Shown here: piece by piece, positions 1 through 64,000 of the stretch
Layout: the number at the start of each line of letters is the position of its first letter
How positions within the stretch are numbered: position 1 is the stretch's first letter
Assembly: GCA_030148665.1 (NCBI GenBank)
Contig: JASBSZ010000029.1
Location: 1-64,000 of the forward strand
Origin: Alphaproteobacteria bacterium
GTDB lineage: Bacteria > Pseudomonadota > Alphaproteobacteria > Rhodobacterales > Rhodobacteraceae
DNA: 64,000 bases
Direction: 5' to 3'
The notes under the pieces: model-generated
What the model was told of the DNA's origin: nothing
Database searches by the model: none
What the model saw: the letters and a program-made list of their open reading frames with translations, nothing else
Translations under genes and position numbers: made by a program

Positions 1-1071
1 GTTTCCCTCCACGGTGAAATCCACAAGCTGGAAACGCGGCGCATCGGACAGGCGCTCGACCCCCAATGCGCCTATGCCGGGATGGCCTTCGGCGCCCAGA
101 ACGAGGCCCGCCGTAAAGACATGCAATTCGTCGACGAGGTCAGCCGCCAACAAGGCAGCGGCCAGTTGCCCGCCGCCTTCGCAAAAGACGCGGGTCAGCC
201 CTTCGGCAGCCAGAGATTGCAACAGGGAAACCGGTTCGATGCGGCCCGATGCGACTTGGCAGGGCAGCAGTTTTGCCCCGAGCCCCTCCCACGCCGTCCG
301 CAACTCGCGGCGGGCTTCCGGCCCGTGACACAGCCAGACCGGCACATCGCGCGCAGTCCGGGCCAGTTGGCTCATCAACGGCAAGTCGATGTGCCGCGAT
401 GCGACGATGCGCACCGGTTGCCGCCTGTCGCCAAAGCCCCGGACGGTCAGCGCCGGATCGTCGGCCCGCGCCGTGCCCGCACCCACCATGACCGCATCAT
501 GAGACGCCCGCAGCGCGTGCACGCGGCGCCGCGCCGCCGGGCCAGTGATCCACTGGCTCTCGCCGGTCGCTGTCGCGATGCGGCCATCGGTGCTCATGGC
601 GAGTTTCAGCGTCACCCAAGGCCGCCCCTGCTCGATCCGTAGGAAGAAGCCCGCATGGTCCCGCAGGGCCTGCTCGGCCAGAACACCGGTCGTGACCGAA
701 ATTCCAGCGTGGCGCAGGCGTTCGAAACCCTGCCCCGAGACGCGCGGATCGCTGTCCGGCACCGCCGCCACGACGCGCGCCACACCCGCCGTCACGAGCG
801 CGTCGGCGCAAGGTGGGGTCTGACCGTGATGGGCACAGGGTTCGAGCGTGACATAGGCCGTGGCACCATGCGCCGCCCTGCCAGCCTGGGCCAGAGCCAT
901 GACCTCGCCATGGGGGCGGCCGCCGGGCTGTGTCCAGCCGCGACCCACGACCCTGCCGTTCCTGACGATCACACAGCCCACGGCGGGGTTGGGCCAGGTT
1001 CGTCCCAATCCGCGGCGCCCCAGCGTCAGGGCCAGTTTCATCCAGCGTTCGTCTGCCGGATCAAACCCCAT
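1..1071 (-). CDS. ribD: Bifunctional riboflavin deaminase/reductase RibD (3' end cut by the window)
   Basis: RibD makes the riboflavin precursor in two steps: pyrimidine deamination by the N-terminal domain, then NADPH-dependent side-chain reduction by the C-terminal domain. Reading leftward from the ATG at 1071, the deaminase signature HGEVMAL and the zinc-binding stretch TLEPCAHHGQTPPC are visible, followed by the reductase part with KLAMSTDGRIA and FCEGGGQLAAALL. About 357 codons are present. The family is usually about 360-380 residues, so only the last few codons lie beyond the edge. The start is 2 bases after the nrdR stop, so the two genes are co-transcribed, an arrangement common in Proteobacteria. 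Confidence 0.95.
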   Translation of the reverse strand, partial: MGFDPADERWMKLALTLGRRGLGRTWPNPAVGCVIVRNGRVVGRGWTQPGGRPHGEVMALAQAGRAAHGATAYVTLEPCAHHGQTPPCADALVTAGVARVVAAVPDSDPRVSGQGFERLRHAGISVTTGVLAEQALRDHAGFFLRIEQGRPWVTLKLAMSTDGRIATATGESQWITGPAARRRVHALRASHDAVMVGAGTARADDPALTVRGFGDRRQPVRIVASRHIDLPLMSQLARTARDVPVWLCHGPEARRELRTAWEGLGAKLLPCQVASGRIEPVSLLQSLAAEGLTRVFCEGGGQLAAALLAADLVDELHVFTAGLVLGAEGHPGIGALGVERLSDAPRFQLVDFTVEGN

Positions 1072-1073
1072 GA

Positions 1074-1541
1074 TCAATCATCATCTGATTGGGGTGGACG
1101 CAGTTCGTGGACGAATTCCTCGAAATCGTCGGCGGCCTGGAAGTTTTTGTAAACGCTGGCAAAACGCACATAGGCGACGGTGTCGATGCGGGCAAGCGTT
1201 TCCATCACGATGGTGCCGATCTTTTCCGACTGGATGTCGGTCTCTCCCAGGGATTCGAGTCTGCGCACGATGCCCGAGATCATCTGATCGATCCGCTCGG
1301 GGTCCAGCGGGCGTTTCTGCATGGCGATGCGGATGGAGCGTTCCAGCTTGTCCCGGTCGAATTCCTCGCGCTTGCCGTTCTTCTTGATGACCACGAGGTC
1401 GCGCAGCTGCACCCGTTCATAGGTCGTAAACCGGCCACCGCAGGCCGGGCAGGCACGGCGGCGGCGGATGGCGATGTGGTCTTCGGCCGGGCGACTGTCT
1501 TTCACCTGTGTATCAATATTCCCGCAAAATGGGCAACGCAT
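1074..1541 (-). CDS. nrdR: Transcriptional repressor NrdR
   Basis: NrdR is a zinc- and nucleotide-binding repressor of ribonucleotide reductase genes. The 155-residue protein starts MRCPFCGN. Its zinc ribbon uses C3, C6, C31 and C34, followed by an ATP-cone domain from about residue 49 to 139 ([14 protein letters not shown]...). An upstream in-frame ATG at 1598 would add 19 residues absent from the family, so I take the ATG at 1541. It is immediately upstream of ribD. A class II ribonucleotide reductase gene, its likely target class, lies near the far end of this window. Confidence 0.96.
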
Positions 1542-1685
1542 GGCCGTATTCCCTCGTTTTCTGCCTGCTGGATGAGAGGCACTATAGGGGTGCTTCAAGC
1601 CTTTGTGTAGGGGGTAGCCGGCGCCACAAGATGCGGCGGTCGGGAAAGCGGCCTGTTCGCCGCAGGCCGGGCAAAATCCGCAAGG

Positions 1686-2108
1686 TCAGTCGGCCAGGAA
1701 ATGCACCGCCACCTGCCTGTGATGCGGCCGGTTCCGATGCTCGAACAGATACACTCCCTGCCATGTCCCCAGCGTCATGCGCCCCCGTGTCACCGGGATT
1801 GTCAGGCTGACAGGCATCATGGCGGCCTTGATATGGGCGGGCATGTCGTCAGGGCCCTCGCTGACATGGCGTATGTAGCGCATGCTCGGGTCGTCAGAGG
1901 GTGGCACCAGTCGGTGAAAAAAGGCTTGCAGGTCGCGCATGACCTGTGGGTCGGCGTTTTCCTGTATCAGCAGGGAACATGACGTGTGCCGTACGAACAG
2001 GGTCAACAGCCCGTCATCGGCCGCCTGTTCTGCCAGCCAGCGCGAGACCTGCGCGGTGAATTCATAAAGCCCCGGCCCCTTGGTCGAAATCGAAAAGATC
2101 GTCTGCAT
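1686..2108 (-). CDS. yjbQ: YjbQ-family (UPF0047) protein
   Basis: This is a 140-residue protein of the YjbQ/UPF0047 family, small trimeric proteins. E. coli YjbQ has been reported to have weak thiamine-phosphate synthase activity, but the general role is unsettled. Typical conserved stretches are visible: VRHTSCSLLIQENAD near the middle and GTWQGVYLFEHR near the end. The length equals that of E. coli YjbQ. I chose the ATG at 2108 (MQTIFSISTKG); the in-frame ATG at 2138 adds an atypical ten-residue leader. It lies between nrdR and ubiV on the same strand with short gaps (144 bases to nrdR, 33 to ubiV). Confidence 0.9.
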   Translation of the reverse strand: MQTIFSISTKGPGLYEFTAQVSRWLAEQAADDGLLTLFVRHTSCSLLIQENADPQVMRDLQAFFHRLVPPSDDPSMRYIRHVSEGPDDMPAHIKAAMMPVSLTIPVTRGRMTLGTWQGVYLFEHRNRPHHRQVAVHFLAD

Positions 2109-2141
2109 GGGGCGCAGGATACAGGACCCGCGCGGCAAAGG

Positions 2142-3065
2142 TCAAAGACTGGCAAGCGCGCGCTCGACCGCCACCTTTTTCACCCCGGCCTGCCCGTGCC
2201 AGAAACCGTTGGCAAAGGGGGCGGGCAGGTTCAGCGCATCCAGCCGTTTCTGCCCTTCTTCCGGGCTGATCACGCCATCCAGTGCGGCGCGCCAGATCTT
2301 TGCGACCGCCACCATATCGACATCCTGCGGCACCAGCCGGAAATGAGTGATCCCCATCTCGCGCAGCTGTGGCAGCTCGGCCATCAGGTTGATGTATTTG
2401 TGCGAAAGCGTCTGGATGCCGTTGATGGCCAGAAAGTCGTTGCCGTCGAGCGTGCGCAGCGGCATTCCGTCGGGATCCAGCTCGCAGACGAACTGGCAGT
2501 TGTCCTTGATCCGGCCATGGGCGCGGGCGTGATAGCAGCGCGCCGAAAGCGCCAGCTGGGCGCGGCCGAATACCTGAACCTCGCTGCCCGCCCCGACATC
2601 GCGTGCGGCGCTGGCCATGATCGCGACCGAGCTGCCCGGCAATTCGGTCGGCATGGCGAAATGGGTGGCACCCTTGCCGGCCAGATAGCGCAGGGTTTCC
2701 TCGTTATAGGCATTCATCAGCGGCCCGACGCGGAACTTGTGGCCGTCCAGATGCCACAGGGCCGAGGCGTCGTTGATCTCGATCTCGTGGTCTTCGATCT
2801 CGCAAAACCCGGCCATCATGTTGCGTTCGCGTTTCAGCATGATTTCGGCAAGCGAGGAAAACACGACCTTTTTGCCCGCCCTTGTCAGGCGCTCGGCGAC
2901 GTCTTCGTAATATTGTTCAAAGAAGGGACTGCGTTTTGAACAGACCACCTCGCCCAGATAGACCGTGTCAACGGGCGCCTCTTCGGCAATGCGGGCATAG
3001 AATTCCAGTTTCTTTTCGGCCGGCCAGTGAAACAGGATCGGCCCGATCGTCAGGTTCGGTTTCAT
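2142..3065 (-). CDS. ubiV: Ubiquinone biosynthesis protein UbiV (U32 peptidase-like)
   Basis: UbiV works with UbiU as a [4Fe-4S] protein pair that hydroxylates the ubiquinone ring without oxygen. The 307-residue protein carries four cysteines in the pattern expected for the cluster: C42 in EVVCSKR, C177 in ARCYHARAHGR, and C190 and C194 in NCQFVC. It is the last gene of ubiT-ubiU-ubiV, starting 4 bases after the ubiU stop. The operon is preceded by an FNR-type box, consistent with use under low oxygen. Confidence 0.94.
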   Translation of the reverse strand: MKPNLTIGPILFHWPAEKKLEFYARIAEEAPVDTVYLGEVVCSKRSPFFEQYYEDVAERLTRAGKKVVFSSLAEIMLKRERNMMAGFCEIEDHEIEINDASALWHLDGHKFRVGPLMNAYNEETLRYLAGKGATHFAMPTELPGSSVAIMASAARDVGAGSEVQVFGRAQLALSARCYHARAHGRIKDNCQFVCELDPDGMPLRTLDGNDFLAINGIQTLSHKYINLMAELPQLREMGITHFRLVPQDVDMVAVAKIWRAALDGVISPEEGQKRLDALNLPAPFANGFWHGQAGVKKVAVERALASL

Positions 3066-3069
3066 TTCG

Positions 3070-4080
3070 TCACCGCCATGTCTTGCTTTTGAACGCGCCT
3101 TCGGTCTGTTTCTGCCCCTCGGTCAGGGCGATGAGGTCGGCAAGAGGGGGCTCTTCGCCCGCCATGATCGCATCCACCGCCTTGCGAAAGGATGACACGA
3201 CATTCTTGACATAGGCGCGCGAACGCTGGCGGCCCTCGATCTTCAGCGCATTGACCCCGGCCGCCATCAGATCGGGCAGCAGGGATGACAGGTTCAGGCT
3301 GATCGGTTCCTCGAAGGCGTAATAGCCTTCGTTGCGCGCGGGCGTCAGATAGCGGCCCTTGCAGATGGTGGGATAGCCGGCGGTTTCGTTGCAGGAAAAA
3401 CAGTCGATGGTGAAATCGCCCAGCCGGGTCGAAAGGTTGCCTTCCTCGTCGCGGCGGTATTCCACATCCGCGGCCGGCGAGCAGACGCCGTCATAGTTGG
3501 TCGATTGTCCGGTGATATAGTTGGTCAGCGAACAGCGCCCTTCGACCATCAGGCCGTGATTGCCGAATATGAAGGTTTCGATCTCGCACGGGATTTCGCG
3601 TGCGATGGCCTTTATTTCGGAAACCGTCAGGATCCGCGGCAGTACGACGCGCTTGACGCCGAATTCGCGGCAGTACCACTTGATCGCCTCGGGGCTGGAG
3701 GCTGCGGCCTGCACCGAAAGATGCAGTCTGATATCGGGGTGGTTGCGTGCGATGTAGTCGGCAACGCCGATGTCGGCAACGATATAGGCATCGACCCCGA
3801 GGCGGGCGCCCAGATCGACTGCATCGCGCCATAGGTCAACCTTGCCCGCAGGCGGAAAGGTGTTGATAGCCAGCAGCACCTTGGTGCCGTTTTCATGGGC
3901 GTGCCTGATCGCGCGCTCGAGCTCGCCGGGGGTAAAGTTGAGGCCGGGAAAGTTGCGCGCGTTGGTGGCGTTCTGAAAGCCGCAGTAAACGGCATCGGCG
4001 CCCGCCTCGACGGCGGTACGCATGGCGGCGGGGGTGCCGGCCGGACAGACCAGTTCTGGCGGTCTCATGTTGGTCCTCAT
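3070..4080 (-). CDS. ubiU: Ubiquinone biosynthesis protein UbiU (U32 peptidase-like)
   Basis: UbiU is the partner of UbiV in oxygen-independent ubiquinone hydroxylation. The 336-residue protein opens with the U32-family stretch ELVCPAGTPAAMRTAVEAG and has candidate cluster cysteines at C183 (EGRCSLTNY), C200, C227, C230 and C240 (YPTICKGRY). Family proteins use four cysteines, and which of these serve was not resolved here. The ATG overlaps the ubiT stop as ATGA, indicating translational coupling. An alternative start five codons in (MRPPELVCP) is possible. Confidence 0.93.
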   Translation of the reverse strand: MRTNMRPPELVCPAGTPAAMRTAVEAGADAVYCGFQNATNARNFPGLNFTPGELERAIRHAHENGTKVLLAINTFPPAGKVDLWRDAVDLGARLGVDAYIVADIGVADYIARNHPDIRLHLSVQAAASSPEAIKWYCREFGVKRVVLPRILTVSEIKAIAREIPCEIETFIFGNHGLMVEGRCSLTNYITGQSTNYDGVCSPAADVEYRRDEEGNLSTRLGDFTIDCFSCNETAGYPTICKGRYLTPARNEGYYAFEEPISLNLSSLLPDLMAAGVNALKIEGRQRSRAYVKNVVSSFRKAVDAIMAGEEPPLADLIALTEGQKQTEGAFKSKTWR

Positions 4081-4601
4081 GATTTCTTGCGTGCGCTGGC
4101 GCGTCTGAGTGCCGACAGCATGGCGCGGCCGGGCGGGCCGAACATGTCGGCGACGGATTGGGCGATCGAGCCATCGACGTCATCCAGCGCATTGCGCAGG
4201 CAGACCACGGCCTCGGTATTGCCGGTGATGGTGAGATCGCGCGAAAAGAACAGGGCGTCGCCATCGGCATCGCCATCGACCAGCCCCAGCAGATCGAGAA
4301 ACCCGCCGCGGATTTCGGCGTCGGCCTCGGGCTTGCGGCTGCGCGCAACCGCCCGGAACAACAGGTCCTCGGGGTCGGGCCGCAGATGCAGCACAAAGGG
4401 CAGGCTGGTCACGTCGATGATGAAGTTGGCCGACTTGTGCGGCCCCAGCCGGTTGAACATGTCCGGGTTCTGCGACGCGATGCGGGTGACGATCCGCCTC
4501 AGGACCGGCTGCAGCAGAAACAGCGGCAGGGGCGGCGCGGGCAGAAATGTGCGTGCCCTGGCATTGTCGTCGGTGGGTGGATAGGGAGTCACGGGTTCCA
4601 T
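4077..4601 (-). CDS. ubiT: Ubiquinone biosynthesis accessory factor UbiT (SCP2 sterol-carrier fold)
   Basis: UbiT is a lipid-binding accessory factor of the anaerobic ubiquinone pathway, thought to hold the hydrophobic intermediates. The 174-residue protein has the SCP2-like pattern: an N-terminal helix pair (PLPLFLLQPVLRRIV), the region around FIIDVTSLPFVLHLRPDPEDL, and RDLTITGNTEAVVCLRNALDD. It is first in the ubiTUV operon. No Shine-Dalgarno sequence is evident before the ATG at 4601, and the predicted transcription start falls next to it. The mRNA may therefore be leaderless, or the GTG at 4592 may be used. Confidence 0.88.
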   Translation of the reverse strand: MEPVTPYPPTDDNARARTFLPAPPLPLFLLQPVLRRIVTRIASQNPDMFNRLGPHKSANFIIDVTSLPFVLHLRPDPEDLLFRAVARSRKPEADAEIRGGFLDLLGLVDGDADGDALFFSRDLTITGNTEAVVCLRNALDDVDGSIAQSVADMFGPPGRAMLSALRRASARKKS

Positions 4602-4636
4602 GGCCGCCGCTCTAGACCAATGTCGTGCGGTTGGAA

Positions 4637-4650
4637 TTGACCGTGATCAA
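4637..4650 (-). promoter_or_regulatory. FNR/FnrL-type box in front of ubiTUV
   Basis: The sequence TTGACCGTGATCAA matches the FNR consensus TTGAT-N4-ATCAA with one mismatch. Read toward ubiT, its centre (4643.5) is exactly 32 bases from the centre of a possible -10 hexamer TAGAGC (4614 down to 4609), the spacing of a class II FNR-activated promoter. Toward the divergent gene at 4811 the same distance gives TTCCGC, a poor -10. The assignment to ubiTUV is therefore inference from geometry plus the known anaerobic role of these genes. Confidence 0.68.
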
Positions 4651-4810
4651 GAATTGACCATGAATTCCGATTTTCCGCGCACCTGCTGGAGCGTATTGCT
4701 TTCGGGCGATGGTCGGTCGGCCCGGCCCGGGTCTCTGCAGGGCTTGAAATATCGGGGCGGATGGCGCAGGAGAGGTGTATTCACGTGATCAGGTGACAAG
4801 GAATCGACAG

Positions 4811-5329
4811 ATGAAACTGGCCTTCGTGACATCCGCCAGGAGGGGCGAGATCGACCGCCTCTTGTCCGAGACCGCGAAGCGGCTGGAAAGCGAGGGCGTG
4901 CGTCTGTCGGGCGTGGTCAAGATTTTCGACGAAAACCCGGCCCATGATCACGTCTGCGACATGGATGTCAGGGTTCTGCCCGACGGGCCTGCGATCACGA
5001 TTACCCAGTCTCTTGGGCGCGAGTCGTCCTCATGTCGGCTGAACCCGGCCGCGATCGAAGAGGCTGCAGCCGCCGTCGAGAAACATGCGGGCAAGGATTC
5101 CCAGCTGTTCATCCTGAACAAGTTTGGCCCGCAAGAGGCTGACGGCCATGGCTTCAGGGCGATCATCGCATCGTCGCTGGAACAGGGCGTTCCGGTCCTG
5201 CTGGGGGTCGGGCCGACCATGCTGGAGCCATTCCAGGCCTTTGCCGCGGGGCTGGCCGAGGAACTGCCTGACGATCTGGATGCAATCCACGCCTGGTGTT
5301 TGCAAGCGGTGGGAAAGACGGCCGACTGA
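4811..5329 (+). CDS. DUF2478 family protein (THEP1-like NTPase relative)
   Basis: This 172-residue protein has the DUF2478 pattern: an N-terminal strand (MKLAFVTSARRGEID), a central ...QLFILNKFGPQEADGHGF... segment, and LLGVGPTMLEPFQAFAAGL near the end. The family is distantly related to nucleoside-triphosphatase proteins and is often found near molybdate uptake or molybdenum cofactor genes, but no such gene is adjacent here. I took the ATG at 4811; the reading frame stays open upstream to 4775. It precedes miaB by 69 bases on the same strand. Function unknown. Confidence 0.7.
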   Translation: MKLAFVTSARRGEIDRLLSETAKRLESEGVRLSGVVKIFDENPAHDHVCDMDVRVLPDGPAITITQSLGRESSSCRLNPAAIEEAAAAVEKHAGKDSQLFILNKFGPQEADGHGFRAIIASSLEQGVPVLLGVGPTMLEPFQAFAAGLAEELPDDLDAIHAWCLQAVGKTAD

Positions 5330-5398
5330 TTGCAATGCACGGGCCGAGGGTGTATTCGGCGCCGATGTGAAAATCCGTTCAGGGATGCAGGTGCCGCA

Positions 5399-6730
5399 AT
5401 GCCGCAAAAGCGCAAACTTTTCGTCAAGACCTATGGCTGTCAGATGAATGTCTATGACAGCGAGCGCATGGAATCCGCGCTGGGTGTTTCAGGCTACGAG
5501 GCAACCGACACGCCCGATGATGCCGATCTGATCCTGCTGAACACCTGCCATATCCGCGAAAAGGCCGCCGAAAAGGTGTATTCCGAGCTGGGGCGTTTCA
5601 AGCCGCTCAAGGCCGACAATCCCGACCTCAAGATTGCGGTCGCGGGTTGTGTCGCCCAGGCCGAGGGCGAGGAAATCATCCGCCGCCAGCCGATGGTCGA
5701 TATCGTCGTCGGCCCGCAGGCCTATCACCGCCTGCCGGCGCTGGAAAAATCGGCGCGCGCCGGTGAAAAGGTGATCGATACCGATTTCCCCGAAGAGGAC
5801 AAGTTCGACCATCTGCCCCGGCGCGCGGCGCGTGGCCCCCGGATGCGCCGGGCGCCGACCGCCTTTCTGACCGTGCAGGAGGGCTGTGACAAGTTCTGCG
5901 CCTTTTGCGTCGTGCCTTATACCCGTGGCATGGAGGTCAGCCGCCCGCCCGCCCGCATCCTGGCCGAGGCGCGCGATCTGGTTGAACGCGGCGTGGTCGA
6001 GATCACCCTGCTGGGTCAGAACGTAAACGCCTATCACGGTGCTGGCGAGGGGGGCGACTGGTCGCTTGCCCGCCTCATCCGTGAACTGGCGCAGGTTGAC
6101 GGGCTTGAACGCATCCGTTTCACCACCAGCCACCCCAACGACATGCAGGACGATCTGATCGCCGCCTTTGGCGAGGTGGACAAGCTGATGCCCTATCTGC
6201 ATCTGCCGGTGCAATCGGGTTCGGACAGGATCCTCAAGGCGATGAACCGCAAGCATACGGCCGAAAGCTATATCCGGCTGATCGAGCGCATCCGTGCCGC
6301 GCGGCCCGATCTGTTGTTGTCGGGCGATTTCATCGTTGGCTTTCCCGGTGAAACCGAGGCCGATTTCCAGGATACGATGGCGCTGGTCGAGACGGTGAAA
6401 TACGGGCAGGCCTACAGCTTCAAATACTCGGCCCGCCCAGGCACTCCGGCGGCCGAGCTGGACGAGGTTTCTCCTGTGGACAAATCCGACCGCCTGGCCC
6501 GCCTGCAGGCCCTTTTGACAGCCCAGCAAAGGGACGCCCAGGACGCGATGGTGGGGCGCGATGTCAGCGTTCTTTTCGAAAGGTCCGGCCGCCTTGAGGG
6601 CCAGCTTGTCGGCAAGAGCGAATATCTACATGCGGTATATGCCAATGCCGATCCCTCTAGCCTTGGTAAGGTCGTGACGGTTCGCATCATGGAATCAGGG
6701 CCGAATTCGCTGGCCGGCAGGGTTGTCTGA
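5399..6730 (+). CDS. miaB: tRNA-2-methylthio-N6-dimethylallyladenosine synthase MiaB
   Basis: MiaB is a radical-SAM methylthiotransferase that modifies A37 of tRNAs reading UNN codons. The 443-residue protein has the N-terminal methylthiotransferase domain with cluster cysteines C14 (KTYGCQMN), C50 ([10 protein letters not shown]) and C84 (VAGCVAQ). The radical-SAM motif follows at C163, C167 and C170 (CDKFCAFC), with a TRAM domain at the C terminus. I chose the ATG at 5399 because [14 protein letters not shown] matches the family start; the upstream extension is not family-like. A terminator hairpin follows at 6799-6829. Confidence 0.96.
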
Positions 6731-6798
6731 AGTCTTGTCCGAACTGTGACAATTATATGTCTGTTTCGCTATTGCGCCTGATTTGACAGGCATTTTGC

Positions 6799-6829
6799 AA
6801 ACAATCGCCCGGGCAGCCCGTGATTGTTT
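6799..6829 (+). terminator. Rho-independent-like terminator after miaB
   Basis: AAACAATC (6799-6806) pairs with GATTGTTT (6822-6829), enclosing an inner CGGG-CAG-CCCG hairpin, and is followed by a T-containing stretch. It lies 69 bases after the miaB stop. The outer arms are A/T-rich, so it may also terminate in the opposite direction. Confidence 0.6.
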
Positions 6830-6861
6830 ATCTCCCTGTGGATAATCTGTGGAAAAATACC

Positions 6862-6889
6862 TTCACTTGAGCGCGAATTTTGTTAGAAT
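6862..6889 (+). promoter_or_regulatory. Putative sigma-70 promoter of the OmpA-domain gene
   Basis: TTCACT (6862-6867), a 16-base spacer and TAGAAT (6884-6889) resemble -35 and -10 elements, ending 78 bases before the ATG at 6968. This rests on a visual match only. Confidence 0.4.
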
Positions 6890-6967
6890 CGATGGCAATT
6901 ACACGGGTGGAGGCAGCAGCGCCGGAATGTGAATCCGTTCCGGCCAAGAGCGTATAGGCAGAGGGCG

Positions 6968-7534
6968 ATGAAAGCATATTCACGTTTATACAAGCTGGCG
7001 CGCATCTGGATTGCGGTCGTGGCCAGCGTACTGGTCCTGACGGATGCGGCAACGGCGGGGCACACCGCCGGTCACAGCGAAAGATATGTCCCGGGCATCT
7101 GGGTCGATCCCGACGGTTGCGAACACTGGGTAATGGATGACGGCTGGGAAGGTTACATGACCCCCAACGTCACCCCCGATGGCATTCCTGTCTGTCGCAG
7201 GGTACAGGCGTGCCTGGTCGAGAACTCGGATCAGCTGTTTGCCGTGGACAAGAGCTATATCAACCCGGCAAACCGCAAGCGTCTGGCAGATTTCTTTCGC
7301 AATGCGGGGGCAACGTCCTATGTGATCTATGGCCATACCGACAGCACCGCGTCGGATGCCTACAACATGCGATTATCGCTCAGGCGGGCCGAGGCCGTGG
7401 CGGCGATCGCCCGATCCGTGGGCGCGCGGGTCTCGAAGGTGCGCGGATTCGGCGAGAGACAGCCCATCGCATCGAACAAGACGGCCTATGGGCGATCGCG
7501 CAATCGCCGTGTCGAAGTCATCTGTATCAAATAA
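6968..7534 (+). CDS. Secreted OmpA-domain protein with N-terminal Trp/Cys domain
   Basis: The 188-residue protein begins with a signal peptide (about residues 1-30, IWIAVVASVLVLTDAATAG). A short domain GIWVDPDGCEHWVMDDGWEGYM...GIPVC follows. It ends in a C-terminal OmpA/MotB-type peptidoglycan-binding domain: NPANRKRLADFF, the YGHTDSTASDAYNMRLSLRRAEAV core, and RNRRVEV at the end. It is therefore probably exported and tethered to peptidoglycan. No lipobox is seen. The N-terminal domain recurs in the next gene, 15 bases downstream, so the pair is likely co-transcribed and functionally linked. The role of that domain is unknown. Confidence 0.85.
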   Translation: MKAYSRLYKLARIWIAVVASVLVLTDAATAGHTAGHSERYVPGIWVDPDGCEHWVMDDGWEGYMTPNVTPDGIPVCRRVQACLVENSDQLFAVDKSYINPANRKRLADFFRNAGATSYVIYGHTDSTASDAYNMRLSLRRAEAVAAIARSVGARVSKVRGFGERQPIASNKTAYGRSRNRRVEVICIK

Positions 7535-7549
7535 TCGGGGGAAAGCGCG

Positions 7550-7849
7550 ATGAAACCTGTTCAGGGAATGATCCTCGGATTCGCAGCCTTGGTCGCCGCG
7601 TGTACGCAGATCCCGATTGGCCCCGACAAGTCGGTGGACCAGGGGCCGTTCAACATCCACCCCCTCAGCAAGATGAAGGCAGGTATCTGGGTCGATCCGA
7701 ACGGTTGTGACCAGTGGATCATAGATGACGGCGCCGAAGGGTACATGTCGGCGCGGCTGGATCGTTACGGCAAACCGGTCTGCTCGGGCATCGCAAAGCC
7801 GACCTATACCGTCGGCAAGTTCAAGAACTGGGTGCCGGATCCCCTTTGA
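7550..7849 (+). CDS. Small lipoprotein sharing the Trp/Cys domain of its neighbour
   Basis: The 99-residue protein has a lipoprotein signal: a hydrophobic stretch ending LVAAC with C18 as the predicted lipidated cysteine. The rest is almost only the domain GIWVDPNGCDQWIIDDGAEGYM...GKPVC, which matches the preceding OmpA-domain protein closely. Two cysteines in the domain (after the first GC and in PVC) could form a disulphide. Residue 19 is T rather than D, compatible with outer-membrane sorting if the Lol rules of E. coli apply. Function unknown. Confidence 0.8.
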   Translation: MKPVQGMILGFAALVAACTQIPIGPDKSVDQGPFNIHPLSKMKAGIWVDPNGCDQWIIDDGAEGYMSARLDRYGKPVCSGIAKPTYTVGKFKNWVPDPL

Positions 7850-7872
7850 TGACGGCAGACACATCTTTCGGG

Positions 7873-7901
7873 CGGGCCGTGGGGTGTGACCTCACGGCCC
7901 G
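7873..7901 (+). terminator. Terminator hairpin after the lipoprotein gene
   Basis: CGGGCCGTG (7873-7881) pairs perfectly with CACGGCCCG (7893-7901) around an 11-base loop, followed by TTGTCTGTT. It lies 24 bases after the stop at 7849 and ends the two-gene unit. Confidence 0.75.
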
Positions 7902-7998
7902 TTGTCTGTTGCATCAGGTGAATTTTTCGTGCAGGGCCTTGCCGCGCGCCGGTCGAATGGGCAGCATGAAGATGAATGACTGAACCACGGAGAACCCT

Positions 7999-9018
7999 TT
8001 GGCGACGACCGCCCTGAACCCGCCACAATCATCACCGGAAAACACGCCGCTGCGCGTGACCTTCCCCGATAACCGGCTGCTGGTCGATCTGTGCGGCGAA
8101 TATGATCGCAACCTCGCCCAGATTGAACAGGCCTTTGATGTTCACCTCCTGCGGCGTGGCAACGAATTGTCGATCATCGGCGACGAGGCCGCCTGTCGCA
8201 GGGCCGAGGAAACCCTCAGGGCCCTTTATGACCGGCTTGAGGCCGGCCGGCCTGTCGAGGCCGCCGATGTCAGCGCGGCGATACGGTTCGGCAAGCCGAC
8301 CAGACATGATGCCGAAAAGGGCGGCGATCAGCTGGAAATGTTCCGGGGCGGCCAGATCACCATCCGCACACGAAAGAAACAGATCGAGCCACGCAGCCGT
8401 CATCAGGCGGAATATGTGCGCCAGCTGTTCGAAAACGAACTGGTCTTCGGTCTGGGCCCGGCCGGAACGGGCAAGACCTATCTGGCCGTCGCTGTCGCCG
8501 TTTCGATGTTCATCGAGGGACATGTCGATCGCATCCTTCTGTCACGCCCGGCGGTCGAGGCCGGGGAAAGGCTGGGGTTTCTTCCCGGCGACATGAAGGA
8601 AAAGATCGATCCCTACATGCAGCCGCTCTATGATGCGCTGAACGACTTTCTGCCCGCGCGCCAGCTGGGCAAGCTGATCGAGGAAAAGCGGATCGAGATC
8701 GCTCCGCTAGCTTTCATGCGCGGGCGCACCCTTTCCAACGCGTTCGTCGTGCTGGATGAAGCCCAGAACACCACCCCGATGCAGATGAAGATGTTTCTTA
8801 CCCGTCTGGGCGAAGGCTCGCGCATGGCCGTTACCGGTGACATGACCCAGATCGACCTGCCGCGCGGGGCCATGTCCGGCCTGATCGAGGCCGAGCGCAT
8901 TCTGCGCCGCGTGCCTGGGATCGGATTCACCCGCTTTGATGCCCGCGACGTGGTGCGTCACCCGCTGGTCGCCCGCATCATCGAGGCCTATGAAAAGGCC
9001 GGCGATCCCGATGCCTGA
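7999..9018 (+). CDS. phoH: PhoH-like ATPase (YbeZ type)
   Basis: This 339-residue protein is of the PhoH/YbeZ family, an ATPase linked to RNA and ribosome metabolism together with YbeY. Walker A is GLGPAGTGKT and Walker B is VVLDEAQN; RLGFLPGDMKEKIDPY is also typical of the family. The start is a TTG at 7999, with GGAGA at 7989-7993 as ribosome binding site. It opens the phoH-ybeY-corC-lnt operon and overlaps ybeY by 8 bases. Confidence 0.93.
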   Translation: MATTALNPPQSSPENTPLRVTFPDNRLLVDLCGEYDRNLAQIEQAFDVHLLRRGNELSIIGDEAACRRAEETLRALYDRLEAGRPVEAADVSAAIRFGKPTRHDAEKGGDQLEMFRGGQITIRTRKKQIEPRSRHQAEYVRQLFENELVFGLGPAGTGKTYLAVAVAVSMFIEGHVDRILLSRPAVEAGERLGFLPGDMKEKIDPYMQPLYDALNDFLPARQLGKLIEEKRIEIAPLAFMRGRTLSNAFVVLDEAQNTTPMQMKMFLTRLGEGSRMAVTGDMTQIDLPRGAMSGLIEAERILRRVPGIGFTRFDARDVVRHPLVARIIEAYEKAGDPDA

Positions 9019-9514
9019 CCTGGTGGAAACCATTGTCGAGGACGATCGATGGGCCGCGATTCCCATCGCAACCCTTGCCGAAAGGGCGTGCCGTGCGGTC
9101 CTGTTGCAGCTGGCGCTCGATCCCGCGGGGTTCGAGCTGGCGGTGATGGCATGCGATGATTCCCGCATTGCCCGGTTGAACGCGGAATTCCGCAAGCTGG
9201 ACCAACCGACCAATGTCCTGTCATGGCCGGCGCTCGATCTCGCCCCCGACCGGCCCGGTGAAACGCCGGCCAGGGCGCCTGCGGGGCCTCACGGCATGGC
9301 GCAGGAGCTGGGCGATATCGCGATCGCCTATGACACATGCGCGCGCGAGGCCCGCGAGCAGGGCATCAGCCTGGCCGATCACACGACGCATCTGCTGGTT
9401 CACGGCTGTCTGCACCTGCTGGGCTATGACCATGTGCATGATGCGGACGCTACCCTGATGGAAGGCCTGGAAATCGCGATACTTGCCAAGCTGGGCGTGG
9501 CGAACCCATATTGA
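9011..9514 (+). CDS. ybeY: Endoribonuclease YbeY (rRNA maturation factor)
   Basis: YbeY is a metal-dependent single-strand endoribonuclease needed for 16S rRNA 3' end maturation and ribosome quality control. The 167-residue protein has the family zinc motif HGCLHLLGYDH with H131, H135 and H141. The insertion between residues 78 and 95 (PDRPGETPARAPAG) is slightly long but common in alphaproteobacteria. The ATG at 9011 lies inside the 3' end of phoH. Confidence 0.96.
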   Translation: MPDLVETIVEDDRWAAIPIATLAERACRAVLLQLALDPAGFELAVMACDDSRIARLNAEFRKLDQPTNVLSWPALDLAPDRPGETPARAPAGPHGMAQELGDIAIAYDTCAREAREQGISLADHTTHLLVHGCLHLLGYDHVHDADATLMEGLEIAILAKLGVANPY

Positions 9515-9554
9515 GAACATACCCGCCCTTGCGGGCATCAACCGGACAGGAGCC

Positions 9555-10457
9555 ATGGACGAAACAGGCGAAGGATCATCTGCCGCGGCGCAAGGCGCGC
9601 GCAAGGAAAAGAAGGGCAATGGTCACGGATGGCTTTCGCGCATCTTCGGGTCGGCCAGCCACGAACCCGCCCCGGCCCCGGCAGAAGGGCAGGCATCCGG
9701 TCAGACGGCGCGAAACGGGCACACCCTGTCGCCCTCGGGCGGGATCGGAAATCTCAATCGCGTTCGGATCGAGGACGTCGCCGTTCCCCGGGCCGAGATC
9801 ATCGCCGTGCCGGTCGAGATATCGCTTGATGAACTGGTGCGCACCTTTCGCGAAAGCGGCCTTACCCGGTTGCCGGTGTTTGAAGAGACCCTCGATACCC
9901 CTCTGGGATTTGTTCACCTCAAGGATCTTGCCCTGAAACACGGCTTTGCCTGCGACGACCAGACACTGGACCTGCGCGCAATGCTGCGGCCGCTGCTGTT
10001 TGCCCCTCCGTCAATGCCCATCGGCGTGCTGCTGCAAAAGATGCAGACCGACCGCATCCACATGGCGCTGGTGATCGACGAATATGGCGGGGTGGACGGT
10101 CTGGTCACCATCGAGGATCTGATCGAGCAGGTTCTGGGCGAGATCGAGGACGAGCACGACGTGGACGAAGATGAATACTGGGTACAGGAAAAGCCGGGTG
10201 TGTTCGTCTGTCAGGCCCGTACCCCGATCGACGCCTTTGAAGAGGAAACCGGCATGACACTGGCCGACCCCCATGGCGAGGACGAGATCGATACGCTCGG
10301 CGGGCTGGTCTTTGTCCTGTCCGGTCGGGTTCCTGTCCGCGGCGAGGTCATCTGCCACCCGTCGGGGGTGGAATTCGAGGTCCTGGATGCCGACCCACGG
10401 CGGATCAAGAGGTTGCGGGTAGTACTGCCACGGCGATCGGGCGGAAAGGGCGACTGA
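9555..10457 (+). CDS. CorC/HlyC-family protein with paired CBS domains
   Basis: This 300-residue soluble protein has a low-complexity N terminus (residues 1-60). Two CBS domains follow, starting about residue 72 ([16 protein letters not shown]) and 135 ([20 protein letters not shown]). It ends in a CorC_HlyC transporter-associated domain (about 215-295; [23 protein letters not shown]). Such proteins are annotated as hemolysin or magnesium/cobalt efflux components, but the exact role is not settled. It sits directly before lnt with no gap between the stop and the next ATG, the usual phoH-ybeY-corC-lnt arrangement. Confidence 0.92.
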
Positions 10458-12023
10458 ATGGAAATCTTCCACGGGCGGCGGCGCCTGTCCATCGCGCTTG
10501 CCGGTCTGGTCGGTGGCGGGGTCATGGCGCTGGGGCAGGAGCCCCTTTCCTGGCCTCTTGCCTTGCTTGTCGGCTTTCTGTTTCTGGGCGACCGGTTCCT
10601 GAGGGTGCGATCCGCCCGCCGCGCGGCATTGCTGGGCTGGAGCGCGGGCCTCGGCTATTTCGGGGCATCCCTGTACTGGATCGTGGATCCCTTTCTTGTC
10701 GAGCCCGATGTCTATGGCTGGATGGCACCGTTTGCCCTGGTCCTCATGGCAGGTGGGCTTGCCCTGTTCTGGGGGGGCGCCTTTGCGGCGACATTTCTGC
10801 TCGCGCGCCCCGACCTCGCGCGTCCCGATCTCGCGCGCCCGGACAGGAGGGCAGGCGGGGCTGCCGGTCCGGCACGCTGGCCCGTGCTGCTGTTGCCCCT
10901 TGTCCTGACCCTGGCCGAGATGCTGCGGGGGACGGTTCTGACGGGGTTTCCCTGGGGCTTGCCTGCCTATGGATGGATTGGCACGCCGGTTGCCCAGCTT
11001 CTGGCCTGGGTCGGCCCTTACGGCCTGACGCTGATCACGCTGTTGCTTGCGGTCCTGCCGCTTGTCTGGCACCGGGCCGCGGTCGGGCTGTTCGTGTCTG
11101 CCTCCGCCATCGCCGGGCTGTGGCTGTGGGGCGATGCGCGCCTGTCCGCCGACCAGCCGGTGCGCACGCCGGAACTGCGCCTGCGCCTGATTCAGCCCAA
11201 TGCTCCGCAAGCCGAGAAATGGGATCCGCAAAAGATGCCGATCTTCTTTCGCCGTCAGCTGGATCTGACCGCGGCAGACCCTTCCTTTGCCCCCGATCTG
11301 GTGATCTGGCCGGAAACGGCAGTACCGTTCTGGCTGGGCGAAAGGCCGGGATTGCAACGGCTGGTCGCGGATTCGGCACCGCCGGGCGCGCGCGTGATCA
11401 TCGGAGCCCGCCGCGCCGAAGGCCGGCGTTTCTTCAATTCACTGGCCCTGCTGGGGCGTGGTGGTCAGGTCGAGCAAGGATATGACAAGGCCCATCTCGT
11501 GCCGTTCGGGGAATACATGCCCTTCGGCTCGTTCTTTTCCCGTCTGGGAATCACGGGGCTTGCCGCCGAAGAAGGTGGCGGTTTCAGTGCGGGCCCGGGG
11601 GCTGCGCTGCTGGATCTGGGCAAGGCGGGAAAGGTGCGGCCTCTGATCTGTTACGAGGCGATCTTTCCTGGCGAGATCACCCGCGGGATCGACCGCCCCG
11701 ACTGGATGTTGCAGATTACCAACGATGCGTGGTTCGGAAAATATGCGGGCCCGCGCCAGCACCTTGCACAGGCGCGCGCACGCGCCATCGAACAGGGGCT
11801 GCCAATGGTCAGGGTGGCCAATACCGGCATTACCGCGGTGATCGGCCCCAGGGGGCAGCTTCGTGCCCAGTTGCCGCCCCGCATGGCCGGCAAGCTGGAT
11901 ACCACGTTGCCGTCAGCGTTGGCGCCGACACTGTATTCGCGCATGGGTGACATGCCTGTTCTGCTGTTCTCGTTGCTTGGCGGTTTTCTGCTGGGCTGGC
12001 GGCGTCGTCAAATTAACCATTGA
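10458..12023 (+). CDS. lnt: Apolipoprotein N-acyltransferase Lnt
   Basis: Lnt adds the third acyl chain to lipoproteins in the inner membrane. The 521-residue protein has about six N-terminal membrane segments, a periplasmic nitrilase-like domain with catalytic Glu in WPETAVPFW, Lys in YDKAHLVPFGEYMPFG and Cys in ICYEAIFPG, and one C-terminal membrane segment (MPVLLFSLLGGFLLGW). Unusual is a triple in-frame repeat of Leu-Ala-Arg-Pro-Asp in a loop near residues 115-129, encoded by three near-identical 15-base units. Confidence 0.96.
   Translation: MEIFHGRRRLSIALAGLVGGGVMALGQEPLSWPLALLVGFLFLGDRFLRVRSARRAALLGWSAGLGYFGASLYWIVDPFLVEPDVYGWMAPFALVLMAGGLALFWGGAFAATFLLARPDLARPDLARPDRRAGGAAGPARWPVLLLPLVLTLAEMLRGTVLTGFPWGLPAYGWIGTPVAQLLAWVGPYGLTLITLLLAVLPLVWHRAAVGLFVSASAIAGLWLWGDARLSADQPVRTPELRLRLIQPNAPQAEKWDPQKMPIFFRRQLDLTAADPSFAPDLVIWPETAVPFWLGERPGLQRLVADSAPPGARVIIGARRAEGRRFFNSLALLGRGGQVEQGYDKAHLVPFGEYMPFGSFFSRLGITGLAAEEGGGFSAGPGAALLDLGKAGKVRPLICYEAIFPGEITRGIDRPDWMLQITNDAWFGKYAGPRQHLAQARARAIEQGLPMVRVANTGITAVIGPRGQLRAQLPPRMAGKLDTTLPSALAPTLYSRMGDMPVLLFSLLGGFLLGWRRRQINH
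10800..10844 (+). repeat. Three 15-base tandem units inside lnt
   Basis: Three consecutive units of the form CTCGCGCGYCCCGAY encode Leu-Ala-Arg-Pro-Asp three times in frame. The units differ only at third positions. This looks like slipped-strand duplication within a loop between membrane segments, so the copy number may vary between strains. Confidence 0.85.
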
Positions 12024-12048
12024 CCCGCAATACGCGCGGCCTTAACCA
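12020..12048 (+). promoter_or_regulatory. Putative sigma-70 promoter of metK
   Basis: TTGACC (12020-12025), a 17-base spacer and TAACCA (12043-12048) form a plausible promoter. Transcription would start about 12055, just before the riboswitch helix that begins at 12061. That spacing supports the assignment. Confidence 0.5.
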
Positions 12049-12060
12049 CATTTCATTCTT

Positions 12061-12108
12061 GCCGCCACAACGGCTTCCTGACGTGGCGGTGTAAACCCAA
12101 TGGAGCAC
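12061..12108 (+). promoter_or_regulatory. SAM/SAH riboswitch upstream of metK
   Basis: The leader matches what I recall of the SAM/SAH riboswitch consensus. A 5' arm GCCGCCAC is followed by the conserved ACGGCUUCCUG loop and the closing arm GUGGCGG, then a linker and AUGGAGCAC. In this class the UGGAGC stretch pairs with the CUUCC loop to make the pseudoknot and is also the ribosome binding site. Ligand binding therefore hides the Shine-Dalgarno sequence and lowers translation of metK. The class is known from Rhodobacterales in front of metK. Confidence 0.88.
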
Positions 12109-12111
12109 TAC

Positions 12112-13293
12112 ATGTCCCGACAGAATTATCTTTTCACTTCGGAATCCGTTTCCGAGGGTCACCCCGACAAGGTCTGCGACCGTATCTCGGATGCTGTTCT
12201 TGACGCCTTCCTGACCGAACAGCCCGAGGCGCGCGTTGCCTGTGAAACCTTTGCCACCACCAACCGCGTGGTGATCGGCGGTGAGGTCGGGCTGACCGAC
12301 AAGGCGCGCCTGTCCGAGATGAAAAAGCAGGTCGAACAGATCGCTCGCGACTGCATCCGCGATATCGGTTACGAGCAGGAGAAATTCCACTGGAAAACCT
12401 GTGAGATCACCAACCTTCTGCATGAACAGTCGGCCCATATCGCGCAGGGCGTCGATGCCGCCGACAACAAGGACGAAGGCGCCGGTGACCAGGGCATCAT
12501 GTTCGGCTATGCCGTGCGCGAGACGCCCGAACTGATGCCGGCGCCGATCCAGTATGCTCATGCGATCCTGCGCCGTCTGGCCGAGGCCCGCAAGGCGGGC
12601 GAGGCCCCCACCCTCGGCCCCGACGCCAAGTCGCAGCTTTCGATCCGCTATGAGGATGGCAAGCCGGTCGAGGTCACGTCGATCGTGCTGTCCACCCAGC
12701 ACGCCCATGAAAGCCAGACATCCGACGACATCCGCGAGATCGTCGAACCTTACATTCGCGAAATCCTGCCCGAGGGCTGGATCAACGGCAATACCGAATG
12801 GCACGTCAACCCGACCGGCACTTTCGTGATTGGCGGTCCCGATGGCGACGCCGGTCTGACGGGCCGCAAGATCATCGTCGATACCTATGGCGGCGCTGCC
12901 CCCCATGGCGGTGGGGCATTTTCCGGCAAGGATCCGACCAAGGTTGACCGTTCCGCGGCCTATGCCGCGCGCTATCTGGCCAAGAACGTGGTTGCCGCAG
13001 GCGTTGCCGACCGCTGCACCTTGCAACTGTCCTACGCCATCGGCGTTGCCAAACCGCTGTCGATCTATGTCGACACCCACGGCACCGGCCAGGTCGCCGA
13101 CAGCGAAATCGAGCGCGCGGTTGCCGAGATCATGGACCTGACCCCGCGCGGCATCCGCACCCATCTGGGGCTGAACAGGCCGATCTATCAGCGCACCGCG
13201 GCCTATGGCCATTTCGGCCGCACCCCCGAGGATGACGGCGGTTTCAGCTGGGAACGCACCGACCTTGTGGACGCGCTCAAGGCAGCGTTGTAA
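12112..13293 (+). CDS. metK: S-adenosylmethionine synthase MetK
   Basis: MetK makes S-adenosylmethionine from methionine and ATP. The 393-residue protein shows [16 protein letters not shown] near the N terminus, [12 protein letters not shown] and [19 protein letters not shown]. An ATG also occurs at 12100, but it lies within the riboswitch pseudoknot, where GGAGC (12102-12106) acts as Shine-Dalgarno. The ATG at 12112 ([10 protein letters not shown]) is therefore the start. The gene is monocistronic or weakly linked to trmB, as a strong terminator hairpin follows. Confidence 0.97.
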
Positions 13294-13317
13294 GGCGGGC
13301 CTGATCCAGGGGAAATC

Positions 13318-13344
13318 AAGGCCCCGGATCATTTCCGGGGCCTT
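13318..13344 (+). terminator. Terminator hairpin between metK and trmB
   Basis: AAGGCCCCGGA (13318-13328) pairs perfectly with TCCGGGGCCTT (13334-13344) around a 5-base loop. The following T-run is short (TCCATTT). It lies 25 bases after the metK stop. Confidence 0.75.
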
Positions 13345-13365
13345 TCCATTTGCGGGATGCGAAAG

Positions 13366-14085
13366 ATGAGCAAGGACAAGGCCCCGACAGGTGCGCCCTG
13401 GCGCAACTTTTACGGCCGCCGTCACGGCAAGAGTTTGCGCAACAGCCAGCGGGAATATCTGGAATCCGACCTGCGCCGGCTGGCGGTGCCGAATGTTGGC
13501 TGGGACGAAAACCCCGAACGCCGCAAGATCGACCTGACGCAACTGTTCGGCGACGAACGACCTGTCTGGCTGGAAATCGGCTTTGGCGGGGGCGAGCATA
13601 TGGTGCATCAGGCGGCCCTGCATCCCGAGGTCGGGTTGATCGGCTGCGAGCCCTTCATCAATGGCGTTGCCATGCTGCTGGGCAAGATCCGCGAGGCAGG
13701 TGTCGAAAACCTTGCCATCCATCCGGGCGATGTGCGCGACCTGTTCGATGTGCTGCCGGACGCGTCGATTGCGCGGGCCTTTCTGCTGTATCCCGACCCC
13801 TGGCCGAAAAAGCGCCATCACCGGCGCCGGTTCGTGAACCCGGAATTTCTGGATCCGCTGGCCCGCGTCATGCAGCCCGGCGCGATTTTGCGCGTGGCCA
13901 CCGACATCGAGGATTACGTTCGCCAGACGCTGGAACAATTGACGCGCCACCCCGATTTCGAATGGCTTGCCGAAGGCCCGGATGACTGGCGCAAGCCCTG
14001 GGATGACTGGCAATCCACGCGCTATGAAAACAAGGCCCTGCGCGAGGGCCGCAAGCCGCATTACCTGACCTTCACGCGCCTTTGA
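13366..14085 (+). CDS. trmB: tRNA (guanine-46-N7)-methyltransferase TrmB
   Basis: TrmB methylates G46 of tRNA using S-adenosylmethionine. The 239-residue protein has the SAM-binding GFGGGEHMVHQA, the central DPWPKKRHHRRRFV signature and ENKALREGRKPHYLTF at the end. The start may be ATG 13366 (MSKDKAP) or the in-frame ATG at 13357, nine bases upstream. It follows metK, the source of its cofactor. Its 3' end overlaps the convergent TetR gene by 14 bases. Confidence 0.95.
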   Translation: MSKDKAPTGAPWRNFYGRRHGKSLRNSQREYLESDLRRLAVPNVGWDENPERRKIDLTQLFGDERPVWLEIGFGGGEHMVHQAALHPEVGLIGCEPFINGVAMLLGKIREAGVENLAIHPGDVRDLFDVLPDASIARAFLLYPDPWPKKRHHRRRFVNPEFLDPLARVMQPGAILRVATDIEDYVRQTLEQLTRHPDFEWLAEGPDDWRKPWDDWQSTRYENKALREGRKPHYLTFTRL

Positions 14086-14725
14086 GCGATCCCGCAGGGT
14101 CGGGTTCGGGTGCCAGAAGTCGGCGGAACAGATCGATGGCCTTGTCGTTCAATGTGCGGCGTAGGCGGTCATCCAGCTCGTCCCAGTGTTCCAGGAACCA
14201 GCGGTCCATCGACATGGCCAGAGACATTACCATGTCAATGATCAGGCTTTCGGGCAGGTCCTGTCGCAACAGGCCCAGCTGTTGTCCCCGTTTGATCAGA
14301 TCCCGCAGCCAATCGAGCGATATCTGCATGATCTCACGCGTGAGGATGCGCTCGTCCGGGTTCTCGTGGCAGCGGTAGAACATCCGCCCTACTGTCACCA
14401 GCTGGGGCGAGCGATCGGCCATTCTTGACAATTCATCCGCCATGAGCGCGATCACGGGCCAGAAATTTTCCCGATCCAGCCGGGAAACATCAAAGGACGA
14501 GCGCGCCGAAAGAATGGGCAGCAGGGCATCATTGAGGATCTGCGTGAAAAGATCCTGCTTGTTCCTGAAGTAGTGGTAAAAGGACGATTTGCTCATCCCC
14601 ACCGCATCGATGATGCGATTCAGAGAGGCGCCGCGAAAGCCGTGGGTTGCAAATTCCGCCGCGCCCACCTGAAATATCCGGTTGCGCCTCTCATCCGAAA
14701 GCCTGTGCGAAGGGTGATCGTTCAT
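14072..14725 (-). CDS. TetR-family transcriptional regulator
   Basis: The 217-residue regulator has a typical TetR N-terminal helix-turn-helix (residues about 12-58: RRNRIFQVGAAEFATHGFRGASL...GMSKSSFYHYFRNKQDLF) and an all-helical C-terminal ligand domain with no recognised ligand. It is divergent from the LolA-like/ABC/outer-membrane genes, and a perfect palindrome lies between them. It probably represses that operon, and perhaps itself, until a lipid-like or envelope signal is bound. That function is inferred. Confidence 0.9.
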   Translation of the reverse strand: MNDHPSHRLSDERRNRIFQVGAAEFATHGFRGASLNRIIDAVGMSKSSFYHYFRNKQDLFTQILNDALLPILSARSSFDVSRLDRENFWPVIALMADELSRMADRSPQLVTVGRMFYRCHENPDERILTREIMQISLDWLRDLIKRGQQLGLLRQDLPESLIIDMVMSLAMSMDRWFLEHWDELDDRLRRTLNDKAIDLFRRLLAPEPDPAGSLKGA

Positions 14726-14763
14726 GTTCTTGACAGGGATGCCCGGGATAGCTACCTATGGTG

Positions 14764-14781
14764 TTGGACCGACCGGTCCAA
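14764..14781. promoter_or_regulatory. Palindromic operator, probably for the adjacent TetR regulator
   Basis: TTGGACCG-AC-CGGTCCAA is a perfect 8+8 inverted repeat in the 145-base gap between the divergent TetR gene (start 14725) and the LolA-like gene (start 14871). TetR-family dimers usually bind such sites between divergent genes. Confidence 0.72.
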
Positions 14782-14870
14782 TAAATTCCTTAACCTACCC
14801 GTTCGGGTTTGGCAAGTTGGCGGAGTTCGGCAGAACGCCCCGCGCGGGCCAGACGGAGAAAGGGATCGGG

Positions 14871-15668
14871 ATGTCTCGGATTTTCAAGGACAGGAAAAGA
14901 CCAGGGATTTCGCGCAACCTGTTGACCGCGTTCCTGACCGCACTGGCAATGGTCGCCGTCGCAGTGCCGCAGGCATCCGCCCAGAATGCGCGGTCGATCC
15001 TGAAAAAGGCCTATGACAACTGGCGCGCGGACAGTTCCTTTTCGGTTGTCGAGATGACGATCAAGCGCAAGGGAAAACTGCGCAAGCTGACGATGAAAAG
15101 CTGGACCAGGGGCAAGGACAAGGCCCTGGTCCGTTTCGTGGCACCTGCGCGCGACGCCGGCAATGCGACCTTGCAGATCGGCAATTCCACCTATGTCTAC
15201 AACCCCAGGATCAATCAGGTCATCAAGCTGCCCGCCAGCGCCATGTCGCAGTCATGGATGGGTTCGGATTTTTCCTATAACGATCTGGCGCGTTCGCAAC
15301 GGGTGCTTGACGACTATACGCACAAGCTGATCGGAACAAGAGTCATCGGGGGGCAGAAGGTCTATGTGATCGAATCCATTCCCAAACGGGGCAGGCCCAT
15401 TGTCTGGGGCAAGCAGATCATCATGGTGCGCGGCGATGGCGTTCTGTACCGGGTCGAGTATTACGACCAGCTGGGCAAACGGGTGCGCGAGATGACCGCC
15501 GACAAGATCGGTCGCATCGGCGGGCGGCTCTATCCCGTCGTGATGACCATGCGGCGCGACGACAAGCCTGGGCAGTATACGCGCATCAAGACGATCTCGG
15601 CCCAATTCAACATCCCGATTCCGGCCTATGTCTTTACGCGCTCGAACCTGCAGAACCCGAGGGATTGA
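14871..15668 (+). CDS. LolA-like outer-membrane lipoprotein-sorting-type periplasmic protein
   Basis: This 265-residue protein has a signal peptide (about residues 1-38, ending PQASAQ) and a LolA/LolB-like fold, a half-barrel that carries acyl chains. Typical family stretches are SSFSVVEMTIKRKGKLRKL, RFVAPARDAGNATLQIG and VYNPRINQVIKLPASAMSQSWMGSDFSYNDL. It is not LolA itself: it is longer and sits with two FtsX permeases and an ATPase. The ATG at 14871 follows GGAGAAAGGG. As first gene of the operon it probably hands a lipid or lipoprotein from the ABC complex toward the outer membrane. Confidence 0.86.
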   Translation: MSRIFKDRKRPGISRNLLTAFLTALAMVAVAVPQASAQNARSILKKAYDNWRADSSFSVVEMTIKRKGKLRKLTMKSWTRGKDKALVRFVAPARDAGNATLQIGNSTYVYNPRINQVIKLPASAMSQSWMGSDFSYNDLARSQRVLDDYTHKLIGTRVIGGQKVYVIESIPKRGRPIVWGKQIIMVRGDGVLYRVEYYDQLGKRVREMTADKIGRIGGRLYPVVMTMRRDDKPGQYTRIKTISAQFNIPIPAYVFTRSNLQNPRD

Positions 15669-15671
15669 GGC

Positions 15672-16889
15672 ATGATCGCCTCGCTTGCATGGCGAAACAT
15701 CTGGCGTCAGCCAACCCGTACCGCGCTCAGCCTGACGGGCATGGCCTTTGCCTCGATGTTGCTGGTTTTCATGTTGTCGTTCCAGTTCGGATCATATGAC
15801 TCGATGAAGGCGAACATCCTGCGGATCATCGACGGCTTTGGGCAGGTCCAGCCACCGGGCTACAAGGACGACCCCGAGATCACCAAGGTCATTCGCGATC
15901 CCTCGGGCCTGATTGCCGAGCTCGAGTCGCTCCCGCAGGTGACTACGGCCAGCGCACGGGCAAACGGCTATGTCCTGCTGGCCAATGGCGAGCGCAGCTT
16001 TGCCGCCGCCGTCGCCGGGGTCGATCCGGTAAAGGAGGTTCGGATCACCCGGATCGCCAGCCTCATCAAGCAGGGCCGCCCCCTGCGGGCCGACGACGAT
16101 GCGGCCATCGTGCTGGGCGAGGCGCTGGCACGCAATCTGCGCCTGAAGGTGGGCGATCGGGTCACCCTGCTGGGCACGGCGATGGACGGATCGGTCGCTG
16201 CCGACGTGTTGAAGGTGGTCGGGATCTTTCGCACCGGCATCACCGAAATCGACCGCCAGATCGCGCATATGCCGCTTGACCGGTTTCGCGAGACATTCGT
16301 CATGGACGGGGCGGTCAACGAGGTCGCCATCATCGGTCGCGATCTGCGCGACATCATCAATGCCGAACCCCGCCTGCGGGCGATTGCCGCCCGTCACGAT
16401 GCGGTCTATCTGAACTGGGGGCAGCTGCAGCCCGCGGTCAAACAGGCGATCACGCTGGACATGACCACGGCCTCGCTGATGTACGGCACGCTGGTCATCG
16501 TGGTCGTGTTCATCATCCTGAACACGCTGTACATGTCGGTACTGGAACGCACCCGTGAATTCGGGGTGCTTCTGGCCGTGGGCATGAAGCCGGGGCAGAT
16601 CGGGCGGATGGTCTGGATGGAGATCATCTTTCTTTCCCTGGTCGGCACCGGAATCGGCATTGTCCTGGGCATGGGGCTTGCCTGGTATTTCGGGCGTGTC
16701 GGCGTCACGTTCGAGGGGATGCAGCAGATCTTTTCGCAATGGGGCCTGCCGCCGCGCATCTATCCGCGCATGACACCGTTTCGGGTGCTGGCCGGCCCCA
16801 GCGCGATCATCCTGCTGATAGCGATTGCCGGGATCATCCCCTATCGGCGGGTTCTGGGACTGGAACCGGTCAAGGCGATGAACGCATGA
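15672..16889 (+). CDS. ABC transporter permease (FtsX/LolE type), first of two
   Basis: This 405-residue permease has the MacB/LolCE layout: an N-terminal membrane segment after WRNIWRQPTRTALSLTGM, a large periplasmic domain (about residues 45-270), and three C-terminal membrane segments (TLVIVVVFIILNTLYM; MEIIFLSLVGTGIGIVLGMGL; ILLIAIAGIIPYRRVLG). It starts 3 bases after the LolA-like gene and overlaps the next permease as ATGA. FtsX-type permeases of this layout move substrates laterally from the inner membrane to a periplasmic carrier rather than import solutes. Confidence 0.9.
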   Translation: MIASLAWRNIWRQPTRTALSLTGMAFASMLLVFMLSFQFGSYDSMKANILRIIDGFGQVQPPGYKDDPEITKVIRDPSGLIAELESLPQVTTASARANGYVLLANGERSFAAAVAGVDPVKEVRITRIASLIKQGRPLRADDDAAIVLGEALARNLRLKVGDRVTLLGTAMDGSVAADVLKVVGIFRTGITEIDRQIAHMPLDRFRETFVMDGAVNEVAIIGRDLRDIINAEPRLRAIAARHDAVYLNWGQLQPAVKQAITLDMTTASLMYGTLVIVVVFIILNTLYMSVLERTREFGVLLAVGMKPGQIGRMVWMEIIFLSLVGTGIGIVLGMGLAWYFGRVGVTFEGMQQIFSQWGLPPRIYPRMTPFRVLAGPSAIILLIAIAGIIPYRRVLGLEPVKAMNA

Positions 16890-18115
16890 TTGATACGCTG
16901 CGCATATTCGCCCCCCTGGCCTGGCGTAACCTGTGGCGCAACCCGCGCCGCACGTTGATCACGCTGATCGTGGTGTCGGTCGGGCTGTGGTCGGTACTGG
17001 CCTTCAATTCCTTTCTCGAGGCCTGGACCCAGGCCAGCAAGGACACGACGCTGAAACTGTTGCTGGGGCAGGGGCAGATCCATGCGCCGGGCTACATGGA
17101 CGACCCCGGCGTGGAAAAGCTGATGCCGCCGCCGGATGCGACGCTACGCGCAGCGCTGGATGATCCGCGCATCGCGTCATGGGCGATGCGACTGGTCGTG
17201 CCCGCTGTCGTGCAAAGCGAATACAAGACCCTGCCCGTCATGGTGGTCGGGGTCGATCCGAAATCCGAGCGCAAGGTTTCCTCGATTCCGGGCAAGGTTG
17301 TTGCAGGGCGGTATCTGTCCGGTCCGCGCGACGATGGCGTGGTCATCGGGCAGCACCTGGCGGACCGCCTGAAAACCGGGCTGGGCCGAAGGGTGATCCT
17401 GATGTCACAGGGTGCTGACGGCAAGCTGGCGCAGCAGTCCTTTGACATTGTCGGTCTTTATGATGCCGACCAGCAGACCGAGGACTATTATGTCTTTACC
17501 GGGCGCAAGGCAGAACAGGAATTTCTCGGCCTGTCCGGTCAGATTGCCGAGATCGTCTTTACCATACCGCGCGAGGCCGATCTTGCCCCGGTCATCGCTG
17601 ATCTGCAAAAGGCGGCACCTGCCCTGGATGTGCGGTCGTGGAAGAAACTGTCGCCATTTCTCGCGGCGACAAATGCGTTCATGGGCGGGTTCATCTATAT
17701 CTGGCTGGCGGTGGTGTTTACCCTGATGGCCATTGGTATCGTCAACACGCAGCTGATGGCCGTTTTCGAGCGCACCCATGAATTCGGACTGTTGCAGGCC
17801 CTGGGCATGAAACCGCGGCTGATCCTGATCATGGTGACGATGGAATCGACCCTGCTGATCGGTCTTGGCGTGGTCGTGGGCGCCATCATCGCGGCGGCAA
17901 CGATCTGGGCTGCGCGCGACGGGATCGACCTGTCGGCCTTTGCCAAGGGGCTGGAGCTGGTGCAGGGCGGGCAGATCCTGTTTCCGAAATTCGACGGGCG
18001 GGCCTTTTTCGAATTCTCGCTGGCGATCTGGCTGCTCGGAATCGCGGTGGCGTTGTGGCCGGCATGGCGGGCCTCGCGCGCAAGCCCGGTCGAGGTCATG
18101 CGGCAGACGACCTAG
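16886..18115 (+). CDS. ABC transporter permease (FtsX/LolC type), second of two
   Basis: This 409-residue permease is homologous in layout to the preceding gene: AWRNLWRNPRRTLITLIVVS at the start, a periplasmic domain, and three membrane segments at the end (FIYIWLAVVFTLMAIGIV; TLLIGLGVVVGAIIAAATIW; FEFSLAIWLLGIAVALWPAW). The two probably form a heterodimeric channel like LolC/LolE. Its ATG overlaps the upstream stop by four bases. The ATPase gene follows after 11 bases. Confidence 0.9.
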   Translation: MIDTLRIFAPLAWRNLWRNPRRTLITLIVVSVGLWSVLAFNSFLEAWTQASKDTTLKLLLGQGQIHAPGYMDDPGVEKLMPPPDATLRAALDDPRIASWAMRLVVPAVVQSEYKTLPVMVVGVDPKSERKVSSIPGKVVAGRYLSGPRDDGVVIGQHLADRLKTGLGRRVILMSQGADGKLAQQSFDIVGLYDADQQTEDYYVFTGRKAEQEFLGLSGQIAEIVFTIPREADLAPVIADLQKAAPALDVRSWKKLSPFLAATNAFMGGFIYIWLAVVFTLMAIGIVNTQLMAVFERTHEFGLLQALGMKPRLILIMVTMESTLLIGLGVVVGAIIAAATIWAARDGIDLSAFAKGLELVQGGQILFPKFDGRAFFEFSLAIWLLGIAVALWPAWRASRASPVEVMRQTT

Positions 18116-18126
18116 AAAGGATGCAG

Positions 18127-18819
18127 ATGATGACAGAACCGATCGTGAGTTGCAGGGGCGTCAACAAGATCTTTGGAAGTGGCGAGTTGCAGGTCCATGC
18201 CCTTCGCGATGTCGATCTGGACATCATGCCCGGAGATTTCGCAACCCTTGCCGGGCCCAGCGGGTCGGGCAAGACGACGCTTCTGAACATGGTCGGGGCG
18301 CTGGATACGCCAACCTCGGGCGAGGTAGTGATCGACGGGCAGTCGCTGCGCGGAATGGGGAAATCGGAATTGTCGGATCTGCGCCTGAACAAGGTCGGTT
18401 TCGTCTTTCAGGCCTACAATCTGGTTCCGGTGTTGTCGGCACGTGAAAATATCGAATTCGTCCTTGAACTCCATGGCATGCCTTCTGCCGAACGGCGTGA
18501 TAGGGCGCGTGAAATCCTGCGCGAGGTCGGGCTCGAGGGGCTCGAGAACCGTCGCCCTGCCCAGCTTTCGGGTGGGCAGCAGCAGCGCGTCGCCGTGGCC
18601 CGCGCCCTGGTTGCGCGTCCCAGCATCGTGCTGGCGGATGAGCCAACCGCGAATCTGGACTCGAAAACCACGGAAGAGCTGGTTCAGCTGATGTATCGTC
18701 TGAACCGCGAGTTCGGGACGACATTCGTGATCGGCACCCACGACCCCCGGGTGATGGAACACAGCAAGCGACATATCGAGTTGCTGGATGGGAGGATCGC
18801 AAGCGATGAACGGAGTTAA
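18127..18819 (+). CDS. ABC transporter ATPase (LolD/MacB type)
   Basis: This 230-residue ATPase has Walker [10 protein letters not shown], signature [15 protein letters not shown], Walker [17 protein letters not shown] and the switch His in [11 protein letters not shown]. Its closest relatives in organisation are LolD/MacB ATPases. The start is ATG 18127 or 18130: AAAGG at 18116-18120 is correctly spaced for these but not for the ATG at 18121. It overlaps the downstream barrel gene by 14 bases, tying that protein to the transporter. Confidence 0.92.
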
Positions 18820-20080
18820 CCGAGGCAAGGCGGTGGTCGCCGGGCGCATGCGCAAGGCATGGCTGGTGGCGCTTTTGGTCGCGGCGATCATGCCCGGCCC
18901 TGTTGCGGCCGATGGGCTGCGGTTGCGGACCGAGCTTTCTTCAGGTCGGGCATGGGCAACCGCAACCAGCCTGGACGCGGCGCTGGGCTATGCCTCGCAC
19001 CAGGCGACTGGTGCCGGGGTGCGACTGATCCATGAAAAGACCCTGGGTGATTTCAGGATCGAACTGCAAGGCGTGATCACGGCCCGGCGCGGAAGCGATG
19101 TGGGCTATCGCACGGCCCTGGCGGCCAGTTTTCCGCCCGTGCCGCCCGCGACGCTGTTCGACCTCGGCCAGACCTGGCGGCAGGACGCGACAACCCTGAT
19201 CGCGGGCAGGATCGACCGCCTGTCTCTGGGTTATGCAGGGCCGAACCTGGTGCTGCGCATCGGCAGGCAGGCCATTACCTGGGGCAGCGGCATCGTGTTC
19301 CACCCGGCCGACATCGTGGCGCCATTTCCGCCGGATGCGGTGGATACCACTTACAAGCCAGGGGCAGACATGATCTATGCCCAGTACCTGTTTGACAGCG
19401 GGGCCGATATTCAGGCCATTGCCCTGCCGCGACCGCTGGTGCCCGGTGGTCCGGTGGCGTTTGCCAATTCGACCTATGCCGTGCGCGGCAAGACGTTGGT
19501 GGGCGCGCTGGATCTGTCGGCCATGTTTGCCCGCGACCGGGGCGACAGTGCCGGCAGCGTGGGGTTGGCGGGTGCGCTGGGTGGTGCCAGCTGGAACGCC
19601 CAGTACATCGGCTGGAAACTGGCCGGCGGGGCCGGGCGACCAAGCTGGCTGGTCAACATTTCCAGTTTCGGCACGCTGGCGGGGCGAAACATGTCATGGT
19701 TTGCCGAAATCTATCACAACGGTTTCGGGGTCGCCCCGGGGGTGCCGTTATCCCTGTTGCCGGCGGACCTGCTCAAGCGCAGCGCGACCGGCCAGGTCTT
19801 TGTCATGGGGCGGGATTTCGCGGCGCTGGGCGGGCGGGTCGAGCTGAACCCCGATCTGTCGGCATCCCCAACCGCGCTGTTCAGCCTGAATGACGGCAGC
19901 GTGCTGCTCAATCTGCGGTTCGATTATTCGCTGGGCGACAATACCGATATCCTGTTCGCTGCGAGCCGACCATTTGGCCGCAACGGCAGCGAATTCGGAG
20001 GGCGCGAGACCGCGCCCGGCTCGGGGATTTACGCCCGCCCGGCAACCCGGTTGACGGTGAAACTGGTGCGCTATTTCTGA
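18806..20080 (+). CDS. Outer-membrane beta-barrel-like protein of the ABC/LolA-like operon
   Basis: The 424-residue protein has a signal peptide (about residues 15-36, WLVALLVAAIMPGPVAADG) and many alternating short amphipathic strands, and it ends in VRYF with the terminal aromatic residue typical of outer-membrane barrels. A central stretch LVLRIGRQAITWGSGIVFHP resembles a motif of DUF1302-type envelope proteins, but I cannot assign a family. It is the fifth gene of the operon, overlapping the ATPase, so it is a candidate outer-membrane acceptor or exit for whatever the LolA-like protein carries. Function unknown. Confidence 0.72.
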   Translation: MNGVNRGKAVVAGRMRKAWLVALLVAAIMPGPVAADGLRLRTELSSGRAWATATSLDAALGYASHQATGAGVRLIHEKTLGDFRIELQGVITARRGSDVGYRTALAASFPPVPPATLFDLGQTWRQDATTLIAGRIDRLSLGYAGPNLVLRIGRQAITWGSGIVFHPADIVAPFPPDAVDTTYKPGADMIYAQYLFDSGADIQAIALPRPLVPGGPVAFANSTYAVRGKTLVGALDLSAMFARDRGDSAGSVGLAGALGGASWNAQYIGWKLAGGAGRPSWLVNISSFGTLAGRNMSWFAEIYHNGFGVAPGVPLSLLPADLLKRSATGQVFVMGRDFAALGGRVELNPDLSASPTALFSLNDGSVLLNLRFDYSLGDNTDILFAASRPFGRNGSEFGGRETAPGSGIYARPATRLTVKLVRYF

Positions 20081-20145
20081 TGCCCTTTCTCGGGGCCTGC
20101 ACGCATGCTATTCTGTATACTGAGCAGCAGGAACGATGTCGGCAC

Positions 20146-20457
20146 ATGAAAACAGCGGTTCTTTCCAGCCTTGTTCTGGTCACGATGGCAGGTTCGGCGC
20201 CCGCCAGCGACCTGATACGCAAGGCCTGCCTGAAATCCGCCCGCCCTGCGGTCACCGTTCGGCTGTGCGCCTGCATCCAGCAGGTCGCCAATCAGCGTCT
20301 CGAACCCCGTGACCAGCGTCTGGCGGCCAGTTTTTTCCGAAACCCGCAAAAGGCCCAGCGGATTCGCCAGTCGGACAACGCGCGCCATGCGGTATTCTGG
20401 CAGCGTTATCGGCAATGGGGAGAAGCCGCCGAAAAGGCCTGCAGCGGGCGCGAGTGA
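20146..20457 (+). CDS. Small secreted four-cysteine protein, function unknown
   Basis: The 103-residue protein has a signal peptide (MKTAVLSSLVLVTMAGSAPAS). A helical domain follows with four cysteines (RKACLKS, RLCACIQ, EKACSG) and the conserved stretch RLAASFFRNPQKAQRIRQSDN. Similar small proteins are common in Rhodobacterales and, as I recall, are often labelled 'arginine transporter', which this sequence does not support: it has a single hydrophobic stretch, the signal peptide. The ATG at 20146 was chosen because the signal peptide begins there. It stands alone, 65 bases after the barrel gene. Confidence 0.7.
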   Translation: MKTAVLSSLVLVTMAGSAPASDLIRKACLKSARPAVTVRLCACIQQVANQRLEPRDQRLAASFFRNPQKAQRIRQSDNARHAVFWQRYRQWGEAAEKACSGRE

Positions 20458-20500
20458 TCAATCACGCGTACTGGCCACGGCCGGTCACCTGACAGGAACA

Positions 20501-20535
20501 CGCAAAAACGGCCCTGCACCTGTCGGGCGGGCCGT
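20501..20535 (-). terminator. Terminator of rpmB
   Basis: Read on the minus strand, ACGGCCC (20535-20529) pairs with GGGCCGT (20514-20508), followed by TTTTT. It ends 27 bases after the rpmB stop. Confidence 0.75.
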
Positions 20536-20562
20536 TGCAATCTGCCTTGGCAAGCCGGGGGT

Positions 20563-20853
20563 TCAGGCCGCGGCCGCTTGCGCCTTGATGATCTCTTTCT
20601 TCACCTTCAGCGCTTTTTCGGACAGCTCGCTGTCCTTGGCCTTGATCAGAAAGGCGTCCAGCCCGCCGCGGTGATCGACGGTGCGCAGCGCTGCGGCCGA
20701 GATGCGGAACTTGAACGAGCGGCCCAGAACCTCGGACTGAAGGGTCACTTCGTTCAGGTTGGGCAGAAAGCGGCGCTTGTTCTTGTTGTTGGCGTGGCTG
20801 ACATTGTTGCCAACCATCACGCCCTTACCAGTCAGTTCACAACGGCGAGACAT
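20563..20853 (-). CDS. rpmB: 50S ribosomal protein L28
   Basis: L28 is a protein of the large ribosomal subunit. The 96-residue protein starts [20 protein letters not shown] and continues [15 protein letters not shown], with an Ala-rich C terminus typical of alphaproteobacterial L28. The in-frame ATG at 20934 would add 27 residues not found in the family, so the ATG at 20853 is used. It is monocistronic, ends in a T-rich terminator and is divergent from aroA. Confidence 0.97.
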
Positions 20854-21072
20854 GTTCAGGGTCCTTGGGTTACGGCTTGCGGTTGCGCCGCGCGCGCGGC
20901 ACAGCGGAAATTCGAGACGCCTCTTTAGGGGCATGCGCAGTTGGCGTCAAGGGATTCGCGCGCATCCCCTGGCAAAACCGCCGCAAAGCGCGGACATGTC
21001 GGGAAAATGTCGAGTGGATTCCCCTTTCCCCACCCTTTATAGCATTGCCAGAACAAAGCACAGGAAAAGATC

Positions 21073-22425
21073 ATGTCAGCCCACGGCACCCCGATTCCCA
21101 TGACATCGCGTCGCGCAGCACCGCTGAAAGGCGTGGCGCAGATCCCGGGGGACAAGTCGATCAGCCACCGGTCGCTGATTCTCGGTGCGCTCAGCGTCGG
21201 GGAAACGCGGATCACTGGCCTGCTGGAAGGCCAGGACGTGCTGGATACCGCCAGGGCCATGGCCGCCTTCGGTGCCGAGGTCGAGCGTCTGGGCGAGGGC
21301 GAATGGCGCGTGCATGGTGTTGGTGTCGGTGGTTTTGCCGAACCCGAGGATGTGATTGATTGCGGCAATGCGGGCACCGGCGTGCGGTTGATCATGGGGG
21401 CGATGGCCACGACACCGATCAACGCGACGTTTACGGGCGATGCAAGCCTGCGCTCGCGCCCCATGGGCCGGATCACCGACCCGCTGGCGCTGTTCGGCGC
21501 GCGCGCTTATGGGCGCAGCGGCGGTCGGCTGCCGCTGACGCTGGTCGGCGCGCAGGATGCGGTGCCGGTGCGCTATGAAACCCCGGTGGCCTCGGCCCAG
21601 GTGAAATCGGCGGTGCTGCTGGCGGGGCTGAACGCGCCGGGGCAGACGGTGGTGATCGAAAAGACCCCGACGCGCGATCATACCGAACGCATGCTGGCGG
21701 GCTTTGGCGCCGAAATCACCACCGAGGTCACCGATCAGGGGCAGGTCATCACCCTGACGGGCCAGCCGGAACTGACCGGCCAGACCATCGCCGTGCCGCG
21801 CGACCCCAGCTCGGCCGCCTTTCCGGTTTGTGCGGCGCTGATCGTGCCTGACTCAGATGTGGTGGTGCCGGGAATAGGGCTGAACCCCACGCGCGCGGGG
21901 CTGTTCACGACCCTGCGCGAAATGGGTGCCGACCTGACCTATGAAAACGAACGTATCGAGGGGGGCGAGCCGGTCGCCGATCTGCATGCGCGTTTTTCGC
22001 CCGAGCTCAGGGGCATCACCGTGCCGCCCGAACGCGCGGCCAGCATGATCGACGAATACCCGATCCTGTCGGTCGTGGCCGCCTTTGCGCAGGGCGAAAC
22101 GATCATGCGCGGCATTCACGAGCTGCGCGTCAAGGAATCCGACCGCATCACGGCGATGGTCGAGGGGCTGCGCGCCAATGGTGTAAAGGTGGACGAGGAA
22201 GAGGACGGCATGGTCGTGCATGGTGGCGGCCCCGATGCCGTGCCGGGTGGTGCCACGGTCGCGACCCATCTGGACCACCGCATCGCCATGTCGTTCCTGT
22301 GCCTTGGCATGGCTGCGCAAAGGGCGGTGTCGATCGACGACGGCGGGCCGGTCGCAACCAGCTTTCCGGTGTTCGAGGGGTTGATGAGGGATCTCGGCGC
22401 GCAGATCGTGCGCCGGAACCGATAG
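21073..22425 (+). CDS. aroA: 3-phosphoshikimate 1-carboxyvinyltransferase (EPSP synthase)
   Basis: AroA joins phosphoenolpyruvate and shikimate-3-phosphate in the pathway to chorismate and aromatic amino acids. The 450-residue protein has [15 protein letters not shown] near the N terminus, [14 protein letters not shown] in the PEP-binding loop, and [20 protein letters not shown] and DHRIAMSF near the C terminus. Length and motifs fit the longer bacterial (class II-like) enzymes. It begins the aroA-membrane protein-cmk-rpsA run; trpF and trpB, using chorismate-derived metabolites, lie 4 kb downstream. Confidence 0.96.
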
Positions 22426-22431
22426 GGGGAT

Positions 22432-22950
22432 ATGATGAAGCTGCTTTACTGGGCCGTGCTGGCCATCATGGCCGGGCTGTATGCCGTTCTGCTGTTGTCA
22501 ACCGAGCCCAGATTGGCCGCCTATACCGGCGGGTTGCCGCTGTTCGACCTGCGGCCGCTTGGCTATTCGCTGGCAGATGCGCGTGAATATCTGTCGGCGC
22601 TGCCGCGCGCCGGGCAAAGCTATTACCTGACGCGGTGGTTTGCGCTGGACATGACCTTTCTGATATTCCTGACCGTTTCCTTCATGTCAACGCTGTGGCA
22701 GCTCTACCGCCGCCCGGCACTGGCCTGGCGGGTGGCGATCATCGTCCTGCCCCTGCTTTATGGCGGGTTTGATGCGGCAGAAAACTTTCGTGTTGCCATT
22801 CTGGTGTCGGGCGGCGTTGACGGGCTGACGCAGGCCAATGTCGCGGCCGCCAGCCTGATGACGCAGGGCAAGTTCGTGGTGTTCTTTATCCTGGTGGTGA
22901 TGGTTGCCGTCGGCCTGCTGCGGCGCCTGCGCGGCAAGGCGGCGCGATGA
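22432..22950 (+). CDS. Four-helix inner-membrane protein, function unknown
   Basis: The 172-residue protein has about four membrane segments: residues about 3-23 ([17 protein letters not shown]), about 70-90 ([13 protein letters not shown]), about 100-120 ([12 protein letters not shown]) and about 145-163 ([15 protein letters not shown]). It lies between aroA (6-base gap) and cmk (ATGA overlap), so it is certainly part of that operon. I recognise no family. Confidence 0.78.
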
Positions 22951-23567
22951 AATTCACTGTTGCCATCGACGGCCCGGCGGCGGCCGGCAAGGGCACCATT
23001 GCGCGCGCCGTGGCCGATCATTTCGGCTTTGCCCATCTCGACACCGGTCTTTTGTATCGCGCCACGGGCCGCAAGGTGCTGGCGGGGATGGATCCGGTCG
23101 AAGCGGCCGAAAGCCTGACGCCCGACGACCTGCGCGCCCCCGACCTGCGCAGCGCCGAAGTTGCCGCTGCCGCATCAAGAGTTGCCGCCATCCCCGAGCT
23201 GCGGGCGGCACTGGTCGATTTCCAGCGCCGTTTCGCCCGGCGCGAAGGCGGCGCGGTGCTGGACGGGCGCGACACCGGCACCGTGATCTGCCCCGAGGCC
23301 GAGGCCAAGCTGTATGTCACCGCATCCGACGAGGTGCGCGCCCGCCGCCGCTATGACGAGCTGCGCGCGAGCGGTGCCGAAACCACCCTTGACGAGGTGC
23401 TTGCCGATCTTCGCGCGCGCGATGCCCGCGATGCGGGGCGCGACGTGGCCCCCATGCGCCCGGCCGCTGATGCGCTCTTGCTAGATACGACGGATTTGTC
23501 TATAGACGCGGCTGTCGCCGAGGCGGTAGCGCATATAACAAAAAGAATCGGGCAGGGTCGGGACTAG
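22947..23567 (+). CDS. cmk: Cytidylate kinase
   Basis: Cmk phosphorylates CMP and dCMP for nucleotide recycling. The 206-residue protein begins with a P-loop, [19 protein letters not shown], then [16 protein letters not shown], and has [24 protein letters not shown]. It is slightly shorter than E. coli Cmk (227). The order cmk-rpsA is widely conserved. A plausible promoter for rpsA lies near its 3' end. Confidence 0.96.
23478..23506 (+). promoter_or_regulatory. Putative rpsA promoter inside the end of cmk
   Basis: TTGCTA (23478-23483), a 17-base spacer and TATAGA (23501-23506) make a good sigma-70-like promoter. The local sequence uses rarer A/T codons than the rest of cmk, as if constrained. 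It would give a leader of roughly 170 bases before rpsA. Confidence 0.5.
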
Positions 23568-23684
23568 CACCGGCCCTCTTTGGTTCTTGCCTGTTCGGGC
23601 TCCCATCTCTGACCCAACCAACCGAAAGACCGGTGGAGACAACCACCTGGCCCGCAAAACGAACTGAAAAGGATATCTGTTTAC

Positions 23685-25370
23685 ATGTCTGCAACTGCGA
23701 CCATGGAAGAATTCGAAAGCCTCCTGAACGAGAGCTTCGAACTGGACACCCCCCAGGAGGGGAGCGTCGTCAAAGGCACTGTCATCGCCATCGAAAACGG
23801 ACAGGCCATCATCGATATCGGCTACAAGATGGAAGGCCGTGTCGATCTGAAAGAATTTGCAAATCCCGGCGAGCCGCCCGAAATCGAGGTTGGCGATACC
23901 GTCGAGGTCTATCTTGAGCGCGTCGAGAACGCCCGTGGCGAGGCTGTCATCAGCCGCGACAAGGCCCGCCGCGAAGAGGCCTGGGACCGCCTTGAAAAAG
24001 CTGCCGCCAATGACGAGCGCGTCGAAGGCGCGATCTTTGGCCGGGTCAAGGGCGGGTTTACCGTCGATCTCGGCGGTGCCGTGGCCTTCCTGCCCGGCAG
24101 CCAGGTCGATGTGCGCCCCGTACGCGATGCGTCTGCCCTGATGGGCATCAAGCAGCCCTTCCAGATTCTGAAAATGGACCGCCGCCGTGGCAACATCGTT
24201 GTTTCCCGCCGCGCCATCCTGGAAGAAAGCCGTGCCGAACAGCGCGCCGAGATCGTCGGCAAGCTGAACGAAGGCGACGTCGTCGAAGGCGTGGTCAAGA
24301 ACATCACCGAATACGGCGCATTCGTCGATCTGGGTGGCGTGGACGGCCTGCTGCACGTCACCGACATGGCCTGGCGCCGCGTCAACCACCCTTCGGAAAT
24401 CGTGTCGATCGGCGAAACCATCAAGGTGCAGATCGTCAAGATCAACAAGGAAACCCTGCGCATCAGCCTGGGCCTCAAGCAGCTGCAGGAAGATCCCTGG
24501 ACCCATGTCGAGGAAAAATACGCGCTGGGCACTGTCCACAAGGGCCGCGTGACCAACATCACCGACTATGGCGCATTCGTCGAGCTGGAACCCGGCGTCG
24601 AGGGCCTTGTCCACGTCTCGGAAATGTCCTGGACCAAGAAAAACGTGCATCCGGGCAAGATCGTTTCCACCTCGCAAGAGGTTGACGTGATGATCCTGGA
24701 AATCGACACGGCCAAGCGCCGCGTCAGCCTTGGCCTGAAGCAGACCCAGGGCAACCAGTGGGAAAACTTCAAGAAGGCATTCCCCGTGGGCACCGAGGTC
24801 GAAGGCGAGGTCAAGAACATCACCGAATTCGGCCTGTTCATCGGCCTCGAAGGCGGTATCGACGGCATGGTTCACCTGTCCGATCTGGACTGGAATCGTT
24901 CCGGCGAGGAAGCCATGGAAGACTATCGCAAGGGCGATATCGTCAAGGCCGTGGTCACCGATGTCGACGTCGAAAAGGAACGCATCAGCCTGTCGATCAA
25001 GGCGCTGGAAGGCGACCCGTTTGCCGAGGCGACCTCGGGCGTCAAGCGTGGCGATGTGGTGACAGTCACCGTCACCAAGATCGAGGATGGTGGTATCGAG
25101 GTCGAATATGACGGCATGAAGAGCTTTATCCGTCGTTCGGACCTTTCGCGCGACCGTTCCGAGCAGCGTCCCGAGCGGTTCTCGGTTGGCGACAAGGTGG
25201 ACGCCCGCATCACCAATATCGACCGCAACTCGCGCCGTTTGGGTCTGTCGATCAAGGCCCGCGAGATCGCCGAGGAAAAAGAGGCCGTCAAGCAATACGG
25301 CTCGTCCGACTCGGGCGCCAGCCTGGGCGATATCCTGGGTGCCGCGCTCAAGAGCAAGGACAAGGCGTGA
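23685..25370 (+). CDS. rpsA: 30S ribosomal protein S1
   Basis: S1 brings mRNA to the 30S subunit. The 561-residue protein contains six S1 RNA-binding repeats; the clearest begin at VKGTVIAIENGQAIIDIG, VEGVVKNITEYGAFVDLG, HKGRVTNITDYGAFVELE and VEGEVKNITEFGLFIGLE. The start is the ATG at 23685 (MSATATMEEF). A short hairpin terminator follows the stop. Promoter-like sequence in cmk suggests partly independent expression. Confidence 0.97.
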   Translation: MSATATMEEFESLLNESFELDTPQEGSVVKGTVIAIENGQAIIDIGYKMEGRVDLKEFANPGEPPEIEVGDTVEVYLERVENARGEAVISRDKARREEAWDRLEKAAANDERVEGAIFGRVKGGFTVDLGGAVAFLPGSQVDVRPVRDASALMGIKQPFQILKMDRRRGNIVVSRRAILEESRAEQRAEIVGKLNEGDVVEGVVKNITEYGAFVDLGGVDGLLHVTDMAWRRVNHPSEIVSIGETIKVQIVKINKETLRISLGLKQLQEDPWTHVEEKYALGTVHKGRVTNITDYGAFVELEPGVEGLVHVSEMSWTKKNVHPGKIVSTSQEVDVMILEIDTAKRRVSLGLKQTQGNQWENFKKAFPVGTEVEGEVKNITEFGLFIGLEGGIDGMVHLSDLDWNRSGEEAMEDYRKGDIVKAVVTDVDVEKERISLSIKALEGDPFAEATSGVKRGDVVTVTVTKIEDGGIEVEYDGMKSFIRRSDLSRDRSEQRPERFSVGDKVDARITNIDRNSRRLGLSIKAREIAEEKEAVKQYGSSDSGASLGDILGAALKSKDKA

Positions 25371-25707
25371 CCCGGTAGCCGGGATCAGGACATGAATGAT
25401 ATCGCAGACGGCCCCCGCAGGGGCCGTTTCGCATTCACACGGGGCGCGTGAGGGTGGCGAATCACCTGCAAGGTAGATGTTCTGGCCTGCGATTCATCCG
25501 CAGACAGCGCCATCCGAAACGGCGGCCGGACGCATGCAGAATGAAAACAGACGTGCAAGCAGGGCGTTACAACCGAATTTCAACCAGCTTGGGGGTCATG
25601 CTCTATTCCCTGAGACGCGATTTTCTGCCAAACTCGAAACAATGTGTAATGTTGGGTTTCCGCCCCGCCCAATCCGGCGGGAAGCGCGCAATTCGGAGGG
25701 CAAATGC
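25371..25707. other. Intergenic stretch between rpsA and ihfB
   Basis: Besides the rpsA terminator at 25408-25427 and the ihfB ribosome binding site at 25695-25700, I see no convincing gene here. The short open frames lack ribosome binding sites and family features. Its middle (about 25560-25670) is less G+C-rich than the surroundings and probably holds the ihfB promoter. Confidence 0.5.
25408..25427 (+). terminator. Terminator after rpsA
   Basis: ACGGCCCC (25408-25415) pairs perfectly with GGGGCCGT (25420-25427) around CGCA, followed by TTCGCATTC. It lies 37 bases after the rpsA stop. Confidence 0.8.
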
Positions 25708-25989
25708 ATGATAAGATCAGAACTGGTCCAGAAAATTGCCGAGGAAAACCCGCATCTCTATCAACGAGATGTCGAACGTATCGTCTCGACGATCTTTGAC
25801 GAGATCATCGAGGCCATGGCCAATGGCAACCGGGTGGAACTGCGCGGCTTTGGCGCCTTTTCAGTAAAGAAGCGCGATGCGAGAGTGGGCCGAAACCCCC
25901 GAACCGGCGAATCGGTCGAGGTCGAAGAGAAATACGTGCCGTTCTTCAAGACCGGCAAACTGCTGCGGGATCGCCTGAACGGCGGTTGA
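25708..25989 (+). CDS. ihfB: Integration host factor subunit beta
   Basis: IhfB pairs with IhfA to form a sequence-preferring DNA-bending protein. The 93-residue protein reads [19 protein letters not shown] and contains [23 protein letters not shown], with the DNA-intercalating Pro in the GRNPRTG arm. GGAGGG at 25695-25700 is correctly placed for the ATG at 25708. IhfB following rpsA is conserved across Proteobacteria. Confidence 0.96.
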
Positions 25990-26014
25990 CCCATCTACAT
26001 CGACAGAGGCCGCC

Positions 26015-26359
26015 ATGTTGCGCACCCTTCGCTATCTTTTCCTGGCCGTGGTCGGGATCGTTCTTGTCGTCGTGTCGCTGGCCAATCGCGATACGGTGAC
26101 CCTGCATGTCGTCCCTGACGAGCTGGCCCCCTTTCTGCCGCTTCCCAATGCCTATGAACTCCCGCTGTTTCTGGTGATCCTGGGGTCGATCATCGTCGGT
26201 CTGCTGATCGGCTTTGTTCTGGAATATATCCGCGAATACCGCCACCGGGCCGAGGCCGCCCGGCGCAAACGTGAAATCGGCAAGATGGAGCGTGAATTGC
26301 AGGGTCTGCGCGACAAGGCGGGCGAGGGCAAGGATGACGTTCTTGCCCTGCTCGAATGA
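26015..26359 (+). CDS. LapA-domain inner-membrane protein (DUF1049)
   Basis: The 114-residue protein has two membrane segments (about residues 4-24, YLFLAVVGIVLVVVSLAN, and about 46-70, LPLFLVILGSIIVGLLIGFVL) and a basic coiled-coil tail (EYRHRAEAARRKREIGKMERELQ). This is the LapA/YciS layout; in E. coli LapA works with LapB in controlling lipopolysaccharide synthesis. LapB is not next to it here. It sits between ihfB and trpF, the usual alphaproteobacterial order. Confidence 0.86.
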   Translation: MLRTLRYLFLAVVGIVLVVVSLANRDTVTLHVVPDELAPFLPLPNAYELPLFLVILGSIIVGLLIGFVLEYIREYRHRAEAARRKREIGKMERELQGLRDKAGEGKDDVLALLE

Positions 26360-26380
26360 TGTGCCTCTGACGGGATCGGT

Positions 26381-27019
26381 ATGATGAAGGTAAAGATCTG
26401 CGGCCTGACTGACAGCGCCGGGATTCGCGCGGCGGCACAGGGGGGGGCGGCCTATATGGGGTTCGTTTTCTTTGGGAAATCCCCCCGCAATCTGCCTTTC
26501 GACAAGGCGCGCGAGCTGATGATCGAGGTCCCGCCGGGCGTTTGCAAGGTGGCCCTGACCGTCGATGCGGACGATGCTTTCCTGGATCGGCTGACAACCA
26601 ACCTTCCGGTGGACATGCTCCAGCTGCATGGTCACGAGGCACCGGAAAGAGTGGCGGAAATCCGCAAGCGTACCGGTCTGCCGGTGATGAAGGCGGTGGG
26701 CATCGCGGACGCGGCCGATCTGCCCCAGCTTGACGAATATGCCCGGGTGGCCGATCAGTTGCTGGTCGATGCCCGGCCGCCACGCAATGCAACCGTGCCT
26801 GGTGGCAATGGCCTGACTTTTGACTGGCGGCTGATCGCAAATCGCCGCTGGACGCTACCCTGGATGCTGGCGGGCGGGCTGACCCCCGACAATGTGGGCC
26901 AGGCCATCGGCCTGACCGGGGCCGATCAGGTCGATGTCAGCTCGGGCGTCGAGAGCGCGCCGGGCGTCAAGGACGAACAGAAAATCGCGGCTTTCCTGCA
27001 TGCCGCCAAGGGGGTTTGA
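26381..27019 (+). CDS. trpF: Phosphoribosylanthranilate isomerase
   Basis: TrpF carries out the third step of tryptophan synthesis from chorismate. The 212-residue protein has [15 protein letters not shown] at the start, with the catalytic Cys in KICG, then QLHGHE, and [18 protein letters not shown] at the end binding phosphate. The start may be ATG 26381 or 26384. It runs straight into trpB with 3 bases between stop and start. Confidence 0.95.
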
Positions 27020-27022
27020 AGA

Positions 27023-28255
27023 GTGTCACAGGATCTGTTCAACAGCTTCATGGGTGGTCCCGACGAAAAGGGCCGTTTCGGTATCTTCGGCGGACGCTTC
27101 GTCAGCGAGACATTGATGCCGCTGATCCTTTCGCTGGAAGAGGAATACGAAAAGGCCAAGACCGACGACAGCTTCTGGGCCGAGATGGACGACCTGTGGA
27201 AGCATTATGTCGGCCGTCCCAGCCCGCTCTATTTTGCCGAGCGTCTGACGCAGCGTCTTGGCGGTGCCAGGATCTATCTCAAGCGGGACGAGCTGAACCA
27301 TACCGGCGCGCACAAGATCAACAACGTGCTGGGCCAGATCCTGCTGGCGCGGCGCATGGGCAAGACACGCATCATCGCCGAAACCGGCGCGGGCCAGCAT
27401 GGCGTTGCCACGGCAACCGTCTGCGCCAAGTTCGGGTTGAAATGTGTGGTCTACATGGGTGCCCATGATGTCGAACGTCAGGCGCCCAACGTCTTTCGCA
27501 TGCGTCTGCTGGGGGCCGAGGTGGTGCCGGTCACATCGGGGCGCGGGACGCTCAAGGATGCGATGAACGACGCGCTGCGCGACTGGGTGACCAATGTCGC
27601 CGATACCTTTTACTGCATCGGCACGGTGGCCGGCCCGCACCCCTATCCCGCGATGGTGCGTGATTTCCAGTCGATCATCGGCAAGGAAGTGCGCGAACAG
27701 ATCATGCAGGCCGAGGGCCGTCTGCCCGACACGCTGGTTGCTGCGATCGGCGGGGGCTCGAACGCGATGGGCCTGTTCTATCCGTTCCTCGATGACAAGG
27801 ACGTGCGCATCATCGGGGTCGAGGCCGGCGGCAAGGGCGTTGACGAAAAGATGCAGCACTGCGCCAGCCTGACCGGCGGGCGCCCCGGCGTGCTGCATGG
27901 CAACCGCACCTATCTGCTGCAGGATGATGACGGGCAGATCCTTGAAGGGTTCTCGATCTCGGCTGGCCTCGACTATCCCGGCATCGGCCCCGAACACAGC
28001 TGGCTGCACGAAACGGGCCGCGCCGAGTATGTGGCGATCACCGATGCCGAGGCGTTGCAGGCCTTTCAGCTGAGCTGCGAAACCGAGGGAATCATTCCCG
28101 CACTCGAACCCAGCCACGCGTTGGCCCATGTGGCAAAAATTGCGCCAGAGCTGCCTGCCGACCATCTGATCGTGATGAACATGTGTGGCCGCGGCGACAA
28201 GGACATCTTTACCGTGGCCAAGGCGCTGGGCGTCGAGATCAACACGGGTGGTTGA
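27023..28255 (+). CDS. trpB: Tryptophan synthase beta chain
   Basis: TrpB joins indole and serine using pyridoxal phosphate. The 410-residue protein has the PLP lysine K98 in [26 protein letters not shown], the phosphate-binding GGGSNAMG and a C-terminal [10 protein letters not shown]. The start is a GTG at 27023. trpA does not follow; instead a structured intergenic region and an unrelated secreted-protein gene come next. Confidence 0.97.
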
Positions 28256-28276
28256 GCCTGCCGCGCGATACGGGGC

Positions 28277-28335
28277 CTAAACTGGGGTTTATGCGCCTAG
28301 CTCACCAGTTTAGCGGCCCACGCATAACCCCCAGT
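28277..28335. repeat. Overlapping alternative inverted repeats after trpB
   Basis: CTAAACTGG (28277-28285) pairs perfectly with CCAGTTTAG (28305-28313). The overlapping segment ACTGGGGTTTATGCG (28281-28295) pairs with CGCATAACCCCCAGT (28321-28335), 14 of 15 positions. The two hairpins share CTGG and cannot form together. The first could terminate trpB. The pair could act as a leader switch for the gene starting at 28414, or the two inverted copies could be a protein-binding site. Confidence 0.7.
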
Positions 28336-28413
28336 ACAATTGCCAGATGACGCGCCGTCCCCAATTCTGCCCGCATGGAAAATCCGGCACATGCAGAGCA
28401 AGGGAATCGGTTC

Positions 28414-29178
28414 ATGTATATTGGGAAAAAGACAGCAATTTCGCTGGCCGTTGCGGTTTTCATGGTGGGTGCGACCGCGGCGTCGGCCGGGATTGTTCGC
28501 AACAGCGTCACACAGCAGCTGACTGGCCAAGGCTACAGTTCGATCACCTATTCGCGCAGCGGTAACGTCCTGACCGTCACGGCCGTGCGCGGTGCCGAGA
28601 CACGCACCATCGCTATCGACATGGTGGCGCGCTCGGTCATATCCGACCAGACGGTCATGGGGGCGGTTCCGACAACGCCGACAACCACTGGCAAGGGGAT
28701 GCGTCAGGGAATCAAGGCGCAACTGGCAAACCAGGGCTATACCAAGGTTTCATTTTCGACATCTGGCAACCTTCTGAACGTGGTGGCCAAACGCGGAATC
28801 GAAACCCGGACACTGACGATCGACCGGAAAACAGGGCAGATCGTTTCCGATTCGACGGTACGTGGAAAGGGAAAGCCCACGACAACGACGACCCCGCCCA
28901 AGAAAAACAACAACCCCAAGAAGGCGGACGACGATACCCACAAGGACGATGGCAAGGACCATGACATGGGCGCGTCCTCGGATGATGGCAAGGGCGGCGA
29001 CAAGGGCAGCAGCGACCATGGCGGCAAAGGTGGCAAAGGCGGCAACGCCGGCGGCGGCAAGGGCAGTGACGATGGCGGCAAGGGTGGTAATGCTGGCGGC
29101 GGCAACGGCGGTGGCAACGGTGGCAAGGGCGGCGGCGATGACGGCGGCCATTCAGGCGACGGGCAGTCCGACGATTGA
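28414..29178 (+). CDS. Secreted protein with two PepSY-like repeats and a Gly/Lys/Asp-rich tail
   Basis: The 254-residue protein has a signal peptide (about residues 1-25, ISLAVAVFMVGATAASA). Two tandem copies of a PepSY-like unit of about 50 residues follow (QQLTGQGYSSITYSRSGN... and AQLANQGYTKVSFSTSGN..., each ending in ETRT-x-x-ID). From about residue 150 comes a long disordered tail of Gly, Lys, Asp and Ser. It is probably periplasmic or extracellular. A related protein with one copy of the unit follows at 29435. Function unknown; the tail might bind cations or polyanions. Confidence 0.78.
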   Translation: MYIGKKTAISLAVAVFMVGATAASAGIVRNSVTQQLTGQGYSSITYSRSGNVLTVTAVRGAETRTIAIDMVARSVISDQTVMGAVPTTPTTTGKGMRQGIKAQLANQGYTKVSFSTSGNLLNVVAKRGIETRTLTIDRKTGQIVSDSTVRGKGKPTTTTTPPKKNNNPKKADDDTHKDDGKDHDMGASSDDGKGGDKGSSDHGGKGGKGGNAGGGKGSDDGGKGGNAGGGNGGGNGGKGGGDDGGHSGDGQSDD

Positions 29179-29303
29179 GGCAGGATAACGGTCGGCGCCT
29201 GCAATATGCGCCGACCGGCAGGAACTGCGTTGCGTGTCGGGCGGAGCATTTCCGACCGCCCGCATGCGATGCAGGGTGATGTAACAGGTCAGGCCGAAAG
29301 GCC

Positions 29304-29352
29304 CCTTCCTTTCACAGGGGTGTGAAACCCTGCGCACCCCCGTGAAGGAAGG
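29304..29352. repeat. Long hairpin between the two PepSY-like genes
   Basis: CCTTCCTTTCACAGGGGTG (29304-29322) pairs with CACCCCCGTGAAGGAAGG (29335-29352) with one mismatch and one bulge around a 12-base loop. There is no T-run after it, so it is not a classical terminator. It may be an mRNA-stabilising or processing element, or a protein-binding palindrome. Confidence 0.7.
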
Positions 29353-29434
29353 TTGAGTAAACAGGCCCGGCCGCGATATTGTTCATGTCGCGGTCGGGCA
29401 AAACCCGAATGGCCCCACAAGGAGGGCGCAGGAA

Positions 29435-29914
29435 ATGAGACGCACTACAATCCTGGCAATCGCCGTGGTCACCGCAATCGGTGCGGCCCCGGTTTTCGGA
29501 CAGACGACAGTCCAGCAAAGGTTTGTTTCCGAGCTCAGGCAGCAGGGATTTGGCAATCTCAAGATCAGCCGTACCTGGCTGGGGCGTGTGCGTATCACCG
29601 CCCAGAGCAAGGATTACAAGCGCGAGCTGGTCTTTAACCCGAACTCGGGGGAAATCCTGCGCGACTATTGGGAGCCGACCAGATCCGGCGCCGCAAAGAC
29701 GGATGAGGATTCCAGAAAGGACAAGAAGCAAGAGGCCACGGGCCTGCTCAACCCCGAGGACAGCGCCAAAAGCGATCTCAAGGACAACGGCGGGCAGGAC
29801 GTCGGCAAGGGCGATGGCGGCGGTGACGGAGGCGATGCCGGCGGCGGCGGTGGCGACGGGGGCCATGGCGGCGGTGACGGCGGCGATGGTGACGGGGGCG
29901 ACAGCAGTGACTAG
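29435..29914 (+). CDS. Secreted PepSY-like protein with Gly/Asp-rich tail
   Basis: The 159-residue protein has a signal peptide (MRRTTILAIAVVTAIGAAPVFG) and one PepSY-like unit (FVSELRQQGFGNLKISRTWLG...LVFNPNSGEILRDYW). An acidic linker leads to a tail from about residue 115 made almost only of Gly and Asp, ending GGDSSD. The unit matches those of the preceding gene in spacing and pattern, so the two are paralogs. GGAGGG at 29421-29426 is the ribosome binding site. Function unknown. Confidence 0.78.
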   Translation: MRRTTILAIAVVTAIGAAPVFGQTTVQQRFVSELRQQGFGNLKISRTWLGRVRITAQSKDYKRELVFNPNSGEILRDYWEPTRSGAAKTDEDSRKDKKQEATGLLNPEDSAKSDLKDNGGQDVGKGDGGGDGGDAGGGGGDGGHGGGDGGDGDGGDSSD

Positions 29915-30099
29915 GCCCCGGTCAGCCATCATTTTGCCGATCTATTGCCAGCGGCCTGCAGGCGGTTTTTCAGATCGGTTGCCGGCCGGTGCTGCATTGA
30001 TCGATGGCGTGGACGCCTCATGATCAGTCCTGTTGCGCAGGGTGCATCGTGCGCCCATAATCGTTTTTGTCGGCAGCAAGGGTAAAAAGGGATCGCCTC

Positions 30100-30648
30100 T
30101 TGACCAAGCCCTGGTTCATTCGCACGGTTTTCGTGGTGCAGTTTCTCTGCGCCTCGTTTTTTGTCTGGGACATCACGGTCAGCTATATCGGCCTGCGCTC
30201 GCGCCCGATTGCGTGGGAATTCCGTGAACTCATCGAAATCGGCGCGGCCATCGGCCTGATCCTGGGGGTCGTTCTGGGGGCTGTCGCGCTGGTCAAGACA
30301 CAGGCACAGTCGCGTCGGTTGAATGACCAGCTGCGGGCCGCCTCGGGGGCGTTCGCCGAGCTGCTGGAAGAACGGTTCGAGGAATGGGGCCTCACCCCTG
30401 CCGAGCGCGACGTCGCCTGGTTCGCGGTCAAGGGCCTGTCCACACAGGAAATTGCCGCGCTGCGCAACACCTCGGAGGGCACGGTCAAGGCACAGAGTAA
30501 CGCGATCTATCGCAAGGCAGGGGTGTCGGGGCGCTATCAGCTGCTCAGCCAGTTTGTGGACGAGCTGATGGCCGGCGCGTCGGAAATCCGCGACGATCGC
30601 GACAATGGCCGGGGCCGACGAAACGGCCGCCAGAAGGTACGGGCCTGA
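30100..30648 (+). CDS. Membrane-anchored LuxR-type (HTH) regulator
   Basis: The 182-residue protein has two N-terminal membrane segments (about residues 6-26, RTVFVVQFLCASFFVW, and about 43-65, IGAAIGLILGVVLGAVALV) and a short coiled linker. A LuxR/GerE-type helix-turn-helix follows (about 108-165: LTPAERDVAWFAVKGLSTQEIA...TVKAQSNAIYRKAGVSGR). The start is probably the TTG at 30100, with AAGGGA before it; an upstream TTG at 30067 is also in frame. A membrane-bound regulator beside two exported proteins suggests envelope sensing and control of those genes; that is inference. Confidence 0.82.
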   Translation: MTKPWFIRTVFVVQFLCASFFVWDITVSYIGLRSRPIAWEFRELIEIGAAIGLILGVVLGAVALVKTQAQSRRLNDQLRAASGAFAELLEERFEEWGLTPAERDVAWFAVKGLSTQEIAALRNTSEGTVKAQSNAIYRKAGVSGRYQLLSQFVDELMAGASEIRDDRDNGRGRRNGRQKVRA

Positions 30649-30705
30649 TCCTGCATTCCCTGCCCTGACATGGGTGGGCCGACGCAACGCAATGCGTATT
30701 CGGGG

Positions 30706-30734
30706 TTACAATGGGTTGCGCCACCCTGTATAGG
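30706..30734 (+). promoter_or_regulatory. Putative promoter of the DUF2158 gene
   Basis: TTACAA (30706-30711), a 17-base spacer and TATAGG (30729-30734) resemble a sigma-70 promoter. It would give a leader of about 100 bases before the ATG at 30843. Confidence 0.45.
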
Positions 30735-30842
30735 GGCCCAACCGCAAAGGCGGCGTTGTACCCTTGGCCGAGATGATTCCCGTGACTGCGGTTTTCGCCA
30801 TGGCCGAGGTTTTTCCCAGTAATGCCAAGGAAGGTCGTGTAG

Positions 30843-31148
30843 ATGTCTGGTTTTGAAATAGGTGATCTCGTGGTGTTGACGGCCGGATCGATGAGGATGG
30901 CTGTCGAGGAAACCGATGGCAACATGGTCTCCTGTGTCTGGTGCCACGAAGGCAAGATCGGGCGCGACAGGTTTGCGGCGGCATTGCTCAAGAAATGGGA
31001 ACACCGCGAAACCGACCGCGCCGACAAGGGCCGCCCCCACAACAAGGGCGAGCGCGACGGCAATGCCAGACGTTTCGACGACAAGCCCAGGGGAAAACCG
31101 GGCTGGGACGGCAAGCCGCGCGAGAAAAAGTATTTCCGCAAGGATTGA
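30843..31148 (+). CDS. DUF2158 (YodC-like) small protein with basic tail
   Basis: The 101-residue protein begins with the DUF2158/YodC pattern (FEIGDLVVLTAGSMRMAVEE...VSCVWCHEGKI), a small beta-rich domain. It ends in a highly charged Arg/Lys/Asp/Gly tail (residues about 55-101). AAGGAAGG at 30828-30835 is a strong ribosome binding site. The basic tail suggests nucleic-acid contact, but there is no direct evidence. Function unknown. Confidence 0.75.
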   Translation: MSGFEIGDLVVLTAGSMRMAVEETDGNMVSCVWCHEGKIGRDRFAAALLKKWEHRETDRADKGRPHNKGERDGNARRFDDKPRGKPGWDGKPREKKYFRKD

Positions 31149-31220
31149 TTGCCGCCCTGATTTCGGGGTTTATTCTGCCTTCGGCGCGCCCTAGTCTGAC
31201 CGTCGTGCATGGAGGGGCCG

Positions 31221-31676
31221 TTGGGCAGTCTGTCATTTCACACGCCAGTTGGCTGGCTGACCGTAACCGGGGATGACGAGGTGGTCACCCGGCTTTCATG
31301 GGGCAGGCAGCCGACCCGTGATGCCACCGCCCTGCTGAACGAGGCGCGCGCCCAGCTCGAGGCATATTTCGACCGTGCGCTGGCGCGGTTTGATCTGCCG
31401 CTCGCCTTTCCGGCGACACCGTTTCAGCATGCGGTTCTGGAATCGATGTTCTCGATAGATTATGGCCACACCCGCAGCTATCGCGAAATCGCCGACTATG
31501 TCGGTGCTTCGCCCCAGGCCGTCGGGCGGGCCTGCGGCGCCAATCCGGTGCCCATCATCATCCCTTGCCACAGGGTCGTGGGTGTTGGCGGTCTCGGCGG
31601 CTATTCCGGCGGTCAGGGGGTGGAAACCAAGATTTTCCTGCTGCGCCACGAAGGTGCCGCCGGCCTGACAGCATGA
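31221..31676 (+). CDS. ogt: Methylated-DNA-protein cysteine methyltransferase
   Basis: This suicide enzyme repairs O6-alkylguanine by moving the alkyl group to its own cysteine. The 151-residue protein has the active-site motif PCHRV with C116, preceded by VGRACGANPVPIII, and the DNA-binding helix around SYREIADYVG. The start is uncertain. The ATG at 31209 has no ribosome binding site. GGAGGGG at 31211-31217 sits just before an in-frame TTG at 31221, which I prefer. It overlaps the next gene as ATGA. Confidence 0.93.
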   Translation: MGSLSFHTPVGWLTVTGDDEVVTRLSWGRQPTRDATALLNEARAQLEAYFDRALARFDLPLAFPATPFQHAVLESMFSIDYGHTRSYREIADYVGASPQAVGRACGANPVPIIIPCHRVVGVGGLGGYSGGQGVETKIFLLRHEGAAGLTA

Positions 31677-32509
31677 GCGGCGGGGTCTTTCTCGCCGTTC
31701 TGTTTGCGGCCTTTCTGCATGCTTCGTGGAACGCGGTCATCAAGGTCGGCTCGGACAAGCTGAGGGCGATGTTCGTGATGTCCAGCGCGCAGGGAATGAT
31801 GGGTCTGCTGATCGCGCTGACCCTGCCTTTCCCTGCGCGCCGGCTGTGGCCGTGGCTGGTGTTTTCGATGGTGTTTCATTCGGCCTACAAGGCCTTTCTG
31901 ACCCTTGCCTACGAGCGGGGCGACCTGTCACGCGTCTATCCGATTGCACGCGGGGCGGCGCCGATGCTTGTGGCCATCATCGGGTTCCTGGCCCTTGGCG
32001 AGAGGCTGCAGTCGCTCGATCTGATTGCGATCCTGCTGGTCGGAGGAGGGATCCTGCTGATGGCGCGCGGGGTGTTTTCGCATGGCGAATCCCGCGCATT
32101 GCTGCCGTTCGCACTGGCCTCGGCCGCCATGACGGCCGGATATTCCCTGGTTGACGGCAGCGGCGCCCGGCTTTCCGGTCAGCCGGGGCAGTTCGTTGCC
32201 TGGATGTTTCTGATGGACGGGATGCTGTTTGCCGCCTGGGCCGTCTGGCACCGCGGGCGAGTCGTGGTCAGCCGTGACTGGCCATCATGGCGCGCCGGGA
32301 TCATCGCGGGTGCCGCTTCCTATGGTGCATATGCAATCGCCGTATGGGCCATGGCCCGGGCCCCGATCGCCCTGGTCGCCGCCCTGAGGGAGAGTTCCGT
32401 CCTGTTCGCCGTCCTGCTGGGCCTCGTGTTGTTGCGCGAACGTCCCGACCGGGGCAAGCTGGCGGCAGCGGTGCTGATCGTTGCCGGGGTCGTTCTGATC
32501 CGCCTGTAG
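31673..32509 (+). CDS. EamA/DMT-family membrane transporter
   Basis: The 278-residue protein has about ten membrane segments in two EamA halves, each about 135 residues. Family features include LHASWNAVIKVG at the start, the LAYERGDLSRVYPIARGAAP segment ending the first half, and ARAPIALVAALRESSVLFAVLLG in the second. DMT proteins export or exchange small metabolites; the substrate cannot be read from sequence. It is translationally coupled to ogt. Confidence 0.88.
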   Translation: MSGGVFLAVLFAAFLHASWNAVIKVGSDKLRAMFVMSSAQGMMGLLIALTLPFPARRLWPWLVFSMVFHSAYKAFLTLAYERGDLSRVYPIARGAAPMLVAIIGFLALGERLQSLDLIAILLVGGGILLMARGVFSHGESRALLPFALASAAMTAGYSLVDGSGARLSGQPGQFVAWMFLMDGMLFAAWAVWHRGRVVVSRDWPSWRAGIIAGAASYGAYAIAVWAMARAPIALVAALRESSVLFAVLLGLVLLRERPDRGKLAAAVLIVAGVVLIRL

Positions 32510-32567
32510 AACCCGTGAAAAAGGCCGCGGGCCGCCAGGTGCCGTGGCGCTGTTGGCAGAGAGCCCC

Positions 32568-33773
32568 CTATTGGCAGCCCATGTGCCGCGCACCCTGGCA
32601 GGCCAGCGAGCGCAGGCTCCACAATGTCTTGATATAGGCTATGATGTCCCTGATCTCGTCGTCTGAAAGGCGCATGCTGAAGGCGACCATCCGCTTGTTC
32701 CGGGGCGAGCCCTTGCTGATGGTGGCGAATATGCCCCTGTCGCTGTGGTGCCAGGCGTGAGCATCATTGTTCAGTGCCGGAGCCTTGAAACCATATTTGT
32801 CCTTGGCACCGGGGTTTCCCGGGGCTTCGCCAATACCGTTCACGCCATGACAGGCCTGGCAATTCTGTTGAAACAGCTTCTTGCCATTGGCGATATGTTC
32901 GGGGGTGGCCCAGTCGCTGCCCTCAAAGCTGATCCATTTGCGCCCGCCATTCCGGCTCATCAGGATGGCACCGGTGTCAAAGGTTGCAAACAGTTCGTCC
33001 GGGCGTTGGGGATTCTGCGCCAGATCGACCATGAAGCGGTCCTCGAACCCCCCGGCCAGCAACGACCATTTCAGATCGCTTTCCTGCGCGCGCAACAGCC
33101 CCCTGGAATAGGCAAATGCCAGCAGGCTGCCGTCGGCAAGGCTGGTGATCATGGTGATTGGCTGGTTTCCGGCCCCCGCATCGCGCCAGGTTTCGCCATT
33201 GTCGTCGCTGACCATCAGCCCGGTCATGGTCCCGGCATAGATCCTGTCGGCAATGGTGGGCGAGGGGGCCACGGCAAAGGTCTTGTCCGGGGTTGCGGCC
33301 ACCTCGCGCCAGCTCTTGCCGGCGTCGTCACTGATCATGATCTTGCTGGCCAGCCCGATCATGCGGCCTTCCCTGGCGCGGCTCAGCGACAGCGCGCCGA
33401 CGATCACGGGTTTCGCCCCCTTGAGCGGCGCCCAGTTGACGCCCCCATCGGTCGATTCCATCAGATTGCCCGGCGCCCCCTTGCTGTCGATGGTCGAGGC
33501 AAAGAGGTGTTTCGGGTTCCTGGGGTCGGACGCCAGCGAGACGACCGCCGCCTTGAGCGCGGGAACCAGTTCCGACAGCCCGTCCGGGCGCGCCCTGAGC
33601 AGACCATATTGGGTGGCGATCAGCACAGTGCCACCATCCGTCGCGGGATCGACGGCGATTCCGTATATCTTCTTGATGCTGTCGGTCGAGCCGGTCTGGC
33701 GTTGCTGCGCAGAGGCCGGGAGCAGCGATGTCATGACGATCAGGGCGGCGGCAAGGGTGCGCAGAGGCTTCAT
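32568..33773 (-). CDS. Secreted Asp-box (BNR-like) repeat protein fused to a cytochrome c domain
   Basis: The 401-residue protein has a signal peptide (about residues 1-22). A beta-propeller-like part follows with four Asp boxes (residues 108-115 STDGGVNW, 148-155 SDDAGKSW, 189-196 SDDNGETW, 273-280 SRNGGRKW). The C-terminal c-type cytochrome domain has haem motif C305-x-x-C308-H309 and a probable Met ligand in the region MVAFSMRLSDDE. It should act in the periplasm as an electron carrier or an enzyme with a built-in electron acceptor. The substrate is unknown. It lies downstream of the nitrilase gene on the same strand. Confidence 0.85.
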   Translation of the reverse strand: MKPLRTLAAALIVMTSLLPASAQQRQTGSTDSIKKIYGIAVDPATDGGTVLIATQYGLLRARPDGLSELVPALKAAVVSLASDPRNPKHLFASTIDSKGAPGNLMESTDGGVNWAPLKGAKPVIVGALSLSRAREGRMIGLASKIMISDDAGKSWREVAATPDKTFAVAPSPTIADRIYAGTMTGLMVSDDNGETWRDAGAGNQPITMITSLADGSLLAFAYSRGLLRAQESDLKWSLLAGGFEDRFMVDLAQNPQRPDELFATFDTGAILMSRNGGRKWISFEGSDWATPEHIANGKKLFQQNCQACHGVNGIGEAPGNPGAKDKYGFKAPALNNDAHAWHHSDRGIFATISKGSPRNKRMVAFSMRLSDDEIRDIIAYIKTLWSLRSLACQGARHMGCQ

Positions 33774-33901
33774 GGTCTTGCTCCATTTCGCAAAGATGCA
33801 CCGAGCCTAGGCGTGAGGCGGGATGCTTGCAACATCAAGCGCACGACCCTGCCCGAGACGCTGTGTCGCGTCCCGCACTGGAAGGTTCGGCCGGGGTGTG
33901 T

Positions 33902-34846
33902 TCAGTCGTCCTCGAACTCCACGGGCGGCATGGGGCGCCGATCCACATGCAGGGAAAATATGTCGGGGCGCGAATAATGCCCGGTCACGTCCAGGGTGCG
34001 CCGTGCCAGCGCCACCCTGTCGGTATCGATTTCGCCATACAGGATGTCGGCCGAACGATGCAGCGGCCCTGCCGTGACGGCCGCGAATGGCGCCACCAGC
34101 ATCGCGTCGCCATCGCAGATCCATTCGTCGGGGTCACCGAACAGTTGTTCGCGGCCGGGAAAATCGTCGGGGATATCGTCCCCTTTCAGGGCAGTCGCAA
34201 GAGAAACCACCCAGCAGCCCCCCTCGGTCGCGATATGGCGCATCGTGGCCTGCCAGCGATCGCTGCAATCCCATGTCGGTGAAACCAGGATTTCCATCTT
34301 TTGCGCATACAATGCATAGCGCGACAGCGGCATGTAGTTTTCCCAGCAGATCAGCATGCCGATCCGCCCCACCGGCGTATCGACAACCCGCAGGCCCCGC
34401 GCGTCACCCCGCCCCCAGACCATGCGCTCGGGGTTGGTCGGGATCAGCTTGCGATGGCGGTTCAGGATGGTGCCGTCGGGGCCGATCAGGACCACCGTGT
34501 TGAACAGGGTGCCTCCGCTGAATTCCGAATCGATCTCGCTCATGCCCATGACCACCGTCATGCCGGTGTCGCGCGCGGCATTGCACAGTGGCGCGAGGTC
34601 TCCGCCATCGATATCGACGGCGTTTCTGCTCAGGCGTTCGTGAATCGTTACCGACAGGCGCATGTCGCTGCCCGGTCGCAGGCGCCAGGCCCATGCCGGG
34701 TAGCCCGGCAGATAGGCCTCGGGGAAAACGGCCAGTTTCGCGCCGGCCTCGGCCGCCTTGTGCAGGGCGGCGATTGCGTTTTCCATGGATGCCTCGATAT
34801 CCAGCAGGACCGGGGGGGTCTGAATGATGGCGACCTTGCTTTTCAT
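33902..34846 (-). CDS. Nitrilase (carbon-nitrogen hydrolase)
   Basis: This 314-residue enzyme is of the true nitrilase branch, turning nitriles into carboxylic acids and ammonia. The catalytic triad is E43 in FPEAYLPGYP, K133 in HRKLIPTNPERMVWG and C167 in ICWENYMPL; the CWENYMP context is characteristic of nitrilases rather than amidases. AAAGGAGT lies just before the ATG at 34846; the longer open frame upstream is not family-like. It is divergent from hemF with a 94-base gap. Natural substrate unknown. Confidence 0.92.
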   Translation of the reverse strand: MKSKVAIIQTPPVLLDIEASMENAIAALHKAAEAGAKLAVFPEAYLPGYPAWAWRLRPGSDMRLSVTIHERLSRNAVDIDGGDLAPLCNAARDTGMTVVMGMSEIDSEFSGGTLFNTVVLIGPDGTILNRHRKLIPTNPERMVWGRGDARGLRVVDTPVGRIGMLICWENYMPLSRYALYAQKMEILVSPTWDCSDRWQATMRHIATEGGCWVVSLATALKGDDIPDDFPGREQLFGDPDEWICDGDAMLVAPFAAVTAGPLHRSADILYGEIDTDRVALARRTLDVTGHYSRPDIFSLHVDRRPMPPVEFEDD

Positions 34847-34940
34847 GGTCGGACTCCTTTGCCTGTGATGGGCGAGATGTGGCCAGATAGCGTCTATGGT
34901 ATTAGAAGGGCACAAAATCGAATGACAGGGAAGGGATACA

Positions 34941-35855
34941 ATGAACGACAACGACAATCGCCGTCCAGACGACGCAATGGAAGAACACAAGGCCCGCGCG
35001 GCTGCCTGGTTTCGCAACCTGCGGGATGAAATCGTTGCCGCCTTCGAGGGGATCGAAAACGAGATGAATGCGGGCCCCATGGGGCAGGCCCGGCCCGGGC
35101 GGTTCGAAGTCACCACGACAAGGCGCGCATCCCAAGACGGTTCCGATGCCGGCGGCGGATTGATGTCGGTGATGCGTGGCGGGCGTGTTTTCGAAAAGGT
35201 CGGGGTGAATGTCTCGACCGTTCATGGACACCTGGGTGATGCCGCGCGCCAGGCAATGGCCGCGCGCGGGGTGCCGGGGATCGAGGATGATCCCCGTTTC
35301 TGGGCCTCGGGCATCTCGCTGGTGGCCCATATGCAGAACCCTCACTGTCCGGCCGTGCACATGAACACCCGCATGTTCTGGACCCCCCGCGCCTGGTGGT
35401 TCGGAGGTGGCAGCGATCTGAACCCCTGCATCGAATATGACGAGGACACGGCCGATTTTCACGCTGTTCTGAAAAGCCACTGCGATCGTCACGACCCCAA
35501 GTATTATCCGCGTTTCAGGAAATGGGCCGACGAATATTTCTTTGTGCCTCACCGAGGTCGCGCGCGTGGTGTGGGGGGCATTTTCCTTGACGATCACAAT
35601 ACCGGCGACTGGGAGGCCGACTTTGCCTTCATCCAGGATGTGGGGCGTGCCTTTCTGCCGGCCTTTCTGCCCATCGTCCGGCGGCGCCATCCCATGCCGT
35701 GGGATGAGAACGACAAGGACACGCAGCTGATACATCGTGGACTTTATGCCGAATACAACCTTGTTTACGACCGCGGGACACGATTCGGTCTGGCGACCGG
35801 CCACGACCCCGACGCGGTGTTGATGAGCCTGCCGCCCTTGGCAAAATGGGTGTGA
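34941..35855 (+). CDS. hemF: Oxygen-dependent coproporphyrinogen III oxidase
   Basis: HemF oxidatively decarboxylates coproporphyrinogen III in haem synthesis and needs oxygen. The 304-residue protein contains SLVAHMQNPHCPAVHMNTR, WWFGGGSDLNP, GGIFLDDH and the C-terminal EYNLVYDRGTRFGL, all typical. It fits the family length (about 300). No hemN is in this window. hemC and hemE lie 10 kb downstream. Confidence 0.97.
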   Translation: MNDNDNRRPDDAMEEHKARAAAWFRNLRDEIVAAFEGIENEMNAGPMGQARPGRFEVTTTRRASQDGSDAGGGLMSVMRGGRVFEKVGVNVSTVHGHLGDAARQAMAARGVPGIEDDPRFWASGISLVAHMQNPHCPAVHMNTRMFWTPRAWWFGGGSDLNPCIEYDEDTADFHAVLKSHCDRHDPKYYPRFRKWADEYFFVPHRGRARGVGGIFLDDHNTGDWEADFAFIQDVGRAFLPAFLPIVRRRHPMPWDENDKDTQLIHRGLYAEYNLVYDRGTRFGLATGHDPDAVLMSLPPLAKWV

Positions 35856-35993
35856 CACGGGAAGGGGGGGCAGGTCACGCCAATATGATGATCTCTCAAG
35901 GCGATGATTGCCGGCCGAGGGATTTGCGCCTACCACTCGGGGGCGAGAAATGTCATATTGGTGCGACTCGATCCACTGCATCCATCCGGCCGC

Positions 35994-36758
35994 ATGAATC
36001 TCCTTTCACGTCTCTTTCGTCGAAAACCTGCCGAAACGCCGCTTGCCCCATTCACGGCGCGGCCCATGCCTGTGCGCCCGCTTTACGCGATTGGCGATAT
36101 CCACGGGCGTGACGATCTGCTTTCGCAGCTGCTGGAAAGAATCGCCGAAGATGCCCGTGGTCAGCCGCATGACCTGGTGCTGGTCGGCGACTATGTTGAC
36201 AGGGGGGAATCGAGCGCGGCTGTCCTGCACCGCCTTCGCGCGTTGGATGCCTCGGACCATGTCACTTGCCTGATGGGCAACCATGAGGCCATGTTGCTGG
36301 AATTTCTGGACGCGCCCGAAAGATCGGGACGGCGCTGGATCAGGAACGGGGGGTTGCAGACATTGGCCAGCTTTGGTGTGGGTGGCGTGACCGAAACGGC
36401 CAATGGCGACAGGATGGCCGGCATCCGCGATCAGCTGCGCGCCGCAATGGGCGATACGGAATCGTGGCTGAGGGGGCTGAAAACCCGGTTTCAGAGTGGA
36501 AATGTCCTGGTTGTCCACGCGGGGGCAGACCCGCGCCACCCGGTGGACGAACAGGAGGAAAAGACGCTGCTGTGGGGTCATCCGGCCTTTCATGCGCAGC
36601 CCCGGCAGGATGGCATCTGGGTGGTTCACGGTCATACGGTGGTAGATACGGCCAGTGCGCGGGATGGCCGCATATCCATTGACACGGGGGCCTATGCGAC
36701 CGGGTGCCTGACGGCACTGGCACTGCGCGAGGATGAGGTCAGGTTCCTGCATACCTGA
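35994..36758 (+). CDS. PPP-family metallophosphatase (serine/threonine phosphatase-like)
   Basis: The 254-residue enzyme has the PPP metal-binding motifs in order: GDIHGR, GDYVDRG, GNHE, then a later HAG and GHT. The N-terminal 20 residues are basic (LLSRLFRRKPAE). Relatives act on phosphoproteins or on diadenosine tetraphosphate; the sequence alone does not decide between these. The ATG at 35994 was chosen because the upstream in-frame part lacks family features. It stands alone on the plus strand, 138 bases after hemF. Confidence 0.88.
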   Translation: MNLLSRLFRRKPAETPLAPFTARPMPVRPLYAIGDIHGRDDLLSQLLERIAEDARGQPHDLVLVGDYVDRGESSAAVLHRLRALDASDHVTCLMGNHEAMLLEFLDAPERSGRRWIRNGGLQTLASFGVGGVTETANGDRMAGIRDQLRAAMGDTESWLRGLKTRFQSGNVLVVHAGADPRHPVDEQEEKTLLWGHPAFHAQPRQDGIWVVHGHTVVDTASARDGRISIDTGAYATGCLTALALREDEVRFLHT

Positions 36759-37008
36759 CCCTCGAATGCATGCGCTCAGGCATTGTGACAGCCGGGAACC
36801 CGAGGTCGGATAACGGCCGCCCTGCGCCAGACTGTTTCGAATTCCGGCAACAAAATTAGCAAATTAAATCCATTGTTTCATCAAATTTTCGGCACATTTG
36901 CCCGGCAGGTTGATGGTCATGAAGAGGCGACGTGGTGGGAACGAATTTCAACGCACTTCGCTCATTCAGAAAACCAACTGAGCAAAAGCCTGGAAGGAGG
37001 GCAACAAA

Positions 37009-37194
37009 ATGAAACTGTTCAAGAACTTCAAGAATGATGAATCCGGTGCCGTGACCGTTGACTGGGTCGTGCTGACGGCCGCCATCGTCGGCCTGGGCAT
37101 CGCCGTTCTGGCCACCGTGTCGGGTGGTGTCAAGAACCTGTCGGGCGACATCAGCAAGCAGCTGTCGAACCAGAAGATCTCGACCACTTTCTGA
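37009..37194 (+). CDS. Orphan pilin-like (Flp/type IVb-like) peptide
   Basis: The 61-residue protein has a short charged leader (MKLFKNFKNDESG) followed by AVTVDWVVLTAAIVGLGIAVLA, matching a prepilin-type cleavage site after Gly and a pilin hydrophobic helix. Position +5 after the predicted cut is Asp rather than the usual Glu. A very strong Shine-Dalgarno (AAGGAGG, 36994-37000) implies high expression. No tad/flp assembly genes or prepilin peptidase are nearby, so assembly would depend on genes elsewhere. A bidirectional terminator follows. Confidence 0.75.
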   Translation: MKLFKNFKNDESGAVTVDWVVLTAAIVGLGIAVLATVSGGVKNLSGDISKQLSNQKISTTF

Positions 37195-37212
37195 TCGGGA
37201 CATCACGACGAA

Positions 37213-37243
37213 AAAATGGGCCGCCTCTGCTGCGGCCCATTTT
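37213..37243. terminator. Bidirectional terminator
   Basis: AAAATGGGCCGC pairs with GCGGCCCATTTT around a 7-base loop, flanked by T-rich sequence on both strands (TTTCTTTTT on plus, TTTTTT on minus). It serves both the pilin-like gene and the convergent DedA/PAP2 gene. Confidence 0.9.
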
Positions 37244-37282
37244 CTTTTTGGGCCTTGAACCTCGGCCCCCTGGCAAGGGGTG

Positions 37283-39385
37283 TCAGCGCAATGTGACCAG
37301 CGCGGCCTTGCCATCGGAAAACCACCCCAGCTCGGGCAGTGAATCGATCGGCCTTGGCCGGGTGACCCGGATCGTGCGTTTGCGGGCAACAACATTTGCC
37401 GCTGTCAGGTCGCTGACCAGAAGGTCGCGCTCGGCATCGACATCAGGTGCGATCAGGCGGGACAGGCTCCAGCCGAGACCCTTGTCGAAACTTGCCGCAA
37501 CCACAAAGACCCGCGCGCCCGATGCGGTGTGAAAGGGGGTCGTCCAGACGCGCGCATGGTGACGCCTCTTGGTCGTGCGCATGGCTGTGTCGTTTTCCGA
37601 AATCCTGCGAAAGGCGGTATCGTCGGGTCGCCCCTGCCAGAAGAACGGGGCAACCGGCGCATTCTTTTGCGCATTTCCCTGCCAACCGGCCAGTACCGAC
37701 CGGCCCAGAGAAACGATACCGGGTCTGGCCGCTGCGACCCATCCCGCGCGGGCAAGCGCCTGTTCAAGCATCTGCTGATTGCGGGCCAGGATGATCACGT
37801 TGACGGGGCCGATCTTTCGGCCGGTCAGGGTTTCGGTGGTGCCGGGAACCCGCCCGCTGGAAAAAAGACCGGCGATGTCGGAAACGGTTTCCGTCCGGTC
37901 GGCGGGGCGGGGCAGGTTCAGGGCCTTGTCGTAGGTCATAACCACCCAGCCGGACACCAGCAGCAGTATGATACCCCCCAGCAGGACCGAGCGTCGCAGG
38001 GCAGTGGCGTCCGCCCTTGGCCCGACCGGATGCGAATCGCGCCACCATTCGGCGATGCTGATGCCGACCACCAACCACAGCGCCCCCACCAGCCAGCCGT
38101 TCAGAACGTCGCTCAGATAGTGTTCGATCAGATATATTCGGCTGAGCCCCACCAGGAATGCCAGGGTCGCCGCAAGCAGCGCCGCCGAAATCGGCCCCAG
38201 CCTCCTGAGGCGCAGCGCGATGTAGAACAGCATGCCGTAGAATGCGACCGATATGGCCGCATGGCCCGAGGGAAAGCTGCCCGAGGTTTCGACGAAATAG
38301 GCCAGCTCAGGGCGCGGGCGATCGAAGATGCGCTTGAGCAGCCAGACCGAGGCAAGATTGCCCGACAATGCGCTGACCAGCCCAAGGGTCAGGTCGAGGC
38401 GGCGATGCAGGTACAACAGGCCCAGCACCGCCAGCAGCACCGGCGTGACCACGCGCCAGTCGCCCAGTGCCGTGACATGGGCAAAGAACCTCAGAAGGCC
38501 GGGCGACCAGAAGGCATGAATCAGCTCGGCCAGCCGCGTGTCGATCTGCACCACGCCCCGCGACATCAGGAAATCCAGTACCGTCCCCAGCCAGATCGCA
38601 AAGATATAGATCAGCACCAGCCCCAGCAGGGTTGCCGTCAGGCCGCCAAAACGGTGCATGTCGAAACGCGATCCGATCAGGCCGGCCAGGCGGGGATGGC
38701 GTGCTGACCAGGCGCGGATGTCCGGGTTCTCGGCAGTTGCGCTGACGATCGAGCGCGCCACCGACAGGACGAAAGGCAACAGCCGTTCGATGCGGATGAC
38801 CAGCCACCACAACAGGGCAACGACCACGGCCACCGCGGCGGCAAACAGGGCCACCCGCGTGGCAAAGGGGCCGAGGCGCGTGATGACATCGCCCAGGAAA
38901 TAGCCAAAGGCGACATGTCCGATGGCATAGGGAAAGCCGCTGAAGATGTTCCACAGCACAAAGCGCCGCCTGTCCATTCCCGAAAGGGCAGCCGCCAGCG
39001 GGACAAGACCTGACAAGGGCCCCAGGAAACGCCCGATAACCAGGGCCAGCCCGCCGCGGCGCGCAAAAAGCTGTTCGGCCCGGCGATAGCTGGGCGATTT
39101 TTCGGGTTGCCAGCGTTCCTTGAGATAATACCGGGCAAGGCGTCCGACCCAGTAACCTGCCTCGGCCCCCAGGATCGAGCCAATGGCCACAAACCACAGC
39201 AGGTCGATGAAATCCAGGGCGCCCTGTTGTACCAGCATGCCTCCGGCATCGACAACCAGAGTACCGGGGACAAAGGCGCCGGTGGCGAAAAACGCCTCGA
39301 GCATGGATGCTGCACCGATGATCCAGTAGGACCACAGGCCGAGCGCCTCGAGTGAGGGCAGGATCTGGTCAAGGCTGTGGGGCAT
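37283..39385 (-). CDS. DedA - PAP2 phosphatase - LssY-like three-domain membrane protein
   Basis: The 700-residue protein joins three parts. An N-terminal DedA/SNARE-associated domain (about residues 1-200; EAFFATGAFVPGTLVVDAGG, GRFLGPLSGLVP) comes first. A PAP2 lipid phosphatase follows (about 260-450; KRIFDRPRP, PSGHA, SRIYLIEHYLSD). Last is a soluble LssY-C-like domain (about 480-700). It probably acts on lipid phosphates such as undecaprenyl or phosphatidyl phosphates, with DedA moving the lipid carrier. The ATG at 39385 (MPHSLDQIL) fits the DedA start better than the one at 39454. Confidence 0.88.
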   Translation of the reverse strand: MPHSLDQILPSLEALGLWSYWIIGAASMLEAFFATGAFVPGTLVVDAGGMLVQQGALDFIDLLWFVAIGSILGAEAGYWVGRLARYYLKERWQPEKSPSYRRAEQLFARRGGLALVIGRFLGPLSGLVPLAAALSGMDRRRFVLWNIFSGFPYAIGHVAFGYFLGDVITRLGPFATRVALFAAAVAVVVALLWWLVIRIERLLPFVLSVARSIVSATAENPDIRAWSARHPRLAGLIGSRFDMHRFGGLTATLLGLVLIYIFAIWLGTVLDFLMSRGVVQIDTRLAELIHAFWSPGLLRFFAHVTALGDWRVVTPVLLAVLGLLYLHRRLDLTLGLVSALSGNLASVWLLKRIFDRPRPELAYFVETSGSFPSGHAAISVAFYGMLFYIALRLRRLGPISAALLAATLAFLVGLSRIYLIEHYLSDVLNGWLVGALWLVVGISIAEWWRDSHPVGPRADATALRRSVLLGGIILLLVSGWVVMTYDKALNLPRPADRTETVSDIAGLFSSGRVPGTTETLTGRKIGPVNVIILARNQQMLEQALARAGWVAAARPGIVSLGRSVLAGWQGNAQKNAPVAPFFWQGRPDDTAFRRISENDTAMRTTKRRHHARVWTTPFHTASGARVFVVAASFDKGLGWSLSRLIAPDVDAERDLLVSDLTAANVVARKRTIRVTRPRPIDSLPELGWFSDGKAALVTLR

Positions 39386-39600
39386 CGCCCGGGCGGCTCC
39401 TGTCGGTGGGGCACCAAATCGGTACACCGGCGGCCACAGCGGCAGGCCGGCCATATGCCCTTACACCGTGCCGGCGTGTTTCTTCAACCGCGCCGGGGCC
39501 GGGGCCGCCCTTTCACGGATACCCGTTGATGGGCACCTGCAGACAGGGGATTGACGTAAGATTGATGTACAACGCGGAAAGGCGCGCCGATATGCCGCGC

Positions 39601-40134
39601 TCAACCGGCCCTTTTCAGCAGGCTGCGCTTCTTGAACTCGTCGGCGAACAGATCGACCAGCTCCTGACGCGACAGCGACGATGCGTCGCTCTTGCTGCGG
39701 CGCGAGGCATAGTGGCGGGGTCTTGGGGGCTCGGGGGTATCTGGCACTTCCTGGCTGGCTTCACACAGCTTTGCGGCCACCCGCAGGCGGGCCGTTATTT
39801 CAAAGACGTCGAAAGGTTTGGTCAGATAGTCCGTGGCACCGGCCTTGAATGCGCGCTCGACATATTCGCGCTCGGCCATTGCCGTCAGCATGACGATCGG
39901 CACGCTGGCATAACCGTCGATCCGGCGCAGCCGGTCGCACAGGGTGATACCGTCCATTTCGGGCATCTGGATATCCAGCAGCAGGCAATCAAAGCGCTTG
40001 TCGCCCTTTTCCACCATTTCCAGGGCGTCCAGCGGCGAAGGCGTGGTCGTTACCTCGTCATAACCGGCATCCGTCAACACGGCCTTCAGGATTTCCAGGA
40101 TATGGGTGTCGTCATCGACTGCGAGAATTCTCAT
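39601..40134 (-). CDS. Single-domain response regulator with C-terminal tail
   Basis: The 177-residue protein is a CheY-like receiver (residues about 1-120) with acidic pocket DDD at 7-9, phosphorylation site D54 in LLLDIQMPEMDG, T84 and K106 in LTKPF. A polar tail of about 55 residues with no recognised output domain follows (SRRSKSDASSLSRQELVDLF...). No histidine kinase gene is adjacent. The cognate kinase and output are unknown. Confidence 0.9.
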   Translation of the reverse strand: MRILAVDDDTHILEILKAVLTDAGYDEVTTTPSPLDALEMVEKGDKRFDCLLLDIQMPEMDGITLCDRLRRIDGYASVPIVMLTAMAEREYVERAFKAGATDYLTKPFDVFEITARLRVAAKLCEASQEVPDTPEPPRPRHYASRRSKSDASSLSRQELVDLFADEFKKRSLLKRAG

Positions 40135-40415
40135 CCCATCCTCCAGACAAAGCGGGTGTTGTTGCCACTGTTAGGTGATGTGCAAGGATTCGGGCCATTT
40201 TGCGGCACCAATGGGGAATGGCGGTGATATCTGCCCATTCCCGCAGGTATTCACGAAATATTGTGGGAAGGGCTGGCGATCGGGCAGGCGGGTGCCGCCA
40301 TGTGGGCGGGGCAACCGACAACGACCGTTGCGACCGACACGCAAACGCGCATATCCTGTACGAGGCAGAATCGGAGGGCCGATGGGACGGTCCCCACAAC
40401 AGGGAGTTTGGACTT

Positions 40416-42005
40416 ATGACCAGAGAACTGAAATATCTGGGCGACAGGGTTGCGCGTGGCATGATGGACAGGCGGGCCTTCATGGGGCGCGCGGCGGCGC
40501 TGGGCGTGTCCGCAGGCATGGCCAACACCATTCTTGCCGGTGCGGTACAGGCCGCGGGTGCGATGAAGGGGGGAATCCTGCGTGCCGGCCTGCAGGGCGG
40601 CGAGAGCACCAACAGCCTGGACCCGGCAACCTGGGCTTCGAGTGTGCCGATCGAATTCGGTCGCACATGGGCCGAGCCGCTGGTTGATGTCAGCCCCAAG
40701 GGCGAAATCGAATTCCGCATCGCAGAGAGCGTCGAGGCATCGCCCGATGCCAAGGTCTGGACATTCAAGATTCGCAAGGGGGTCGAGTTTCACAACGGCA
40801 AGGCCGTCACCCCCGAGGATGTGGTGGCCACGCTGCGCCGCCATTCCGACAAGAATTCCAAATCCGGCGCGCTGGGTATCGTCAAGGGCATTACCGACAT
40901 GAAGGCGGACGGCGATTACGTCGTTCTGACGCTGGATCAGGCCAATGCCGACCTTCCCTATCTGATGGCCGATTATCACCTGATGATCCAGCCGGGCGGT
41001 GGCATCGACAAACCCGACGCGGGCATCGGCACCGGCCCCTACAAGGTGGCCGAAAACCAGCCCGGCGTGCGCCATGTCGGCACCCGGTTCGAAAATTACT
41101 GGGATGCCGGCAACCGCGGCCATGCCGACCGGGTTGAGGTGGTGGTGATCAACGACGCCACGGCGCGCCTTTCGGCGTTGCAGTCGGGACAGGTCGACAT
41201 GATCAACCGTGTCGAGCCCAAGGTGGTCAAGCTGGTCAAGCGGATCCCCGGGGTTTCGGTGCGCAACGTGTCCGGGCGGGGGCATTACGTGTTCGTCATG
41301 CATGTGAACACGGCGCCGTTCGACAACAACCACCTGCGTCTGGCGCTGAAGCTGGCGATCAACCGCAAGGAAATGGTGGACAAGATCCTTCAGGGATATG
41401 GCTCGGTCGGCAACGATTTCCCGATCAATGCCGCTTATCCGCTGTTCCCGGATGACATTCCCCAGCGGGAATACGACCCCGAGAAGGCCGCGTTCCATTA
41501 CAAGAAATCGGGTCATTCCGGTTCGATCCTGCTGCGGACATCCGATGTTGCCTTTCCCGGCGCGGTTGATGCGGCACAGCTGTTCCAGCAGAGCGCCAAA
41601 GCCGCCGGCATCACCCTGGACATCAAGCGCGAGCCGGGTGATGGCTACTGGTCCGAGGTCTGGAACAAGAAACCCTTTGCCGCATCCTACTGGAGCGGCC
41701 GGCCCGTGCAGGACCAGATGTATTCGACGGCGTATCTCTCGACCGCCGACTGGAACGACACGCGCTTTTTCCGCCCCGATTTCGACAAGATCATCATCGA
41801 GGCCAGGGGCGAACTGGACCCGGTCAAGCGCAAGGCGCTCTATCGCGAGGCGGCGATCATGGTGCGCAACGAGGGCGGCTTGATCGCGCCGATGTTCAAC
41901 GATTTCATCGACGCAACCAACGACAAGGTTGGCGGTTGGGTAAACGACCCCAACGGCGAACAGATGAACAGCATGGCCCTGGCAAAGTGCTGGCGTAAAG
42001 CCTGA
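40416..42005 (+). CDS. ABC transporter substrate-binding protein (peptide/nickel family 5)
   Basis: The 529-residue periplasmic protein has a twin-arginine type leader (MDRRAFMGRAAALGVSAGMA). A family 5 solute-binding fold follows (WTFKIRKGVEFHNGKAVTPEDVVATLRR; LNLALKLAINRKEMVD-like stretch at LRLALKLAINRKEMVDK). Such proteins bind oligopeptides or other small ligands; the ligand here is unknown. It is the first of four genes for a complete importer. The ATG at 40416 follows AGGGA. Confidence 0.92.
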   Translation: MTRELKYLGDRVARGMMDRRAFMGRAAALGVSAGMANTILAGAVQAAGAMKGGILRAGLQGGESTNSLDPATWASSVPIEFGRTWAEPLVDVSPKGEIEFRIAESVEASPDAKVWTFKIRKGVEFHNGKAVTPEDVVATLRRHSDKNSKSGALGIVKGITDMKADGDYVVLTLDQANADLPYLMADYHLMIQPGGGIDKPDAGIGTGPYKVAENQPGVRHVGTRFENYWDAGNRGHADRVEVVVINDATARLSALQSGQVDMINRVEPKVVKLVKRIPGVSVRNVSGRGHYVFVMHVNTAPFDNNHLRLALKLAINRKEMVDKILQGYGSVGNDFPINAAYPLFPDDIPQREYDPEKAAFHYKKSGHSGSILLRTSDVAFPGAVDAAQLFQQSAKAAGITLDIKREPGDGYWSEVWNKKPFAASYWSGRPVQDQMYSTAYLSTADWNDTRFFRPDFDKIIIEARGELDPVKRKALYREAAIMVRNEGGLIAPMFNDFIDATNDKVGGWVNDPNGEQMNSMALAKCWRKA

Positions 42006-42011
42006 TCGGCC

Positions 42012-42968
42012 ATGCCGATGGTTCTGAAACTGGTTGCCCAGCGCATTGCGCTGGGTCTCCTCCTCCTGCTGGCCGTGTCGGTGCTGATCTTTGCCGGCAC
42101 GCAGATTCTGCCCGGGGATGTCGCCCAGAGCATTCTGGGCCAGTCGGCAACGCCGACCGCGCTGGCCAATCTGCGCCGTGACCTGGGGCTGGATGACCCG
42201 GCATATATCCGGTATTTCCGCTGGCTCTGGGGCGTGATGCACGGCGATCTGGGTACGGCCCTGTCAAACGGTCAGGATATCGCGACACAGATCGGCGAGC
42301 GTCTGGGCAATACGCTGTTCCTGGCCTTCTGGGCGGCCGTGGTCGCGGTTCCCCTTGCGATCACGCTGGGGCTGGTGTCGGTCCGCTACCGGAACCGCTG
42401 GCCGGATCGGTTGATCTCGACGGTCAGCCTGGCGTCGATCTCGTTGCCCGAATTCTTTATCGGCTATGTTCTGATCTATTACTTTTCCGCGCGCCATCAG
42501 TGGTTTCCGTCTCTGGCGACCGTCTATGACGGGATGCCTCTGCTTGAACGGCTGAGGGCGATCGCGCTGCCCGTCGCGGTACTGACACTGGTCGTTCTGG
42601 CACACATGATGCGCATGACGCGGGCGGCAATCATGAACGTGATGCAGTCGGCCTATATCGAGACGGCCGAGCTCAAGGGACTGTCCGCCTTCAAGGTTAT
42701 CATCCGCCATGCCTTTCCCAATGCCATTTCGCCGATCGTCAATGTGGTGATGATCAACCTGGCCTATCTGGTTGTCGGCGTTGTGGTGGTCGAGGTGATA
42801 TTCGTCTATCCCGGCATGGGGCAGTATCTGGTCGATCATGTCGCCAAACGCGACGTGCCGGTGGTGCAGGCTACCGGGCTGATCTTTGCCGCGGTCTATA
42901 TCGCGCTGAACCTGATCGCCGATGTCGTGGCGATCCTGTCGAACCCGCGCCTGAGGCATCCGAAATGA
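42012..42968 (+). CDS. ABC transporter permease (OppB/DppB type)
   Basis: The 318-residue protein has six membrane segments. The N-terminal domain includes GTQILPGDVAQSILGQSATP, the large-subunit hallmark of OppB proteins. The EAA-like loop is AYIETAELKGLSAFKVIIRHAFPNAISPI. It is 6 bases after the binding-protein gene and overlaps the next permease as ATGA. Confidence 0.94.
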   Translation: MPMVLKLVAQRIALGLLLLLAVSVLIFAGTQILPGDVAQSILGQSATPTALANLRRDLGLDDPAYIRYFRWLWGVMHGDLGTALSNGQDIATQIGERLGNTLFLAFWAAVVAVPLAITLGLVSVRYRNRWPDRLISTVSLASISLPEFFIGYVLIYYFSARHQWFPSLATVYDGMPLLERLRAIALPVAVLTLVVLAHMMRMTRAAIMNVMQSAYIETAELKGLSAFKVIIRHAFPNAISPIVNVVMINLAYLVVGVVVVEVIFVYPGMGQYLVDHVAKRDVPVVQATGLIFAAVYIALNLIADVVAILSNPRLRHPK

Positions 42969-43780
42969 AAATGCCGCTTTCCGCCATGATCGGTCTGGCC
43001 GTGAGCGGCGCCATTTTCCTGGCGGCGATTCTTGCGCCACTGATCGCACCCTATGGCATGGCCGAGATTGTCGGCGATGTATGGGAGCCCGCCTCGAGCG
43101 CGCACTGGCTGGGAACCGACAATATAGGGCGCGATCTGCTGACCCGCTTGATCTATGGCGGCCGCACCACGATATTCATCGCCATGCTGGCAACGGCGTT
43201 GTCCTTTTCGCTGGGGTCGTTCCTGGGGGTCACGGCAGCCGTGATCGGCGGATGGGTGGATCAGGTGATGTCGCGGCTGGTCGATCTGATGATGGCCATT
43301 CCGTCGCTGATCTTTGCCCTCGTCGTCCTGTCGGTGATGCCCGTTACCCTGCCGGTGCTGATCATCGTGATGGGTCTGCTCGACTCGACGCGGGTTTTCC
43401 GGCTGGCGCGGGCCGTGGCCGTTGACATCAACGTCATGGATTTCGTCGAGGCGGCGCGGCTGCGGGGCGAGGGGCGCATATGGATCATCTTTCGCGAGAT
43501 CCTGCCCAATGCCCTGTCGCCCCTGGTGGCCGAGCTGGGCCTGAGGTTCATCTTTGCGGTGCTGTTTCTGTCAACGCTGTCATTCCTGGGGCTGGGCGTG
43601 CAGCCGCCCGCATCCGACTGGGGCGGAATGGTCAAGGAAAACAAGGACGGGATCGTCTTTGGCATCAACGCGGCACTGTATCCCGCCGCGGCGATTTCCA
43701 TTCTGGCCATTTCGGTCAACCTGGTCGCCGATTGGGTGCTGAACCGCACCTCCGACCTGAAAGGAGGGCGCGGTGGCTGA
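42965..43780 (+). CDS. ABC transporter permease (OppC/DppC type)
   Basis: The 271-residue protein has six membrane segments. HWLGTDNIGRDLLTRLIYGGRTT is typical of OppC proteins, and the coupling loop is VEAARLRGEGRIWIIFREILPNALSPL. It pairs with the preceding OppB-type permease. The stop overlaps the ATPase gene by 8 bases. Confidence 0.94.
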   Translation: MKMPLSAMIGLAVSGAIFLAAILAPLIAPYGMAEIVGDVWEPASSAHWLGTDNIGRDLLTRLIYGGRTTIFIAMLATALSFSLGSFLGVTAAVIGGWVDQVMSRLVDLMMAIPSLIFALVVLSVMPVTLPVLIIVMGLLDSTRVFRLARAVAVDINVMDFVEAARLRGEGRIWIIFREILPNALSPLVAELGLRFIFAVLFLSTLSFLGLGVQPPASDWGGMVKENKDGIVFGINAALYPAAAISILAISVNLVADWVLNRTSDLKGGRGG

Positions 43781-45404
43781 TCTGCTGCTGGATATCCGAA
43801 ACCTGCATATCGAGGCCACCGTACAGGCGCCGGGGGAAAGGCCCCATGATATCGTGATCGTCGATGACGTGTCGCTGAGCCTGGAAAAGGGGCGTGTCCT
43901 GGGCCTGATCGGCGAAAGCGGCGCAGGCAAGTCCACGATCGGGCTGGCGACCATGGGATACGGGCGCGGAGCCATCCGCCTGTCGGGCGAGGTATGGTTG
44001 AACGGGCGCAATATCCTGGATGGTGGCCTGCGAGAGCTGCGCCGTCTGCGCGGGCGCGAGGTCACCTATGTATCGCAATCCGCGGCGGCATCGTTCAATC
44101 CGGCCAAGAGGCTGATGGAGCAGATCATCGAGGCTGGGCTTGAACATGGCGTGGGGTCGCGGCGCGAGCTTGCCCGGCGCGCGGTGCAGCTGTTCGATGC
44201 GCTGGGGTTGCCTGATCCCGAAAACTTCGGCCTGCGCTATCCCCACCAGGTTTCGGGCGGGCAGTTGCAGCGCGCCATGACGGTGATGGCCCTGGTGCCC
44301 GAGCCCGACATGATCGTTTTCGACGAACCGACGACCGCGCTGGATGTTACCACGCAGATCGATGTTCTTGCCGCCATCAAGAAGGCCATTCGCGAAACCG
44401 GTGTTGCCGCGATGTACATCACCCATGATCTGGCCGTGGTGGCGCAGGTGTCCGACGACATCATGGTGCTGCGCAACGGGCGGATGGTCGAACGTGGCAC
44501 CACCGACGAGATCATCAACTCTCCGCGCGAGGAATATACCCGCGCTCTGGTTTCGGTCCGCTCAATCGAGCATGACGAGAAAGGCCTGACCGACACACCG
44601 GTCCTGAGCACGCACAACATCTCGGCCCGCTACGGCAAGGGGGCGCAGGTTCTGGATGACGTATCGGTCGATCTGCACCCAGGCCAGACGCTGGCCATCG
44701 TCGGCGAAAGCGGATCGGGAAAATCCACGCTGGCGCGGGTGATTACCGGGTTGCTGCCTCCAATTTCCGGCGAGGTCTCGTTTCAGGGGCGCAGGTTGTC
44801 GCCGGCGTTGAGCGGGCGCAGCAAGGACGATCTGCGTCAGTTGCAGATGATCTATCAGATGGCGGATGTGGCCATGAACCCTCGACAGACCGTCGGCACG
44901 ATCATCGGACGGCCGCTGGAGTTCTATTTCGGCCTCAGAGGGCGCGCGCGGCGGGCACGGGTGCTGGAGCTGCTGGACGATATCGAGATGGGTCCCGAAT
45001 TCATCGACCGCTACCCGGCCGAGCTGTCGGGCGGCCAGAAACAGCGTGTCTGCATCGCGCGTGCGCTGGCCGCAAAGCCCAGCGTCATCATCTGTGACGA
45101 AGTGACCAGCGCGCTGGACCCGCTGGTTGCCGACGGCATCCTCAAGCTGTTGCTGAGATTGCAGGAGCGCGAGGACGTGGCCTATCTTTTCATCACCCAC
45201 GACCTGGCAACCGTAAGGGCCATCGCCGACAGCATCGCGGTAATGTACCGGGGCGCGCTGGTCCGCTATGGCCCCAAGAGCGAGGTTCTGTCACCGCCTT
45301 TTGACGATTATACCGACCTTCTGCTGGCCTCGGTCCCCGAAATGAAGATCGGATGGCTGGAAGAGGTCCTGTCGCGACGCCGGATGGAAAGCGCCGGAAA
45401 CTGA
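43773..45404 (+). CDS. Fused two-domain ABC ATPase (OppD-OppF type)
   Basis: The 543-residue protein has two complete ATPase halves. The first carries Walker A GESGAGKST, signature VSGGQLQRAM and Walker B DMIVFDEPTTALD. The second carries GESGSGKST, LSGGQKQRVCIARAL and SVIICDEVTSALD. The second half's Walker B has DEV where DEP is usual, with catalytic Glu kept. It powers the importer encoded upstream. The start is a GTG at 43773, overlapping the permease gene; AAAGGAGG lies just before it. Confidence 0.95.
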   Translation: MADLLLDIRNLHIEATVQAPGERPHDIVIVDDVSLSLEKGRVLGLIGESGAGKSTIGLATMGYGRGAIRLSGEVWLNGRNILDGGLRELRRLRGREVTYVSQSAAASFNPAKRLMEQIIEAGLEHGVGSRRELARRAVQLFDALGLPDPENFGLRYPHQVSGGQLQRAMTVMALVPEPDMIVFDEPTTALDVTTQIDVLAAIKKAIRETGVAAMYITHDLAVVAQVSDDIMVLRNGRMVERGTTDEIINSPREEYTRALVSVRSIEHDEKGLTDTPVLSTHNISARYGKGAQVLDDVSVDLHPGQTLAIVGESGSGKSTLARVITGLLPPISGEVSFQGRRLSPALSGRSKDDLRQLQMIYQMADVAMNPRQTVGTIIGRPLEFYFGLRGRARRARVLELLDDIEMGPEFIDRYPAELSGGQKQRVCIARALAAKPSVIICDEVTSALDPLVADGILKLLLRLQEREDVAYLFITHDLATVRAIADSIAVMYRGALVRYGPKSEVLSPPFDDYTDLLLASVPEMKIGWLEEVLSRRRMESAGN

Positions 45405-45453
45405 GCCCGGCACGGCCCGACGGCGGGCATCAGGCCTGCATCATGTTGCATGC

Positions 45454-46392
45454 TCAGTCAAAGAAGTACGGCCCGGCATCCTTCAGCAGGGTCTGTGCCA
45501 GGGCAGTGCCCAGTTCGGTGGCGTCGTCAACCGGTCCGCTCAGTTCATGCGCAACGCATTCCGACCCGTCAGGGCGCAGGATTTCCCCGCGGATATGGAT
45601 GGTCTCATCGCGCAGGACAGCCAGCCCCCCGATCGGCATCTGGCAGGATCCGTCAAGGCCGCGCAGAAGGGCGCGTTCGGCGTCCAGCCGATAGCCTGTG
45701 GGAAAATCGTGGATCGGCATCAGCAATTCGCGCACCTTTTCGTCCGTGCTGCGTCGTTCGATACCGATTGCGCCCTGGGCAATGGCCGGCAACATCTCGT
45801 TCACGCCGACAGGGGCGCGCGCGACCTCTTCCATTCCCAGGCGGTTCAGCCCCGCCATGGCCAGAAAGGTGCAATCGGCAACGCCGTCCTGCAGTTTCCT
45901 CAGCCGGGTCTGGACATTTCCGCGAAATTCCACGACCTCGAGGTCGGGACGACGATACAGGATCTGAGCCTTGCGTCGCAGGCTGCTGGTGCCCACCCGC
46001 GCGCCGGGCGGCAGGTCAACCAGCCGCTCGTACCGGGGTGACAGGAAAGCATCGCGCACATCCTCGCGCGGCAGGAAACAGTCCAGCACCAGGCCCTGGG
46101 GCTGATCGACGGGCATGTCCTTCATCGAATGAACCGCAATGTCGATGCGCCCGGCCAGAAGGGCCTCTTCTATTTCCTTGGTGAACAGGCCCTTGCCGCC
46201 GACCTCGCTCAGCGGCTTGTTCTGGATGCGGTCGCCGGTTGTCTTGATGACGACGATCTCGAACATGTCTTCGGAAAAGCCGTGCATTTCCATCAGGCGG
46301 CGACGGGTTTCATAGGCCTGCGCCAGCGCCAGCGGCGAGCCGCGCGTGCCGATGCGCAAGGGAGAAGCGGTATTTGGCCAAAGCGGTTGCAT
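45454..46392 (-). CDS. hemC: Hydroxymethylbilane synthase (porphobilinogen deaminase)
   Basis: HemC joins four porphobilinogen units into hydroxymethylbilane. The 312-residue protein has RIGTRGSPLALAQA at the start, KGLFTKEIEEALL, HSMKDMP, VGTSSLRRKAQ and the dipyrromethane-binding C250 in GSCQMPIG. The ATG at 46392 begins MQPLWPN; the open frame continues upstream but is unlike the family. It is divergent from hemE, with a 134-base shared control region. Confidence 0.96.
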   Translation of the reverse strand: MQPLWPNTASPLRIGTRGSPLALAQAYETRRRLMEMHGFSEDMFEIVVIKTTGDRIQNKPLSEVGGKGLFTKEIEEALLAGRIDIAVHSMKDMPVDQPQGLVLDCFLPREDVRDAFLSPRYERLVDLPPGARVGTSSLRRKAQILYRRPDLEVVEFRGNVQTRLRKLQDGVADCTFLAMAGLNRLGMEEVARAPVGVNEMLPAIAQGAIGIERRSTDEKVRELLMPIHDFPTGYRLDAERALLRGLDGSCQMPIGGLAVLRDETIHIRGEILRPDGSECVAHELSGPVDDATELGTALAQTLLKDAGPYFFD

Positions 46393-46526
46393 GACCCCCG
46401 ATGTAGCGGCACAATTGCGCGCTGACAATGGCAAAGCCGGGCCGATGCGCGGTGACACATTGACATCCCGGGCCAGAGGCCCGAGGAGAGGGTCCGACAA
46501 GGCAGGGCCGGGAAAAGGGGCAGGAG

Positions 46527-47558
46527 ATGGGCGAAAAACAGTTGCTGCGTGCGTTGAAGGGCGAAACCCTGCCGACACCGCCTGTCTGGATGATGCGCCA
46601 GGCCGGCCGTTATCTGCCGGAATACCGTGCGACGCGGGCCGAGGCGGGCGATTTCCTGTCGCTGTGCTATAATTCGGAACTCGCCGCCGAGGTGACATTG
46701 CAGCCCATCCGCCGCTATGGATTTGATGCAGCGATCGTGTTTGCCGATATCCTGCTGCTGCCCCAGGCGCTGGGGGTGGATCTGTGGTTCGAAACCGGTG
46801 AAGGGCCGCGTCTTTCGACCAGTACGACACCGGATGATATCGCCCGGCTCAAGCCGGCCAGCGACATTCATGACCATCTCGGCCCGGTCTACGAAACCGT
46901 TCGCATCCTGGCGCGGGAACTGCCATCGCAGACGGCGCTGATCGGTTTTGCCGGCGCGCCATGGACCGTGGCGACCTACATGATTGCCGGGCGTGGCACC
47001 CCCGACCAGGGCCCGGCACACCGCCTGATTCAGCAGGATCGCAAGACATTCGACGCACTGATCGGGCGACTGACAGACGCGACCATCGAATATCTGTCGG
47101 CCCAGATCGATGCCGGAGCCGAGGTTGTCAAGCTGTTCGACAGTTGGGCCGGTTCGCTGAAGGGCGACGCGTTCGACCGCTATTGCATCGCGCCCACGCG
47201 TCGGATCGTTCAGAAACTGCGGGCGCGGCACCCGGGCATCCCTGTCATCGCGTTTCCGCGAGAGGCCGGCGAGAAATATATCGGCTTTGCCCGGGCCACG
47301 GGCGCCGACTGTGTGGCGCTCGACAATTCGGTTGATGCCGACTGGGCTGCGCGCAACGTGCAGGTCGATGGCTGTGTCCAGGGCAACATGGCCCCCCGTC
47401 ACATGATCACCGGCGGGCCGGCTCTGGTGGAAGAGACCCGCCGCATTGTACGGGCCTTTTCGGGCGGGCCCCATATCTTCAACCTCGGCCACGGGATCAC
47501 GCCGGACGCGGACCCGGAAAATGTCGAACTGATGGTGCAGACCATCCGCGGGCACTGA
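46527..47558 (+). CDS. hemE: Uroporphyrinogen decarboxylase
   Basis: HemE decarboxylates uroporphyrinogen III to coproporphyrinogen III, the substrate of HemF. The 343-residue protein has the signature [40 protein letters not shown] and FNLGHGI. AGGAG sits just before the ATG at 46527. It is divergent from hemC. Confidence 0.97.
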
Positions 47559-47712
47559 AGGCGACAGTCCCAGCCGGGCAAGGGGCGCGCCTGGGGCAGG
47601 CGGGTGGCCAATCGAAGGCGGGCGCAGCACCATCGCGTCGTAACGTCGGGCGAAAAGGCGCTACAACTCGGGGTTTTCCTGTGGCACGCTTGCGATCGAG
47701 GAGGACCGACTC

Positions 47713-48405
47713 ATGCCCATCACCACCTGCATATTCGACGCATACGGAACCCTGTTCGACGTGTCCGCCGCCGCGCGCGAATGCGCGGCCGAGCCGGGGC
47801 GCGAAGCGCTGGCCGCCAAATGGCGAGATCTGGCAAATATCTGGCGCCTGAAGCAGCTGCAATATACCTGGCTGCGGGCACTGGCCGATGCGCACACCGA
47901 TTTCTGGACCGTGACCCAGGAGGGGCTGGATTATGCGCTGGAGGCCACCGGGCTGGATGGTGACGCCGAGCTGCGCGAACGCCTGCTGGCGCTGTATTGG
48001 GAACTGTCCGCCTATCCCGAGGTGCCCGCCATGCTGGCCGCGCTGCGGGATATGGGGATGAATACCGCGATCCTGTCGAACGGCTCGCCCGACATGCTGG
48101 AAGGGGCGGTGAAATCGGCGGGCATTGGCGACGTTCTTGATGATGTGTTGAGTGTCGAGGATGTGGGCATCTTCAAACCCCACAAATCGGTTTACGACAT
48201 GGTAATGGCGCGCTTTGGCTGCCAGCCGGGTGAGGTCTTGTTCGTGTCGTCCAACTGCTGGGATGCCTGCGCGGCGGCCGGTAACGGGTTTTACACGGCC
48301 TGGGCCAATCGCGCGGGAGAACCCGTTGACCGCCTTCCCTGGCAGCCGCAGGTGATCCTGCGTGACCTCACCACCATTCCTGAAATCGCAAAGGGTGTGA
48401 AATGA
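47713..48405 (+). CDS. L-2-haloacid dehalogenase-like HAD hydrolase (type II)
   Basis: The 230-residue enzyme has the HAD nucleophile D9 in FDAYGTLFD, LSNGSPDML (motif II), Lys in FKPHKSVYD (motif III) and SSNCWDACAAA, where family members usually read SSNxWDAxGA. This matches type II 2-haloacid dehalogenases, which release halide from short chloro- or bromo-acids. GAGGAGG precedes the ATG. It overlaps the next gene as ATGA, forming a three-gene operon. Confidence 0.88.
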   Translation: MPITTCIFDAYGTLFDVSAAARECAAEPGREALAAKWRDLANIWRLKQLQYTWLRALADAHTDFWTVTQEGLDYALEATGLDGDAELRERLLALYWELSAYPEVPAMLAALRDMGMNTAILSNGSPDMLEGAVKSAGIGDVLDDVLSVEDVGIFKPHKSVYDMVMARFGCQPGEVLFVSSNCWDACAAAGNGFYTAWANRAGEPVDRLPWQPQVILRDLTTIPEIAKGVK

Positions 48406-49226
48406 AGAGATTTACCACCTCTGACGGGCTGAGTCTGGCCTATGAGGATGACGGCGAGGGGCAGGCCGTTCTGTGCCTTGCCGGGCTGACCCGAACGCAT
48501 CGCGATTTCGATGACATGCTGCCCTATATCAAGGGCGCGCGGCTGATCCGCATGGATTACCGGGGCCGCGGCGAATCCGACTGGGACCCGAACCCGCAGA
48601 ACTATACCGTGCCCATCGAGGCACGCGACGCGATCGAACTGCTCGATCACCTGGGTGTCGAAAAGGCCGCGATTATCGGTTCGTCCCGCGGCGGGATCAT
48701 CGGCATGTTTCTGGCCGCAACCGCCAGGGAAAGGATCACCGGCGTGCTGCTGAACGATGTCGGTCCCGAGCTGAACCGCGAGGATCTTTCGCGCATAGCA
48801 GGCTATGTCGGCCGTAACCCGCCTTGGCGTGATTACCTTGAGGCAGCCGCCAAGCTGCCGGACGAGATGCCCGGTTTCGACGACATCATCCCCGAGCGCT
48901 GGGCCATCGAGGCTGTGCGCCAGTGGCGCCAGACCCCTGACGGCCTGGTCAACCGCTACGACCCGGCGCTGCGCATCACGACCGAGGCCACGCTGAACGG
49001 CCCCGAAGTGGATATGTGGCCCCTGTTCGATTCCATGAACGGGCTGCCGGTTGCGCTGCTGCGGGGGGAAAACTCGAAGTTGCTTTCGGAAGAGGCGGTT
49101 GCGCACATGATGGAGCGCCGACCCGACATCATCTTTGCCGAGGTCATGGATCGCGGGCATATCCCGTTGCTGGATGAATATGAAAGCCTGCTGGTGATCG
49201 ACGCGTTTCTGGCAAGCACCGCATGA
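48402..49226 (+). CDS. Alpha/beta hydrolase
   Basis: The 274-residue enzyme has the nucleophile elbow GSSRGG, with Ser in the second S position, RMDYRGRGESDW in the oxyanion region and the catalytic His in DRGHIPLLDE. Substrate unknown; the fold includes esterases, C-C hydrolases and some dehalogenases. It is translationally coupled on both sides (ATGA with the HAD gene and with the dehydratase gene). Confidence 0.9.
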   Translation: MKRFTTSDGLSLAYEDDGEGQAVLCLAGLTRTHRDFDDMLPYIKGARLIRMDYRGRGESDWDPNPQNYTVPIEARDAIELLDHLGVEKAAIIGSSRGGIIGMFLAATARERITGVLLNDVGPELNREDLSRIAGYVGRNPPWRDYLEAAAKLPDEMPGFDDIIPERWAIEAVRQWRQTPDGLVNRYDPALRITTEATLNGPEVDMWPLFDSMNGLPVALLRGENSKLLSEEAVAHMMERRPDIIFAEVMDRGHIPLLDEYESLLVIDAFLASTA

Positions 49227-50197
49227 CCGATATCGCGATGATCGAGGCAGCAGCGCAGCGTGCGCAGGGTGTCGTGCGCCAAACGCCACTGTTGTCGTCG
49301 CCCTTTCTGGACGAGATAGCTGGCCGGCGGGTGTTCGTAAAGGCGGAGTGCCTGCAACATACCGGCAGTTTCAAGTTTCGCGGGGCATGGTCGGCGCTGT
49401 CGGGGATGGAGGATGACGCGCGTGCCCGTGGGGTGATTGCCTATTCGTCGGGCAACCACGCACAAGGCGTGGCGCTCGCGGCCCGGATGCACGGGGTGCG
49501 GGCGGTGATCCTGATGCCCTCGGATGCGCCACGCGTAAAGATCGAAAACACCCGCGCGCTGGGGGCCGAGGTCGTGCTGCATGACCGTGAAACCGAGGAC
49601 CGGGACGAGATTGGCGCCCAGCTTGCGGCGGAACGTGGCCTGACGCTGGTCAAGCCGTTCGACAACCCGCTCGTGGTTGCCGGGCAGGGGACGGCGGGTC
49701 TGGAAATCGCGGTGCAGGCTGGTGAGGCCGGGGTCGAGTGCGCGCAGGTTCTGGTGCCCTGCGGCGGCGGCGGGCTGACCTCGGGCATCGCACTGGCGCT
49801 TGAGGCGCGTGCGCCGGAAATGATCGTGCGCCCCTGCGAGCCCGAGGGGTTTGACGATGCGAACCGTTCCTTGCGTTCAGGTCGGCGCGAGGTGAATACG
49901 CGGCGCGGCGGGTCGATATGCGATGCCATCATCACGCCCAGCCTGGGCGAGACGCCCTTTCCCATCATGAAACGCCTGTGCCAGCCGGGTTTCGCAATCA
50001 GCGAGGGCGATGTGCTTCGGGCCATGGCGCTGGCATTCGCGCGGCTGCGCGTCGTGGTCGAGCCCGGTGGCGCAGTGGCGCTGGCTGCGGCGTTGTTCCA
50101 TAGCGACGCGCTGCCCGAGGGCGATGTGATTGCGGTAGTTTCCGGCGGCAATGTAGACCAGGCCGTGTTTGCGCGGGCTCTGGGCGTGGTGAACTGA
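49223..50197 (+). CDS. Threonine/serine dehydratase-like PLP enzyme
   Basis: The 324-residue fold-type II PLP enzyme has the cofactor lysine K51 in TGSFKFRGA, SSGNHAQGVALAA for substrate binding and the phosphate loop PCGGGGLTSG. It lacks the C-terminal ACT-like regulatory domain of biosynthetic threonine deaminase, so it is probably a catabolic dehydratase or a hydroxy-amino-acid dehydratase or racemase. It is the last gene of the HAD/hydrolase operon. Confidence 0.9.
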   Translation: MTDIAMIEAAAQRAQGVVRQTPLLSSPFLDEIAGRRVFVKAECLQHTGSFKFRGAWSALSGMEDDARARGVIAYSSGNHAQGVALAARMHGVRAVILMPSDAPRVKIENTRALGAEVVLHDRETEDRDEIGAQLAAERGLTLVKPFDNPLVVAGQGTAGLEIAVQAGEAGVECAQVLVPCGGGGLTSGIALALEARAPEMIVRPCEPEGFDDANRSLRSGRREVNTRRGGSICDAIITPSLGETPFPIMKRLCQPGFAISEGDVLRAMALAFARLRVVVEPGGAVALAAALFHSDALPEGDVIAVVSGGNVDQAVFARALGVVN

Positions 50198-50244
50198 ACG
50201 GCGCCGCTTGCGCGGCACCGTGCCTCCGGCGGGAGTATTTGGGC
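50198..50244. repeat. Intergenic hairpin plus Rhodobacterales-type repeat sequence
   Basis: ACGGCGCCGC (50198-50207) pairs with GCGGCACCGT (50212-50221), one mismatch, in the gap between two convergent genes. It is followed by CCTCCGGCGGGAGTATTTGG. From memory, a stretch of this form recurs at convergent gene ends in Rhodobacterales genomes. It probably terminates transcription from both sides. Only one copy is seen in this window. Confidence 0.55.
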
Positions 50245-50260
50245 AAAGAAGAAGGCGCGT

Positions 50261-52753
50261 TCAGCCGTCTTTCCTGATGCGCTCGTTTCCGGGGTCGTGG
50301 GGTGAATCCACGGTGATCTCGGCGTCCCAGAGCTGGTCGAACATCCTGACCTTGAGTTTCTGCCCCGGCGTGGCCAGCTCGGGCCTGACATAACCCATGC
50401 CGATGGATTTGCCGAAAGCCACCGAATAGCCGCCCGAGGTCAGACGGCCGATCATCTTGTCACCGTCATACAGCGCCTCGCGGCCCCAGGGGTCGGCGTC
50501 ATCGGGGCCGTCGATCAGCAGGGTCACGCAGCGCGCGCGGATGCCGGTTTCCACCATCGCCTGTTTGCCATGGAAATCCTTGGCGAGATCGACGAAGCGG
50601 TCGAGACCGGCCTCGAGCGGGGTGGCGTCGCGGCCGAGTTCGGTGCCGAATGCGCGGTAGCTTTTTTCCTGGCGCAGCCAGTTCTGTGCGCGCGCGCCGA
50701 CGGGTTTCAGGCCATGGGCGGCGCCTGCCTCGAACAGCTTGTCCCACAGATAGTTCTGCATCTCGATGGGGTGGTGCAGCTCCCAGCCAAGCTCGCCCGT
50801 ATAAGCGACACGCACGGCGCGCACGGGGCACATGCCCAGTTCGATATCGCGCAGGCTCAGCCAGGGGAAGCGTTTGTTAGAGAGCGCGGTTTCCGGCTCG
50901 GCGTCGCGGATCAGGTCGTTCAGCACGTCGCGGGTTTTCGGCCCGGCAATGGCGAACACGCCCCACTGGTTGGTGACATCAAGGATATCGACCCAGGCGC
51001 CGCCCTCGGCCATGAAATCGGCCGCCGCCTTGTGCAGGTAGTCGCTGTCGTAATCCTGCCAGGCGCCGGCGCTGATCAGGGTGTATTCATCCTCGGCGGT
51101 GCGCAGGATGGTGTATTCGGTGCGCACGGTGCCCGCCGATGTCAGCGCATAGGTCAGGTTGATGCGCCCTACACGCGGCAGCCTGTTGCAGGTGAACCAG
51201 TCGAGGAACGCGGTCGCACCGGGGCCGCGCACCAGATGCTTGGCGAATGCGGTGGCGTCGATCAGGCCGACGCCCTCGCGGATGGTGCGGGCCTCGGCCA
51301 CCGCGTATTGCCACCAGCCGCCGCGGCGAAAACTGCGCGCGGCGGCATCGTCGAACCCCATCGGCGCGTAATAATTCGGGCGTTCCCAGCCATTCACCTG
51401 GCCAAACTGCGCGCCGAGCGCCTTTTGCCGGTCATAGGCGGGCGATGTGCGCAGGGGCCGCGCGGCGGGGCGTTCCTCGTCGGGGTGGTGCAGGATATAG
51501 ACGTGGGAATAGCATTCCTCGTTCTTGGTGACGGCATATTCGGTAGTCATCCATTTGCCGTATCGCTTGGGATCAAGGCTGGCCATGTCGATCTCGGCCT
51601 CCCCCTCGACCATCATCTGCGCCAGGTAATGGCCGGTGCCGCCGGCGGCCGTGATGCCAAAACTGAAGCCCTCGGCCAGCCACATGTTTCGCAGCCCCGG
51701 CGCCGGGCCGACCAGCGGGTTGCCGTCGGGGGTATAGCAGATCGGGCCGTTGAAATCGTCCTTGAGGCCCACGGTTTCGGCGCTGGGCACCCGGTGGATC
51801 ATGTCCATGTATTCCTGTTCCAGCCGGTCGAGATCGAGCTGGAACAGATCGGCGCGAAAGCTGTCGGGCACGCCGAAGCGAAAGCGTGCCGGCGCGCCGC
51901 GCTCGTAAAAGCCGGCGATCCAGCCGCCGCGTTCCTCGCGGATATAGTTCTTGGCGTCAGCGTCGCGCATCACCGGGTGTTCGGGGTTGGATTTGCGCCA
52001 CTCCAAAAGCGCGGGGTCGGGTTCGGTCACGATATAGGTATGTTCGACTGGGATCGCGGGGATCTTGATGCCCAGCAGGCGGGCCGTGCGCTGGGCGTGG
52101 TTGCCTGTGGCCGTGACGACGTGTTCGGCGTGGATTTCAAAGGTCTCCTCGGTTTCGACCAGCGAGTTGCCGCGTTCGGCCATCACGCAGCCGCGGATGA
52201 TCCATTCGCTGCCGGTCCATTCATAGGAATTGACCTGCCGCCTGCGGATGATTTCAACACCCCTCTGGCGCGCGCCCTTGGCCATGGCCTGGGTCACATC
52301 GGCCGGGTTGATGTAACCGTCGGTCGGGTGATACAGCGCGCCGACCAGATCGTCGGTACGAAACAGAGGCCAGCGTTCGGCGATTTCGCTGGGCGAGATC
52401 CACTCGTAAGGGATACCCAGCGTTTCGGCCGTGGTGGCATATAGCTGAAACTCGTCCATGCGCGCGCGGGTTTGGGCCATGCGCAGGTTGCCCACCACCT
52501 TGAAGCCCACATCAAGGCCGGTTTCCGCCTGCAGCGTCTTGTAGAATTTCACCGAATAGTCATGGATATGGCCCGCCGCATAACCCATGTTGAACAGCGG
52601 CAGCAGACCAGCGGCGTGCCAGGTCGAGCCTGAGGTCAGTTCGTCACGTTCCAGCAGGATGATGTCTTTCCAGCCGGCCTTGGCCAGATGGTAGGCGATC
52701 GAGGTTCCAACCACGCCGCCACCGACGACGCAGGCTTTTGCATGGGTCTTCAT
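50261..52753 (-). CDS. FAD-dependent dehydrogenase with GcvT domains (dimethylglycine/sarcosine dehydrogenase-like)
   Basis: The 830-residue protein has an N-terminal FAD domain (GGGVVGTSIAYHLAKAG, then SGSTWHAAG with the His that can bind FAD covalently). A middle FAO-M-like section and C-terminal GcvT-type folate-binding domains follow (about residues 440-830; GELGWELHHP). Such enzymes oxidise N-methyl groups of dimethylglycine, sarcosine or related compounds and pass the one-carbon unit to tetrahydrofolate. The exact substrate is not decided. It is a monocistronic unit on the minus strand. Confidence 0.9.
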   Translation of the reverse strand: MKTHAKACVVGGGVVGTSIAYHLAKAGWKDIILLERDELTSGSTWHAAGLLPLFNMGYAAGHIHDYSVKFYKTLQAETGLDVGFKVVGNLRMAQTRARMDEFQLYATTAETLGIPYEWISPSEIAERWPLFRTDDLVGALYHPTDGYINPADVTQAMAKGARQRGVEIIRRRQVNSYEWTGSEWIIRGCVMAERGNSLVETEETFEIHAEHVVTATGNHAQRTARLLGIKIPAIPVEHTYIVTEPDPALLEWRKSNPEHPVMRDADAKNYIREERGGWIAGFYERGAPARFRFGVPDSFRADLFQLDLDRLEQEYMDMIHRVPSAETVGLKDDFNGPICYTPDGNPLVGPAPGLRNMWLAEGFSFGITAAGGTGHYLAQMMVEGEAEIDMASLDPKRYGKWMTTEYAVTKNEECYSHVYILHHPDEERPAARPLRTSPAYDRQKALGAQFGQVNGWERPNYYAPMGFDDAAARSFRRGGWWQYAVAEARTIREGVGLIDATAFAKHLVRGPGATAFLDWFTCNRLPRVGRINLTYALTSAGTVRTEYTILRTAEDEYTLISAGAWQDYDSDYLHKAAADFMAEGGAWVDILDVTNQWGVFAIAGPKTRDVLNDLIRDAEPETALSNKRFPWLSLRDIELGMCPVRAVRVAYTGELGWELHHPIEMQNYLWDKLFEAGAAHGLKPVGARAQNWLRQEKSYRAFGTELGRDATPLEAGLDRFVDLAKDFHGKQAMVETGIRARCVTLLIDGPDDADPWGREALYDGDKMIGRLTSGGYSVAFGKSIGMGYVRPELATPGQKLKVRMFDQLWDAEITVDSPHDPGNERIRKDG

Positions 52754-52868
52754 GTCGTTTCTCCGAATGCGCGCATATCAGGATCAGGATGCAGGATTTT
52801 CCGCGCAGGGAACAGGGAGAGGCGACTGTGGGCCGGACGAAAACGACATTCGCGCCGGAGGGTGGCAG

Positions 52869-53438
52869 TCAATCGCGCAATTCATCCTTGCCCACACCCC
52901 AGATTTCGGATTTCAGGACCCAGCCGCTCTCGCCGTCTGCCGTGATGCGACACCATTGCGGAAGGCATTTCCCCAGAAAGGCGACGACGCCGCGCTCGGC
53001 ATAGGCGTTGGGGTCGGCCCCCGGGGCAGGGGTGATTCGCAATGGCGTGTTGTTCTTGGTGACAAGCACCGTGCGAACGCCGGACAGAAGGGAATAGTGT
53101 ATCCAGCCACCGGCCCCGTCGATATCGCGTACGCGTCTCCAGTTGCCATATTCCGCTGTTACCTGCAAAGGCATGTGCTTGCGCGTAAAGACCCAGTCGA
53201 TTCGGTGGCTGAGACCTGGGCCACGGCGTGCGTTGGCCTTGTCGGCCTTCATCGAAACGAAACGCGGCAGCGGCAGGTTGGTGACCGGTCCGCGCGTGGT
53301 TCCCGCGGTGATGGCGGTGCCGTCCGCCAGTGCGGGTGTGGTCGCAAGGCCCTGCAGGAGGGCCATGATCGCCCCCGCGACGACGGATCTGGCCAATGCA
53401 GGAATCCCGGCGGCGACCGCCTGTGCGTATCTGTTCAT
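52869..53438 (-). CDS. Secreted bacterial SH3-like domain protein
   Basis: The 189-residue protein has a signal peptide (about residues 18-38, SVVAGAIMALLQGLATTPALA). Two SH3-type segments follow: about 60-110 (ANARRGPGLSHRIDWVFTRKHMPLQV, YGNWRRVRDIDGAGGWIHYSLL) and about 125-180 (CRITADGESGWVLKSEIWG). It should act in the periplasm, perhaps binding peptidoglycan. It is divergent from the hydroxyacid dehydrogenase gene. Confidence 0.85.
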   Translation of the reverse strand: MNRYAQAVAAGIPALARSVVAGAIMALLQGLATTPALADGTAITAGTTRGPVTNLPLPRFVSMKADKANARRGPGLSHRIDWVFTRKHMPLQVTAEYGNWRRVRDIDGAGGWIHYSLLSGVRTVLVTKNNTPLRITPAPGADPNAYAERGVVAFLGKCLPQWCRITADGESGWVLKSEIWGVGKDELRD

Positions 53439-53561
53439 TGCCTTGCCTGCCCGATTGATTTTTGTTGTGTTCTCGCCGTGGTGCGGCGACTTTCGCCTTG
53501 CCCCGACGGGGGCGATTTTGCCACTATGAAGCGGAAAAATCCAGCAGGAGATCGCCAGCCC

Positions 53562-54548
53562 ATGCCCGTATCGAAATTGAGTGTCGTCGTGACGCGCCGC
53601 CTGCCTGAAGTGGTCGAAACCCGCCTGAAAGAGCTGTTCGATGTCGAGTTGAACGAAACCGACACGCCGTTCAGTCGCGCACAGCTGGCGGCGGCGATGC
53701 AGCGCGCCGATGTCCTGGTTCCGACGCTGACCGACGTGATTGACGCGCCGCTATTGGCGCAGGCCGGTGACCGGCTGAAGCTGATCGCCAATTACGGTGC
53801 GGGATTCGACCATATAGACGTTCAGACGGCCCGCCAGCGGGGCATCCTCGTGTCAAACACGCCTGGCGTCCTGACCGACGATACCGCCGACATGACAATG
53901 GCGCTGATCCTCGCGGTCATGCGCGGTTTCAAGCGTGGATTGCAGATCATGGAATCGGGTGAATGGGAGGGGTGGTCGCCCACGGCGTTTCTCGGCAGCC
54001 GTGTCGGAGGCAAGCGTCTGGGCATCCTCGGCATGGGTCGCATCGGGCAGGCGGTGGCACGACGCGCCAGGCCCTTTGGCCTGCAGATCCACTATCACAA
54101 CCGCAAGCGTGTGCACCCCGACATCGAGGCCGAGCTTGAGGCGACCTATTGGGAAAGCCTGGACCAGATGCTCAGCCGTGTCGATATTCTGTCGATCAAC
54201 TGCCCGCATACGCCGGCGACCTATCACCTGCTGAATGCGCGGCGGCTGAAACTGATGAAAAAGACCGCCGTCATCGTCAACACGTCGCGCGGAGAGGTGA
54301 TCGATGAAAACGCCTTTACCCGGATGTTGCGTGCCGGAGAACTGGCTGGCGCCGGGCTGGACGTGTTCGAAAAGGGCCACATGATCAACCCGCGGCTGCG
54401 CGAACTGGACAACACGGTTCTGCTGCCGCATATGGGCTCGGCCACCGGCGAGGGGCGTGTCGAGATGGGTGAAAAGGTCATCATCAACATCAAGACCTTT
54501 GCCGACGGGCACCGACCGCCGGATCTGATCGTGCCCTCGATGTTGTGA
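53562..54548 (+). CDS. D-2-hydroxyacid dehydrogenase (glyoxylate reductase-like)
   Basis: The 328-residue NAD(P)-dependent enzyme has the Rossmann motif GILGMGRIGQAVARRA, catalytic Arg in NTSRGEVID, Glu in VFEK and His in LLPHMGSAT. The HMGSAT form is typical of glyoxylate/hydroxypyruvate reductases of this family. The ATG at 53562 begins MPVSKLSVVV; an ATG at 53526 is possible but less family-like. AGGAG (53546-53550) precedes. Confidence 0.92.
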   Translation: MPVSKLSVVVTRRLPEVVETRLKELFDVELNETDTPFSRAQLAAAMQRADVLVPTLTDVIDAPLLAQAGDRLKLIANYGAGFDHIDVQTARQRGILVSNTPGVLTDDTADMTMALILAVMRGFKRGLQIMESGEWEGWSPTAFLGSRVGGKRLGILGMGRIGQAVARRARPFGLQIHYHNRKRVHPDIEAELEATYWESLDQMLSRVDILSINCPHTPATYHLLNARRLKLMKKTAVIVNTSRGEVIDENAFTRMLRAGELAGAGLDVFEKGHMINPRLRELDNTVLLPHMGSATGEGRVEMGEKVIINIKTFADGHRPPDLIVPSML

Positions 54549-54564
54549 CGATCAGTCCCCCGCC

Positions 54565-54606
54565 TTGAGCCAGATCAAGGCCACGGGATTCGAGGTGCCC
54601 TATCCT
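54565..54606 (+). promoter_or_regulatory. FNR/Dnr-type promoter of the globin gene
   Basis: TTGAGCCAGATCAA (54565-54578) matches the FNR-like pattern TTGAN-N4-ATCAA and is embedded in the dyad CCTTGAGCCAGATCAAGG. Its centre is exactly 32 bases from the centre of TATCCT (54601-54606), the geometry of a class II FNR-activated promoter. Related regulators of nitric oxide response (Dnr/NnrR) bind similar sites. Confidence 0.7.
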
Positions 54607-54629
54607 GTTGGCAGGGAGGCCGATCCATC

Positions 54630-55043
54630 ATGCAGCTGACAGACAGGCAAAAGGCACTTGTGCGCGACAGTTTCTTTCGGGCAATGGAATTGCACAACCC
54701 GTGGGATACCAGATTCTATGATCATTTCTTTCGGCGTGCCCCGCATCTGCGCAAGCTGTTTCGCGACGACATAGCCGGGCAGGAAATGCGCTTCATGACG
54801 ACGCTCAAGGTGATCGTGGACAATCTGGAACAGGATGGCACCCTCAAACCACGTTATTCCGAACTGGGCCGCGAGCACGCGGCGATCGGTGTCAGGCCAC
54901 AGGATTTTTCCGTGATGGAGGACGCGCTCATGGACAGTCTGCGCGACCTTCTGAAGGACGATTTCACCCCCGAGACCGAAGATGCCTGGCGTCTGCTCTA
55001 TCGTCAGGTTGCCGGCGAACTGCAGGAAAGCATGACGCAATAG
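54630..55043 (+). CDS. Single-domain globin
   Basis: The 137-residue protein has the globin pattern: FFRAMELHNPWDTRFYDHFFRRAP in helices A-B, Q51 or a nearby residue as possible distal ligand (GQEMRFMTTL), and proximal H83 in ELGREHAAIGV. Such small globins bind oxygen or nitric oxide. No reductase domain is present, so it is not a full flavohaemoglobin. An FNR-like site lies in front of it, suggesting a role at low oxygen or against nitric oxide. Confidence 0.88.
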   Translation: MQLTDRQKALVRDSFFRAMELHNPWDTRFYDHFFRRAPHLRKLFRDDIAGQEMRFMTTLKVIVDNLEQDGTLKPRYSELGREHAAIGVRPQDFSVMEDALMDSLRDLLKDDFTPETEDAWRLLYRQVAGELQESMTQ

Positions 55044-55068
55044 CCGGGGCGCGTGTCTGTTCCGCCGC

Positions 55069-55944
55069 CTATTCCGCCGGGGCGGGGGCGTTTCGAGCCC
55101 TCTCGGCGGTATCGTTCATCACGTCGGTCAGCGTCGGGCGCTCTTCGCGATAGAACAGTCCGAGCGCCGGGATCTCGTGCGCCGCGGCCTGTGCCATTGC
55201 CGCCATGAGGTCGGTCGGATCGTGGTCGTCCGGCAAATCCTGGACCTGCATGTTGAGATTGGCATAGGTGCGGTCGGTCTTGTCGAAGGTCACGCAGGGC
55301 GACAGGATATGCAGATAGGAAAACCCCCTGTGGGCAATCGCCTGCTCCATCATGTCCGCCAGATGATGCGGCCGGCCGGCATAGGCCTGACCGACCCAGC
55401 TGGCGCGATAGGCCAGCAGCATCATCAACGGGTGCAGCGGCTGATCCTCGTTGGCATAGGGCGTGGTCTTCGAGCGGAACCCCACGGCGGTGGTGGGTGA
55501 GGTCTGCCCCTTGGTCAGCCCGTAGATGCCGTTGTCGAATACCATATACGTCATGTCCACGTTGCGCCGCGCGGCATGCGGGATATGTCCGCCGCCGATC
55601 GCAAAGCCGTCGCCATCGCCCCCGATCGCGACGACGGTCAGCGCATCGTTGGCCGTCTTGACCCCGGTCGCAACGGGTAGCGTTCGCCCGTGCAGCGTAT
55701 GGAATCCGTAGGTGTTGACGAAGAACGGGAAGCGCGAGGAACATCCGATACCCGATACGACGACGGCGTCCTCATTGCGGATGCCGAGACGGTTGAGCGC
55801 AATGGTCAACCCCTCCTGCATGGCGAAATAGCCGCAACCGGGGCACCAGGTGGGCAGGGATTTCGACCGATAGGCCAGATGCCCGTCGGCGCGGATTTCA
55901 TCCAGCTTTTCCTCCAGATAGACCGGTTTCACATGTTCGTTCAT
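55069..55944 (-). CDS. korB: 2-oxoacid:acceptor oxidoreductase, beta subunit (KorB-like)
   Basis: This 291-residue subunit carries thiamine diphosphate and one Fe-S cluster. C34 and C37 (WCPGCG), a further Cys in GIGCSS and one in LSPCVTFD fit the cluster, and GDGDGFAIGGGH is the TPP motif. With the alpha subunit it interconverts 2-oxoacids and acyl-CoA with low-potential electrons. The substrate (2-oxoglutarate or pyruvate) is not decided by sequence, so the symbol is tentative. It overlaps the alpha gene as ATGA and is last in a four-gene operon. Confidence 0.88.
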   Translation of the reverse strand: MNEHVKPVYLEEKLDEIRADGHLAYRSKSLPTWCPGCGYFAMQEGLTIALNRLGIRNEDAVVVSGIGCSSRFPFFVNTYGFHTLHGRTLPVATGVKTANDALTVVAIGGDGDGFAIGGGHIPHAARRNVDMTYMVFDNGIYGLTKGQTSPTTAVGFRSKTTPYANEDQPLHPLMMLLAYRASWVGQAYAGRPHHLADMMEQAIAHRGFSYLHILSPCVTFDKTDRTYANLNMQVQDLPDDHDPTDLMAAMAQAAAHEIPALGLFYREERPTLTDVMNDTAERARNAPAPAE

Positions 55945-57767
55945 GTCGTGGCTCCCTGCTGCTGCACGGGTGAATGCGTCCCTTCGCCGATTCCCGTTTG
56001 GGCAAGGCGGCGAACCTCGGCAAGGATCTCGTCCACCATCATCGGTGCCCCCGTGGTGCGGTTCAGCCTGACCACCGGCCGTCCCAGCGCCCCCGAGACA
56101 AGATTGGCAAACTGGCCTTCATGGTTCAGCTCGGGCACCAGAATATGGTCGCAGTCGTCAAAGAATTCGTTGATGCGCTCCTCGGGCAGCGGAGACAGCA
56201 TCACCACCTTCATGGCGGCGCAGCTTATGCCTTCGTCCTGGGCGGCGTACATGGTTTCCAGTATCTCGCCAAAGGTCGAGCCCCAGCCCAGGATACCCAC
56301 CTTGACGCGGCCTTCGTCTCCGAACCGCTTGCAGGTCGTCAGGCCCGGATAACGGGTGGCCGAGGTCAGCTTGTCGTGGCGCTTGGCGTTCATCTGCTGG
56401 TGGAGCGCGTCGCTGGGCCGGCCCAGTTCGTTGTGTTCAAGCCCGGTTACCGTGTGCATGTGGCCCTCGTCGCCCGGTAGAGCACGGGGCGATATCCCGT
56501 CGTCGGTGAGGGCAAAGCGGCGATAGGGCTGGTTTTCCGGCAGCTCGGGCTTGATGCGCGGTTTGGGGGCGAACACGTTCTCGCGGGGCGGGATGACCGT
56601 TTCGAAGCGGTTTGAAAGATACAGGTCGATCAGCACGATCACCGGGGTCTGGTATTTTTCGGCGATTTCGAACGCCATGCCGGCGCAGCGATAGCACCCC
56701 TCGACATTCGTCGGCGCCAGCACGATTCGCCGCGCGTCGCCTGAGCCGCCAAAGACCGCAAGGTTCAGGTCCGATTGTTCGGTCTTGGTCGGCAGTCCGG
56801 TCGAGGGGCCGCCGCGCTGGCTGACCACCACGACAAAGGGCACCTCGGCCATGACGCCAAGGCCCATCATCTCGGTCATCAGGGCAAGGCCCGGCCCCGA
56901 GGTCGCGGTTGCCGCCCGCGCCCCGGCATAGCCCGCGCCCAGGGTTGCCGAAATGGCGGCAATTTCGTCCTCGGTCTGCAGAAATCGCCCCCCCGCGCGC
57001 GGCAGGGCCGCCGCCAGGCGTTCCATGATGCTGGTTGCGGGCGTGATCGGATAGCCGAAATAGGTGTCGATCCCGGCCTCAAGAAAACCGCGCGCAACAG
57101 CGCCGTTACCCGTCATCATCACGGCATCCTTGCCGTTGGCGACCTGTTGCGGCATGCCGACCCTTACATCGTCCAGCTTGAATGTTGCCTTGCCTGCCGC
57201 AAATCCGGCGTCGAATGCGCGGATGTTGTCATCGGTCACCGCCTGCGGTTTCTTGGCAAATTTCTGGGCGATGATCTCGTGAAATATCTCGGCCGGAATG
57301 TCGAACAGCCCCGCCGCATAGCCCAGCGCCACGATGTTGCGCGAGCGCGCCTTGCCGGTCGCCTCTTCGCAGATGCGCCGGTTGGCAAAGCCATAGGGAA
57401 CCTGCGCCGCCGCGATATGGGCACTGATATGTCCACCTTCGGGAATGGCGGCGATGGGGCTGTCCTCGAACAGGACGGCGCCGAAATCGCGCACCTCGCC
57501 GACATGCGCAATGGCGTGGCTGTCATTGAGCGAGATCAGCACGTCCGACTTGTGTTTCAGCGAATAGGTCTGCTGGGAAGAAATGCGGATACGCGAGATA
57601 CATTTGCCAAAGCCCCTGATTTCGGGCGGGTAGATGTCAAACGCGATCACCTTGTAGCCCATCAGCGCAGCGGCACGTTTCATGATGTCGCCCGCCGCGA
57701 TGGTGCCGTCCCCGGCCGAGCCGATGATGGCGAATTGTATGTCGGTCCCGTTGCGTGATTTGGCCAT
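55941..57767 (-). CDS. korA: 2-oxoacid:acceptor oxidoreductase, fused gamma-alpha subunit (KorA-like)
   Basis: The 608-residue protein joins an N-terminal gamma domain (about 1-190; IIGSAGDGTIAAGDIMKRAA, YPPEIRGFGK) with the alpha domain (about 205-590; GYPITPATSIMERLA, TSGPGLALMTEMMGLGVMAE, TKTEQSDLN). Fused gamma-alpha subunits are typical of KorAB-type enzymes that accept ferredoxin. The ATG at 57767 follows the upstream stop by 2 bases; a TTG at 57773 is also in frame. Confidence 0.9.
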   Translation of the reverse strand: MAKSRNGTDIQFAIIGSAGDGTIAAGDIMKRAAALMGYKVIAFDIYPPEIRGFGKCISRIRISSQQTYSLKHKSDVLISLNDSHAIAHVGEVRDFGAVLFEDSPIAAIPEGGHISAHIAAAQVPYGFANRRICEEATGKARSRNIVALGYAAGLFDIPAEIFHEIIAQKFAKKPQAVTDDNIRAFDAGFAAGKATFKLDDVRVGMPQQVANGKDAVMMTGNGAVARGFLEAGIDTYFGYPITPATSIMERLAAALPRAGGRFLQTEDEIAAISATLGAGYAGARAATATSGPGLALMTEMMGLGVMAEVPFVVVVSQRGGPSTGLPTKTEQSDLNLAVFGGSGDARRIVLAPTNVEGCYRCAGMAFEIAEKYQTPVIVLIDLYLSNRFETVIPPRENVFAPKPRIKPELPENQPYRRFALTDDGISPRALPGDEGHMHTVTGLEHNELGRPSDALHQQMNAKRHDKLTSATRYPGLTTCKRFGDEGRVKVGILGWGSTFGEILETMYAAQDEGISCAAMKVVMLSPLPEERINEFFDDCDHILVPELNHEGQFANLVSGALGRPVVRLNRTTGAPMMVDEILAEVRRLAQTGIGEGTHSPVQQQGATT

Positions 57768-57769
57768 GA

Positions 57770-58798
57770 TCAATGTGTCCAGAAGGTCGAGTGGATATTG
57801 CCCTGATCGTCAACCTCGATCCGGTCCTCCACCTTGACGTCGAAAATCTCGTGCGCGCCCTTGATGTTGCGCGCGGCCAGTTCGCCCATGACGCGAACGT
57901 TTTTCCAGCCGTGATAGAACTTGTAGGCCTTTTCCTCGTCATTCCAGATCTGGCAGACATCGCCCGCAGCCCAGATATGGGGATGTGTCGTGCCCAGCTC
58001 GGGCGTGACCAGCAGGCCGCGTTCGATATCGACCCCGGCATTCAGCATGAATTCGACCATCGGCACCAGCCCGCAGGACGGGATGACCACATCGGCGGTC
58101 ATGGTTGTGCCGTCCTCGAAGGCGACGACACGACCCCGCTCGGCGCCTTCCGGGGTGGTAACGGTGGCGGGTCTGGCGTCCTGGACGACCTCGATTCCGC
58201 GCCGGGCCAACGCCTGCAGCAGTTGAGCGCGCAGTTCGTCATCTGGTTCATGGGGCCAGAAGGTCTGGGCATTGGTCACAAGTGTGACGCGACGGCCGGT
58301 GTCAAGCAGGGTGAGCGCCAGGTCGATGCCGATCATGTCGCCGCCGATCATCACCGCGTGGCCATTTTCGGGCAGGTCGCGATACAGGCGCATGGCGGCC
58401 TCGTAAGATCCGAAGCCGTGCATCAGGGGGGCGGAATCGATCAATGTTTCCGGCAGATAGGCACGCCCGCCCGCGCAGACCAGCAGGCTGTCGAAATGAA
58501 TGACCTCCTGATGGGCCAGTCTGATCTGCTGGGTCTTGCCATCGACATCCACCACCTTGTTGTGCCTGCGCAGCGTGATGCGGTTTTCACTGTAATATGC
58601 GGGCGGAACGGCCAGCAGCTCGTGCCAGTCGGTGCAACCGCGAAAGATGCGCGGCAGATCATAGCGGTTGTAAAATGGCAGGCTGTCCATGGTGATCATC
58701 GAGATGCGGCAATCGGGGTCGTTTTCACGCAGGGTGGCTGCCGCCCCGAACCCTGCCGAACCCGAGCCGATAATGACATGGTGCAAGGGATCGGCCAT
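57770..58798 (-). CDS. FAD-dependent pyridine-nucleotide-disulphide-type oxidoreductase
   Basis: The 342-residue flavoprotein has the FAD motif GSGSAGFGAAATLRE, a second dinucleotide motif around IGGDMIGIDLALTLLDTG and the FAD-closing IWAAGDVCQIW. It resembles NADH:acceptor reductases such as rubredoxin or ferredoxin reductases. It lies between the GltD-like and KorA genes, suggesting it links NAD(P)H to the ferredoxin or the oxidoreductase. The exact acceptor is unknown. Confidence 0.86.
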   Translation of the reverse strand: MADPLHHVIIGSGSAGFGAAATLRENDPDCRISMITMDSLPFYNRYDLPRIFRGCTDWHELLAVPPAYYSENRITLRRHNKVVDVDGKTQQIRLAHQEVIHFDSLLVCAGGRAYLPETLIDSAPLMHGFGSYEAAMRLYRDLPENGHAVMIGGDMIGIDLALTLLDTGRRVTLVTNAQTFWPHEPDDELRAQLLQALARRGIEVVQDARPATVTTPEGAERGRVVAFEDGTTMTADVVIPSCGLVPMVEFMLNAGVDIERGLLVTPELGTTHPHIWAAGDVCQIWNDEEKAYKFYHGWKNVRVMGELAARNIKGAHEIFDVKVEDRIEVDDQGNIHSTFWTH

Positions 58799-58801
58799 GT
58801 G

Positions 58802-60613
58802 TCAGACCTCCTGTGTCACGAGACGGTTGCGCGTGATCGAGATGCACTGTGTCGGGCAGACATAATAACATGCGCCACAGCGGATACATTCGGTGTTGTC
58901 GATCCAGATCGCGCCAACGTGATCCCATTCGCGGGTTTCCTGCAGGCTTCCATATGTGCCGTCGGGGTTGATCTGGATGCCCTCGACCATCTTGATACAA
59001 TTCTTGGGCGCAACCTCGATGCAGGCACGGCAATAGATGCAGTTGTCCACGTCGATCTTGTAGTGGAGGTTGCACAGATAGCAGCGCTTGGCTTCTTCCA
59101 GGGCCAGGTCGCCGTCATAGCCCAGTTCGACCTCGCTGGTCGGGGCCGAGATCCGTTCGGTCACGGGTTCGGTCGGCACATGATGACGGTCGATGAAGTC
59201 GAAGGCGCGCTCGCGCAGGGGGGCGGTCACGCGCTCGATCTTGACCACGCGCTTGCGCCTCGGGCGGCCCATCAGCCAGGTGTCGATATGTTCGGCCACC
59301 TCGCGGCCCTGGCCGATTGCCTCGATCACGGTGCTTGCGCCCTTGACGTAGTCGCCGGCGGCAAACACGCCTTGCAGCGATGTCATTCCGTTTTCATCGG
59401 TCCGGGCGTTGTTCCAGCGGTCAAGCTCGATCTTTTCGTCCAGCCAGTCATGGCTGGTTCGCTGGCCAATGGCGATCAGCAGAGTGTCGCATTCGAAATC
59501 GAATTCCGAGCCGTTGATTGCGATGGCCTTGCGGCGACCGTTCTCGCGCCAGCCGCCAAGGCGGTTCTGGACGAATTCAACCGCCGTCAGGATGTCCTGG
59601 TCATCGGCCTTCAATGCAACCGGCGTGCGCAGCCCCTTGATGCCGATGCTTTCCCGGCGGGCCTCGAGGATCTCGTCCTTGGTGACGGGGATGTATTCCT
59701 CGGTCGTGCGCAGGTGGATGGTGACCTCTTCGGCCCCCAGACGGCGGGCCACGCGGGCGCAGTCGAGTGCGGTAAAGCCGGCGCCAACCACGGCAACCCG
59801 GCGGCCCACGGTCTTGCCCTTGCCGCGATGCATGTCCAGCAGGAAGTCGAAGCCGTATTCGGCGTTTTCGACCCGATCGACCTGGCTTCCCTGCGGGTCG
59901 TCGCGCAGGGGCAGGGGGATTGCCTGCATGCAGCCGGTTGCCAGCAGTACCGCGTCGAAATCCTTGCGCAGTTGCGAAAGCGGAATCTCGCCCTCGCCGT
60001 TGCCGATGGTCACACCGCATTTCAGTTCGACGCCCAGGCGCAGCGCGTTCTTGATTTCCTCGTGCAGCGTGTCACGCGGCAGGCGGAATTCCGGGATGCC
60101 GTAGGTCAGCATGCCGCCGGGGCGCTCTTCGCGCTCGAACACGGTGACGTCATGGCCCATGAGCGAAAGGTCATGCGCCGCAGCCACCCCCGCCGGGCCC
60201 GAGCCGATGATCGCCACCTTCTTGCCTGAAGGGGCATAAAGGCTCTCTTTCAGGCGGTGTCCCACATCCTTGAGATCGGCGGCTGCCCTTTTCAGGTGAC
60301 AGATGCTGACAGGGTCGCCATTGCCGGGCCAGCCGTGGCGGCACATGTCCTCGCATGGGCGCGAACATATCCGGCCCAGAACACCGGGCAGAACATTTGC
60401 CTCGCGGTTGATTTCATATGATTCGCCATGCCTGCCACGCATGATTTCCCATATGTAGGTGGGAATATCGGTGCCCGCAGGGCAGGCGGTCTGACAGGGG
60501 ATGTTTTCCCTGACCCAGCCGAAATCGCGCGGGTCGTCGGAATATTCTATATCCTCGGTGTCGCTGTCGGTGCTGCTGAGTCGGGGCGGTGGAAGTTCGT
60601 CATTGCCGGCCAT
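58802..60613 (-). CDS. GltD/NfnB-like FAD-NADPH oxidoreductase with C-terminal ferredoxin domain
   Basis: The 603-residue protein has an N-terminal Fe-S region (CQTACPAGTDIP, then ICSRPCEDMCRHG), typical of the glutamate synthase small-chain family. A two-dinucleotide flavoprotein core follows (IGSGPAGVAAAHDL; VVGAGFTALDCARVA). The C-terminal 2[4Fe-4S] ferredoxin domain has CIYCRACIEVAPKNC and CIRCGACYYVCPTQC. It is first in the operon and could move electrons between NADPH and the KorAB enzyme, taking the place of a separate ferredoxin. No glutamate synthase large subunit is nearby. Confidence 0.87.
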   Translation of the reverse strand: MAGNDELPPPRLSSTDSDTEDIEYSDDPRDFGWVRENIPCQTACPAGTDIPTYIWEIMRGRHGESYEINREANVLPGVLGRICSRPCEDMCRHGWPGNGDPVSICHLKRAAADLKDVGHRLKESLYAPSGKKVAIIGSGPAGVAAAHDLSLMGHDVTVFEREERPGGMLTYGIPEFRLPRDTLHEEIKNALRLGVELKCGVTIGNGEGEIPLSQLRKDFDAVLLATGCMQAIPLPLRDDPQGSQVDRVENAEYGFDFLLDMHRGKGKTVGRRVAVVGAGFTALDCARVARRLGAEEVTIHLRTTEEYIPVTKDEILEARRESIGIKGLRTPVALKADDQDILTAVEFVQNRLGGWRENGRRKAIAINGSEFDFECDTLLIAIGQRTSHDWLDEKIELDRWNNARTDENGMTSLQGVFAAGDYVKGASTVIEAIGQGREVAEHIDTWLMGRPRRKRVVKIERVTAPLRERAFDFIDRHHVPTEPVTERISAPTSEVELGYDGDLALEEAKRCYLCNLHYKIDVDNCIYCRACIEVAPKNCIKMVEGIQINPDGTYGSLQETREWDHVGAIWIDNTECIRCGACYYVCPTQCISITRNRLVTQEV

Positions 60614-60927
60614 TTCATCGGTTCCGAAATCTGCCTCTATTCCGGCAGCCTAGTACAAGTTTTTTCGACCGTCCAGTTTTCTGTCATGGCCGCGTGCAAG
60701 GCCGGGATCGGGCGATTGCGCAGGTCCAGCCTGCGGGCCGGGGCGCCTGGAAAAAATGACGCTGTGCGGGATGCTCGATTGCCGTGCCGCTCATGCACCG
60801 CGCGGCGTCATTGACCGCGCAGGGGTCAGCGCCTATTCTCGGCCTCCCCCGGTGAATACCAACGGTGAACATCAACACGGCGAACCTCAAGGGGGCCCTG
60901 CCGCAACATGAACAAGGGATCCATTGC
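60614..60927. other. Divergent control region between the oxidoreductase operon and nrdJ
   Basis: This 314-base gap holds the nrdJ promoter (60811-60839) and presumably the start of the oxidoreductase operon. AATGACGC (60755-60762) and GCGTCATT (60805-60812) form a widely spaced inverted repeat. I see no NrdR box, no FNR box and no small gene. Confidence 0.5.
60811..60839 (+). promoter_or_regulatory. Putative sigma-70 promoter of nrdJ
   Basis: TTGACC (60811-60816), a 17-base spacer and TATTCT (60834-60839) closely fit a sigma-70 promoter, giving a leader of about 80 bases before the ATG at 60928. Confidence 0.6.
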
Positions 60928-63195
60928 ATGAGCCGATTTTCCGCCCCGATTGCCGAACAGATCTGGGACATGAAATACCGCCTGAAATCGGCGGATGGTC
61001 AGCCCGTCGACCAATCTGTCGAGGACAGCTGGCGCCGGGTTGCCCGCGCGCTGGCCGAGGTCGAGGATCACCCGCAGGAATGGGAGGATCGTTTCTATCA
61101 GGCGCTCGAGGATTTTCGCTTTCTGCCCGCGGGCCGCATTCTGGCGGGCGCCGGCACCGGGCGGTCGGTGACGTTGTTCAACTGTTTCGTCATGGGCACC
61201 ATCCCCGACAGCATGGGCGGCATCTTTGACAATCTGAAAGAGGCCGCGCTGACCATGCAGCAGGGCGGCGGAATTGGCTATGATTTCAGCACCATCCGCC
61301 CGCGCGGGGCCGATGTGAAGGGGGTCGCCGCCGATGCCAGCGGGCCGCTTTCCTTCATGGATGTGTGGGACGCCATGTGTCGCACCATCATGTCGGCGGG
61401 CAGCCGCCGCGGCGCGATGATGGCGACGATGCGTTGCGACCACCCCGATATCGAGGATTTCATCGAGGTCAAGCGCGACCCGGCGCGGCTGCGCATGTTC
61501 AACCTGTCGGTGCTAATTACCGATGCCTTCATGGAGGCGCTTGAAAACGACGCCCCCTGGGATCTGGTCTTTGACGGCAAGGTCTATCGCACCATCCGCG
61601 CCCGCGACCTGTGGGATCGGATCATGCGTTCGACCTATGATTTCGCCGAACCGGGGGTGATCTTCATCGACCGGATCAACCGGCTGAACAACCTGCGCTA
61701 TTGCGAAACCATTGCCGCCACCAACCCGTGCGGCGAACAGCCCCTGCCGCCCTATGGCGCCTGCCTGCTGGGCAGCATCAACCTTGCCCGCCTGATCGAC
61801 GCGCCCTTCGAGGAAGGTGCCGCGCTTGACGAGAGCGCACTTGACGATCTGGTGGCTACCGCCGTGCGCATGATGGACAACGTGGTTGACGCCTCGCGCT
61901 TTCCCCTGCCCCAGCAAGAGGAGGAAGCCCGCGCCAAGCGCCGCATCGGGCTGGGCGTGACGGGGCTAGCCGATGCCCTGCTGATGGTGGGGCTGCGCTA
62001 TGGCAGTGATGACGCGGCGGCGATGGTCGAACACTGGCTGCATCGCATCGCCCGCACGGCCTATCTGACCTCGGCGGAACTTGCCGCCGAAAAGGGGCCG
62101 TTTCCGCTGTTTGACGCCGAACGATATCTGGCCAGCGAAAGCCTTGCCCATATGGACGAGGACGTGCGCGAGGCCATCCGCAAACACGGCATCCGCAACG
62201 CGCTGCTGACCTCGATCGCGCCCACCGGCACGATCAGCCTTTACGCCGGCAATGTCAGCTCGGGGATCGAGCCGGTCTTCGCCTATTCCTACACGCGCAA
62301 GGTATTGCAAAAGGACGGCTCGCGCAGCGAAGAAGAGGTTGTCGATTACGCCGTTGCCCTGTGGCGCGAAAAACATGGCGACGCGCCCCTGCCCGCGCAT
62401 TTCGTCGATGCCCAGACCCTGCACCCGCTGGACCATGTACGCATGCAGGCGGCAGCGCAGAAATGGATCGATTCCAGCATCTCGAAAACCATCAACTGCC
62501 CCGAGGACATCTCGTTCGACGACTTCAAACAGGTCTATGCCGAGGCCTGGCGCACCGGCTGCAAGGGCTGCACCACCTACCGGCCCAATGCCGTGACCGG
62601 ATCGGTGCTGAGTGTCGCGGAAAACACCGATACTGCCCCGCAAAGCGACCGCGGCGCCGATGTCGTCTATATCGCCGAACCGCTGGGCCGGCCCGAAACC
62701 CTTGAAGGGCGCACCTACAAGATCAAGTGGCCCGAAAGCGAACACGCCATCTATATCACCATCAACGACGTGCTGGTGAATGGCTACCGCCGGCCCTTCG
62801 AGGTGTTCATCAATTCCAAGAACATGGAACACTATGCCTGGACGGTGGCGCTGACGCGGATGATCAGCGCGGTGTTCCGGCGCGGGGGTGATGTTTCCTT
62901 TGTGGTCGAGGAACTCAAGGCCGTGTTCGATCCGCGCGGCGGCGCCTGGATGGAGGGGAAATACGTGCCCTCGATCCTGGCGGCCATCGGCGGCGTGATC
63001 GAGCGCCACATGATCGAGATCGGCTTTATCGAGGAAGGCGGCCACCTGAAATCGGACCCGCATCCCAACGCGATCGCCGTCAACAGTGACGACCGCCCCC
63101 GAGGTGCCGCCTGCCCGAATTGCTGGCAATATGCGATGCAGATGGTCGAGGGCTGCAAGACCTGCCTGGAATGCGGCTATTCGAAATGCGGATAG
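60928..63195 (+). CDS. nrdJ: Adenosylcobalamin-dependent (class II) ribonucleotide reductase
   Basis: This enzyme makes deoxyribonucleotides with coenzyme B12 radical chemistry, with or without oxygen. The 755-residue protein has SVTLFNCFVMG, the radical-site cysteine in NPCGEQPL, SIAPTGTISLYAGN near the middle and the C-terminal redox/zinc part CKTCLECGYSKCG. AAGGGA (60913-60918) precedes the ATG at 60928; an upstream in-frame ATG at 60865 is unlikely. Its likely repressor NrdR is encoded at 1074-1541. Confidence 0.96.
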   Translation: MSRFSAPIAEQIWDMKYRLKSADGQPVDQSVEDSWRRVARALAEVEDHPQEWEDRFYQALEDFRFLPAGRILAGAGTGRSVTLFNCFVMGTIPDSMGGIFDNLKEAALTMQQGGGIGYDFSTIRPRGADVKGVAADASGPLSFMDVWDAMCRTIMSAGSRRGAMMATMRCDHPDIEDFIEVKRDPARLRMFNLSVLITDAFMEALENDAPWDLVFDGKVYRTIRARDLWDRIMRSTYDFAEPGVIFIDRINRLNNLRYCETIAATNPCGEQPLPPYGACLLGSINLARLIDAPFEEGAALDESALDDLVATAVRMMDNVVDASRFPLPQQEEEARAKRRIGLGVTGLADALLMVGLRYGSDDAAAMVEHWLHRIARTAYLTSAELAAEKGPFPLFDAERYLASESLAHMDEDVREAIRKHGIRNALLTSIAPTGTISLYAGNVSSGIEPVFAYSYTRKVLQKDGSRSEEEVVDYAVALWREKHGDAPLPAHFVDAQTLHPLDHVRMQAAAQKWIDSSISKTINCPEDISFDDFKQVYAEAWRTGCKGCTTYRPNAVTGSVLSVAENTDTAPQSDRGADVVYIAEPLGRPETLEGRTYKIKWPESEHAIYITINDVLVNGYRRPFEVFINSKNMEHYAWTVALTRMISAVFRRGGDVSFVVEELKAVFDPRGGAWMEGKYVPSILAAIGGVIERHMIEIGFIEEGGHLKSDPHPNAIAVNSDDRPRGAACPNCWQYAMQMVEGCKTCLECGYSKCG

Positions 63196-63306
63196 CGCGC
63201 TGCGCCCCGCGGCCTGCGCGGGCCGGAAAAATATCTTTGCCTGTGGATATCCGGCATCTATAATCGCCCGCGTCCGGGTGGGCCAATGAGAAAACCGAGG
63301 CAGGGA

Positions 63307-64000
63307 ATGCGCATACATTTCTTTTTCACCGCACTCCTCGTGGTATTTGCAACCCATGTTGCCGTCGCGCAGGAACGGGGCTGGCTGGGCAAGGCGCGCT
63401 TGTTCAACAATGATTTTCTGGGCGACGGACAGGATCGCTGGCGAACGGGGTCGTACTCGGTCAGCGGTATCCGCGGAACCGAATGGAACGGGAAACTGCC
63501 CGATCGCCTGGGCGCACTGATGGAATACCGCCTGAGAACCGAAATCATCGCGCCTGCCAATCTGCAAAACCCGGTTCTGGGCGGCGACCGGCCCTATGTC
63601 GGGGCCATATCAATGGGCGCGACATCATATGTCGATCTGGGCGGCGCCGACATGGCGCTGGGCCTGGATCTGGTGTTCACGGGCCCGCAGACCGGGTTGG
63701 GCGCATTGCAGTCGTCGGTACACCGGGCGTTCGGGTTGAATCCGCCCCAGGTGCTGGGCACTCAGATACCCGATGCCATCTATCCCACCGTGAACGTCGA
63801 ATTCGGCAAGAGCTTTCGCCTGACGCCTGCGGGGCGGATGCGCGTTTCACTGCGCCCCTTTGTCGAGGCGCAGGCAGGGGTCGAGACCTATGTCCGTCTT
63901 GGTGGGGATGTCACCTTCGGCAATGCCGGGATGGGCGACATGCTGGTGCGCGACCCCGTGACCGGCTATCGCAACATTGCGGTCAAGGGCCGCCGCGCAC
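63307..64000 (+). CDS. LpxR-like outer-membrane lipid A deacylase family protein (3' end cut by the window)
   Basis: Residues 1-231 of a secreted protein are seen. It has a signal peptide (MRIHFFFTALLVVFATHVAVA), then NNDFLGDGQDRWRTGSYSVSG, with many barrel-like strands. NDxxxxxDRxYTxG-like starts are typical of the LpxR/DUF2219 family, which removes acyl chains from lipid A in the outer membrane. Catalytic residues further on lie partly outside the window. The ATG at 63307 is preferred over 63286 because it begins the signal peptide and follows GAGGCAGGGA. Confidence 0.78.
   Translation, partial: MRIHFFFTALLVVFATHVAVAQERGWLGKARLFNNDFLGDGQDRWRTGSYSVSGIRGTEWNGKLPDRLGALMEYRLRTEIIAPANLQNPVLGGDRPYVGAISMGATSYVDLGGADMALGLDLVFTGPQTGLGALQSSVHRAFGLNPPQVLGTQIPDAIYPTVNVEFGKSFRLTPAGRMRVSLRPFVEAQAGVETYVRLGGDVTFGNAGMGDMLVRDPVTGYRNIAVKGRRA

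Follow-up and report, generated by a model that had tools for sequence, protein, structure and literature searches.

A TetR-linked gene set with a Lol-type ABC engine, a LolA-like carrier and a candidate outer-membrane barrel: a putative export route for hydrophobic cargo

Described systems and how the locus compares

Several described systems pair a LolA-like carrier with a dedicated engine. In the accessible portion of the report on AmeABCD from Castellaniella defragrans (PMC6394551), a barrel (DUF1302), a LolA-superfamily carrier and an inner-membrane engine are encoded in one cassette, deletion of which leaves the bacteria less tolerant of non-functionalised monoterpenes and, in CCCP-treated cells, increases Nile Red accumulation. 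The Borrelia cluster BBJ23-29 (PMC13078400) unites a type VII Lol/MacB-like ABC transporter, a LolA-like carrier and a barrel; its function is predicted only, and a non-polar cargo has been proposed. For instance, too, the aryl polyene proteins ApeL-ApeM-ApeN (PMC8253772) join a LolA-like carrier to a dedicated engine, proposedly for an outer-membrane lipid, and the available part of PMC6304351 describes Thalassolituus TOL_3187, a fusion of MMPL and a LolA-like domain encoded next to a porin-like protein. YbbAP is proposed, in the sections of PMC12646458 at hand, to extract hydrophobic compounds.

The window, by which we mean the whole stretch of 64,000 nucleotides analysed here, contains at 14072–20080 a TetR gene pointing away from five closely spaced genes, with an operator-like palindrome between them. 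The individual features are:

14072–14725, minus strand: TetR-family repressor, 217 aa, divergent from the operon (PF00440, 2.9e-13)
14730–14758, plus strand: putative operon promoter, TTGACA at 14730–14735, 17 nt, then TACCTA at 14753–14758 (weak -10)
14764–14781, no strand assigned: TetR operator candidate TTGGACCG-AC-CGGTCCAA, a palindrome just 3' of the putative -10
14871–15668, plus strand: periplasmic LolA-like carrier, 265 aa (PF17131, 7.7e-51), Sec-type signal by eye
15672–16889, plus strand: FtsX/MacB_PCD permease 1, 405 aa, nearest solved relatives LolF and LolE
16886–18115, plus strand: FtsX/MacB_PCD permease 2, 409 aa, nearest solved relatives LolF and LolE
18127–18819, plus strand: ABC ATPase of the DevA/LolD/YbbA/MacB/FtsE group (ABC_tran, 2.6e-34), alternative ATG at 18121
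18806–20080, plus strand: outer-membrane beta-barrel candidate, 424 aa, about 18 strands, remote DUF1302 relation

This layout had been drawn in a preliminary description of the DNA, and reading of the sequence confirms all six open reading frames along with their spacing: 3 bases between carrier and permease 1 (15668/15672), an ATGA overlap of the permease genes at 16886–16889, 11 bases from 18115 to the ATG at 18127 (a further in-frame ATG lies at 18121), and a 14-base overlap of the ATPase and barrel genes at 18806–18819. The TetR gene, for its part, overlaps trmB by 14 bases at its 3' end.

As in the Ame cassette, a LolA-superfamily carrier and a barrel share one operon, the carrier firmly assigned and the barrel with moderate support. 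Unlike the locus, AmeABCD runs on an HAE3-type RND engine rather than FtsX/ABC, uses a DUF1329 rather than a PF17131 carrier, and has a fourth protein, the periplasmic YCF48-like AmeC, which Pfam did not match among the operon genes here; a TetR regulator, present here, is not described in the accessible portion of the Ame report. The Borrelia cluster has an Omp85-type barrel, two TPR proteins and BBJ29—Omp85 and TPR being unmatched by Pfam in our operon—and a single permease gene, for which a homodimer is proposed, in place of two. LolABCDE shares engine superfamily and carrier fold with the locus but includes no barrel. ApeL-ApeM-ApeN differs in its RND engine, its biosynthetic-cluster setting and a LolB-like DUF3261 protein where the barrel would be, while TOL_3187 has an RND engine and a fused carrier, and is tied to growth on long-chain alkane. 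YbbAP-TesA, as far as the consulted sections of PMC12646458 go, has a hydrolase partner and a 10-helix permease, and neither carrier nor barrel. Our literature search found no description of this combination of parts, though the parts resemble known systems. Of the earlier claim of a parallel route, then, the distinct Lol-type engine, LolA-fold carrier and barrel gene stand, but the idea has precedents, since the same logic is present in AmeABCD, BBJ23-29 and the aryl polyene genes.

By analogy with these systems, we suggest, with a probability of roughly 0.6, that the locus exports a hydrophobic or amphiphilic compound by a self-contained route under TetR repression, as an ATP-driven counterpart of RND carrier-plus-barrel exporters such as AmeABCD. 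The two Lol-type FtsX permeases and the ATPase would together constitute a type VII ABC engine, which would use mechanotransmission to lift cargo—perhaps a lipid, a hydrocarbon-like metabolite or a toxic lipophile—from the inner membrane. The LolA-like protein would accept it in a hydrophobic cleft and ferry it across the periplasm to the dedicated barrel, probably of about 18 strands, by which the cargo may be placed in or passed through the outer membrane.

Conservation and the canonical Lol system

All nine same-genus genomes have the locus, complete with TetR in seven and cut at contig ends in two, and a TetR homologue occupies the same place in all nine. Within the family the barrel occurs in 5 of 149 genomes, the window's own included, and always inside the module. 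From the class and phylum hits, 38 loci were fetched, comprising all 8 other hits in the class and 30 of the 54 other hits in the phylum. An ATPase gene lies near the barrel gene on the same strand in every one, and carrier, permeases, ATPase and barrel are complete in 34, so that the predicted co-occurrence of barrel and ABC genes is borne out. A recognised carrier is missing from L079, which is cut by a contig end, and from L065, L071 and L086, where a six-frame search found none either; these last three count against the export reading. Because the five-gene order is found again in distant genomes, the arrangement is well beyond chance.

Might the locus simply be the genome's only LolCDE, oddly annotated? 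Protein searches of the window's assembly returned no match over the LolCE cut-off, as this explanation would have it, but all nine same-genus genomes carry the locus and a full-length canonical LolCE together. Moreover, a class II tRNA synthetase gene, read as proS, sits directly upstream of lolC in one genome (G153); this gene is likewise absent from the window's 94%-complete assembly, so the canonical lol block probably fell in an assembly gap. A 13-kb DNA search for that block, with 40 of 233 candidates scored, was uninformative, and it was the protein searches that answered the question. Given genomes that hold both systems and a probable gap, we reject this idea, whose likelihood we regard as close to nil.

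Engine and carrier

Both permeases carry FtsX and MacB_PCD domains (Pfam), and the best PDB matches of their profiles are LolF and LolE, ahead of MacB. An FtsX-fold permease with a MacB-like periplasmic domain thus accompanies an ATPase of the MacB/LolD group, the composition of a type VII ABC transporter. Canonical Lol scores are missed by wide margins: the permeases reach 122.6 and 93.5 bits with TIGR02212 (LolC/LolE cut-off 362.45 bits) and the ATPase 224.6 bits with TIGR02211 (LolD cut-off 307.75 bits). The ATPase, searched in Pfam and equivalog models as an ORF from 18124, scores higher with the DevA model, at 231.5, but likewise under the cut-off. At what we take to be the position of the Hook, the hairpin is 5 and 2 columns shorter than that of LolF in the two permeases, and the P-x-G-x-x-P tip of LolF is absent from both. 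The Hook and Pad of Lol permeases are described in the accessible part of PMC9457489. A structure model of permease 1 was too weak (pLDDT 38) for the Hook to be judged from it. Canonical LolCE is separate in the genus, and the view of a Lol-type engine distinct from canonical Lol is supported.

The MacB_PCD domains and the type VII engine could also suit a tripartite pump resembling MacAB-TolC, in which the barrel would be a continuous duct and no carrier would diffuse. We hold this to be very unlikely: the ATPase is separate from the permeases, which lie nearer LolF/LolE than MacB, Pfam matches in the operon include no MacA-type adaptor and no TolC, and the barrel model, itself weak, lacks a long helical duct segment.

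The carrier matches PF17131 (LolA_like) as its sole Pfam family, not the LolA family PF03548, and its PDB relatives are of LolA fold (9tp6, 4.2e-18; 4z48, 1.3e-13; 3buu; 3bk5), in keeping with the LolA-like fold first assigned to it. The genome's one PF03548 LolA protein is encoded elsewhere, at C29, outside the operon. Across the 149 family genomes, PF17131 is found at 26 places in 18 genomes, 10 of them adjoining a type VII ABC transporter and 12 an RND pump; one of the latter, L048, is an Ame-type cassette with DUF1302, DUF1329, YCF48-like and MMPL proteins. One barrel family, BAR2, occurs with both engines. Separately, fusions at L034 and L035 follow the logic of the TOL_3187 MMPL-LolA fusion and its porin-like protein.

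Engine and carrier are both Lol relatives, which leaves some room for a lipoprotein cargo. The locus could on that basis be a second Lol route that serves only some lipoproteins, with the barrel taking LolB's part as acceptor or displaying them at the surface: the carrier has the LolA fold and the permeases lie nearest LolF/LolE. The missed LolCE and LolD cut-offs, the shortened hairpins, the canonical LolCE of same-genus genomes, the PF03548 LolA of the window's genome and the pairing of PF17131 carriers with RND pumps all speak against this possibility, which we consider unlikely. We know of no RND pump that extracts lipoproteins. For the export route we lean toward a hydrophobic small molecule or lipid as cargo in preference to lipoproteins.

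The barrel candidate

Pfam gives no match at E<=1 for the last gene, and neither the protein nor its profile found a match in PDB sequence searches; a plasmid search with the barrel found none. By eye, the protein has a signal peptide and a C-terminal F. The family profile yields 18 beta-alternating segments against 7.1±2.3 in shuffles, none of 300 of which reaches 18, and profiles of permease, ATPase, TetR and carrier give no such excess. A single-sequence version of the test was positive for all 12 barrel relatives (z 1.2 to 4.2) but not above chance for the window's barrel (z -0.5). The product of 23685–25370 in the window, presumably ribosomal protein S1, served as a soluble control and gave z 3.0; the single-sequence test is thus not specific, and the profile version was relied on.

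A model built from three sequences is of low confidence (pLDDT 45.6, pTM 0.38), yet all 50 Foldseek matches listed for it are outer-membrane barrels, bacterial or mitochondrial. DUF1302 (PF06980) matches 3 of 13 family members, at best with 6.8e-4, and an unrelated family is matched by two members, with values up to 0.0011; in profile–profile comparison the barrel reaches 4.2e-10 with a set of 10, four of which match DUF1302 (best 3.2e-20). The evidence favours, with moderate support, an outer-membrane barrel, and the dedicated barrel proposed at the outset has so far survived.

Regulator, promoter and operator

The divergent gene encodes a TetR_N helix-turn-helix protein that reaches no equivalog cut-off, and the palindromic site of a presumptive TetR repressor lies beside it. 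The palindrome consists of two perfect 8-base arms around AC. Its core, TGGACCN4GGTCCA, is found once in the whole window, against none in 100 shuffles, and at a single place in the 2.77-Mb genome assembly. It is present in 11 of 15 loci scanned, with both half-sites invariant in those 11; its absence from the other four counts against the export reading. These distributions mark it as a locus-specific operator candidate, in line with the TetR-linked role first given to the palindrome.

A generic sigma-70 scan found no promoter. In the putative promoter, alignment of the 11 loci shows TGACA and the A at 14754 to be invariant and the preceding Ts nearly so, with longer spacing in L057. TetR would occupy this one operator, close to where transcription begins, and be freed on binding the cargo or a similar lipophile; a single operator may then offer a handle on the cargo via its inducer.

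A broader class and the direction of transport

It is conceivable that the locus is one member of a wide and unnamed group of exporters that take hydrophobic cargo across the envelope, in which a constant LolA-fold carrier and a 16–18-stranded DUF1302-like barrel would have a Lol-type ABC or RND engine plugged in, the barrel serving as a lateral-gate acceptor fed by diffusible carrier rather than by helical duct or adaptor. We put this tentatively, at a little under even odds. If the export reading is true, it would give a name to a conserved envelope route that present annotation obscures with the labels 'outer membrane lipoprotein-sorting protein' and 'ABC transporter permease' and with a barrel that has no name. 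It would also open to experiment the question of how greasy molecules get to or through the outer membrane with no duct.

Transport might instead run inward, with the barrel admitting a hydrophobic nutrient, or a misplaced outer-membrane lipid being removed, and TetR inducing on substrate. In the available part of PMC6304351, TOL_3187 is 42-fold up on n-C28, the porin-like protein encoded beside it is detected only on n-C28, and the authors propose passage of long-chain alkanes. The nearest solved relatives of our engine, LolCDE and LolF, move cargo away from the inner membrane, however, and no recurring catabolic gene was seen near the module; uptake or retrograde transport appears improbable.

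Export, the reading we prefer, is weakened in that no cargo-naming gene recurs beside the module. Flanking genes were set aside as a clue to cargo, their recurring clusters proving to be either a mixture of regulators and antisense ORFs or a matter of local synteny. One such local neighbour is a convergent gene (cNMP-binding in L060) that lies 40 bases or less from the module in seven loci.

Gene content of the locus

Six genes make up the locus at 14072–20080, one read from the minus strand and five from the plus strand; with their immediate surroundings they are arranged as follows.

Upstream: trmB (Methyltransf_4, Pfam) and S-adenosylmethionine synthetase
Minus strand: TetR-type regulator (TetR_N, 2.9e-13, Pfam)
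14764–14781: operator-like palindrome, TTGGACCG-AC-CGGTCCAA
Plus strand: carrier (LolA_like, PF17131, 7.7e-51, Pfam)
Plus strand: permeases 1 and 2 (FtsX and MacB_PCD in each, Pfam)
Plus strand: ATPase (ABC_tran, 2.6e-34, Pfam)
Plus strand: barrel candidate, last gene of the operon (no Pfam match)
Downstream: a small secreted protein, then EPSP synthase

The gaps and overlaps that the preliminary description stated for the five packed genes were correct on rereading. The small secreted protein (20146–20457) is of unassigned family, and of the loci searched, one from the same genus (L020) has a homologue at the corresponding position.

A Lol-type engine alongside canonical Lol

The proposed LolA-like carrier and Lol-type engine both held up. 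Beyond its Pfam match, the carrier has 9tp6 (4.2e-18), 4z48, 3buu and 3bk5 as best solved relatives. The first of these, 9TP6, is the LolA3 protein from Porphyromonas gingivalis; it interacts only very weakly with that organism's LolB-like protein, and the authors suggest a separate function for it (PMC13103446). Profiles of permeases 1 and 2 each found solved LolF as best PDB match (5.3e-34 and 5.2e-42, respectively), with LolE second and MacB behind. No NCBIfam family exceeded its cut-off for the operon proteins in the lists returned (for the ATPase, the best 25 of 198): the permeases score 122.6 and 93.5 bits where LolCE requires 362.45, and the ATPase scores 224.6 where LolD requires 307.75. 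The hairpin that bears a P-x-G-x-x-P tip in LolF is 5 columns shorter in permease 1 and 2 in permease 2, lacks the tip in both, and is near-equal in length across the 13 sequences of each permease alignment. We take this hairpin to correspond to the Hook, and the carrier may therefore dock differently. LolC recruits LolA through the Hook hairpin and Pad (PMC9457489).

One alternative is that the locus is simply the genome's only LolCDE, and in its own assembly (94% complete) no LolCE above cut-off was found. This reading is made very unlikely by the nine other same-genus genomes searched (G149–G157), all of which hold a full-length canonical LolCE match (seven above cut-off, two within one bit of it) beside window-type permeases. 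LolC of one of these, G153, used as a query against the window's own assembly, returned the window permeases, one weak match and nothing else. Directly upstream of lolC in G153 lies a class II tRNA synthetase gene, as judged by its domains and presumably proS, whose product as a query found only a 25% match in the same assembly. Since lolC and the adjoining synthetase gene are both missing, an assembly gap is indicated, through which the lolC block was probably lost, and such a gap would distort any count of Lol genes.

A probable outer-membrane barrel as the last component

The predicted barrel fold was supported by the family alignment, the profile of which has 18 beta-alternating segments against 7.1±2.3 in shuffles, with none of 300 shuffles reaching 18. 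By the same profile test the permeases, ATPase, TetR and carrier have no beta-alternation excess; nor does the window barrel sequence taken alone, in a single-sequence test where the soluble control S1 scored high. A C-terminal F occurs in 49 of the 51 family members counted (the window and 48 of 50 loci). An AlphaFold2 model from three sequences is weak (pLDDT 45.6, pTM 0.38), with 19 strands of at least 3 residues. When this model was searched with Foldseek, outer-membrane barrels made up all of the best 50 of 572 matches, with MOMP, OmpU, DcaP, OccK/Opd porins and AlgE near the top and six at E≤0.001. TM-scores by query length are low (0.18 to 0.33), so Foldseek indicates a barrel without telling which kind. 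Sequence profiles hint at a distant relation to DUF1302: PF06980 (DUF1302) is matched by 3 of 13 family members (best 6.8e-4), and the family profile matches a second barrel family, BAR2, at 4.2e-10, 4 of the 10 members of which match DUF1302 (best 3.2e-20).

Conservation of the module

The locus recurs in all nine other same-genus genomes; seven copies are complete with TetR, and two (L019, L024) hit contig ends at the second permease. Across the family, sampled as one genome per genus (149 genomes), the barrel occurs in 5 genomes including the window's own, every time inside the module. A search with a profile built from 13 barrels, at E≤1e-10, gave hits in 9 of the 385 genomes searched for the class and 56 of the 398 searched for the phylum, the window's own included. 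Loci were then retrieved for each of the 8 remaining class hits and, among the 54 phylum hits from other genera, for 30. Conservation of the barrel beside the ABC genes, as had been supposed, is evident in these 38 loci: the ATPase is always on the barrel's strand, within 42 bases in 33 and farther in 5, and 34 carry the full set of carrier, permeases, ATPase and barrel. The exceptions are L065 (ATPase and barrel only, 6187–8305, adjoining a penicillin-binding protein gene), L071 and L086, where no carrier was recognised even when all six frames were searched, and L079, which is truncated where its contig ends. Two loci (L064:8337–10841, L068:8620–11124) fuse both FtsX permeases into one 834-aa protein between ATPase and barrel, in the order carrier-ATPase-permease-barrel. 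L075 (6803–13238), with its second permease in two ORFs and a 1.1-kb gap ahead of the barrel, is possibly a decaying or misassembled copy.

Other recurring neighbours in the loci examined were mixed regulators, antisense ORFs and local synteny, none of which names a cargo. A gene convergent to the barrel lies 4–40 bases off in seven loci (L060:6468–7544, L062, L063, L069, L072, L082, L085); that of L060 is cNMP-binding by Pfam.

A proposed exchange of the engine

PF17131 is found in 18 of the 149 family genomes, at 26 places. Ten adjoin a type VII ABC engine (five window-type, L029, L032, L043, one in L044, L045), and twelve an RND pump (L031, L034–L039, L041, L042, one in L044, L047 and, with one gene between, L048), the MMPL domain being confirmed by Pfam in 7 of the 12. 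In L033 an RND pump lies 3.9 kb from the PF17131 gene, in L030 none was seen beside it, and the stretches L040 and L046 begin at the edge of a contig. One of the ABC places is a second locus in the window's own genome (L029:4661–9806, about 14.7–19.8 kb of contig C11), with two FtsX permeases, an ATPase bearing a C-terminal YHS domain, a LolA_like carrier and a 396-aa barrel different from that of the window.

Barrels of the window type or of BAR2 score at least 35 bits at 16 of the 26 places; most of the BAR2 scores are built in, because the model was made from those barrels. A full DUF1302 protein that both models missed is present in L048 as well, and matches at L036, L043, L045 and L046 are weak. 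BAR2 barrels accompany ABC engines in L029 and L032, and RND engines in L031, L034, L035, L039 and, weakly, L037 and L038. In L034 (4962–8273) and L035 (4773–7958) a single protein joins the MMPL (RND) pump to a LolA_like carrier at its C-terminal end, and a barrel gene and a TetR gene come next. L048 (3265–10614) is a cassette like AmeABCD, DUF1302-DUF1329-YCF48-MMPL, whose DUF1329 protein also matches PF17131 (2e-10); its genome, G014, holds a window-type module (L028) too. From the pairing of BAR2 with both engines, and from this cassette, the carrier-barrel pair thus seems constant and the engine exchangeable, as judged by synteny within one family.

A candidate dedicated operator

Of the 15 loci scanned, 11 have the motif TGGACCN4GGTCCA in the stretch that separates TetR from the carrier gene: the window copy, those of 8 among the 9 same-genus genomes, L010 and L057, with L009 and L017 treated as a single locus. 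The motif was not found in L019, the sequence of which lacks the intergenic stretch and carrier start, or in L025, L027 and L049. In an alignment of the 11 loci the half-sites do not vary, nor does a TGACA upstream of them, which reads TTGACA in rows long enough to show it; past it come a nearly constant T and then a fully constant A, 17 nt after TTGACA in the window and farther in L057. This putative -10 is weak, because a generic sigma-70 scan found no promoter. The 2.77-Mb assembly has a single site with the operator motif, which fits a predicted TetR repressor dedicated to this operon.

Mechanism and precedents

Transporters of the type VII ABC class operate by mechanotransmission; extraction of lipid-like cargo has been proposed or shown for several of them (PMC12646458, PMC9457489). 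Deletion of AmeABCD lowers tolerance to non-functionalised monoterpenes and slightly raises Nile Red accumulation in CCCP-treated cells (PMC6394551). By analogy we infer cargo, direction and hand-over: the locus would export a hydrophobic cargo, and a lipophile would relieve TetR. Searches of open-access full text listed no description of the exact five-part set. Published precedents for this kind of set are AmeABCD, Borrelia BBJ23-29, the aryl-polyene transport genes and Thalassolituus TOL_3187.
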